Shown here one piece after another: positions 1-33,128 of a stretch of DNA of 33,128 nucleotides. How positions within the stretch are numbered: position 1 is the first letter of the stretch; each line of letters begins with the position of its first letter. The notes under the pieces were generated by a model. The model ran no database searches. It was not told the DNA's origin and worked only from the letters and a program-made list of their open reading frames with translations. The position numbers and the translations under genes are program-made. The DNA comes from a virus, in the IMG/VR virus record IMGVR_UViG_3300009183_000224, positions 1 to 33,128 of that record; one strand, given 5' to 3'.

Positions 1-1
1 T

Positions 2-283
2 AACCCATTGGATACTAACTATGGTCTTCTCACATCCGCTCATGCGAGAAACCTGTTGGTAACCAGCGGTATTGCTGCTTCCACCGCAGACAAATATGTT
101 TACTTGGGTAACTTCAAGAAAGCATTTGTTTGGAGAGAAGCCAAGCCTATGGAAGTTGTTCAAGCACCAGCCAATAATTGGGCCGAGTTCAACCAAGATA
201 TCGCTGTTGCGATTAAAGCTTCTTGGTGGGGTTCCGCTGGTGTTACTGATCCACGCTATGTGGTTCAAGGTCTTCCCGCTTAG
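2..283 (+). CDS. major capsid protein, C-terminal part (5' end outside window)
   Basis: The reading frame is open from the window edge to TAG at 281-283, so only about the last 93 residues of a longer protein are visible. The visible part ends with FKKAFVWREAKPMEV, then VAIKASWWGSAGVTDPR, a pattern I associate with the last beta strands of HK97-fold capsid proteins (an aromatic/basic strand followed by a V(A)hKaxxxxGvavxDPr strand). Capsomers of this protein would form the head shell. It is followed at once by a hairpin terminator, as expected for a highly expressed gene, and then by connector-type genes. Portal and protease genes would be expected upstream, outside the window. The assignment rests on the C-terminal pattern and gene order only. 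Confidence 0.65.
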   Translation, partial: NPLDTNYGLLTSAHARNLLVTSGIAASTADKYVYLGNFKKAFVWREAKPMEVVQAPANNWAEFNQDIAVAIKASWWGSAGVTDPRYVVQGLPA

Positions 284-296
284 TCCTTCCCACCCT

Positions 297-335
297 AAAG
301 TTGGGGGTCAATTCTTGGCCCCTAACTTTCTTTTT
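297..335 (+). terminator. rho-independent terminator after the capsid gene
   Basis: AAAGTTGGGGG (297-307) can pair with CCCCTAACTTT (319-329) through 11 positions with one G-T wobble. The loop is about 11 nt and the stem is followed by CTTTTTT (330-335). It lies 14 bases after the capsid stop codon and just before the ribosome binding site of the next gene. It probably limits read-through, so that capsid mRNA is more abundant than the connector genes downstream. Confidence 0.75.
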
Positions 336-346
336 AAGAGGTGATC

Positions 347-559
347 ATGCCAACTCCAGCCGAAAACCTCCTGACTATCCGAGACAACTATATAAACGCA
401 TTAGTGGCTGATTCTGCAAGCCCGCAACCTTCTTATTCATGGGAAGGTGTTGCTGTTTCTAGGACAGAGTGGAGGCAGCAGACTTTGCAGCACATTACGC
501 AAGTAAACAAACTGCTTACTTATGTTAATCCTCAAACATATAAAACTCAATTCATGTAA
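347..559 (+). CDS. small conserved-type phage protein, head-tail region
   Basis: This encodes a 70-residue soluble protein starting MPTPAENLL. The ATG at 347 is preferred over the in-frame GTG at 341 because AAGAGGTG (336-343) sits at the right distance before it and itself overlaps the GTG. The sequence is mostly helical and polar, with no membrane segment or known motif: an N-terminal helix (ENLLTIRDNYINALV), a middle YSWEGVAVSRTEW stretch and a C-terminal helix. The same AAGAGGTG ribosome binding site precedes the next gene, and both lie between the capsid and tail completion genes. A role in head completion or as a small scaffold/connector component is possible, but no family is recognised. 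Confidence 0.6.
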   Translation: MPTPAENLLTIRDNYINALVADSASPQPSYSWEGVAVSRTEWRQQTLQHITQVNKLLTYVNPQTYKTQFM

Positions 560-568
560 GAGGTGTGT

Positions 569-889
569 ATGCCTACGCTAAACTTATCTCAAGAATTTCA
601 TGTGTTTGATAATCCAGAAACACTTATTTTAAAAAACATAGATAATACTACTGTTACGACCAGTTATGGATTTAGAAGGGCAATGACCCTTGCTTATACT
701 GATCAAAGTGGTGTAGCAAAGATTGAAAACATCACAAGGTTTTTAGTTTGGAAAGCAAACCTTGACGGATTTAAACCAATGGTGGACTGCGAAATAACTG
801 ATTCTAGTTCGGTGAAGTATTATGTCAACAGTACAGACAACTCTGGAAACAGAGAGTATTACGGACTTGATTGCACCCAACAGAGCTAA
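569..889 (+). CDS. probable head-tail connector or head completion protein
   Basis: This encodes about 106 residues beginning MPTLNLSQEF. The ATG at 569 follows AAGAGGTGTGT, and an upstream in-frame GTG at 563 falls inside the ribosome binding site, so it was not chosen. Predicted strands dominate (FHVFDNPETLILK, TTVTTSYGFRRAMTLAY, ENITRFLVWKAN), with no signal peptide or membrane helix. The stop is only 2 bases from the next start. Its size and beta-rich nature, and its place between the capsid and tail terminator genes, fit a head completion or stopper protein. I cannot match it to a named family, so the role is inferred from synteny. Confidence 0.5.
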   Translation: MPTLNLSQEFHVFDNPETLILKNIDNTTVTTSYGFRRAMTLAYTDQSGVAKIENITRFLVWKANLDGFKPMVDCEITDSSSVKYYVNSTDNSGNREYYGLDCTQQS

Positions 890-891
890 AT

Positions 892-1371
892 ATGAATAAA
901 AGAGTTTTTAGTAAACCTAGACTTATTATGACTGCTAATGTAAATGATCGTTATACTACGATCATGGACACACTTTCAGATAATCTTGTCGCTCTAAGTT
1001 ATACAGTATATAAGAGAAAAGGTGCTGTAATAAGGGAATCTGATGCGTTTCCATGCGTAGTAATAGCACCATCAGAAGAAGGCGAAGAATTAGGAATAGA
1101 AACTTTTGGTGGGATATCTGAATACATATATTCTGTCAGGGTTTATTATATTCAAGAATACGCTAGAGATTTGACTTATACCGATCTTGATGACAGATAC
1201 AAAATAAGAAAAGAAATATTTCAGATAAGCCAGTTTGGAAGTACCCTTAGCCCTTCAAGAGTAATGATCAAGGGAATCCAGCCTTTTTCGGTCAATAGTA
1301 ACCCGAATACAGTTTACAATGTGACAGGTTTTCGTGTATCATATGGTTTCATGGAACAAGGTTTAGTTTAA
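892..1371 (+). CDS. probable tail terminator / tail completion protein
   Basis: The protein is 159 residues when started at ATG 892. An in-frame TTG at 871 would add seven residues but lies inside the previous gene and lacks a ribosome site; ATG 892 itself has only a weak AGAG upstream and may be translationally coupled to the stop two bases before it. The order is an N-terminal helix (RYTTIMDTLSDNL), a strand with FPCVVIAPSEE, then IYSVRVYYIQEY, as in the gpU/tail terminator fold where a helix precedes a sheet carrying a hydrophobic V-x-V-x strand. It sits immediately before the tail tube gene, where tail terminators usually lie. The family call is by fold pattern and position. Confidence 0.5.
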   Translation: MNKRVFSKPRLIMTANVNDRYTTIMDTLSDNLVALSYTVYKRKGAVIRESDAFPCVVIAPSEEGEELGIETFGGISEYIYSVRVYYIQEYARDLTYTDLDDRYKIRKEIFQISQFGSTLSPSRVMIKGIQPFSVNSNPNTVYNVTGFRVSYGFMEQGLV

Positions 1372-1386
1372 TTTAAGGAGTCGAAC

Positions 1387-1887
1387 ATGGCAGCAGTAGA
1401 CAATGTTTTTATTACAGGAAAAACAGCAAGACTTATTCTTGAAAGAACGGACACAGCAGTTCCAATTGCAATCCCTTGTACATCAGTTTCTATTGCAACA
1501 AAAATTGATACCCCAGATGCAAGCAATTACAATTCATTAGGATTTGTAGAACTTGTTGCTGGTATTCAAAGTGCAGAAATAACAGTGGATGCAGTTTACG
1601 ATAAAACTCAAATGCCAGTTATTTTTGCTGGAATGAAAATGGATGTTATTTTTATTCCAGATGGTAGTAGAACTCCATTTACATCAATACCTCCAACTGT
1701 TAATCAAGCAACATTAAATACAAATGAATATCTTGCATATGATGCAACTCCACCAGAATTTGTATTCAATAACTGCACAGTAACAAATGTAACTTATGAT
1801 GTAGCTGTAAAAGATGTTCAAAAGTTTAAAGTTACATTAGTTCCTTCTTCCGCTCCCGGTGTTAATTTTGGCGATTTTGCAATTTAA
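1387..1887 (+). CDS. tail tube-like protein, first copy
   Basis: This is a 166-residue beta-rich protein. AAGGAGTCGAAC gives a strong ribosome site for ATG 1387. It has the arrangement of phage tail tube proteins: an N-terminal strand with the target of substitution (IPCTSVSIATKID), a SAEITVDAVYD strand, and a C-terminal NCTVTNVTYDVAVKDVQKF strand pair followed by a hydrophobic strand. Tail tube monomers stack as hexameric rings around the DNA channel. The next gene codes for a shorter relative that shares these segments. This copy has an extra insertion of about 30 residues (around residues 80-115) before the last strands, so it may be a tube protein with a surface insertion or a minor tail protein. 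Confidence 0.6.
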   Translation: MAAVDNVFITGKTARLILERTDTAVPIAIPCTSVSIATKIDTPDASNYNSLGFVELVAGIQSAEITVDAVYDKTQMPVIFAGMKMDVIFIPDGSRTPFTSIPPTVNQATLNTNEYLAYDATPPEFVFNNCTVTNVTYDVAVKDVQKFKVTLVPSSAPGVNFGDFAI

Positions 1888-1907
1888 AAAATATAGGAGA
1901 AATAAAA

Positions 1908-2297
1908 ATGGCTATTTTATCAGGAAGACGAGCTACAATAAATGTTGGTGGTCTTACTGGGATTCCGGCAACTAATGTATCTGTTAATTCAAAAGCAGAA
2001 GTAATTGATACTACTTCATTTATTAATGAAGGATTTGATGCTCATGTTATTGGTCTTTATTCAGCAGAAATAACCTTGGATGTAATTCAAGTTTATAGCG
2101 GATACGGATTAACTCAGGGTGCTGTTGGTTCAATAACAATCTATGATGGTGATGGTTCTCCCGGTCAATCTATAACAATTACTAATTGTATATTGACCGC
2201 CATCAATTATACCTCAGATGTTAAAGATGTTCAAAAAGCATCGTTGACATTTGCAACTTACGGTAACTTTGATTTTGAAATTGGTAATCTCGATTAG
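1908..2297 (+). CDS. major tail tube protein-like, second copy
   Basis: The protein is 129 residues, a typical length for a simple tail tube subunit. It shares SAEIT(L/V)D and NC-x-(V/L)T-x-x-x-Y-x-x-(D)VKDVQK with the protein encoded just upstream, and both end in a GxFxFxI-like strand. ATG 1908 is preceded by AGGAGAAATAAAA, an 18-base sequence (1893-1910) repeated exactly before the 6283 gene, which suggests equally strong translation. The tail chaperone follows directly, the standard place for a tube gene. One of the two copies is probably the abundant tube protein and the other a specialised ring; sequence alone does not show which. Confidence 0.6.
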   Translation: MAILSGRRATINVGGLTGIPATNVSVNSKAEVIDTTSFINEGFDAHVIGLYSAEITLDVIQVYSGYGLTQGAVGSITIYDGDGSPGQSITITNCILTAINYTSDVKDVQKASLTFATYGNFDFEIGNLD

Positions 2298-2319
2298 TTT
2301 TTTTTAAAAGGAAGCAAAC

Positions 2320-2742
2320 ATGGCAGATACAGTTGGAAATTTGTTGAACTCCAGCGGTGAAGGTTCTTTGACCATTGAATATAATGGAAAAAAATATACC
2401 GCTGGATTAATTACTCAAAAAGTTAAAGCTGAATTTGAAAAGCGAATGGAGAAGAAAGCTCTCGATTCTGTTTTTTCAATGAAAGATAGACTTGAACCTG
2501 TTGAGTTCCGTGAAGCAATTTCTTCTGTAACTAGAGATATTGCGAGCGGAATTTATTCATTTGGTAGTGAAAATTCTATAGCAGCATTATCAACTCCATC
2601 TGGAGCATTGGCATTTGCATCTATATTGTTTTCAGCACCTGAGAATGAAGTTCAAGATGTCATGCTTGCTGAGAATGAAAGGTTTGAAGCAGTCATGGAA
2701 ATCGTTAGGGATAAATCATTCCCAAACGGCAAGAAGGTGTAG
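2320..2742 (+). CDS. tail assembly chaperone (gpG-like, zero-frame product)
   Basis: This encodes 140 residues with GGAAGCAAAC ahead of ATG 2320. It is a soluble, helix-rich protein with an N-terminal LTIEYNGKKYTAGLI beta unit and then charged helices (KAEFEKRMEKKALDSVF). It lies exactly between the tail tube and tape measure genes, where siphoviruses encode the two-part chaperone that coats the tape measure protein during tail assembly. A canonical -1 slippery heptamer (2721-2727) near its end lets some ribosomes enter the downstream frame and make a longer G-T fusion. The zero-frame stop TAG is at 2740-2742, only five codons past the slip site. Confidence 0.75.
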   Translation: MADTVGNLLNSSGEGSLTIEYNGKKYTAGLITQKVKAEFEKRMEKKALDSVFSMKDRLEPVEFREAISSVTRDIASGIYSFGSENSIAALSTPSGALAFASILFSAPENEVQDVMLAENERFEAVMEIVRDKSFPNGKKV

Positions 2743-3095
2743 GTAACGGATCTTTTAACCCAAAAGAACCAATCCCTCCACCTAATTTAAAAACCTACTA
2801 TGTAAATTTGATGGATAAACCTTATCTCCTTCGGCCTTGGGAGATTGAGCAGTTAACCGATAGGCAGATAGTTGAGTTGTATTATCGAAGGAGAGATGAC
2901 AAGGGTGTTCCTGTTTCCATTCCTGACGAAAAGCATGAATGGGATACTAGAAAGAAAATCGTTCCTGTTGAAGATATACTGTTGCAAAAATACTTTAATT
3001 TTATGAAAATGGGAGCATCTCTAGGGGTTAATGAAGCCAAGATGAAGTCTTCTTGGATAAAGCAATTTGGAAGCGTACCACCAGGAATAATATAA
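2715..3095 (+). CDS. tail assembly chaperone, T extension made by -1 frameshift
   Basis: This is the open -1 frame downstream of the chaperone. The expected fusion joins 2320-2727 to 2727-3095 and gives about 258 residues. The extension begins PKRQEGVGNGSFNPKEP, a flexible Pro/Gly linker, then a conserved-looking domain with MDKPYLLRPWEIEQLTDRQI and a C-terminal helix ending VPPGII. The LRPWEIxxLTxxQ segment is a pattern I associate with T-domain proteins that bind the tape measure. A separate start at ATG 2811 would lack the linker and has no Shine-Dalgarno sequence. It ends by overlapping the tape measure start by one base (TAATG). Confidence 0.75.
   Translation: MIPKRQEGVGNGSFNPKEPIPPPNLKTYYVNLMDKPYLLRPWEIEQLTDRQIVELYYRRRDDKGVPVSIPDEKHEWDTRKKIVPVEDILLQKYFNFMKMGASLGVNEAKMKSSWIKQFGSVPPGII
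2721..2727 (+). other. programmed -1 ribosomal frameshift site
   Basis: C CCA AAC in the reading frame of the chaperone matches the X XXY YYZ rule exactly. After slipping back one base, the frame is open from 2715 to the TAA at 3093-3095. The -1 frame closes just upstream (TAA at 2712-2714), so the slip must occur in the 28-base window before the zero-frame TAG, and this heptamer is inside it. The downstream frame has no ribosome site before its first ATG (2811). Frameshifting between the G and T parts is known for long-tailed phages in general; the site here is read from sequence. Confidence 0.8.
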
Positions 3096-6000
3096 TGGCA
3101 GATATTCCATTAAAATCAGATGACGAGATGACAAATGATCTGGTTGGTGCAGTAGAAAATATCGCCCAGAGCGTTAAGGCGGGTTCGAGGGATTTCACCA
3201 AAAGCTTTAATGGTTTGACTACAGCAATCAAAAGGCTTCAAACAACCCTTGTAAACGCAATTAAGTCAATTAAAGTACAAGTGGTAGCAAAGCCAGAAAA
3301 GCCAGCAAAACAACCAACTAAGGTCAAGGAAACATCAACCAAAGAAGTTGTAAAAGAAAAAGAAACAAAGACTGAAGTAGCACCGGAGAAGAAGGCTAAG
3401 ACTCCAAAGGTAGACCCCAATGCTGCTTTAGACGAAAAGGTTTTGGGATATATAAGAAAAAATCCAGAGGCTAGTGGTGGAAGGATTGAAAAAGACATTG
3501 GTTCTGGAGAAGGAACTTTGTCTTCTCCAGAACTTAAAGATTCTTTAGAACGACTTATAAGGCAAAACAAAATACTTGAGGACTCCATTGGTGGTTCTTC
3601 AATTAGGATGTATAGTGCTAACCCTGAGATCAAAGCTCCTGAGATCAAAGCTCCTGAGATCAAAGCACCTGGTGCTGCACAAAAAAAAGAACCTAAACAA
3701 AAAACACCAAAAGCACCTAGTCAACCAAAAGTTGCAGATCCAATAGAAGCAGCGGAAAAAGAAAAGACAAAGAAACAAAAGCAAGAAGATGCTGACCTTA
3801 GAAGTCAGAAGTTAAGGGATCAAGCAAAGATAATTGCTTTGCGTTTAGAAGAAGCATTAAAGCCAAAACCAGTCAAAGAAGCAAAGCCACCAAAAGAACC
3901 AAAGGCAGAAAAAGACCCTAAAAAAACAATTGATCCTCAAGAAAAAGAAAGAGTAGTTAAAGAAAAAGCCAGAGAAAAAGAAATACAAAAAAGGCAAGAG
4001 AAGGTTAAGCCGGTAAAGATTTCTTCTTTGATTGAAGGAATCAATCAGACTGGTGATGCTTGGTCTAAGATGATTTCTGGTGTTAGGAATACTGTAGCAA
4101 ATATTGATAACGCTAGAAAAGAAGAAGAAAAGCAAGTTGCAAAAACTGGTAAAGAAGGAACTAAAGAGTTTGTTGGGCCTCCTCAAAAACTTTTTATCAA
4201 CCAACAAAATAAAGAAAAACAAGAAAAAGATAAATACGAAAAAGAAGTTCAAGAAAGGCAGAGAAAATTAAAACCTGTAAATGTATCGTCTTTAATAACT
4301 AGAATAAACCAAGTTGGTGATGCTTGGTCTAAGGTTATTTCTAATGTAAAAAATTCAGTAGAACAGCAAGCAAAAATAAAAGAACAAGAAGAAAAAAATG
4401 TAATTGAATCCGGCAATGAAAAATCCAAAAAATTTGTTGGGCCTTTAAAAAAAGATTTTGAAGAAAACGAAAGAAAAAAAGCTCTTCCAAGTGGCCCAGA
4501 GTTTGTAGGCCCATCAAAAGATTTATTTAACAGGGATCAAAAAAGGCAAAAAGACGAAGAAGAAGTAAAAAAGCTTGGCAAAGAAGGAACAAAATCTTTT
4601 GTTGGGCCTCCTAAAAAGCTTTTTGAAAATGACGAAAAATCTGCTGCTGATGCAGCAGCACAGGCGATTGCTGATGCAGCGGAACAAGCTGCCGATGATG
4701 CTAAAAAGGCATTAGAAAGAAAAAACAAAGCGGAAGAAGAAGCAGCTAAAGCGGAGAAAGTATTAAGAGATTATTTTAGAAAAAAAGCAGAGAAAGAAGC
4801 AGCAGATTCAGCAAAAGCTGCAAACGATTTAATTAAACAGCAAGAACAAGCTGCTAAACAACTTGATCAAGCAAATCAAAAGGTTCAAAAAGAATTAGAC
4901 TCTATGATTGCTGGTTTTCAAAGGTTGACCCCTTTGTTTAAAGGCCCATTAGTTAGCTATGGCTTAAAAATGATAGCTAAAGGTGTTGGGTACAAGCAAC
5001 CACAAACATTGTCTAAAGGTGGAGATGTTTCGTATCTTGCTGATGGTGGTGATGATTCTAGTCCGATGAAGCCAAAAGGCACAGATACACAACCTGCTAT
5101 GCTTACTCCAGGCGAGTTTGTTGTAAAAAAAGATGTTGCTCAAGATCCAGAAAACAGAAAGCAACTTGAATCAATAAATAGCGGTAAAAATAAAAAGAAA
5201 ACTGAATATCATTCTTCTGGTGGTTCGGTTGGTGGAATTGGTTATTATGCTGCTGGCGGGCCAGTAGGTGCAGCATTAGGTGCAGCGGTAACTATTTCTG
5301 GAATTGTTATAAACAGTTTTACTAGTGCTGTAAAAATAGCTAGTGATGCTATAGCAACATTTGGGTCATTTGTTGCAAAAGCAAATCCAGCGGTAATGCA
5401 GAAATTGGAAATTATATTCAATGATCTTCAAGGAGTTATTGGAAGGGCTGTTGCTCCAGCATTTATATATCTTACACCATTGCTAAGAAGATTTGCGGAC
5501 TATGTTGATTATGGTATGAAACTAATAGGGCCATCGATATCTAAAGTTGCAGTTGCTTTTGATAATATTGTTAGACCATTGTTAGACCTTGGTTCTGTAT
5601 TAATTGAAATACTTAATCCAGTAATAAGTCTTGTTTCTTCATTGTTTCTTGGAATATCGGAAATTATAAAGCCACTTATACAGAGTTTTGCAACTCTTAT
5701 AGGTGCTATTAATGATATTGTTTCTGTTTTAGTTGGTTGGATACCTGTTGCAGATTTTGTAGGTGGTGTTTTAAAAGCATTTGGTCTTGTGCTTGGAATA
5801 GCATTGGACATGATTACTACTGTTGCAAGTCTTTTTGTTTCTGCAATAGGAGCGATTATAAAGGGTATTGGCGTTTTAATATCAAAAATTCCTTTTATGG
5901 GTTCAATTGGTAAAGGTATAGCAAAAGGTGGAGATACATTGCTTCAAACAGGAAGGAACATGAGGTCTAATGATCCAAATAGAATAAAGAATGGATCTTC

Positions 6001-6271
6001 AACTGGTGCAGCAGTAAGAGAAGTTCAATCAATGTCTATATCAAGTGTTGGTGATGAAATTAGAAAAAATGCATTGATGGCAGCATCTGACTCAAAAAGC
6101 CAAGAAGATCTGCTTGGAGATATATCTAAAAAGCTTAGTAAAGAAGAACTTGCAGCAGCATTTGCTGATGGCCTTTCAAAGAACCCGAAAGAATCAGTAA
6201 GAAATTTGGTTGGAAGCAATCCGTTTTTTAAAGGATTGCCAAATCCGGTTCCAATGCAAAATCCAGTATAG
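3095..6271 (+). CDS. tape measure protein
   Basis: The protein is 1058 residues. The chosen ATG (3095) overlaps the previous stop and has AGGA at 3083-3086; an upstream in-frame extension from 3053 lies within the chaperone. Order: N-terminal helix; Lys/Pro-rich region; a winged-helix-like patch near residues 109-173; three tandem EIKAP units (178-192); a long Lys/Glu coiled coil (about 200-620) with four copies of an FVGPxKxLF motif and two copies of a KPVxxSSLIxxINQxGDAWSK unit; a Gly-rich stretch with MLTPGEFVVKKD near 665-680, common in phage tape measures; and hydrophobic segments (about 715-960) that could insert into the host membrane. Length sets tail length: at about 1.5 angstrom per residue, the usual rule, the tail would be near 160 nm. 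Confidence 0.9.
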   Translation: MADIPLKSDDEMTNDLVGAVENIAQSVKAGSRDFTKSFNGLTTAIKRLQTTLVNAIKSIKVQVVAKPEKPAKQPTKVKETSTKEVVKEKETKTEVAPEKKAKTPKVDPNAALDEKVLGYIRKNPEASGGRIEKDIGSGEGTLSSPELKDSLERLIRQNKILEDSIGGSSIRMYSANPEIKAPEIKAPEIKAPGAAQKKEPKQKTPKAPSQPKVADPIEAAEKEKTKKQKQEDADLRSQKLRDQAKIIALRLEEALKPKPVKEAKPPKEPKAEKDPKKTIDPQEKERVVKEKAREKEIQKRQEKVKPVKISSLIEGINQTGDAWSKMISGVRNTVANIDNARKEEEKQVAKTGKEGTKEFVGPPQKLFINQQNKEKQEKDKYEKEVQERQRKLKPVNVSSLITRINQVGDAWSKVISNVKNSVEQQAKIKEQEEKNVIESGNEKSKKFVGPLKKDFEENERKKALPSGPEFVGPSKDLFNRDQKRQKDEEEVKKLGKEGTKSFVGPPKKLFENDEKSAADAAAQAIADAAEQAADDAKKALERKNKAEEEAAKAEKVLRDYFRKKAEKEAADSAKAANDLIKQQEQAAKQLDQANQKVQKELDSMIAGFQRLTPLFKGPLVSYGLKMIAKGVGYKQPQTLSKGGDVSYLADGGDDSSPMKPKGTDTQPAMLTPGEFVVKKDVAQDPENRKQLESINSGKNKKKTEYHSSGGSVGGIGYYAAGGPVGAALGAAVTISGIVINSFTSAVKIASDAIATFGSFVAKANPAVMQKLEIIFNDLQGVIGRAVAPAFIYLTPLLRRFADYVDYGMKLIGPSISKVAVAFDNIVRPLLDLGSVLIEILNPVISLVSSLFLGISEIIKPLIQSFATLIGAINDIVSVLVGWIPVADFVGGVLKAFGLVLGIALDMITTVASLFVSAIGAIIKGIGVLISKIPFMGSIGKGIAKGGDTLLQTGRNMRSNDPNRIKNGSSTGAAVREVQSMSISSVGDEIRKNALMAASDSKSQEDLLGDISKKLSKEELAAAFADGLSKNPKESVRNLVGSNPFFKGLPNPVPMQNPV
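3626..3670 (+). repeat. three tandem 15-bp repeats coding EIKAP
   Basis: GAGATCAAAGCTCCT is present three times head to tail (3626-3640, 3641-3655, 3656-3670); the third differs by one base (GCACCT). Each unit codes Glu-Ile-Lys-Ala-Pro in the tape measure, so copy-number change keeps the frame and would alter linker length. Near identity at the DNA level suggests recent expansion. Confidence 0.9.
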
Positions 6272-6282
6272 GAGAAATAAAA

Positions 6283-7548
6283 ATGCCTTCAGTACCATTT
6301 AATCAACCCCAGTTATGGACAGACGGAGATATATCAGAAAAAGTTTCTGGGACATCTCCAAATGCAACATCTATAGCATTAGAAGGTGAATCAAGAGCAT
6401 CACTTGTATACATAATAAATGGGCCAGATGAAAATTTAAAATCAGATAATCCATTAGCTTTGTTTTGCCAACAGGTTTTAGGGAAAACAGAAATAAATAC
6501 AGTAGATGGTTCTTTAAAAAGAACACCACCTATGGCTCATCCTCAATTCCGATGGTTGTATGCAGAAAGAATATCAAGCATCAAAGGAATTGGCCTTGAA
6601 AGAAAAAGCACAGGACAATTTGATTCTGGTATTTTATCGTGGGATACAACAGCATCAAACTCTTGGCAATATGTTGCACCTTACTATGTTATTTATGATA
6701 AGTATGAGGTTGTTGTTGAGTTTTCTTCAAGACCATATCTTGTTGTTAGTGATCAGGCTATCGATGATCTTAATGAAGAATCCCCAGGTGTATATAGAAT
6801 TGATGGTGCTGATGGTGATTACGCTATGGATGATGGAAGTCCAAATGCTTGCTCTGGAAATCCCATTAGAGAATACAAAAGGTATACTACATATGTTACA
6901 GAACCTTCTGCCGAATTTTTAACAATGAAGGGTGGAGCTTATAAATTTTCATCAGATGTTTCTGAAGTAAATGGTAAGACAATAGTTGGATTTTATGGAA
7001 AAACATTAGTTCCAAAAGTTGTATTTAAAATGACATGGTTTCAAGTACCATACGAATTTGTAGATCCAACCAATCACGCATCTACAAACATTTATGAAGC
7101 ACTTGGAAGAGTTAATCAGCATTATTGGTATGGGTTTGAACCTGGAGAATTGCTTTTTACTGGATTCAGTAATACTCCAAAAGTAAAAGCTCTATTTGAT
7201 TTTAATGACTATGCATCATCAGATATAGGTAAGTTGCCAGAAATGGAAGCATTGCTTTATACTGATATAATTTTAAATTTCCTTTACATACCTGTGTTTT
7301 CAACTACAACTAGTGGTAATCCTTATCCAAGTGAACCGGCTGGAATTATAAATCCAGATAATTTAAGTTACATTAATGCTGGACATAATCTAGCCATGTC
7401 GAATGTAAACAAGAAGTATTATCCTGTGATATCAGAGGATGTGGATTCCCCTACACCTCCTAATAATTTGAAGAAAAAGCCAATATACGATAGCTATCCT
7501 TTTGAATTGATATTTAACGCATTGCCGTGTAAAATGACAACTGTCTAA
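6283..7548 (+). CDS. large unrecognised tail protein downstream of the tape measure
   Basis: This encodes 421 residues with the same 18-base leader (6268-6285, AGGAGAAATAAAAATG) as the second tail tube gene, so it is probably well translated. There is no signal peptide, membrane helix or enzymatic motif. It is rich in Tyr, Trp, Pro and Asn with many short strands (for example KYEVVVEFSSRPYLVV and KVVFKMTWFQVPYEFV). The slot after the tape measure is normally filled by the distal tail protein or tail-tip components, so a tail-tip or baseplate hub role is likely. I do not recognise the family, and no lysin or peptidase motif is visible. Confidence 0.55.
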   Translation: MPSVPFNQPQLWTDGDISEKVSGTSPNATSIALEGESRASLVYIINGPDENLKSDNPLALFCQQVLGKTEINTVDGSLKRTPPMAHPQFRWLYAERISSIKGIGLERKSTGQFDSGILSWDTTASNSWQYVAPYYVIYDKYEVVVEFSSRPYLVVSDQAIDDLNEESPGVYRIDGADGDYAMDDGSPNACSGNPIREYKRYTTYVTEPSAEFLTMKGGAYKFSSDVSEVNGKTIVGFYGKTLVPKVVFKMTWFQVPYEFVDPTNHASTNIYEALGRVNQHYWYGFEPGELLFTGFSNTPKVKALFDFNDYASSDIGKLPEMEALLYTDIILNFLYIPVFSTTTSGNPYPSEPAGIINPDNLSYINAGHNLAMSNVNKKYYPVISEDVDSPTPPNNLKKKPIYDSYPFELIFNALPCKMTTV

Positions 7549-7567
7549 ACCCCACAAGAGGTGACAT

Positions 7568-7915
7568 ATGTTAGCTGGAAATTACGATATAATTTGCGAA
7601 CAGGGTGCGACTTTCAGAAGAATTATAACTGTAGTTAATGCAGATGGTTCGCTTCCAGACTATTCGGGAAGTACAGCAAGAATGCAAGTTCGGCCTTCAG
7701 TTGAATCAGCTACAGTTATTATTGAATTGACAACTGAAAATGGTGGTATAACCCTTGTTGATAATACTTTAACTTTGGCAATTGTAGCGGGTGATACATC
7801 AGACTTGCCTGTTGGAACTTACAAATACGATTTGGAAATACAGACTGGTGCAGAAGTCATTCGTTTAGTTCAAGGTTCTTTTAAAGTTAGTCCAGAAGTA
7901 ACTAGGCCAGCATAA
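7568..7915 (+). CDS. Ig-like tail/fibre-associated protein (BppU N-terminal-like)
   Basis: This encodes 115 residues. ATG 7568 follows AAGAGGTGACAT. The pattern YDIICEQGATFRRIITV, SGSTARMQVRPS, ITLVDNTLTLAI, LPVGTYKYDLEI and FKVSPEVTRP is a single beta-sandwich of a type often seen in tailed phages near receptor-binding genes; it resembles the N-terminal domain of baseplate upper proteins (BppU-like), which anchors fibres to the tail. It opens the fibre gene block. The name is by fold resemblance read by eye; a neck or whisker component is an alternative. Confidence 0.55.
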   Translation: MLAGNYDIICEQGATFRRIITVVNADGSLPDYSGSTARMQVRPSVESATVIIELTTENGGITLVDNTLTLAIVAGDTSDLPVGTYKYDLEIQTGAEVIRLVQGSFKVSPEVTRPA

Positions 7916-7926
7916 TAGGAGCAATT

Positions 7927-8412
7927 ATGCCATCCCCAGTTTTTGCAAAAGTAGTTGTTCAAGAAGATCCATACAAGGTTTCGGTAAATCAGTCTAGGAT
8001 TGTTGCTACTTCTACCGATCCTGTTTCACAGGTTATTGTTGCACAAGATAATTCCGTTGCTGTTTTTAGATACGAGACTACTGCTGGAGCTTTTGAACGA
8101 GTTACTTATGTTGGAGTGACTTCTAATGAAGAAGATTTAGAAGTTACTGGTTCTCCGATAACCGACTCAGGAACGATTGATTTAAAACTTTCAGCAACTG
8201 GTGTTTCTTCTGGAAGTTACACATCTGCAAATATTACTGTGGATGCTAAAGGAAGAGTTACAGCAGCAGCGAATGGTTCTGCTGGATCTGGAACCTTGGC
8301 TGGTCTTTCAGATGTGGCTATTACGAGCGTAGCTAATGACGATATTATTAAATGGTCATTAGGGGCGAGTAAATTTACTAATCAAAACATGGTCGATGGT
8401 GGTTCTTTTTAG
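7927..8412 (+). CDS. fibre-type protein with reusable N-terminal anchor
   Basis: This encodes 161 residues; TAGGAGCAATT precedes ATG 7927. Residues 1-55 (MPSPVFAKVVVQEDPYKVSV to VAVFRYETT) are clearly related to the start of the 10867 gene product. The middle has fibre-like turns (VTGSPITDSGTIDLKLSATGV, SGSYTSANITVDAKGRVTAA), typical of trimeric phage fibre shafts. The C-terminus NQNMVDGGSF resembles the VDGGTF end of the next protein. I infer a short fibre or fibre-attachment subunit whose N-terminus docks on the tail and whose C-terminus may contact the next subunit. Confidence 0.6.
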   Translation: MPSPVFAKVVVQEDPYKVSVNQSRIVATSTDPVSQVIVAQDNSVAVFRYETTAGAFERVTYVGVTSNEEDLEVTGSPITDSGTIDLKLSATGVSSGSYTSANITVDAKGRVTAAANGSAGSGTLAGLSDVAITSVANDDIIKWSLGASKFTNQNMVDGGSF

Positions 8413-8423
8413 GAGTTTTTAGC

Positions 8424-9446
8424 ATGGCAAATGTAATCAGAATTAAGCGTAGAAGTTCTAGTGGTGCAGCGGGTGTAAGCGGTGTAACAGGTATTTATAA
8501 CGGAGAATTGCTGTACAACGAAAATGACAACACTCTTTACTATGGGTATGGTGATGCTGGATCTGGCATTGCTTCTTCTATTACCGCTATTGCTGGAACA
8601 GGTGGATTTGTAACAATTGGAACAACCCAAACTGTTACTGCTGAAAAAACCTTTTCTAACGCTGTAAGCTTTACTAACACATCTGTTACATTTCCTTCTG
8701 GATTTACATTACCTGTTAACAGAGGTGGTACTGGAAGTTCAACAGCATCAGATGCAAGAACAGCATTAGGTTTAGCAATTGGAACTAATGTTCAAGCATG
8801 GGATGCTGATCTTGATGCAATCGCTGCAATTGCTGGAACTTCTGGATTATTAAAGAAGACCGCTGCAAATACTTGGTCATTGGATACAACAAGTTATGGA
8901 TCTGGCACAGTTACTTCGGTTGGTGTTTCTGTTCCAACATCAATTCTTTCTGTTTCTAATACACCAGTAACAACGACTGGAACAATTGCATTAGCATTAG
9001 CAACTCAAACTGCAAATTATGTTTGGTCAGGCCCAACAACTGGATCTGCTGCAACACCAACTTTTCGTGCATTAGTTGCAAATGACATTCCAGCACTTAG
9101 CTATTTGTCTACATCTGGAGGTACAGTATCTGGTAATGTGGTTGTGACTGGCACATTGGAAGTCCAAGGAACTACCACTACAATTAGCTCTAGTACATTA
9201 GTTGTGGCAGACAAGAACATTGAGCTTGGGAAAGTTACTACACCAAGCGAAAGCACTTGCGATGGTGGTGGTATAACTTTAAAATCAGTCTCAGATCATA
9301 CGATCTTGTATACTGCTGCAACAACTTCATGGGATTTTTCCGATCATATTAATTTAGCTACTGGAAAAGCATTTAAGATAAACGGAACTACTGTTCTTTC
9401 TGCAACTGTTCTTGATGGTGTGATCGTTGACGGAGGTACTTTTTAA
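8424..9446 (+). CDS. tail fibre protein
   Basis: This encodes 340 residues with AGGAG before ATG 8424. The N-terminus (MANVIRIKRRS, then GELLYNENDNTLYYG) is the common phage fibre opening in which a basic IxxKR strand precedes a GExxYN-x-x-D-x-x-LY-x-G repeat, as in Mtd-like N-terminal domains. The shaft is Ser/Thr/Gly/Ala-rich with recognisable fibre phrases (NRGGTGSSTASDARTALGL, AWDADLDAIAAIAGTSGL, TVTSVGVSVP, FRALVANDIPAL). It ends VIVDGGTF. The stop overlaps the next ATG by one base, so the two fibre proteins are co-translated. Host recognition or shaft structure is the likely role. Confidence 0.75.
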   Translation: MANVIRIKRRSSSGAAGVSGVTGIYNGELLYNENDNTLYYGYGDAGSGIASSITAIAGTGGFVTIGTTQTVTAEKTFSNAVSFTNTSVTFPSGFTLPVNRGGTGSSTASDARTALGLAIGTNVQAWDADLDAIAAIAGTSGLLKKTAANTWSLDTTSYGSGTVTSVGVSVPTSILSVSNTPVTTTGTIALALATQTANYVWSGPTTGSAATPTFRALVANDIPALSYLSTSGGTVSGNVVVTGTLEVQGTTTTISSSTLVVADKNIELGKVTTPSESTCDGGGITLKSVSDHTILYTAATTSWDFSDHINLATGKAFKINGTTVLSATVLDGVIVDGGTF

Positions 9447-10666
9447 TGGCTAATACCATTAAACCAAAGCGATCTTACACGGCTTCTAATACTCCTACAT
9501 TAGCGAGTGGAGAAGTAGGAGTTAATGCAGCAGATGGTAAGATATGGATTGGAAATGCTGCTGGCAATGCAAATGTATTGGTTTCGTCTTTAGCGTTTTC
9601 AGATCATACTGGAACAGTATCTAACACGCAGTTAAGCACAACTGCTGTTACTGCTGGTTCATATACAAATAGTAGTATTACAGTAAATGCACAAGGGAGA
9701 ATAACTGCTGCATCTAGTGGAACTGCATCTGGAACAGTAACATCAATAGCAACAACTTCACCAATTACTGGTGGAACGATAACTTCGACAGGTACGATTG
9801 GGATTAATGCAGCAAGTGCAAATACTGCTTCTTATGTAGTTCAAAGGGATGCTTCTGGAAATTTTTCCGCTGGTACAATTACAGCAACATTATCTGGCAA
9901 CGCATCAACAGCAACCTCTGCAACATCTGCTACTTCTGCAACAACTGCAACTAACATTGCTGGTGGTGGTGCAGGGCAACTTCCTTACAATACTGGATCT
10001 GGTGCAACAAGTTTTCTTGCAGCGGGAACATCTGGTCAAGTATTAACTTCTGCTGGAACTTCTGCACCAACTTGGTCAAGCCTAGCGATTCCAACAGGTG
10101 CATTATGTCCATATGCTGGAAGCACAGCACCGACTGGGTATTTATTATGTGATGGCAGTAGTGTAAGTAGTTCGACATATTTAGCACTACACGCAGTCAT
10201 TTCTAACACCTATGGCGGATCTGCTTACACAGGGGCAGGGGCATTAAATTTCAATCTGCCAGACCTTAGAGGTAGGATACCGATGGGTGCTGGCACAGGC
10301 ACAGGGTTGAACGCATCAGGCACAGGGGCACCAACAGGAACCGCACAGACCGCACGCACCGCAGGCCAGTGGGGTGGTGAAGAAACAAACCTTTTAAGCA
10401 CCACAGAAATGCCTAGCCATAATCACGGTGGAGCAACGCAGGGTGGTGGTAGTCATAGCCATACACCGTCAGGATCAATCGGGAATGCTGGTATTAGCAC
10501 CATGAATCTAGCTGTTGCGGGTGGATCTCAATGGGGATTTACATCTACTGCAACCATCACCAACACCGTTGCCAATCACACACACACTATCGATGCTCAG
10601 GGTGGGGGTGGACGACATAACAATGTGCCACCTTTTGTGGTCTTAAATTACATTATTAAAACCTAG
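9446..10666 (+). CDS. tail fibre with phage tail-collar domain (receptor-binding tip)
   Basis: This encodes 406 residues starting in the TAATG overlap, with GGAGG at 9432-9436. Residues 1-50 repeat the fibre N-terminus of the previous gene (MANTIKPKRS, GEVGVNAADGKIWIGNAAG). A low-complexity Ala/Thr/Ser shaft follows. Around residues 218-275 lies a phage tail-collar domain (CPYAGSTAPTGYLLCDGSSV, then LPDLRGRIPMG), known from T4 gp12-like and microcystin-dependent proteins. The C-terminal part is His/Gly rich (EMPSHNHGG, GGGSHSHTPSG, ANHTHTIDAQGGGGRHNNVPP), the metal-binding HxH style of short tail fibres, ending PPFVVLNYIIKT. The DNA of the collar and tip region is visibly more GC-rich than the shaft, suggesting exchange of the tip. 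Confidence 0.85.
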   Translation: MANTIKPKRSYTASNTPTLASGEVGVNAADGKIWIGNAAGNANVLVSSLAFSDHTGTVSNTQLSTTAVTAGSYTNSSITVNAQGRITAASSGTASGTVTSIATTSPITGGTITSTGTIGINAASANTASYVVQRDASGNFSAGTITATLSGNASTATSATSATSATTATNIAGGGAGQLPYNTGSGATSFLAAGTSGQVLTSAGTSAPTWSSLAIPTGALCPYAGSTAPTGYLLCDGSSVSSSTYLALHAVISNTYGGSAYTGAGALNFNLPDLRGRIPMGAGTGTGLNASGTGAPTGTAQTARTAGQWGGEETNLLSTTEMPSHNHGGATQGGGSHSHTPSGSIGNAGISTMNLAVAGGSQWGFTSTATITNTVANHTHTIDAQGGGGRHNNVPPFVVLNYIIKT

Positions 10667-10675
10667 GATCAAATC

Positions 10676-10864
10676 ATGGAAATACTTATAACTGAAACAG
10701 TGCAAAGTGAATTTGGAGTAGCAGGATTCAATGTCACCTTCATCAATCGCAATAAAAAGAAAACGATTAATGATGCAGACTTTTTTCCAGCAGGCTCAGA
10801 GGTGGAAGTAAAAATCGGACAGCTTAAGAAATTACTGAAAACTTACTTTGATGCACAGGTATAA
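10676..10864 (+). CDS. small hypothetical protein in fibre block
   Basis: This encodes 62 residues; ATG 10676 lies 9 bases after the collar-fibre stop with only a weak GGATCA upstream, so it may be coupled to it. The sequence is acidic to neutral, beta then helix (EILITETVQSEFGVAGFNVTF, KKTINDADFFPAGSEVEV, KIGQLKKLLKTYF). It lies between two fibre genes on the same strand and could be a fibre chaperone or small tip component; chaperones of 50-200 residues often follow fibre genes. No family is recognised. Confidence 0.5.
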   Translation: MEILITETVQSEFGVAGFNVTFINRNKKKTINDADFFPAGSEVEVKIGQLKKLLKTYFDAQV

Positions 10865-10866
10865 AA

Positions 10867-11556
10867 ATGCCAACAGATATTTTTGCAAATGTGACTGTTC
10901 AAGAAGAACCTTTTAAGGTTTCTGTTGACAATGTAAAAGTTGTTGTAACTGCTTCAGATCCTGTTTCTAAAGTAGTAACTGTTGATGATACTTATGTAAC
11001 TGTTTTTAGATATGAAAGCACTACACCTTCAACCAGTTCTTTTGGAATTACAGCACCTTCTATTTTCTCTGTTTCTGGAAGTCCGATTGTTTCTAGCGGT
11101 GTTATAGACATAGCTTTTGAAACTGTTGCAAAGAATACAGTTTTGTGCGGTAAAGTAAGCACTACTGGTGAACCTTCTTTTCGTGAATTAGTTTCTGATG
11201 ATATTCCAGATTTGTCTGACATATATCTTACAGCGGTGATTCACGATGAGAGTCTTGCTGGAGATGGAACGGCAGAATCGCCATTGCAAATACAAACTGG
11301 TGGGATTATTGGGAGCGTAAGTTCAGTAGCTATAGATTCTACCGACCTTATGGTTTACGATTCACCTATTACTGATTCTGGAACAATTACTTTAGCTATT
11401 GCCAATACTGGTGTAATTTCTGGAAAATATGGTTCAGTAGCATCCATTCCTATTCTTACAATAAGTTCCAAAGGACAGATAACCAATGCAACTACAGTTG
11501 CAATTCCAAATTTTGAAAAAGACATATTTCATCCATTTTTATTTGGGGGAATGTAA
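10867..11556 (+). CDS. fibre-type protein, paralogous N-terminus to the 7927 gene
   Basis: This encodes 229 residues beginning 2 bases after the previous stop. Residues 1-55 follow the same pattern as the 7927 product: MPxxxFAxVxVQExPxKVSV, then xDPVSxVVxxxxxxVxVFRYExT. The rest has fibre shaft phrases (PSIFSVSGSPIVSSGVIDIAF, FRELVSDDIPDL, DGTAESPLQIQTGG, YDSPITDSGTITLAIANTGV), but it lacks the VDGG(S/T)F end. It overlaps the next start by one base. It is probably a second fibre or tail-tip attachment using the same docking module. Confidence 0.6.
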   Translation: MPTDIFANVTVQEEPFKVSVDNVKVVVTASDPVSKVVTVDDTYVTVFRYESTTPSTSSFGITAPSIFSVSGSPIVSSGVIDIAFETVAKNTVLCGKVSTTGEPSFRELVSDDIPDLSDIYLTAVIHDESLAGDGTAESPLQIQTGGIIGSVSSVAIDSTDLMVYDSPITDSGTITLAIANTGVISGKYGSVASIPILTISSKGQITNATTVAIPNFEKDIFHPFLFGGM

Positions 11557-11882
11557 TGCCACAAACTCATAAAATCCTTGGACAGTTTTTTACAACAGGT
11601 GGTTCTTTGTCCAATCTGTATACAGTTCCAGCAGCAACAACTACTATTGTTTCAACATTAGCTATTTGCAACCAAACTGCATCTGCTAAAACATTTAGAA
11701 TAGCTGTAAAAAAGCTGGGTGTATCGATTTCAGAAGAAATGTATATTGCTTATGATTCACCGATTGCAGCATCAGATTCAATCTTTATCACGATAGGAAT
11801 TACATTATCCGCAACAGATGTTATTGCTGTTAGTTCTAGTGGTTCAGTTTCATTTTCTTTATTTGGTGCGGAGATTTCATAA
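11556..11882 (+). CDS. small beta-sandwich phage structural protein
   Basis: This encodes 108 residues translated from ATG in the TAATG overlap. The pattern [74 protein letters not shown] and [11 protein letters not shown] is a compact Ig-like beta sandwich that I recall in many tailed phages beside fibre genes (LYTVP...VSTLxxCN...IAxxDT...GxTLxxxD...FxLFGxEI). Its molecular job is not established; decoration or tail-tip attachment is likely from position. It is followed 1 base later by the Pro-Thr stalk protein. Confidence 0.6.
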
Positions 11883-11883
11883 C

Positions 11884-12537
11884 ATGACAGTAACTAATTT
11901 TACAAACAGAGTGGTAAATATAAAAAATGTTGCACCTACCCCTAGCCCAAGTCCTACTCCTACACCTACTCCAACTCCTAGTCCTACTCCTACTCCTACC
12001 CCCACTCCTACACCCACTCCATCCCCTAGCCCGACACCCACACCCACACCGACTCCTACACCAACTCCTACTCCTACTCCTAGCCCTACTCCTACACCTA
12101 CACCTACACCTACTCCTACTCCGACTCCAACACCAACACCTAGCCCTACTCCTACTCCTACACCTACTCCTACTCCTACACCAAATTTAGTCAAAATTTC
12201 AGAGACTGGTAGTAGCCATACAGTTACTGGTGATGGTTCGATGATGTCTCCATTAACAGGTTATGTAAATGACTCATTGACAATAAATTATCAAGCTTCG
12301 GTTAGCGGAACTCTTTATTATAATTTTAGTCTTTATGACATGATGAGTTCTGGTGCAATGGGTTATGTTACGATCAATGGAACTTACATAGAAGGTGTTT
12401 TGTATGCCAATGGAATGAGTTTTACTGGAACGATAGGAATTTCTTCTGGTGACTCTTTGGCTATACTTTTCAGCATTGGTGGCGGGTATTCTGGAATGAC
12501 TTATCTTACAATAACTTCAATTTATATTTCTGTTTAA
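11884..12537 (+). CDS. Pro-Thr stalk protein with C-terminal beta domain
   Basis: This encodes 217 residues from ATG 11884 (an upstream in-frame extension lies inside the preceding gene). Residues 1-17 form a short anchor ([13 protein letters not shown]); residues 18-100 are almost pure PT with scattered PS, a stiff extended polyproline-type rod; residues 101-217 are a beta-rich domain ([55 protein letters not shown]). The same rod-plus-domain design, with a shorter rod and a similar beta domain, recurs at the end of the 19147 gene. No signal peptide is seen, so virion display is more likely than secretion: a stalked adhesin on tail or head. Frequent change of stalk length by repeat slippage is expected. 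Confidence 0.65.
11935..12183 (+). repeat. imperfect hexamer array (CCTACN) coding Pro-Thr
   Basis: About 41 hexamers of the form CC-N-A/T-C-N (mostly CCTACT, CCTACA, CCAACT, and CCTAGC for Pro-Ser) run without interruption. Every unit keeps the Pro-Thr/Ser frame, and third positions vary, so selection on the protein as well as slippage shaped it. The opposite strand gives a spurious GVGV open frame. Confidence 0.95.
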
Positions 12538-12552
12538 AAAGCCAAAAATCTG

Positions 12553-12581
12553 TTCCAATTTTGGGCCTTAAATGATAAAAT
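12553..12581 (+). promoter_or_regulatory. possible sigma70-type promoter before the holin-like gene
   Basis: TTCCAA (12553-12558), a 17-base spacer and TAAAAT (12576-12581) lie 24 bases before the start of the 12606 gene. The -35 is poor (three of six consensus bases), the -10 good. A weak hairpin GCCAAAAAT/ATTTTGGGC with one mismatch overlaps it. It would allow the lysis-like block to be expressed separately from the fibres, but this is a weak call. Confidence 0.25.
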
Positions 12582-12605
12582 GCTTATTTATTGGAGGCGA
12601 TTCAA

Positions 12606-12875
12606 ATGATGTTCGCAGAAATCAATATCATCGACATATTTGAGCGTTTCGGGGTTTCTTTAAGTTTTCTAATTTTTATGCTGTGGACAACTTATAAAGG
12701 TTTTGGATGGTTAGGCAGTAATATATTATTGCCATTACATCAAAGACATATGTTGTTTATAGATAGGTTAGAAAACTCAATTGGCGAAGTTGCCAAGGCT
12801 CAAGCAGAAAGCTTGAGGATTTTAACAGAGGTGTTGAATTACACCAGAACTTTAAAAAAGGAAGTGAAGCAATGA
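12606..12875 (+). CDS. small membrane protein, putative holin
   Basis: This encodes 89 residues. GGAGG (12593-12597) is spaced 8 bases from ATG 12606 (a second ATG follows at once). Residues 11-33 (FERFGVSLSFLIFMLWTTYK and beyond) form one membrane helix, then an amphipathic segment (LGSNILLPLHQRHMLFIDRL) and a C-terminal coiled coil with a basic tail (TRTLKKEVKQ). One membrane helix, a charged coil and under 100 residues fit single-span holin-like phage proteins. It overlaps the next gene in ATGA and lies two genes before secreted proteins and a peptidase. A tail-anchored structural role is an alternative. Confidence 0.5.
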   Translation: MMFAEINIIDIFERFGVSLSFLIFMLWTTYKGFGWLGSNILLPLHQRHMLFIDRLENSIGEVAKAQAESLRILTEVLNYTRTLKKEVKQ

Positions 12876-13192
12876 TCGATTTTCCAAAAAGTATGCCTAC
12901 AGATGCCATGATGCTCGTTGTAAACAGACTCCGTGGAAAGAGTCCAGATGTAGGTAATAAAGAATTTTGCAATGCACTTTGGAACATTGTTGGCTATGCT
13001 GCCGATCAAGTTGTTCCTGACGATAAGCAAATCTTCCAAGAAACTGAAGTTTCTCTAGAAGATTTTGCAGCAATTCTTGAACAAGCAATTCCACAAGGTG
13101 AATTTCACGGAAACCCAATTACAGTTGGGATCATACCTTGGGCAATCGTTTTGAAGACTGCACTAAAGCTATTGATCTCCGTTTTTTTATAA
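12872..13192 (+). CDS. hypothetical protein with C-terminal hydrophobic segment
   Basis: This encodes 106 residues, ATGA overlap with the holin-like gene and GGAAGTGAAGC as ribosome site. The N-terminal two thirds are soluble and acidic (VNRLRGKSPDVGNKEFCNAL, QIFQETEVSLEDFAAILEQA); residues 85-106 (NPITVGIIPWAIVLKTALKL, then LISVFL) are hydrophobic and could lie in a membrane. It may work with the neighbouring membrane protein. The stop follows a T7 run (13182-13188), where slippage would carry ribosomes into the HNH frame downstream. No family is recognised. Confidence 0.55.
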   Translation: MIDFPKSMPTDAMMLVVNRLRGKSPDVGNKEFCNALWNIVGYAADQVVPDDKQIFQETEVSLEDFAAILEQAIPQGEFHGNPITVGIIPWAIVLKTALKLLISVFL

Positions 13193-13204
13193 TCGGGGGT
13201 CACA

Positions 13205-13466
13205 ATGGGCCAAGGTTAGAGCAGAACATTTAGAAAAGAATCCTTACTGTTCTGCTTGCCTTGAAGATGATCCCGAATTGCTTCAAGTCCACCATCTGAT
13301 ACCATACTCGGTAGATCCTTCTAGAGAGATGGAATCAGAAAATTTACTATCGTTATGCAGACCTTGTCATTTTCTTTTTGGTCACGCAAAAAAATGGGCC
13401 TCGGTTAATGTACATTGTTTGTCAGATTCTAGAATAATGGCAGAAAGAATAAGGAATAGACCATGA
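13205..13466 (+). pseudogene. HNH endonuclease gene with frame break at codon 2
   Basis: A full HNH domain is readable in the frame ending TGA 13464-13466: VRAEHLEKNPYCSACLED, then LLQVHHLIPYSVDPSREM, ENLLSLCRPCHFLFGHAKKW, with the zinc Cys pairs (CSAC, CRPC), the His-His pair and the Asn of the HNH fold. This frame runs open from 13176 but has no ATG, GTG or TTG before TTG 13278, which would remove the first Cys pair. An ATG with a good ribosome site (GGGGG, 13195-13199) is at 13205 but reads only MGQG then TAG. Removing one G from ATGGGCC would give MAKVRAEHLEKNPYC and restore the gene. A single-base insertion or sequencing error is therefore likely; recoding is possible. Small HNH proteins near terminases often support packaging. 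Confidence 0.7.
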
Positions 13467-14107
13467 TAAACCTTCTATTTTTAGTGTTTCTTCAAGTTCC
13501 AACTATAGAACTACCTTTAAAGGTTTCTGGTCAACCGGGAGCGTTTATAAGCGTTCCAGCAAAAACTGAGTCAAAACTTGTAAAATGGGTTTCAATCGAC
13601 AAGGGATTGAATATTTTCCCTGTGGATCTTTTGAAAGATTCTAAAACCTTGGTAGTCACTTCGCAAATCCAAGGTGTGTACAGATTGTTTGCTTATGTTG
13701 GAAACGAATCTGGCCCATCTGATCCAGCGTTTACATCTGTTGTGATTGGTGATGAACCCGCTCCCGCTCCCGCTCCACCTACTCCACCAGTAAATCCAGA
13801 TGGAGATATTAGAGCAGCAGCAGCAAAAGAAGATAAAGACCAAGTTAAATGGTTGTCCATGTTTTACGATGAACTTGCAAAAGAATGTCAGAAAAACGAC
13901 TACGAATTTCTTACAGATGTTTTCAAAGCAGCAAAGGCAACCATTAATAAACAGTTCATGGAAAACGAGCTTGCTAATCTCAGGGATGTAATTGGAAAAA
14001 GATTAAACCAAAAGCTTCCCAAGGATGGCTCATTGAAGTTGGATCAGAAACTTAGGGATCTTCTTACTAACGAGTTTAATCAAATATCAAAGGAGTTAAA
14101 GCAATGA
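13463..14107 (+). CDS. secreted Ig-like/Pro-rich/helical protein (planctomycete-type)
   Basis: This encodes 214 residues; the ATGA overlap with the HNH frame and AAGGAATAG give the start. Residues 1-13 (MINLLFLVFLQVP) look like a short signal or anchor. An Ig-like region follows (about 15-97: LPLKVSGQPGAFISVPAKT, KLVKWVSIDKGLNIFP, GVYRLFAYVGNESGPSDPA, VVIGD), then a PAPAPAPPTPP linker and a helical charged C-terminal region (about 112-214). This layout is one I associate with planctomycete genomes and their phages, supporting the host guess. The role is not known; position next to the peptidase suggests lysis or surface modification. Confidence 0.6.
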   Translation: MINLLFLVFLQVPTIELPLKVSGQPGAFISVPAKTESKLVKWVSIDKGLNIFPVDLLKDSKTLVVTSQIQGVYRLFAYVGNESGPSDPAFTSVVIGDEPAPAPAPPTPPVNPDGDIRAAAAKEDKDQVKWLSMFYDELAKECQKNDYEFLTDVFKAAKATINKQFMENELANLRDVIGKRLNQKLPKDGSLKLDQKLRDLLTNEFNQISKELKQ

Positions 14108-14214
14108 GCATGGAAAACCAACCACAATTTGGCGACAGAAAAAAGAAACCAATAGTTCCAAAACCAGTTGCACCAGTAGTTCCTCCAACACCACCAGAAC
14201 CACCCAAGCAATAA
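14104..14214 (+). CDS. 36-residue leader-like protein, duplicate of the next gene's N-terminus
   Basis: ATG 14104 overlaps the previous stop (ATGA), with AAAGGAG upstream. The product, MSMENQPQFGDRKKKP followed by a Pro/Val tail, matches the first 16 residues of the peptidase encoded at 14228 (MSMENQPRFGDRKKKP) at 15 positions, and both continue with Pro/Val repeats. It ends at TAA 14212-14214, and a fresh ribosome site AATGGAGTTTTA precedes the next gene. It is too short for standard gene callers. It is either a remnant of partial tandem duplication or a small protein that copies the peptidase propeptide. Confidence 0.6.
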   Translation: MSMENQPQFGDRKKKPIVPKPVAPVVPPTPPEPPKQ

Positions 14215-14227
14215 TGGAGTTTTAATA

Positions 14228-15241
14228 ATGTCTATGGAAAACCAACCAAGATTTGGCGATAGAAAAAAAAAGCCAGTAACTCCAGTAATTCCACCAGTAA
14301 TTCCTCCGGTATCAAATATGCTACCGAATAAATTTGGCTGGTTTCCAATAAGTTTGCAACCTCAAGGATTACAAGACAAGTTTAATGCAAAGCTTGTTCC
14401 ATTCCAAATTGCTGGCCCGCCTTTAGACCTGAAAGAATCGCTTCTTTATAAGGTTGTCAATAAAGCTGCTGGCTATGAATTTTTTCCTTGGAATCAAAAA
14501 ACAGGTTCGTGTGTAGGTCATGGTGCTTTAGCCATGATGGCCACGCTTCAAGCTGTTGAAATTGTTACTCAGAGACAGACATTTGAGGAATGGCGAGTTC
14601 CATTTATTCTTTACAATTATGGACAGTCTAGAGTTAGGGGTGGGATGCATGGTACTGGAGAAGGTTCTTTTGGCAGTTCTATGGCTGAATCTTTGAATGA
14701 AGACGGATGCCCACCATTAGACGAAAGATGCCCACAACCCATTAAAGAACAAGATGGATCTTGGACTTTTGGGGCATCAGCAGAAACTGCTTGGTCAAAT
14801 GGTGACAAGCCACCTGTTGATCTTTCTAATTCTGCTAATAAGTTCAAAGTTCAAAGCACCTCAAAGCTTAAAAATAGTGACGAGGTTAAACAAGCTTTAT
14901 CGCATGGATACCCTGTCACCATTGCTTCGTCTTGGTGGGGATTTAGCGATATTAAGATTAAGCCATCTGGAACCCCAGCTATTCAATTAGCATCAAGAAA
15001 TCAAACATGGGGGCATCAGCAATCATGTTTGGGATTTACTACCCATCCAAATTTTGGATTAATCTTTTTAATTCAAAACTCTTGGGGTAACGCTCATGGA
15101 ACACCCCCAGGAAATTTTGGCGAGCCTAAAGGTTCGTACTGGATTAAAGCTAGTGATATGGATAGAATCTGTTTAGAGGAAGTGTTTTCTTTCTCGAATT
15201 TTGATGGATACCCTGCACGAACTATCGATTGGTCGATATAA
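14228..15241 (+). CDS. papain-like cysteine peptidase (C1 family fold)
   Basis: This encodes 337 residues. The catalytic set of the papain fold can be read in order: oxyanion Gln90 and nucleophile Cys95 in WNQKTGSCVGHGA, His263 in TWGHQQSCLGF, and Asn284 in LIQNSWGNAHG (the NSWG signature). Residues 1-30 are a charged then Pro/Val-rich leader with no signal peptide. It would cleave peptide bonds of a protein or peptide cross-bridge. In phages such domains can be virion-associated, lytic or used for maturation; position after a holin-like gene and beside secreted proteins makes a lysis role attractive but unproven. ATG 14228 follows GGAGTTTTAAT. Confidence 0.8.
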   Translation: MSMENQPRFGDRKKKPVTPVIPPVIPPVSNMLPNKFGWFPISLQPQGLQDKFNAKLVPFQIAGPPLDLKESLLYKVVNKAAGYEFFPWNQKTGSCVGHGALAMMATLQAVEIVTQRQTFEEWRVPFILYNYGQSRVRGGMHGTGEGSFGSSMAESLNEDGCPPLDERCPQPIKEQDGSWTFGASAETAWSNGDKPPVDLSNSANKFKVQSTSKLKNSDEVKQALSHGYPVTIASSWWGFSDIKIKPSGTPAIQLASRNQTWGHQQSCLGFTTHPNFGLIFLIQNSWGNAHGTPPGNFGEPKGSYWIKASDMDRICLEEVFSFSNFDGYPARTIDWSI

Positions 15242-15278
15242 TGTGCTTGGTTACTTTTTTTCTTTAGGAGGAAGCATT

Positions 15279-15491
15279 ATGTTTAGTTTAGTGTTGGCGG
15301 TTGGAATGGTAATTGATCTGCCTATTCGCAAGAGTTCATGTGCGAATGGTCAATGTTCTGCACCAGCAGTACAGATCGAAAAAAAGGTTGAAAAAACTAT
15401 TAAGATCGAAACAGTAAAGACTGATACAAAGGTTTTCCGTGGAGGCAAACTTCGCTTTAGCCTTCGTGGATCAAGTTGCTGTGGTCGATAG
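15279..15491 (+). CDS. small secreted Cys-containing protein
   Basis: This encodes 70 residues from ATG 15279, chosen for AGGAGGAAGCATT just upstream; an in-frame extension from 15201 overlaps the peptidase. The N-terminus MFSLVLAVGMVIDLPI resembles a short signal peptide. The mature part has CANGQC, a Lys/Glu/Thr-rich middle and a C-terminal RGGKLRFSLRGSSCCGR. Tiny secreted proteins with CxxGxC and a basic Gly/Arg tail are common in planctomycetes. It is the last gene before a strong terminator. No function is known. Confidence 0.6.
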   Translation: MFSLVLAVGMVIDLPIRKSSCANGQCSAPAVQIEKKVEKTIKIETVKTDTKVFRGGKLRFSLRGSSCCGR

Positions 15492-15517
15492 TTTTCGCTA
15501 AGATATATAGATAACCA

Positions 15518-15550
15518 CAGGACACAATTAAAACTGTGTCCTGTTTTTTT
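15518..15550 (+). terminator. strong rho-independent terminator
   Basis: CAGGACACA (15518-15526) pairs perfectly with TGTGTCCTG (15535-15543), an 8-base loop separates the arms, and seven T residues follow (15544-15550). It closes the lysis-like block; the next gene starts 12 bases later with its ribosome site inside the tail of the terminator, so that block probably needs partial read-through or its own promoter. Confidence 0.9.
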
Positions 15551-15561
15551 AGAGGTAGCTC

Positions 15562-16032
15562 ATGCGTATACAACCAGTACAAGGTTCGGGGATGAATGTT
15601 GGCTTTGATGCTGCTTCTGGAAGTATTACCATAAGCAACGAAGGTAATACACCTTTTTTATACGCAGTTGTAAAAGGTAGGATTGCTATAGACATTAATG
15701 ACGCTTCTGCTGGTTATCACAGGTATCACGAATTTTATGAAGTTAATTGGAATGGATCAACTTTTGTAAGGTCAGTTGGCGGTTTGTATGCTAACTACGA
15801 CACAAGACACACCTGTGTAAAAATGGTTACTATTCCTTACGATGTTGATGCTTCTTTTAGCAGAAGTAATTACACAGGAAATGGTTTAGTTTATCTTACT
15901 AGATCAAGAGGTGTTGATAAATCTGATGGTAGAGAAATTTTTGAGTTTGTTGGTTCTACTTCTCCTGTTGGTGCAGTAACTAATGTTCAATGCGTTGGAA
16001 ATGTTCTTAGAGTAACTTACGCAGCGGAGTAA
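15562..16032 (+). CDS. hypothetical protein, late block
   Basis: This encodes 156 residues; AGAGGTAGCTC precedes ATG 15562. It is beta-rich (SGSITISNEGNTPFLYAVVKG, RIAIDINDASAGYHRYHEFY, FVGSTSPVGAVTNVQCVGNVL) and soluble, without signal or membrane segment. It opens a plus-strand block of five genes spaced by 2-15 bases or overlapping, all with the same codon style and soluble Tyr/Asn/Pro-rich products, so it is likely a virion or fibre-associated component. The family is not recognised. Confidence 0.55.
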   Translation: MRIQPVQGSGMNVGFDAASGSITISNEGNTPFLYAVVKGRIAIDINDASAGYHRYHEFYEVNWNGSTFVRSVGGLYANYDTRHTCVKMVTIPYDVDASFSRSNYTGNGLVYLTRSRGVDKSDGREIFEFVGSTSPVGAVTNVQCVGNVLRVTYAAE

Positions 16033-16037
16033 TAAAA

Positions 16038-16520
16038 ATGCCAGATCAAGATTTTAATTGTTATGATCCTCATGCAAATCCAGATGGTCAAACTCCACCG
16101 GGTCATTATAAAGTTTGGATGTGTAAATGGCCTGGAAAGTTACCAAAAACTTTTACTGGAACATGGGAAGTGCTTGAGCCTTTAGGAAATAATTATTTTT
16201 GTGATTTGTATCCTAGAGGTGAGCAACAAGTTACATTTACAAGAGTCACAAAAGATTGCGAAGATGTAGCATTTTATTATCCTCCTTTGGATACTCCAGA
16301 ATATACAATTCCTTTTTCATTGCGTATTGATGATCCATTAGTTCCAGAATACATTTCTGAAGAATTGCAAGCTAAACAGGTAACTGTTGTTGGAAGTCCT
16401 TTTAATGGTGGAAATGATGTAGTTTCTGCAAGTTGTAATATAGATGGATTTTCTATGAGAGTAGATTGGTATGCAGGACTTTGCAAAATGACAATGAGTT
16501 TAACAGGAGTAGGATTTTGA
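16038..16520 (+). CDS. hypothetical protein, late block
   Basis: This encodes 160 residues, 5 bases after the previous gene. GGAGTAATAAAA precedes ATG 16038. The start is rich in Pro, Gly and Cys (FNCYDPHANPDGQTPPGHYK, then VWMCKWPGKL) and the centre resembles an Ig-like or beta-barrel unit (TFTGTWEVLEPLGNNYFCDL, GEQQVTFTRVTKDCEDVAFY). Six Cys residues are scattered. It overlaps the following gene by 4 bases. No known motif; probably a small structural protein that works with its neighbours. Confidence 0.5.
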   Translation: MPDQDFNCYDPHANPDGQTPPGHYKVWMCKWPGKLPKTFTGTWEVLEPLGNNYFCDLYPRGEQQVTFTRVTKDCEDVAFYYPPLDTPEYTIPFSLRIDDPLVPEYISEELQAKQVTVVGSPFNGGNDVVSASCNIDGFSMRVDWYAGLCKMTMSLTGVGF

Positions 16521-17659
16521 AACATGGATATGGTTTAAAATTAAATGGTTCTTGCTCACAGGTACAAAGAAGATTTTTGCCAATGACTGTTTGCACAGCT
16601 TATGTGACATTTGATCACGCAAGTATAAATCCATTGCAAACTGGATTATCACAATGGAAAAATGGTGAAACAAGAATCGATGAAATTGTATATGATCAAA
16701 CTGTTCACGGTAGTTTTTATAATTGCCATGCACTTCAAGACCAAATAGAATTCAACAATTATTTTTTTAATAAATCTGAAATTGATGCTTGGGCAGATAG
16801 GGGATATCTTAACTGTAGCGAAGATCCAAACGCTTTTCCAAGATGCGAATTAAATTTTTCTGGCCCAAAATTTAAAAACAATTTTGCTGTTATACCTTTA
16901 ACACAACATAAAATAAATCCAATATCAAAGCTTAAAAAAGGAAGGTTGTCTTACAACTTTTTGGATTTAAGATTAAGCGATAACTTTGGCCCAACTTCAG
17001 AAGATCCAATGGAATTCGCTGGTGTTTATCCCTACAGTCCTGACGATTCAGAAACCATAAGAAAACCCGCTGGATGGATGTATTCAAACAGAATTGTTCC
17101 AGAACCATATTTTACAGAAATAAATTATGAAGGTGGTCTAGGAAAAGTAGATAGATCAAGTGTTGATACTATGCAATTAAATTTTCTTCCTTTCCTTGAT
17201 CCGTTAAATGTTTACGATCTTAATGAAAAGTTTCTTGGCCAATTTGATGGATTATCTTTTGTTTTGTTTTATGGTGAAACAGCTTTCAAATTACCAGTAG
17301 TTGATTTGCCTGAGTTTCAAGGTGTGTTTTTTGAACAAACACAAGCAACTAGCGGTTACACAAATCCAAGTTGGCAAACTATTGGTTTAGAAGCAAATAT
17401 ATTTCTTACTGGAAAAAATATTCCTAGTCCAAGAATAGGTAGATTAAGGTGGTATTTACAAAATAGAGTTGACAGGTTTTTGCCAAAAAACGACCCTGCA
17501 ACCAATTATTTTACTACATATTTTAAACAAGATTATGGTGATGCTGTAACTATGCCAATCAATTTTAAAATAAGACCATCACAATTAGGCGAAGAAGAAC
17601 CATCAACGAAAGTTTCAAATATCTGTCTCAGCAATCTTAAGATAATGGTAGGGGCTTAA
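16517..17659 (+). CDS. hypothetical protein, late block, likely TTG start
   Basis: This encodes 380 residues if started at TTG 16517, which overlaps the previous stop as TTGA and follows AGGAGTAGGA. The first ATG in frame (16583) has no ribosome site and would remove a basic segment (KHGYGLKLNGSCSQVQRRF). The product is large, soluble and aromatic (CELNFSGPKFKNNFAVIPL, FAGVYPYSPDDSETIRKPAG, SFVLFYGETAFKLPVVDLPE). There are no catalytic motifs. Coupling to the neighbours suggests a shared complex. A fibre, spike or host-surface role is inference only. Confidence 0.5.
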   Translation: MKHGYGLKLNGSCSQVQRRFLPMTVCTAYVTFDHASINPLQTGLSQWKNGETRIDEIVYDQTVHGSFYNCHALQDQIEFNNYFFNKSEIDAWADRGYLNCSEDPNAFPRCELNFSGPKFKNNFAVIPLTQHKINPISKLKKGRLSYNFLDLRLSDNFGPTSEDPMEFAGVYPYSPDDSETIRKPAGWMYSNRIVPEPYFTEINYEGGLGKVDRSSVDTMQLNFLPFLDPLNVYDLNEKFLGQFDGLSFVLFYGETAFKLPVVDLPEFQGVFFEQTQATSGYTNPSWQTIGLEANIFLTGKNIPSPRIGRLRWYLQNRVDRFLPKNDPATNYFTTYFKQDYGDAVTMPINFKIRPSQLGEEEPSTKVSNICLSNLKIMVGA

Positions 17660-17661
17660 CA

Positions 17662-19131
17662 ATGGCATATATCATAGATGGTAAAGTTGATTTACATAAA
17701 ACTCATGTTTCTACAGTAGGATATAATTTATGCGATCCAGATGCAGTTGAAGCAAAAAACTTTGATGTAAATTGTTCTTTAGTTTGTTATCTTGGAGAAG
17801 CTTTTGTATCTGGTCAACTTGTATTTAATCTTTATAGGGAAGATTGCAATGGAAGTTTAATTGGAACAAGATTATTTACCCCCAATATGTTTATGATTAG
17901 TGTTGGTTGCCCAACAGATTATGATGAAGATAGCCCAAGAAATAATACATGGGTTGGTTCAATTACTACAGAAACAGCACAAGGACATAATTATGGATGG
18001 GGTGAAAATTTTGGTTATAGAATAAAAATGGATGCAACTGTAGTTGCTATATCTCCATCAGTAATAAGTGTAACAATATCAACATCAAGATTAATGCCTG
18101 ACCTTACTTGGTTTGGATGCAATAGCATATCTTTGACTTTAAAATCTGTTGGTGTTTCAACAAGCGAATCACTTTACAAATACTATGAATCTGAATTAGC
18201 AGCAACTTCATTCGATTTAGAAAATTGCGGTGGTGAAGTAAAATATGTTAAAGCATCATTAAATCTTGAAAAATATGTTTTTGGTTGTTCTGAAACTTAT
18301 GAAAGCTATGGACAAAAATGCAATCTCAGTACAAACAGGGGTGGTTTTCTTAGGCAATATTCATGCCTTGTTTGTTTAATTAAACCTAAAGATGGATTAT
18401 CTTTTACACCAAAAGTTGTTCAACTAGGTGTTAATCCTTTTGAATGCGAAAACAGTAATGATTGCAGATGTCTTCATTGGGATGGATATCGCCTTAATCC
18501 ACAAAGTCCTAGACATGACATGGATGAATCAATGGTTACTGCTGGATGTCCTAATGAAACTCCATCTTCAAATCCTCAAAAAATTCAATATGGTGGTGTA
18601 AATGAATATCGAGTTCTTTTAAAAACAATTAAAGATGGGCCAATTTGCGTAGCTGCAAGATATTTAGATGGGCCTTGGGTTATTGGAACACTTACTATTT
18701 TAAAATATTCAAATCCTTTTATTATGCAAGCAGACTTCTCTGGCCTTCTTAGTGGTAATCCAGTATTTCAATTTTATGGAATGGAGTTTCCTACATCAGT
18801 AATAGAGGACTGCCAAGTAAATCCTGTTCCAGAAGTTGTGCAATCTGTTGGTTTTGAAGAAAATTTAAAAGATCCTTTAATTGAATATCACAAAAAAGAA
18901 GATTTAGAAGAAGATGCAAAAGTTGCTAAAGCTTTAGATATGGTTAGAAAAATCCATAAAATTAAACAGAAGCCTTGTATTAACCTTGGAATGGCTTTAG
19001 AAAAAGTTGCTTCTTGTGGTTGTGGTGGTAGTGTTCTTCACGAATGCAAAATATACAAAACTTGTAGGCAATCTGGAAATGATGAAAAAGTTCAATTATG
19101 TTGGAAATGTTTTGACTATTCTGGCGAATAA
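17662..19131 (+). CDS. Cys-rich hypothetical protein with C-terminal zinc-ribbon-like end
   Basis: This encodes 489 residues starting 2 bases after the previous stop, with AGGGGCTTAACA as ribosome site. Residues 1-400 are beta-rich with many spaced Cys (CDPDAVEAKNFDVNCSLVC; CENSNDCRCLHWDGY). Residues 405-445 are a charged helix (KKEDLEEDAKVAKALDMVRK). The last 50 residues carry CGCGGSVLHECKIYKTC and CWKCFDYSGE, a treble-clef or zinc-ribbon pattern (CxCxG-x-x-x-x-x-C-x-x-x-x-x-C ... CxxC) similar to Cys-rich tails I recall from planctomycete phage proteins (C..C..Y). It may bind metal and mediate protein contacts. Family unknown. Confidence 0.55.
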   Translation: MAYIIDGKVDLHKTHVSTVGYNLCDPDAVEAKNFDVNCSLVCYLGEAFVSGQLVFNLYREDCNGSLIGTRLFTPNMFMISVGCPTDYDEDSPRNNTWVGSITTETAQGHNYGWGENFGYRIKMDATVVAISPSVISVTISTSRLMPDLTWFGCNSISLTLKSVGVSTSESLYKYYESELAATSFDLENCGGEVKYVKASLNLEKYVFGCSETYESYGQKCNLSTNRGGFLRQYSCLVCLIKPKDGLSFTPKVVQLGVNPFECENSNDCRCLHWDGYRLNPQSPRHDMDESMVTAGCPNETPSSNPQKIQYGGVNEYRVLLKTIKDGPICVAARYLDGPWVIGTLTILKYSNPFIMQADFSGLLSGNPVFQFYGMEFPTSVIEDCQVNPVPEVVQSVGFEENLKDPLIEYHKKEDLEEDAKVAKALDMVRKIHKIKQKPCINLGMALEKVASCGCGGSVLHECKIYKTCRQSGNDEKVQLCWKCFDYSGE

Positions 19132-19146
19132 TAAGGTGTACTGTTT

Positions 19147-20052
19147 ATGGCAACATTAATCCCATTTTCTTGTTTTGAAACAGATTTTTCTAATAATCTG
19201 CATAATTTAGAAACAGATGTTTTAAAGATGGCTTTATCCTCTGGCGAATATGATTATCTTGAGCAAGTTTATTTACCTATACCTCTTAATAAAACAAATT
19301 GGAACAGCACCGATTTTGTAGAACCATTTGGGAGTTATTCCTATCCAAATGGAGGATACACATTAGAAAAAGTAAAGTACTCTGTAAAAGAAGGTGTATA
19401 CAGTTTGTTTTTTAAAAACCTTACTTTTAATTGCCCAGAGCATGAGTTCTTTGGCCCTTTCAGATATCTTATAATTTACAACAGTAGTGTTAGCGACAGA
19501 TTAATTGGTTATTATGATTACACCTCGGTTGTTTCTTTAGTTTCTGGTGAAACATTTTTTGTTGATTTTGATCCTGACCAAACTGTTCCAGCAATAATGG
19601 TAGACACAATTGGAAATTCTGCACCTACCCCGACTCCAACCCCAACACCGTCACCAATTCCACCCGCTGGCATTTCATTTTTGAGCCAAACAGGAACAGG
19701 TTCTTATGCGGGAACTTATACTGGAAGCGGTCTTTATGGCATATCAAATTTAAAAGTAACTATGTTTAGTGATGGGCCTACTAACTACATGAATTTTATA
19801 TCTGGAAGCAATGGGCAACTTTATTATTACTATGAGGTTATTGACCCTGACAAAAGAGGTGCAACGGCATCTATGATGATTAATGGTTACCAACAAGGAT
19901 CAGCAAATAGAAAGACTGGTATTGTTCGTGGATCGGTAATCGTTAAAGCATATCAAAGCGTTGTTTTTAGTTTTAATGCTGGATATATACCAGAAGGTAA
20001 AGATCCAACAGCATCATCAAAATTTACCGCTTATATTTATGTTCCCGATTAG
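19147..20052 (+). CDS. two-domain protein with short Pro-Thr linker and C-terminal beta domain
   Basis: This encodes 301 residues; AAGGTGTACTGTTT precedes ATG 19147. Residues 1-158 form a domain with MATLIPFSCFETDF and many aromatic strands (FGPFRYLIIYNSSVSDRLIG). Residues 159-173 ([15 protein letters not shown]) are a rod linker, and residues 174-301 form a beta domain (FLSQTGTGSYAGTYTG, NGQLYYYYEVIDPD, ATASMMINGYQQGS, SVVFSFNAGYIP) that aligns with the terminal domain of the 11884 product. It ends the plus-strand late region; the gene on its 3' side is convergent. A likely role is a virion-bound adhesin. Confidence 0.55.
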   Translation: MATLIPFSCFETDFSNNLHNLETDVLKMALSSGEYDYLEQVYLPIPLNKTNWNSTDFVEPFGSYSYPNGGYTLEKVKYSVKEGVYSLFFKNLTFNCPEHEFFGPFRYLIIYNSSVSDRLIGYYDYTSVVSLVSGETFFVDFDPDQTVPAIMVDTIGNSAPTPTPTPTPSPIPPAGISFLSQTGTGSYAGTYTGSGLYGISNLKVTMFSDGPTNYMNFISGSNGQLYYYYEVIDPDKRGATASMMINGYQQGSANRKTGIVRGSVIVKAYQSVVFSFNAGYIPEGKDPTASSKFTAYIYVPD

Positions 20053-20061
20053 ATTTTAAAA

Positions 20062-20155
20062 TGTCCGAATGAAACCTCTCAACCTGACACAATTCTACTT
20101 CGGTTGAGATGAGTCTCAGGAAATTGTGAAAACAAGCCCTAGCTCCATTCGGACA
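20062..20155. ncRNA. candidate structured element: 10-bp stem enclosing an H-type pseudoknot
   Basis: Between convergent genes, TGTCCGAATG (20062-20071) and CATTCGGACA (20146-20155) are perfect 10-base complements. Inside, TCTCAACC (20077-20084) pairs with GGTTGAGA (20102-20109), and CACAATT (20088-20094), in that hairpin's loop, pairs with AATTGTG (20122-20128) outside it. All pairs are perfect and interleave as an H-type pseudoknot. A competing GAGA/TCTC hairpin (106-109/114-117 of the 20000s) could switch it. It does not match tRNA, hammerhead, pistol, twister or HDV patterns that I know. There is no good T-run on the plus strand; on the minus strand TTTT follows, so a bidirectional terminator is the plain alternative. 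Function unknown. Confidence 0.5.
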
Positions 20156-20178
20156 ATGTTAATATATGATCTAATTAA

Positions 20179-20997
20179 TTAACAGACAAGCCAGTTTCTT
20201 ATTTTATCGTAGTAAATGTTTTCTTTAAATTTGCTTACATCTATATTTGGAAATCTCTTCTTATCAAACAAAGTGTCTACGGAATAATGGACGATATAGT
20301 GTGAGTTTTCTAACTCGTTTATTCCCGGTACATAAAGAATGTTCATGGAGTTCATCTTTACGGAATTGTATTCGCAAGCTGCTTGCAATGCATACATACC
20401 AGCCCACCACCGTATATTTGTATCGACTTCTTTTGTCGCTATGTCTTTATGAAACCATATCCAATCCAGAAGGATCTTTTTAAATGTTTCTGCTCTTCCG
20501 ATGATGGGAACGAAGCCTCCATTATAATAGTTCGTTTTGTTCCCAGTATAATTTCCAATAATTCTTTTATTTCCTGATAAACTTTTGAGATGCCACTTTT
20601 CATATATGTCGCTAACAATCAGTTCATTTTTGCCAACAGAAAGATTTGAGTGATTTTTTAAATGGAACATATCGCAATCAAGCAGTTCTATTACATCATC
20701 ATCCTTAAACCTTGATATAGTTTGAATTAGTCCTATCTGAATGTTTAATGGAAGAAGTATTCCGTCTTCTTTTATTCCCAGATTGTAATCAAAGAATGAT
20801 TCGCAAAGTTGATTAGGAATGTCTTGATGCCAAGGAAATTGATTGATTGTTGGAGATGAAGAATGATTTCTTTTGATTATGATTGCTAATGCTTTTTGGT
20901 ATGCTTCATTTCCGTACACATCAAGATGGTTAAACCAGAATAGATCCAGTTGCCATTGGAACAACGGTGTGTTTACGGCAACTGGAACACTTATCAT
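20179..20997 (-). CDS. glycosyltransferase-like protein (DxD, GT-A type)
   Basis: This encodes 272 residues; ATG at 20997 overlaps the previous stop as ATGA. A Rossmann-like start (MISVPVAVNTPLFQWQLDLF) leads to FKDDDVIELLDCDMFHLK with the metal-binding DxD at D107-C-D109, then NYYNGGFVPIIG (158-167), a common acceptor-side motif, and VPGINELENSHYIVHYSVD with late His residues that may complete the metal site. It would transfer a sugar from a nucleotide sugar to DNA bases, a virion protein or a host surface glycan. No membrane segment. The fold family is inferred from motifs only. It is the last gene of a three-gene minus-strand unit. Confidence 0.65.
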   Translation of the reverse strand: MISVPVAVNTPLFQWQLDLFWFNHLDVYGNEAYQKALAIIIKRNHSSSPTINQFPWHQDIPNQLCESFFDYNLGIKEDGILLPLNIQIGLIQTISRFKDDDVIELLDCDMFHLKNHSNLSVGKNELIVSDIYEKWHLKSLSGNKRIIGNYTGNKTNYYNGGFVPIIGRAETFKKILLDWIWFHKDIATKEVDTNIRWWAGMYALQAACEYNSVKMNSMNILYVPGINELENSHYIVHYSVDTLFDKKRFPNIDVSKFKENIYYDKIRNWLVC

Positions 20998-21302
20998 CCT
21001 TGCATCTTCTTTTCTTCAAGCTGACCTGTGGAAATTCCTATCGACCCAGGGCGAAGCGATTTCATCAAGCCATCCGTAGGTGAACCCATGATAGCTTGGA
21101 GTTCATGTCTAGCATCACTAGCAGCATCCAGTTCTTTCTGCCACTCGGTGAACTTCATAAACAGTTCTACCGCTTTCATGTTTCCACCCCGAATTTTTCT
21201 TACTAGGCAACTCTTTACGATAGCCATATCTTCCTTGGTAATGGATTCGACATAGAATCGTTTCATTTCTTGAATGTGTCGATAGTATGGATTTAGGTAC
21301 AT
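20994..21302 (-). CDS. small hypothetical protein in minus-strand cassette
   Basis: This encodes 102 residues. ATG 21302 is chosen because GGAGGTTATA precedes it and it forms a TAATG overlap with the upstream gene; an in-frame ATG at 21314 is part of the same ribosome site. It is helical (RHIQEMKRFYVESITKEDMA, IVKSCLVRKIRGGNMKAVELF, MKFTEWQKELDAASDARHEL) with a Gly/Ser-rich acidic-basic tail. The helices resemble the C-terminal oligomerisation part of some small terminase or DUF-type phage DNA-binding proteins, but evidence is slight. Its neighbours are a basic protein and a glycosyltransferase. Confidence 0.5.
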   Translation of the reverse strand: MYLNPYYRHIQEMKRFYVESITKEDMAIVKSCLVRKIRGGNMKAVELFMKFTEWQKELDAASDARHELQAIMGSPTDGLMKSLRPGSIGISTGQLEEKKMQG

Positions 21303-21817
21303 TATAACCTCCATTTGTTTTTCTTGGCAATTCTTGCGGAAGCCCTGCCTCTGTCTCTTATGTTCTTGGGTATAGCTGTGTACATGGTTCCCCTTACTTT
21401 TCTATTTCTTACCGCATTTATACCAAGTCTACCTGACCCGCCTCTTCTGAATGGTCGAGCCTTCCTAGCAATGATTGAATAATCCTTTAAGCTAGGCGAA
21501 CCATACCAGTATATAAAGCCACCCCTCCAGTTATTTGCCACCCATTTGTTAAAGGTTGCCTTACCTACCCTTGGGTAGATGTAGCCGATATTTGGGCCTC
21601 TAGCTCGCATTACAACCGAACCTGACTGAGCCTTTGCCATAGGGAAGTATTCAAGCGATTTCATCCAAGCAGAAGGCGGTGTGTATATGATAGAATTACT
21701 GGTTGCTTCAATATCTGGGTTAGGTGCTGGATTAGTATTCGTAGCCCTGCCCACCCGCTTGGATCGGTCTTCTAAAAGTTTCTTCAGTTTTTCTATAGCA
21801 CCTACTAAATCTGCCAT
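21302..21817 (-). CDS. basic hypothetical protein, first gene of minus-strand cassette
   Basis: This encodes 171 residues, with AAGAGGAATTTCG before ATG 21817 and a sigma70-like promoter at 21856-21883. It has a short N-terminal helix (MADLVGAIEKLKKLLEDRSK), a central beta region (SVVMRARGPNIGYIYPRVGK, then WRGGFIYWYGSPS), and an Arg/Lys-rich C-terminus (RPFRRGGSGRLGINAVRNRK, ASARIAKKNKWRL), which suggests nucleic acid binding. Its stop overlaps the next gene in TAATG. I do not recognise the family. A virion core or DNA-binding role is possible. Confidence 0.5.
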   Translation of the reverse strand: MADLVGAIEKLKKLLEDRSKRVGRATNTNPAPNPDIEATSNSIIYTPPSAWMKSLEYFPMAKAQSGSVVMRARGPNIGYIYPRVGKATFNKWVANNWRGGFIYWYGSPSLKDYSIIARKARPFRRGGSGRLGINAVRNRKVRGTMYTAIPKNIRDRGRASARIAKKNKWRL

Positions 21818-21836
21818 CGAAATTCCTCTTGCTTTT

Positions 21837-21845
21837 TGCTAGAAT
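21837..21845 (+). promoter_or_regulatory. extended -10 promoter candidate for the terminase operon
   Basis: TGCTAGAAT matches an extended -10 (TGnTAtAaT with two deviations). It is followed by GTTACC, TATTTTACCTT and TTTTTGAAAGG before ATG 21885. The same series, with TGGTATACT as the extended -10, occurs upstream of the 31796 gene. The -35 region is poor, as is usual for extended -10 promoters. Confidence 0.4.
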
Positions 21846-21855
21846 ACTGTTACCT

Positions 21856-21883
21856 ATTTTACCTTGTTTTTGAAAGGATGCAA
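21856..21883 (-). promoter_or_regulatory. sigma70-type promoter for the minus-strand glycosyltransferase cassette
   Basis: On the minus strand TTGCAT (21883-21878), a 16-base spacer and TAAAAT (21861-21856) lie about 40 bases upstream of the 21817 start. The -35 region overlaps the ribosome site of the divergent 21885 gene, so the two promoters interfere with each other in one short intergenic space. Confidence 0.5.
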
Positions 21884-21884
21884 T

Positions 21885-22076
21885 ATGTTAAATAAAGCTG
21901 GGGCAGACTGGATGGTAGAAGCCATTGCTGCGTATGAAAAAGGGAAGCCATCTCAATCAATAGCAGCAAGTTTGATCTATATCTCTGAGACATTAGAACT
22001 TATGAGAATGTTGATCGACCCAGAAACACCCGAAAATGTTGAATTCCCAGGGGGGAAGGAGTTTCCAAAATCATGA
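21885..22076 (+). CDS. small hypothetical protein, first gene of terminase operon
   Basis: This encodes 63 residues; GAAAGGATGCAAT precedes ATG 21885. It is a short helical soluble protein (MLNKAGADWMVEAIAAYEKG, SQSIAASLIYISETLELMRM) with an acidic Pro-rich tail (LIDPETPENVEFPGGKEFPK). It overlaps the next gene in ATGA and so is translated with the probable terminase subunits. A role in packaging or its regulation is likely only from position. No known family. Confidence 0.55.
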   Translation: MLNKAGADWMVEAIAAYEKGKPSQSIAASLIYISETLELMRMLIDPETPENVEFPGGKEFPKS

Positions 22077-22531
22077 TCGACTCCGATAGCTTCTATGAAA
22101 TGCTGGAAAATATCCAGAGGGGAATCGACTTTAAACTAGCAATGAAAGCTTTTGGAATCTCCAAAAGGGATCTTGAGCCTTGGCACAAGAAGGAGATGAT
22201 TAAGGCTAAAGCACAGGCTACTATAGCTATGCAACAGGTTATCCATGAACATGGGAGTGAGGACTGGCGAGCCATGCAATGGATAATTGAACGCAATAAT
22301 AAGGAACGAGATGATGAGCAAGAACTCCAAAAACTCCTCAACAAACAACTTGCAAAAGAAATGGCAAAGGGTCTTATCGAGTCCAATATTGCAGGGGAAA
22401 CTTTCGGAAATCCAAGAAGTGAAGAGGGTGAATCGGGAGAAGCAGAAGACTATAGTGATTCCGAAAAACCCAGGGGAGTATTGCGAATACCTCGGAATCT
22501 CCCTGACCCCCCAGCAGATGGAAATATTTGA
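22073..22531 (+). CDS. probable terminase small subunit
   Basis: This encodes 152 residues, ATGA overlap with the previous gene, GGGGGGAAGGAG upstream. An N-terminal helix-turn-helix-like segment (FKLAMKAFGISKRDLEPW, about residues 20-37) is followed by helices (EMIKAKAQATIAMQQVIHEH, WRAMQWIIERNNKERDDEQE, LQKLLNKQLAKEMAKGLIE), then an acidic disordered tail with GESGEAEDYSDSE. A DNA-binding head, an oligomerising helical core and an acidic tail next to the large subunit gene is the usual make-up of small terminases, which recognise the packaging site. Its last 221 bases lie inside the large subunit gene in another frame, if that gene starts at 22311. Confidence 0.6.
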   Translation: MIDSDSFYEMLENIQRGIDFKLAMKAFGISKRDLEPWHKKEMIKAKAQATIAMQQVIHEHGSEDWRAMQWIIERNNKERDDEQELQKLLNKQLAKEMAKGLIESNIAGETFGNPRSEEGESGEAEDYSDSEKPRGVLRIPRNLPDPPADGNI

Positions 22532-23867
22532 TTCCGTTGCTAATGGTGCAAGAAAAGTTCTAGTTAGATCCGCACACAATCAAGGCAAAACTTTTTTGTG
22601 TGCTGTGATTGCCTCATGGTTTCACGATCACTTTACACCATCAGAAGTTTTGATTTCAGCACCTGTTGCCCAGCAGATCAAAGATGGTGTGTTCAAAGAA
22701 TTACGCAGGGTTAGACCAAGAGATCCAAACTGGATGCCCAAGGCTAATCGTCTTGAAAAGAATCCCTCGCATTACATCCAAGGTTTAACCGCTCAGAAGG
22801 CTGATGCTTTCCAAGGTAGACATTCCGCTGGTGGTTTGTGCATCTTGTTTGACGAAGCATCTGGTATTGAACCCACCTTCTGGGAAAGAGCGGAGTCGAT
22901 GCTTTCAGCCAGCAAAGAGAATTGTTTATGGTTTTGTATTTTCAATCCATATGATGCTTCATCACCCGCCTATTTTGCTGAAAACTCTCCTGACTGGAAA
23001 GTGTTTCACCTATCCGCTCTTGACCATCCTAATGTTGCTTTTAAGGCTGATCTTGTTCCAGGTGCTATTAACTATGAGTATGTAGAGAACCGCATTAAAA
23101 ACGAATGTAGATCCGCTAGAGAAGGTGAAGAATCTGAGCCAGGGTACTTTACCTTCAATGATAAAAACTACATGGTTGAAGACCCGCTTTTTGACATTCA
23201 AGTTCTTGGAAGATACCCAAGTAAGGCGATCAACTCGGTATGGGGTGCATTGGCACTTAAACAAATCCTTGATCCAATTCCGCTCAATAAAGATTGGGTG
23301 GTTCAAATCGGTGCTGACCCTGCAAGGTTCGGTGACGATAGATCCTGTTTAGTGGTTAGGCATGGATGCTGCATCATAGATGCAAAGGAGTATCGTGGTT
23401 TGTCTACAAAAGAATTTTCGGAAAAGATTAAAGAGTATTGCCAAAAATATGAAACACCAAGGCAATCGCAATACAAAATCCCTGTGCTTATTGATGAGGG
23501 TGGTGTTGGCGGTGGTGTGGTCGATAATAAAGGTGACTATATGTTTTACGGCATTAATTCGTCTGGTGAAGCCCCAAGGTGGCGGGAGTTCCCGAACATG
23601 AGATCCGCTCTTTGGTTTGAAGCAGCGGAGCTTGCGATGGAAGGCAAAGTTTCAATTGGGCATCTTCCACTTCATATGCGTGAAAGAATGATGGAAGAGT
23701 TACGCACACCAGTATACATTGTGGATACAAACGGAAGAAGAGTGGTCGAGTCTAAGGACATGATGAAGCGAAGACTCAAGCACTCTCCTGACCTTGCAGA
23801 TGCGTTTAACCTAGCTCTGATGTCGATTCCTCGGATTGGGATCGAGAAGGTGATTGGTCATTTATAA
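22311..23867 (+). CDS. terL: terminase large subunit
   Basis: This encodes 518 residues from ATG 22311 (AAGGA at 22301-22305; a second ATG at 22314). ATPase: LGISLTPQQMEIFDSVANG adenine-side motif, Walker A VRSAHNQGKT (near 84-93), Walker B LCILFDEAS (near 176-184), coupling-type motif in LWFCIFNPYD. Nuclease: GADPARFGDD (near 334-343), VLIDEGGVGGGVVD (near 392-405) and HSPDLADAFNLAL (near 490-502), giving acidic metal-binding residues. It pumps and cuts DNA at the portal. The start is uncertain: GTG 22419, 22428 or 22455 would shorten the overlap with the small subunit. The 3' end overlaps the convergent primase gene by 62 bases. Confidence 0.9.
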   Translation: MMSKNSKNSSTNNLQKKWQRVLSSPILQGKLSEIQEVKRVNREKQKTIVIPKNPGEYCEYLGISLTPQQMEIFDSVANGARKVLVRSAHNQGKTFLCAVIASWFHDHFTPSEVLISAPVAQQIKDGVFKELRRVRPRDPNWMPKANRLEKNPSHYIQGLTAQKADAFQGRHSAGGLCILFDEASGIEPTFWERAESMLSASKENCLWFCIFNPYDASSPAYFAENSPDWKVFHLSALDHPNVAFKADLVPGAINYEYVENRIKNECRSAREGEESEPGYFTFNDKNYMVEDPLFDIQVLGRYPSKAINSVWGALALKQILDPIPLNKDWVVQIGADPARFGDDRSCLVVRHGCCIIDAKEYRGLSTKEFSEKIKEYCQKYETPRQSQYKIPVLIDEGGVGGGVVDNKGDYMFYGINSSGEAPRWREFPNMRSALWFEAAELAMEGKVSIGHLPLHMRERMMEELRTPVYIVDTNGRRVVESKDMMKRRLKHSPDLADAFNLALMSIPRIGIEKVIGHL

Positions 23868-26283
23868 CAATGTACATTGAACCAGCACCATTTTTATCCC
23901 TGCTTTTTCTGATTGAAATTTCACCGCAATCTTGAAGGTATCGGATTGCATCGTCAACCGATTGACCGCTGTGTACGATCTTCCTAAGATGCCTCTTAGC
24001 ATCAATCATTTTTACACCATACACATCTGGTTCGATTTCGTTTAGTGAATCCTTAATCATGTTTAAAAGCTTATCTGTAATTTCACCGAACTTTGTATCG
24101 CTTACCATGACTGTATTAGCGGTCTGCCTTTTGTTAACCTCACGAACAAATTTAAATCCAGAAGTAACGCCAGCTAGAGAAATAGTGTCAGCGTTTATGT
24201 CTTGGCTTAATTCCCACAGGCAAGCTATTTTTAAAGCCAACTCAGGAAGTCTAGCACATGAAGAAGCTTTTTCTTCTTCGCTGTTCTTCTGATACTTGGA
24301 ATACAAATCATCGTTTTCCCAAACCTGAGTTTGAAAGAATTCTAACGCATCTTCATCAAGCAAAAGAACCTTTGAATCTTTTTCAATCTGATTGAGCGGA
24401 GCGTTTCCAAGGGCATCAAGCTTAGTATCTGCCATAAATTCCTTGATCACCCCAGGCACAAGATTCTCATTCATGGCGATCAGTCTTGCAGCAACTTCTA
24501 CCAAATATTCTGGTATGGGTTCTGATACAGACATACCCCGAAGATTCATCCTACCTCTGATTGCAGATTGTAAAATCAGCAAACGATTGTAAAAACCTGA
24601 CCGAAGCATCTTAGGTGATAGTGCCTTGAAATATTCTTCGGGAGTTGATGAAGTCATAATTGAAAGGAATGGATAGCGAATAAAGTTTTCTGAATCCGCA
24701 TCACCCGCTTTAGCTCGCCTCTTAATATAGTTTGATGTGAATAATTCTAACATCGTACCCATAACATCATTGAACCTTGTGTCACCTGACTTTGCTTTTT
24801 CGAGATCAAATGCACCCTCATCAGCCATGAGAAACTTTGGCCCTTGAATCACCTTCTCTTCAAGACCTTCACGGCTTCCTACTTTCGTCATCAACAAGCT
24901 TGCGTTATCAATTTCCATACAAATTCTAGCGTTCAATTTTCGTGGAAAATCTTTTCCCGAAGCTGTCAAGCCAAGCACAACGATGTATAGATTAAGCTTA
25001 AGTTCATTCGGCCCCATGATGCATCTTCCCACTAAAGCGGAGAACATACCTAGTGCAGATGCAGCAGCAATTCGCTTCTCTGGGTATAGTGCGTTTCTCA
25101 TACAGTAGTCAATATAAGTGTCAATCCAACCAGGAAATGAAATAGCATCGTCAGGCACAATGTCTACAGTTCTAATTTGTTTAACTTTACCTGACTTTGT
25201 TGTTTCAAGGAAATCCCACCTTGATTCATTCACAGGTTCATCTTCAATTTTATCTATTGAATACTTAGCAAAAACCTGTGCGTAAAATGTTTTCCATTCT
25301 CTACTTCCAGGCTGCCACCCTCTACTCATGCAGTAAACATAATCTTTAGTTAGCGGGATGTTTGGACTCAATCTCCAGTCTAATGGGCTGAAATTCCAGT
25401 ATCTATCCATCCCGCCATTTTTGCACCCTGCAATTGCGTTGGGTTCTCTGCCTGACGAATCGGGATGCCAAACTAAAAAGTAGTCATGCCTAACTTCAAC
25501 CACTCGGTAAGAATCTGGAAGAATTTCTGGCCATGAAGTTTCCGCTCTCCATTGATCAAGGGCAGTCTTCTTTCCTATTTCTTTGTATTGGTAAGGTTCT
25601 TTATTTAACTCGATGAATCTCTTTGCTGCCTTTTGGTCATAAGATTGGGCAAATGACATCAGAAATTCATGCTCATCCGCAGTTAGGGTTGGAATGGTTG
25701 CCACATCTCCATGAATCATTTTATATGGCTTAACTAATCCATCAATTTTTGAGACTGCCTGAGAATAGAATCCAACTACATATCCACCCGCACCCCTTGT
25801 TTCAATCAATGGTGGAGCGATTTTTTTAGTCGATCCTTTAGCCTTTGCTTCGGCTAACCACTTCTTACCATTGTCTGTAGACATTACCGCCAATTCACGG
25901 CATTTTGATTTACCTAATGGCAAATAGTAGAAAATGTGTAAACCTTCAGATGGAGTGGTTTCCACGCATCCACAAAGTTTATCGTGTAGTTCCTTGCTTG
26001 ATGCTTCCAAGTCAGGAAGGAAGTCAAGTGCTACCTTTGGACAGTCGATATCAAGGCATTCCAAGTCCTTATTTTTACCCACAACTGGGCCACAGTTGAT
26101 GGCGATCCCTGCTACATTTGCATGGCTAAAATCTATCTCAATTTCAAGGTCTGACAGCGGGTTAGCTCTTAGCTCAACTATGCGGTTAGTTCGCTTAATT
26201 ACTGGTGTTTTATCGACCTTAGTAGAGAAGACTGATAACCCTTGTTTACGAACTCGCAAAGCCTGTTTTTTAATTTCTTCCAA
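23806..26283 (-). CDS. primase-polymerase (AEP) fused to a helicase-type ATPase
   Basis: This encodes 825 residues, TTG start at 26283 with AAAGGAATAGGTG upstream (no better start nearby). The N-terminal archaeo-eukaryotic primase-polymerase domain has AGIAINCGP, metal motif LDID (D78-x-D80), SEGLHIF (S112-H115) and a LIETRGAGGYVVG segment (about 159-171). The central-C-terminal part holds a P-loop LGLTASGKD (about 436-443) with FLMADEGAFDLEKA as the likely Walker B region, resembling DUF3987-type phage helicase/ATPases. It would prime and possibly copy phage DNA. It is the last gene of the long minus-strand replication operon. Its stop lies inside the terminase gene. Confidence 0.8.
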   Translation of the reverse strand: MEEIKKQALRVRKQGLSVFSTKVDKTPVIKRTNRIVELRANPLSDLEIEIDFSHANVAGIAINCGPVVGKNKDLECLDIDCPKVALDFLPDLEASSKELHDKLCGCVETTPSEGLHIFYYLPLGKSKCRELAVMSTDNGKKWLAEAKAKGSTKKIAPPLIETRGAGGYVVGFYSQAVSKIDGLVKPYKMIHGDVATIPTLTADEHEFLMSFAQSYDQKAAKRFIELNKEPYQYKEIGKKTALDQWRAETSWPEILPDSYRVVEVRHDYFLVWHPDSSGREPNAIAGCKNGGMDRYWNFSPLDWRLSPNIPLTKDYVYCMSRGWQPGSREWKTFYAQVFAKYSIDKIEDEPVNESRWDFLETTKSGKVKQIRTVDIVPDDAISFPGWIDTYIDYCMRNALYPEKRIAAASALGMFSALVGRCIMGPNELKLNLYIVVLGLTASGKDFPRKLNARICMEIDNASLLMTKVGSREGLEEKVIQGPKFLMADEGAFDLEKAKSGDTRFNDVMGTMLELFTSNYIKRRAKAGDADSENFIRYPFLSIMTSSTPEEYFKALSPKMLRSGFYNRLLILQSAIRGRMNLRGMSVSEPIPEYLVEVAARLIAMNENLVPGVIKEFMADTKLDALGNAPLNQIEKDSKVLLLDEDALEFFQTQVWENDDLYSKYQKNSEEEKASSCARLPELALKIACLWELSQDINADTISLAGVTSGFKFVREVNKRQTANTVMVSDTKFGEITDKLLNMIKDSLNEIEPDVYGVKMIDAKRHLRKIVHSGQSVDDAIRYLQDCGEISIRKSRDKNGAGSMYIVINDQSPSRSQSEESTSELG

Positions 26284-26330
26284 GGCACACCTATTCCTTT
26301 GATTTTATGGTTAAATTGGTTAAGATAATG

Positions 26331-26390
26331 GTGCTGGGTCTGCTTCCTCCCAGCACAGGGGAGGTGGTTTCACCCTTTCGCCATCTCCCC
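26331..26390 (-). other. tandem hairpins between helicase and primase genes
   Basis: GTGCTGGG (26331-26338) pairs perfectly with CCCAGCAC (26349-26356) over a 10-base loop; adjacent GGGGAGGTGG (26358-26367) pairs with CCATCTCCCC (26381-26390) with one mismatch or wobble, overlapping the helicase 3' end. Neither is followed by a T-run on the minus strand, so an mRNA-processing or partial-termination role is more likely than a full terminator. Confidence 0.4.
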
Positions 26391-28022
26391 GCTTATTACT
26401 CGATTGCTCTGAAAGGTGTAACTATCGATTTGATAGTACCCCTTTTCGTTCAAGTGTGCTTTTATAGCAGTTGGTTTGGGAATAGTATCTAACCATTCTT
26501 GGGATTGCAAGCCTTCTTTATTCATATTCCAATGCTTATCTGGTAAACCTTTTGCACCAACAGACTTAAGCCATTTCCAAACTATAAATTCCAATCCATG
26601 CTTAAGAGAATGATAGCATCGAATTAACTTACCTTCGAGCGTTTCGTGTGTTTCGAGTATGCAGGGATCGGATGCTGGAGTTTTACGATAAATCGTATAT
26701 CCAGTAGCAACAATTTCGTATTGCTTTGGTTGTCTTCCCGCCAATATTTCACCATTGGTTTGGCTTGCAGAAAGTTTCTCAGGAAATAAAGATTCTTCTT
26801 CTTTTGGTTTGAAATAACCGCATGAAGGACAAATGATATTGCCAACCCTGTGTATTAGATTGCAAGATGGGCAACGCTTTACTTTAGCTGCTGGAAGTTC
26901 TATGCCTTGGGCATCAACTACAATCTGATCGATACAACCATGCCTGAGAGCATTGTCACCGAAATCAAGGATCAAGCAATTCTCTTTATCTGGAGCAAGT
27001 CGAAATCCCCTACCAACCATCTGATACCAAAGACCCTTTGACATTGTTGGCCTCATTACCACAACGCAATCAATCCCAGGGGCATCAAAACCTGTTGTCA
27101 GAACAGCTACATTCACAAGCCATTTAAAACTGTTAGCCCGAAATCCGTTGATCAAAAAGTCTCTGATCGTTGAATGGGTTTCGCCTGTTATCATGTTTGC
27201 TGATTGGCCTTGCTTCTTTAATTCATTAAGAATCATTTCAGCGTGTTTAATCGATGAGGCAAACACTAATACAGATTTCCTTTCAGATGTTTTTGCGATT
27301 GCTTCTTTAACGCTGGATTGAACTAAGTCAGCGTTTTCTAGAATCGCATCAAGATCCTTTGAGAAGTATTCACCCGCTCTGATTCTGACATTCTTTAGGT
27401 CAGGAGAATCACTTGTACCCATTGTTACTAATGGTGAAAGAAAACCTTCGTCAATCAAATCCCTGACCCCGATTGCGTAGCAGCAATTGTCAAAAGTTTT
27501 TTCTTTGTGTCCAAAGATGATTCCGCTCTGAAGTCGATATGGGGTTGCAGTTAAGCCAACCACTTTTACCCTTGAGTTAGAAATCTTTGCCTGAGACAAA
27601 AACTTGCGATACATAGTTTCCTTGTTCTGGCTGATCAGATGACACTCATCAATCATAATGAAATCCAGATAACCAAAGTCAGCACCCTTTCTGTACACAC
27701 TTTGAATCCCTGCAATCGTCAAAGGTTTTACTTCTCTGCGTTTTAGAGCAGCGGAGTAAACCCCGATTGACTCAACAGGGAGTCCTGTTGTGGTAGCGTA
27801 ATGTGTACAAGTTTTGGATGATTGCTCAAGCAATTCTTTTACATGAGACAGAATCATTCCCCTGCAATTAGGATTGGCTTCAAATGATCGTCTGATTATT
27901 TCAGCCATAACTCTAGTTTTACCGCCACCAGTTGGAATCACTATTACTGATGAATGACCAGGGCGATCATTCTGAAACTGGAACAGAGAATCTACAGCAT
28001 CTTGTTGGTATTTTCTTAACAT
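26370..28022 (-). CDS. superfamily 2 DNA helicase with zinc-ribbon insert
   Basis: This encodes 550 residues, start ATG 28022 overlapping the homing endonuclease stop (TAATG). SF2 motifs: Q-type start LRKYQQDAV, motif I PTGGGKT (30-36), motif II DECH (near 123-126), motif III TATP (near 155-158), motif IV-V region FASSIKHAEM, and motif VI QMVGRGFRL (near 335-343). A CxxC pair (CPSCNLIH ... CPSCGYF, near 384-402) forms a zinc ribbon after the helicase core. The C-terminal 130 residues are unrecognised. It would unwind DNA at the replication fork or during recombination together with the primase encoded next. Confidence 0.88.
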   Translation of the reverse strand: MLRKYQQDAVDSLFQFQNDRPGHSSVIVIPTGGGKTRVMAEIIRRSFEANPNCRGMILSHVKELLEQSSKTCTHYATTTGLPVESIGVYSAALKRREVKPLTIAGIQSVYRKGADFGYLDFIMIDECHLISQNKETMYRKFLSQAKISNSRVKVVGLTATPYRLQSGIIFGHKEKTFDNCCYAIGVRDLIDEGFLSPLVTMGTSDSPDLKNVRIRAGEYFSKDLDAILENADLVQSSVKEAIAKTSERKSVLVFASSIKHAEMILNELKKQGQSANMITGETHSTIRDFLINGFRANSFKWLVNVAVLTTGFDAPGIDCVVVMRPTMSKGLWYQMVGRGFRLAPDKENCLILDFGDNALRHGCIDQIVVDAQGIELPAAKVKRCPSCNLIHRVGNIICPSCGYFKPKEEESLFPEKLSASQTNGEILAGRQPKQYEIVATGYTIYRKTPASDPCILETHETLEGKLIRCYHSLKHGLEFIVWKWLKSVGAKGLPDKHWNMNKEGLQSQEWLDTIPKPTAIKAHLNEKGYYQIDSYTFQSNRVISGEMAKG

Positions 28023-28594
28023 TATACTTTCCTTCCAAATTCGCCATGAAGTTTTTTTCTGGTTTCTATAGCAATTCTGATTGCATCTTCTTTATTTTCA
28101 TATTCTCCAAACCAATTTGCTTTTCCACTTACATTTATTCTTACATTCCATTTTTTTCTTATTTTACTCCAATAAACACCTTTGCAACCAGAAGTATTTT
28201 TTTTGCTAATTTTGCTGTTATAGCAATTTTGACTTCTATTTGTTTCTCTTAAATTAATTGGATTGTTGTTTAATGAATTTCCATCAATGTGATCAACTTC
28301 TTTCCCTTTTGTAAGGTATCCGTTGTGTAAAAGAAAAACAATTCTGCTGGCCATAAATGTTTTTGATTTTCCTAAATAACTAATTGTCAAAGACCATTTT
28401 TTATATCCATCGTGATTTGTATCTTTACAACCAGCATATTTATTAGCGTATAAAGAGTTCTGTTTAATTGTTTTATTTTTTCTTTGCAACCAAATTAATC
28501 CTGATGGGCTATCAATATCTATTTTTAAAATAGACTGTATGTGTGATAAAGGGATTTCCCTTATTGATGCAATTCTTTCTTCAAAATCATTCAT
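28022..28594 (-). CDS. HNH homing endonuclease with AP2 DNA-binding domain
   Basis: This encodes 190 residues, ATG 28594 in a TGATG overlap (the GTG at 28597 is in the same frame). HNH: RIVFLLHNGYLTKGKEVDHI, then DGNSLNNNPINLRETNRSQN, with His102 and Asn114. AP2-type three-strand domain at about 136-187: GCKGVYWSKIRKKWNVRINV ... WFGEYENKEDAIRIA ... KLHGEFG. Such genes are selfish elements that cut a homing site. The DNA is markedly more AT-rich than the flanking helicase and ssDNA-binding genes, and it fits into the operon with 1-3 base overlaps on both sides, so it is a recent insertion that left neighbours intact. Confidence 0.9.
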   Translation of the reverse strand: MNDFEERIASIREIPLSHIQSILKIDIDSPSGLIWLQRKNKTIKQNSLYANKYAGCKDTNHDGYKKWSLTISYLGKSKTFMASRIVFLLHNGYLTKGKEVDHIDGNSLNNNPINLRETNRSQNCYNSKISKKNTSGCKGVYWSKIRKKWNVRINVSGKANWFGEYENKEDAIRIAIETRKKLHGEFGRKV

Positions 28595-28971
28595 CACGCT
28601 CTCCCTAGCTTGGAGTATCCAAGAATCAAATTCGTTGCCCCATAGTTATCTGTGGTTTCGCCTATTTCGACTAAGAAAGGTTTGTCTACCAGTTCTTCGG
28701 GTTTCATTACAGTAGTGATACCGCATGAAGAAGCTAGTCGAGCTAGCTTCCTTCTTGAGTCTGCTCGAAACTTCGTGTCAGTTGAAAAGATGTGAAAGTT
28801 TGCATCTAATGCTCTGCCCTGCTGTGATCCTTGCAATATCTGCATATCGCAAGCAAGGTATTTGTTTCCCGCTCTGGATGTCTTAATCTCCGCTCGCATG
28901 ATGCGAGCAGAGTAAGTTCCAGCGGGAATCGGTTTGGTTTCTTCTGGATCAAATAAAGGTTCGTCACTCAT
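28594..28971 (-). CDS. DUF669-type ssDNA-binding/annealing protein, second copy
   Basis: This encodes 125 residues. ATG 28971 follows GGAGCTTAAC; an in-frame TTG at 28983 is part of the ribosome site. OB-like beta order: PIPAGTYSARIMRAEIKTSR, GNKYLACDMQILQGSQQGR, ALDANFHIF, KLARLASSCGITTVM, then KPFLVEIGETTDNYGATNLI. This pattern (PAGxYxxxIxxAExKxxxxGxxYLxxxxxI, GRxxxxxxxI) is the DUF669 family near phage recombinases. It would coat single-stranded DNA. The 29660 gene encodes a clear relative. The order suggests it works with the Sak4-like ATPase and the RecE-like nuclease. Confidence 0.75.
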   Translation of the reverse strand: MSDEPLFDPEETKPIPAGTYSARIMRAEIKTSRAGNKYLACDMQILQGSQQGRALDANFHIFSTDTKFRADSRRKLARLASSCGITTVMKPEELVDKPFLVEIGETTDNYGATNLILGYSKLGRA

Positions 28972-28972
28972 G

Positions 28973-29449
28973 TTAAGCTCCAAATAGAGTTGGGGAATTG
29001 TCTACAAATTTCTTCCTCTTAATCGGGAAGCTGACAGGTTTGATTTTTCGTTCTTCCACCCGCTGAACAGGATCTGTCTCAATTGATTTAAGAACCCGAA
29101 TACCATTGTCATCTTCGATAATTAATCGTGATGGTGTTCTAGGAGTCCAAAGAGCTATATCAAGAGCATCTTCTAAACACTCAGGGTAATCAGACTCAAA
29201 GGTGTTTTTCCAAGATTCCTTGTTTGACCAACTGGGCGGGAAATTAAATTTTTCAACAATAGGTTCTGGATCGACTGTCCAATGATGTGCTATTAGTTGA
29301 CCATCTTCAGTAGACCAATCTGTGTCTACAACGCTAGCAATTCGTGAGCGATACATTCCCCTGCGTTCCAGAGTTTCAATAAAACTTTTTTCACCAAAAG
29401 CATTTGTAACCGCTGCCCTTAATTCAAAAATGTTAGCAATAACTTCCAT
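28973..29449 (-). CDS. hypothetical protein in replication operon
   Basis: This encodes 158 residues if started at ATG 29449, which has GGGAG at the right spacing and lies 2 bases after the lipoprotein stop; an in-frame GTG at 29458 would overlap that gene. It is soluble and acidic in the middle (EDALDIALWTPRTPSRLIIE, DDNGIRVLKSIETDPVQRVE) with an Arg/Lys-rich end (KIKPVSFPIKRKKFVDNSP). No known motif. It lies between two DUF669 genes, so a role in DNA recombination is plausible. The stop is 1 base from the next gene's start. Confidence 0.55.
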   Translation of the reverse strand: MEVIANIFELRAAVTNAFGEKSFIETLERRGMYRSRIASVVDTDWSTEDGQLIAHHWTVDPEPIVEKFNFPPSWSNKESWKNTFESDYPECLEDALDIALWTPRTPSRLIIEDDNGIRVLKSIETDPVQRVEERKIKPVSFPIKRKKFVDNSPTLFGA

Positions 29450-29451
29450 GT

Positions 29452-29604
29452 CTACCACTCCCTTTTAAATTTTAAACTTACATCCATCTTTTCGATCACA
29501 GGACTGTCAGACATCAACTGTGTTGACAATCCTGTTTCAATCGAATTTTTTGTTCCTTGGCATCCAACCAAAAAACACACTAGCAAAATTAAAATTTTAC
29601 TCAT
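29452..29604 (-). CDS. small lipoprotein
   Basis: This encodes 50 residues: MSKILILLVCFLVGC then QGTKNSIETGLSTQLMSD and a short basic end. Residues 4-14 are hydrophobic, and LVGC (12-15) is a standard lipobox, so Cys15 would be lipidated and the mature protein would be about 36 residues. AAGGAGGTG is a near-perfect ribosome site 5 bases before ATG 29604. It is in the early replication operon, far from the lysis block. Phage lipoproteins in early operons often block superinfection; a small spanin partner (Rz1-like) is less likely because of position and lack of Pro. It is too short for standard gene lists. Confidence 0.75.
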   Translation of the reverse strand: MSKILILLVCFLVGCQGTKNSIETGLSTQLMSDSPVIEKMDVSLKFKREW

Positions 29605-29659
29605 GCTGCACCTCCTTACCTTTCTTATCGGTTGCTTCCAAGCACAGCATGAGCAAAGA

Positions 29660-30061
29660 TTAGATAGCTTTCAAGAATTTTTCTACATTTTCATATGTAG
29701 CACCATTCTTTTCGCTATTCTTGATTTTAACTACACAGGACTGGCCAATGATGTTGGTCAGGGTCATCCGATCAAGGCCCAAGGCAGCATCAAGACTCTG
29801 CCTGAGTTTTGCGTGAATATTGCAAACCTGTGGGTTAGGATGACCATCCTTGATATACAAGGTAAAGGTTTTAAACCTCCCCTGCATATCATGTGGAGCA
29901 TCGATCTGACAACCTAAAGACAACCATTTCTTGTCATCCTTAGTGCGGACTTCCGCTCTGGTAATCGTGACTGGATATTCTCCCGCTGGAAGAATATCGG
30001 ACTTCTGAAGTTCCTTCGCTTCATCTTGTCCAAAGATTTCAAAGTCATCTGATAAGCTCAT
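29660..30061 (-). CDS. DUF669-type ssDNA-binding/annealing protein, first copy
   Basis: This encodes 133 residues, ATG 30061 with AAAGGGAAGTAGTT upstream and 2 bases from the ATPase stop. The OB-like order is DILPAGEYPVTITRAEVRTK, DDKKWLSLGCQI, GRFKTFTLYI, KLRQSLDAALGLDRMTL, then IGQSCVVKIKNSEKNGATYE. It matches the 28594 product in the PAGxY...AExR/KT, GR and (V/E)I(K/G) stretches. Two copies of this family in one operon are unusual. It probably coats ssDNA or anneals strands with the recombinase encoded upstream. Confidence 0.72.
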   Translation of the reverse strand: MSLSDDFEIFGQDEAKELQKSDILPAGEYPVTITRAEVRTKDDKKWLSLGCQIDAPHDMQGRFKTFTLYIKDGHPNPQVCNIHAKLRQSLDAALGLDRMTLTNIIGQSCVVKIKNSEKNGATYENVEKFLKAI

Positions 30062-30063
30062 AA

Positions 30064-30801
30064 CTACTTCCCTTTCTTAAAAATTTCATTGATCTTAGTA
30101 ACAAAACTATCGACAGTCATGGTTCCAGTTACGCCTGGAATCCTTGATTTCGCAGTCAGTCCACCCCTTGGAGTAACAGTAATGGTTCTGCGAACCTCAT
30201 TACCATCCTTTTTAATAATTGGCTTGCCATCGTCACCAACCATAAGGTCAATTTCGATGAACCCAATCAAATCAGCCCAAGAAGTAACCCATTCGGACAT
30301 TGCCTTGTCTGCCCTCACACCGAAACTTGCGTATTCACCTCTGGTTGGATCATTCACAGACTTTACAGTTGAATGACACAAAAAGTAAACACCAAGATCC
30401 TTCTTAGCATTAAGCGAGTTAATAAGCAGAGACATCTGAGTAACAGACTCTACTAAACCTTTACCATACCCGCCACAGGCTAGCACAATTGATGATGCTC
30501 CACTCGTCTGGCAGATGTGCTGATGAAGCAATCTTTCCAGAGCAGTAAGAGAATCAATGACAATGTTTTCATAGGCAAACTCTGTAGATGTAACTATCTC
30601 TTTGATGGTTGCTACAAATTCTGCCCATGTTTTGATTGCCACGCAATCAATGTCTATGCCTGAGATACCACCCTCTACATCAAGAAACAAAGCTTTTGTA
30701 AGCTTCGATCCCATAGTAGATTTCCCAGAACCTTCAGCCCCGAAAACAACTGCTTTCGGTTTGTTAAGCTGGCCAAAACCAACAGGCTTCCCAATTTTCA
30801 T
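30064..30801 (-). CDS. Sak4/RecA-like ATPase (AAA_24 type)
   Basis: This encodes 245 residues; ATG 30801 with AAGGGGTTAAC upstream. Walker A is GAEGSGKST (about 21-29), Walker B is ENIVIDSLTALERL (about 78-91), and a CHSTVK sensor-type segment follows (about 140-146). This compact RecA core without N- and C-terminal extensions is the Sak4-like single-strand annealing recombinase group of phages. It would bind ssDNA and assist strand annealing with the DUF669 protein encoded next. A packaging or other AAA ATPase is less likely from context. Confidence 0.78.
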   Translation of the reverse strand: MKIGKPVGFGQLNKPKAVVFGAEGSGKSTMGSKLTKALFLDVEGGISGIDIDCVAIKTWAEFVATIKEIVTSTEFAYENIVIDSLTALERLLHQHICQTSGASSIVLACGGYGKGLVESVTQMSLLINSLNAKKDLGVYFLCHSTVKSVNDPTRGEYASFGVRADKAMSEWVTSWADLIGFIEIDLMVGDDGKPIIKKDGNEVRRTITVTPRGGLTAKSRIPGVTGTMTVDSFVTKINEIFKKGK

Positions 30802-30802
30802 G

Positions 30803-31255
30803 TTAACCCCTTCCTTTGAAAGTAACTTCCAACTCGTACTTTTTGAGTCCGTGATACAACGATATCACTTTAACCGATTCGACATTTGGGCCAAACTGGG
30901 TGCGAAGCCCAATCCTTACAATTTCTTCAAGCTGCTCATTTGATAATTCAATAGAGACAACTGTGTTTAGATCGCCCATTTTCATTCTCACTTTTATGAT
31001 CGTGTCAGAATACGATCCTCTGCCAGAAGTGATGTCATCTATGCTGGTGATAGACATCATTTTGTTTTGCCCAATAGCATGGGTAGATATCCCATTAAAC
31101 AAAAGCCACTTCATTAACTCTTCGTCAGCATTAACAATACCTTTTATGGTTAGCGGTTCCACAGACACATCGTCATTAAGACTGCATGGTGGCGAAAAAC
31201 TCGGAGCAACTATCTTCATCAACTCTCGATCAATCATGGTAATTTCATCTTCCAT
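30803..31255 (-). CDS. hypothetical protein in replication operon
   Basis: This encodes 150 residues, ATG 31255 with GGGGAGTGTC. It is soluble (MIDRELMKIVAPSFSPP; IIKVRMKMGDLNTVVSIELS; VESVKVISLYHGLKKYELEV) with alternating strands and helices in the second half. No catalytic motif. It is separated from the operon's first gene by a 112-base region with a hairpin and T-run, so its expression may be controlled separately. Its 3' end is 1 base from the ATPase start. Family unknown. Confidence 0.55.
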   Translation of the reverse strand: MEDEITMIDRELMKIVAPSFSPPCSLNDDVSVEPLTIKGIVNADEELMKWLLFNGISTHAIGQNKMMSITSIDDITSGRGSYSDTIIKVRMKMGDLNTVVSIELSNEQLEEIVRIGLRTQFGPNVESVKVISLYHGLKKYELEVTFKGRG

Positions 31256-31279
31256 GACACTCCCCTTTCTAAAAAAAGT

Positions 31280-31372
31280 AAAAAAACAACTAGCGGTGCG
31301 TGTGCTAGCCTCGGTAAAAACTAGTGTCTTTTTAAGGTCAACAACGAGTCAACCCATATGACCACCGCTAGT
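31280..31372 (-). terminator. long-loop hairpin with T-run, possible attenuator
   Basis: ACTAGCGGTG (31289-31298) and CACCGCTAGT (31363-31372) are perfect 10-base complements around a 64-base loop that holds a TAAAAA/TTTTTA hairpin (31315-31320/31329-31334). On the minus strand the second arm is followed by TTGTTTTTTTACTTTTTTT, like a terminator tail. One arm overlaps the stop of the 31368 gene. The long structured loop makes a conditional (attenuator-type) terminator upstream of the 30803 gene possible. Confidence 0.5.
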
Positions 31373-31610
31373 CATCATCATCATCCAGATGTATCTCCGC
31401 ATCTGGATAAGATTGTGGTTCTGTTTTGGAAGCGTGTTTTTTATCTCTTGGAATTATTGGTATCGTATTATCACCTGAGTGATACAGATCAATTCCGTAA
31501 TAAAGCCTAGCTTCCAAAACAATTATTTTTTCTGTGCTTCCAGGGGGATGTGGACAGAAGCTTGCAGCTTCGTCATAAGAGAGAAGTTTATGTCTTTGTT
31601 TTCTAGGCAT
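31368..31610 (-). CDS. small acidic-tailed protein, first gene of the replication operon
   Basis: This encodes 80 residues, ATG 31610 with GGAGTTGGCACG. It has a basic N-terminus (MPRKQRHKLLSYDEA), a central LYYGIDLYHSGDNTIPIIPR, and a tail ending DAEIHLDDDDD. A basic head and Asp-rich tail suggest a small DNA mimic or regulatory protein, but no family is recognised. It starts the long minus-strand operon behind a good promoter. The acidic tail overlaps a stem of the hairpin described just downstream. Confidence 0.5.
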   Translation of the reverse strand: MPRKQRHKLLSYDEAASFCPHPPGSTEKIIVLEARLYYGIDLYHSGDNTIPIIPRDKKHASKTEPQSYPDAEIHLDDDDD

Positions 31611-31652
31611 CGTGCCAACTCCAAACTCAGTTCCACTCCCACCACATCGTCT

Positions 31653-31681
31653 ATCCTACGATCCGTTAAATTAAAAGTCAA
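31653..31681 (-). promoter_or_regulatory. sigma70 promoter for the replication operon
   Basis: TTGACT (31681-31676), a spacer of exactly 17 bases and TAGGAT (31658-31653) read on the minus strand, about 43 bases before the 31610 start. This is the best-matching promoter in the window (five and four of six consensus bases), as expected for early genes. Confidence 0.7.
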
Positions 31682-31690
31682 ACCCAAAAC

Positions 31691-31722
31691 AGAAAAAAAC
31701 AGAAAATAAAAGAAAATAAAAG
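31691..31722. repeat. A-rich tandem decamers in divergent intergenic region
   Basis: AGAAAATAAA is present twice in tandem (31701-31710, 31711-31720) after AGAAAAAAAC (31691-31700). The surrounding 185-base intergenic region (31611-31795) holds only this run and the two divergent promoters. It could be an UP element for the minus-strand promoter, a regulator site, or a melting region; nothing decides among these. Confidence 0.4.
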
Positions 31723-31747
31723 AATCTATGGTAATTAATAACATTTA

Positions 31748-31756
31748 TGGTATACT
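31748..31756 (+). promoter_or_regulatory. extended -10 promoter of the right-hand early operon
   Basis: TGGTATACT fits the extended -10 TGnTATAaT with one deviation, 40 bases before ATG 31796. GTTAC, TTTTACCTT and TTTGAAAGG follow, the same order as upstream of the 21885 gene. The Arc-type regulator encoded two genes downstream would be a natural candidate to control it. Confidence 0.5.
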
Positions 31757-31795
31757 TATTATGTTGTTACTTTTACCTTTTGAAAGGGGTGAGTT

Positions 31796-31990
31796 ATGTG
31801 GTATTTCGATAGAGACAATATTCTTGGTTTGGCCAGATGGCTAAAACAAGAGGGTCAATGGGATGGTGCTGGTGGTATTGGCAATTTGATTTACTATTTT
31901 GAAAAGCCTTGGAAGTACGATTCTGAATGGGATGCTTATCAAGCATCTTTATTAAAGGAGAAGGAAAATGCCAAAAAAACACGGGTCTAA
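31796..31990 (+). CDS. small phage protein with FEKPWK motif
   Basis: This encodes 64 residues, with AAAGGGGTGAGTT before ATG 31796. Order: helix (NILGLARWLKQEGQW), Gly turn (DGAGGIG), NLIYYFEKPWKYDSEWDAYQ. The WLxxxGxW...YFEKPWK pattern is one I recall in small hypothetical proteins of many phages; function unknown. Its end overlaps the regulator gene by 23 bases, which couples the two. Confidence 0.6.
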   Translation: MWYFDRDNILGLARWLKQEGQWDGAGGIGNLIYYFEKPWKYDSEWDAYQASLLKEKENAKKTRV

Positions 31991-32135
31991 AAAGGATCGT
32001 CAAAAACTCACAGTAGTTTTTCGACCTAATTCGGATCTAAAAGAACAGTTGAATTTTCTGGCTTTATCCCAGAATAGAACTATGAATGGTCAGGTCTTAG
32101 ATATCCTTGAGAAATTTTTTAAGGAGAAATCCTGA
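31968..32135 (+). CDS. ribbon-helix-helix (Arc-type) DNA-binding regulator
   Basis: This encodes 55 residues: MPKKHGSKKDRQKLTVVFRP, then SDLKEQLNFLALSQNRTMNG and QVLDILEKFFKEKS. A basic arm and a short strand (KLTVVFR) precede two helices joined by the NRTMNGQV turn, as in Arc/MetJ-type repressors where strand residues read the DNA. AAAGGAGAAGGAAA precedes ATG 31968; the start lies within the previous gene. It is shorter than the limit of typical gene lists. It ends in TGATG with the next gene. It probably regulates an early promoter; the target is unknown. Confidence 0.78.
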   Translation: MPKKHGSKKDRQKLTVVFRPNSDLKEQLNFLALSQNRTMNGQVLDILEKFFKEKS

Positions 32136-32446
32136 TGTTATTTAGAAAGCAAAGTGAAATTTGGAAAGATCAATTTGAAAAAACGTTTGATTTTCGCAAA
32201 GGTCATATTTATCAAATGATAAGTGATTCAGTTGATTTATATTTTTCTAAAATAGAAGGTCAATTTTCAAAAAACTATGTTAAACAAGATGTTTCCTTTT
32301 CATTTTATCAATCTGTTTTTGAAAAAATAGAATTGTTAATTAGCGAAAAAGAAGCATCTAGGGTTTTGAGATATGCTATCGCTAGTTCTTATTGCAAGTT
32401 TGTTTTGAGTAGGTGTAATTTACAACAGAAAGAAGAAGGTGTTTAA
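32135..32446 (+). CDS. hypothetical protein between regulator and exonuclease
   Basis: This encodes 103 residues starting in TGATG overlap with GGAGAAATCC upstream, ending TAATG with the exonuclease gene. It is helical, rich in Phe, Lys and Ser (WKDQFEKTFDFRKGHIYQMI, FSFYQSVFEKIELLISEKEA, SRVLRYAIASSYCKFVLSRC) with no catalytic motif. Tight coupling on both sides suggests a partner or regulator of the RecE-like nuclease. No family is recognised. Confidence 0.5.
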   Translation: MLFRKQSEIWKDQFEKTFDFRKGHIYQMISDSVDLYFSKIEGQFSKNYVKQDVSFSFYQSVFEKIELLISEKEASRVLRYAIASSYCKFVLSRCNLQQKEEGV

Positions 32447-33128
32447 TGTATCCAATTGAATATGTGTCTCACTCCCGCCTCGAATTGTTTAGAAAATCAC
32501 CTGTTCTGTATAAGAAAACTTATATAGACAAGGTTGTTCAGCGTGATCCTTCACCAGCTATGATTTTAGGTTCCTTAGTTCATGCAATGTTGCTGGAACC
32601 AGATAAAGTTGCGGAACGATTTTCCGTTGCCCCAGTCTGTGATAAGCGAACTAAGGTTGGCAAAGAGACTTGGGATAACTTCAAAACATCTTTAGCAGAT
32701 GGTGTTGAAATCATTACCCATGATGATGTCGAGCAAGCGAATAAAATGATTGCTGCGATTGCAGAAAATTCTGCTTCGCAGTACTTCAATTGTTCTGGTG
32801 TTGTTCGTGAGCAAGAGATTTTAACCACTATTGAATTTGATGGGCAACCATTGCAAATCAAATTTATCCCAGATATGTATTGCGTTGAAAAGAGTTTCTT
32901 GGTCGATCTAAAAACAGTTGGTTCTTATGATCCAATGGACTGGGCCAAAGAATGTGTATTTAATGGATACTTAAGGCAGATGGCTTTATATCGATTCTGC
33001 CTTAGATCGATGCAAATTCCAATCAATGATGTGTACCACATAATTGTTGATAAGAATGAGTACCCTTCATGTATGGTTTGCCAGTTTGATTCAAGCGATT
33101 TAGATCGGGCAGAGAATCAAGTCTTTGA
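32446..33128 (+). CDS. RecE-like PD-(D/E)XK exonuclease, N-terminal part (3' end outside window)
   Basis: About 227 residues are visible; the frame stays open to the window end. ATG 32446 is in a TAATG overlap, and AAGAAGGTG is the ribosome site. GSLVHAMLLEP (42-52) with His45, then FIPDMYCVEKSFLVDLKTV with D143 and D154-L-K156, and GYLRQMALYRF with the Q-x-x-x-Y motif near 178-182, are the DUF3799/PDDEXK type seen in RecE exonuclease VIII. It would resect double-stranded DNA 5' to 3' to supply ssDNA for the DUF669 and Sak4-like proteins. It lies divergent to that operon. The C-terminus should be in the next window. Confidence 0.85.
   Translation, partial: MYPIEYVSHSRLELFRKSPVLYKKTYIDKVVQRDPSPAMILGSLVHAMLLEPDKVAERFSVAPVCDKRTKVGKETWDNFKTSLADGVEIITHDDVEQANKMIAAIAENSASQYFNCSGVVREQEILTTIEFDGQPLQIKFIPDMYCVEKSFLVDLKTVGSYDPMDWAKECVFNGYLRQMALYRFCLRSMQIPINDVYHIIVDKNEYPSCMVCQFDSSDLDRAENQVF

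Follow-up and report, generated by a model that had tools for sequence, protein, structure and literature searches.

Genes and features at the locus

We examined a viral contig of 33,128 bases, called here the window, in which late and tail genes occupy the plus strand to the left of a compact RNA element. The features of the locus are collected in Table 1.

Table 1. Features of the RNA element and its surroundings; RNA motifs are written as read on the strand given
Feature	Position	Strand	Remarks
Left-hand ORF, 301 aa, late structural/adhesin-like	19147..20052	+	stop 9 nt from RNA element
RNA element, CyVA-1-like	20062..20155	minus	5' end 20155, 3' end ~20062; family-conserved block, covariation
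P1 5' strand, TGTCCGAATG	20146..20155	minus	outer pairing, 10 bp with 20062-20071; all relatives keep 9 bp, with a variable outermost pair
P2 5' strand, AGG; short hairpin-2 stem	20138..20140	minus	invariant in window family; compensatory variation in distant phages
Loop-2 motif, GUUUU	20129..20133	minus	invariant in window family; also in CyVA-1 consensus
Loop-2 side of loop-loop pairing, CACAAUU (core ACAAUU)	20122..20128	minus	covaries with 20088-20094
P2 3' strand, CCU	20118..20120	minus	pairs with 20138-20140
P3 5' strand, TCTCAACC	20102..20109	minus	8-bp pairing with 20077-20084; double changes in 7/8 pairs, all cells (100%) paired
Loop-3 motif, GAAGUAGA	20094..20101	minus	conserved; CyVA-1 consensus has GAAGGAGA
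Loop-3 side of loop-loop pairing, AAUUGUG	20088..20094	minus	covaries with 20122-20128
P3 3' strand, GGTTGAGA	20077..20084	minus	conserved CAG precedes
P1 3' strand, CATTCGGACA	20062..20071	minus	covariation
Promoter-like -10 box, TATATT	20161..20166	minus	6 nt before first P1 base paired in all relatives
Possible -35 box, TTGTCT	20184..20189	minus	17-nt spacer; within end of upstream gene; weak
Right-hand ORF, 272 aa, no function assigned	20179..20997	minus	stop 23 nt upstream of RNA
Large terminase gene	22287..23867	+	phrog_2, E 2.3e-34; 2.1 kb from element

Related contigs were gathered by means of the neighbouring proteins and the terminase, and the element was found at the equivalent locus in approximately 27 of them, with identities of 73-100%. 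Among these relatives the left-hand gene is of three unrelated kinds, which end 1-10 nt before the element or overlap it by 10-11 nt, and the right-hand gene is of two unrelated kinds, which end 11-23 nt from it; many relatives lack the 272-aa ORF and carry instead an ORF of 101-105 aa that ends 11-14 nt away. Since both flanking genes are exchanged while the RNA is unchanged, the element is the constant part of the locus, independent of both neighbours, and no appendage of one gene.

The last late gene behaves as a cassette, one variant of which (protein ending ...CMQCKDFKVSE) reads 11 nt into the RNA element. Also, 2 relatives have a 14-nt exact copy of the plus-strand start of the element (TGTCCGAATGAAAC), situated some 1.57 kb upstream of the complete one (L026:3014-3027 and L003:2332-2345); it is possible that these copies are remnants left by gene exchange. 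Elsewhere in the window, the replication block carries 2 separate genes resembling those for single-strand-DNA-binding proteins (28594-28983 and 29660-30061, minus strand).

Pairings, covariation and strand of the RNA

A first-pass annotation of this DNA had described 3 perfect pairings of 10, 8 and 7 bp that nest and cross within 20062-20155, and had judged the arrangement unlikely to arise by chance. Both statements were borne out. The outer (TGTCCGAATG/CATTCGGACA), second (TCTCAACC/GGTTGAGA) and third (CACAATT/AATTGTG) pairings are exact, and the third crosses the second. An outer 10-bp repeat around crossing 8- and 7-bp repeats occurs a single time in the window, at precisely this place, and no equivalent arrangement appeared in 150 first-order Markov sequences of window length. 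The folding energy lay below that of all 200 shuffled sequences on either strand, with z values of -5.05 for the plus strand and -3.62 for the minus strand. The pairings as originally presented are therefore all present, but the RNA is to be read from the opposite, minus strand, and a further helix, P2 (AGG/CCU), also belongs to it. In the minus-strand fold, the outer stem P1 encloses two hairpins, P2 and P3, with mutually complementary loops.

To assess covariation we used 14 distinct members of the window family, read on the minus strand over 28 pairs. We observed that 94.9% of the cells pair and that 10 of the 28 pairs are changed on both sides; none of 500 shuffles reached the observed values, and controls in which the partners were slid gave 27-56% of cells paired, as against 95% at the true register. 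Within P1, compensatory changes affect 2 pairs (C-G to U-A and G-C to A-U). The pseudoknot helix comprises 6 bp in the relatives, the seventh pair being unique to the window. When the alignment was widened to the larger family, double changes were seen in 22 of 27 pairs, with 96.3% of cells paired. The search for covariation in homologues that the first-pass annotation had proposed thus yielded compensatory changes in the approximately 27 related contigs and in distant phages as well, and the structure is conserved.

Two other candidate structures were set aside. An MFE pairing of GAG with CTC (20111-20113 with 20143-20145) was dropped, being lost in one relative (L063). Some relatives have a hammerhead-like CUGAUG...CGAAAAC in their plus strand, others CUGUCG...GCUAAAAC; the motif is not conserved in the family and lies on the wrong strand.

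The minus strand is preferred because the variable wobble pairs are G-U or U-G on that strand, which would turn into A-C mismatches if the plus strand were read; a single relative, L060, is mixed in this regard, with one change in favour of each strand. Taken together, the G-U pairs, the -10 box beside the 5' end and the homology described below point to a minus-strand RNA. A role in the stability or processing of late mRNA, which had been among the early suggestions, is disfavoured on this account, because it would require the plus strand and the wobble pairs and homology place the RNA on the minus strand.

Another early suggestion was an exotic bidirectional terminator. An ordinary bidirectional terminator between convergent genes would fit the convergent position of the element and the strength of its outer stem on both strands. 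However, no GC-rich, small-loop hairpin followed by a U-run, which was our criterion for an intrinsic terminator, was found in the interval 19000-21500 on either strand, and neither strand has a U-run of terminator strength after the element. A terminator would moreover have no need of the conserved unpaired loops in the 74-nt apical region, and homologues occur at places other than convergent junctions. We consequently find the exotic form unsupported and regard the ordinary one as highly improbable.

Relationship to CyVA-1

At gathering scores, Rfam reported nothing for the window and nothing for 10 close relatives, so that the earlier failure to fit the element to ribozyme or riboswitch patterns agrees with Rfam's own threshold, at which no known RNA is matched; a more sensitive search did reveal a link, to CyVA-1. 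With permissive E-values, CyVA-1 (RF02965) was aligned over its full length (model positions 1-77, window 20145-20069, minus strand) with 23.1 bits and E 0.0043, a score that falls short of the curated cut-off of 41.4 bits. Two relatives of the window gave 22.1 and 22.0 bits (E 4.9e-5 and 1.2e-4, respectively, in searches of their own records), and for most close relatives the Rfam CyVA-1 model reported no match. The same permissive search returned matches to mir-90, STnc300 and snoRNA models, which we judged to be chance or of the wrong kingdom.

We also built a covariance model, R1, from the window family alone; its calibration was short and its E-values are rough. R1 gave full-length matches in unrelated phage contigs, namely L318 (52.5 bits, E 2.8e-10), L241 (4e-9), L362 (3e-8), L316 (1.3e-7) and L379 (3.5e-6), and it matched the cyanobacterial locus L194 with E 3e-5. 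In the reverse direction, the Rfam CyVA-1 model scored 42-55 bits with L399, L396, L318, L262, L264, L276, L285, L241, L359 and L316. Four RNAs serve as intermediates, L318, L241, L316 and L264, all of which are matched by R1 and are CyVA-1 at or above the Rfam cut-off. From these reciprocal matches we conclude that the window element is a divergent relative of CyVA-1 in spite of its score below the cut-off.

The window RNA resembles CyVA-1 in its stem order P1-P2-P3, its comparable length and its alignment over the full model, and in the presence of GUUUU in loop 2 and of GAAGNAGA and GUCAG in loop 3. It differs in having a longer P1 (9-10 bp) and a phage context.

A loop-loop helix, and tandem pairs in cyanobacteria

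CyVA-1 has so far been an orphan Rfam family without known function, and its structure line in Rfam does not include a pairing between loops 2 and 3 (L2:L3). In a joint alignment made with a model to which the loop-loop helix was unknown, 97.5% of the cells were nevertheless paired, and 3 of the loop-loop pairs were doubly changed, one of them occurring in 4 pair types. The L2:L3 helix therefore covaries, and is a new feature to be added to the CyVA-1 structure.

Among the 14 single-copy phage elements that we tabulated, the 2 loops are complementary at 84 of 84 positions, 6 per element. The paired segments themselves vary: ACAAUU:AAUUGU, GCAAUU:AAUUGC, GCCGUU:AACGGC, ACCGUU:AACGGU, GCGGUU:AACCGC, CCGGUU:AACCGG, GCUGUU:AACAGC, ACUGUU:AACAGU and GUCGCU:AGCGAC. 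R1 found one copy in each of the 14 contigs that it matched.

The situation in cyanobacterial genomes is different. There, most strong CyVA-1 matches are accompanied by a second, weaker match some tens of bases downstream, in which a GUUUU loop and one of AGAGCG type are likewise present; Rfam models the first element only. Such tandem copies, with loop complementarity from one element to the other, are found at L176-L195 and L400-L416. We took the loop segments by a constant offset from the motifs. Watson-Crick complementarity was observed at 131 of 132 positions when loop 3 of the first element was set against the second element's loop 2, and at 113 of 132 in the reciprocal comparison (first loop 2, second loop 3), as compared with 86 of 132 for pairing within either element. 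When partners were permuted among loci, both cross pairings gave p 5e-5, the floor of the procedure, and the pairings within elements 0.20 and 0.26, values that are not strict probabilities, since the loci share ancestry. A hold-out set of 6 loci, for which 4 rows of loops were extracted automatically and the others were read off the loci by the identical positional rule, gave 0.009 and 0.003 across elements and 0.24-0.37 within them. Cross-element pairing is also backed by independent double changes at L182, L185, L190, L193, L407 and L412. From this signal, the 2 cyanobacterial elements seem to interlock.

The phage RNA thus departs from most of the cyanobacterial CyVA-1 RNAs examined, in that it is single and its loops are complementary to each other. 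A single copy with self-matching loops may form a homodimer resembling the cyanobacterial complex, or its loops may pair within the molecule. By analogy with the cyanobacterial tandem, the phage RNA may act as a homodimer; intramolecular pairing fits its sequence equally well.

Promoter-like signals and the probable transcript

Adjoining P1, the relatives of the window have TATATT, TACAAT or TATAAT as a -10 box, despite their differing upstream genes, and TTG of the -35 box is kept in most of them. The -10 position is occupied in two T4-like contigs, L241 and L316, by a box of the TATAAATA or GATAAATA type; we take these boxes to resemble T4 late promoters. Of nearby positions, 4.6% have a -10-like box equal to that of the window, and none was found beside the element in L285, L318 or L359. 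With the box missing from these 3 distant copies and the background appreciable, we treat the promoter signal as support and not as proof. The covarying structure, the homology to CyVA-1 and the conserved -10 box ending 6 nt before the 5' end agree with the early proposal of a small RNA, and an RNA of about 94 nt is probably made as a separate transcript that starts at P1 from its own promoter. Transcripts of CyVA-1 are reported from halite cyanobacteria (PMC7002113).

The element could instead be part of the 3'-untranslated region of a minus-strand mRNA, affecting stability or 3'-end formation and functioning solely as the 3' end of the upstream transcript. Such a role would accord with the closing of P1 directly before ATTTTAAAA, with the minus-strand stop codon, which in all relatives precedes P1 by only 11-23 nt, and with the CTTTTT that follows P1 in some distant copies (L316, L362, L379). 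Yet the upstream gene varies among relatives and the RNA does not, the 19000-21500 interval lacks a terminator-like site, and homologues in other phages are located upstream of gene ends or distant from them. Long conserved unpaired loops and loop-loop pairing would also be superfluous for stability, and on balance we think this explanation unlikely, if still worth serious consideration.

In L379 the CyVA-1-like element (612-707, minus strand) lies in frame within an ORF for an SNF2-like helicase, in the linker that follows the helicase domain, and has a P1 of 14 bp followed by TTTTT. From this copy inside a helicase gene it appears that the element need not be a free gene everywhere. Also, in L362, a 211-kb phage contig, the ORF immediately 3' of the element (6895-7227, minus strand) contains a short DNA polymerase A motif and is perhaps a broken or split polymerase gene.

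Distribution, and comparison with other RNAs

Besides the window family, 10 phage contigs contain RNAs of CyVA-1 grade. We sampled 146 genomes from the cyanobacterial phylum, and CyVA-1 was found in 12. A blastn search of cultured phages returned no copy of the window element or of its distant relatives. By a scan for structure plus loops we recovered 33 distinct loci, as against none in 9.7 Mb of shuffled DNA; a scan of genomes for the loop motifs gave the full hairpin in cyanobacterial matches only, and the remaining matches, mostly within coding sequence, look like chance.

The presence of CyVA-1-grade RNAs in many phages, often close to the gene for the large terminase, is a new observation. 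The distance is at most about 2.5 kb in 6 contig groups (the window, L262, L264, L285, L396 and L399), which brings to mind the pRNA of phi29. That RNA has an outer stem, a three-way junction and 2 hairpins with mutually complementary loops, through which it self-assembles. Three-way junctions and interlocking loops of pRNA are treated in PMC5340915. The likeness to the window RNA is one of architecture (outer stem, 2 hairpins, complementary loops), joined by the frequent nearness to terminase genes; in contrast to pRNA, RNAs of the window type have no sequence similarity to it, extend beyond packaging loci and are present in bacterial chromosomes. By this analogy, the element might be a packaging-related RNA that forms multimers on the packaging motor. 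However, no Rfam model of a packaging RNA was matched at gathering scores or in the permissive search, the related RNAs of cyanobacterial chromosomes are not next to packaging genes, and in the stretches that we read around the T4-like or the jumbo-phage copies, we recognised no terminase gene. Intergenic space, moreover, often clusters around terminase genes. We therefore give a pRNA-like role in packaging very little credence.

Small RNAs encoded by phages are reviewed more generally in PMC12197685. The window RNA is like these in being a short non-coding RNA on a phage; it is unlike other phage small RNAs in that its structure is kept across distant phages and cyanobacteria and in that no antisense target is indicated.

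The small size of the element, its pseudoknot and its numerous conserved unpaired bases might also suggest a compact catalytic RNA, self-cleaving or otherwise reactive, and a permuted order of the hairpins (P3 before P2) in L373, L386, L395, L398 and L397, some of which adjoin genes of LAGLIDADG type, could be cited to the same effect. Against a ribozyme are the failure of any Rfam ribozyme model to match at gathering score or at E<=10, the lack of a fixed dinucleotide recognised at any plausible cleavage site, and the pairing of the cyanobacterial loops between elements. We consider catalysis very doubtful.

Proposed mode of action

We favour, with moderate confidence, a minus-strand small structural RNA of about 94 nt that belongs to a phage branch of the CyVA-1 family, probably has its own promoter, and may act in trans by self-association. 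The RNA gene would sit in the gap between the convergent gene blocks, and its transcript would begin at P1. That stem would hold P2 and P3 such that the conserved loops (GUUUU; GAAGNAGA...CAG) expose their complementary 6-nt segments, and 2 copies of the RNA would then lock in trans through 2 L2:L3 kissing helices. We have modelled this arrangement on the covariation-supported pairing between the halves of tandem CyVA-1 in cyanobacteria, and the conserved loops of the dimer would be presented to some target, a protein or otherwise. A bolder extension, which we offer as an improbable speculation, is that phages of several lineages use a self-assembling RNA whose loops kiss between molecules to yield closed dimers or rings, serving late in infection as a scaffold, for example in packaging, and that cyanobacteria keep a domesticated tandem in which 2 diverged halves are interlocked.

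The cyanobacterial CyVA-1 tandem pairs, whose loops pair between elements and not inside one, are likewise new, and a vague motif is replaced by an architecture that can be tested, the interlocked RNA dimer. The single-copy phage versions are small RNAs amenable to transcription, folding and deletion.

RNAs with the permuted order

The loop pair was also seen in permuted order within longer RNAs, at L373:2351, L386:3601, L395:1233, L398:5616, L369:8878 and L397:1975, with the P3 hairpin first and a GGTTTTTGCCGTTTCCC-type hairpin second. Those of L373, L386 and L395 lie directly 3' of LAGLIDADG-like ORFs and are possibly intron-like or associated with homing. The antisense of the permuted RNA in L373 (2393-2491, minus strand) matched the Rfam family Bp1_684, a Burkholderia sRNA, with 23.4 bits and E 0.0037; Bp1_684 may therefore have been assigned to the wrong strand when it was described.
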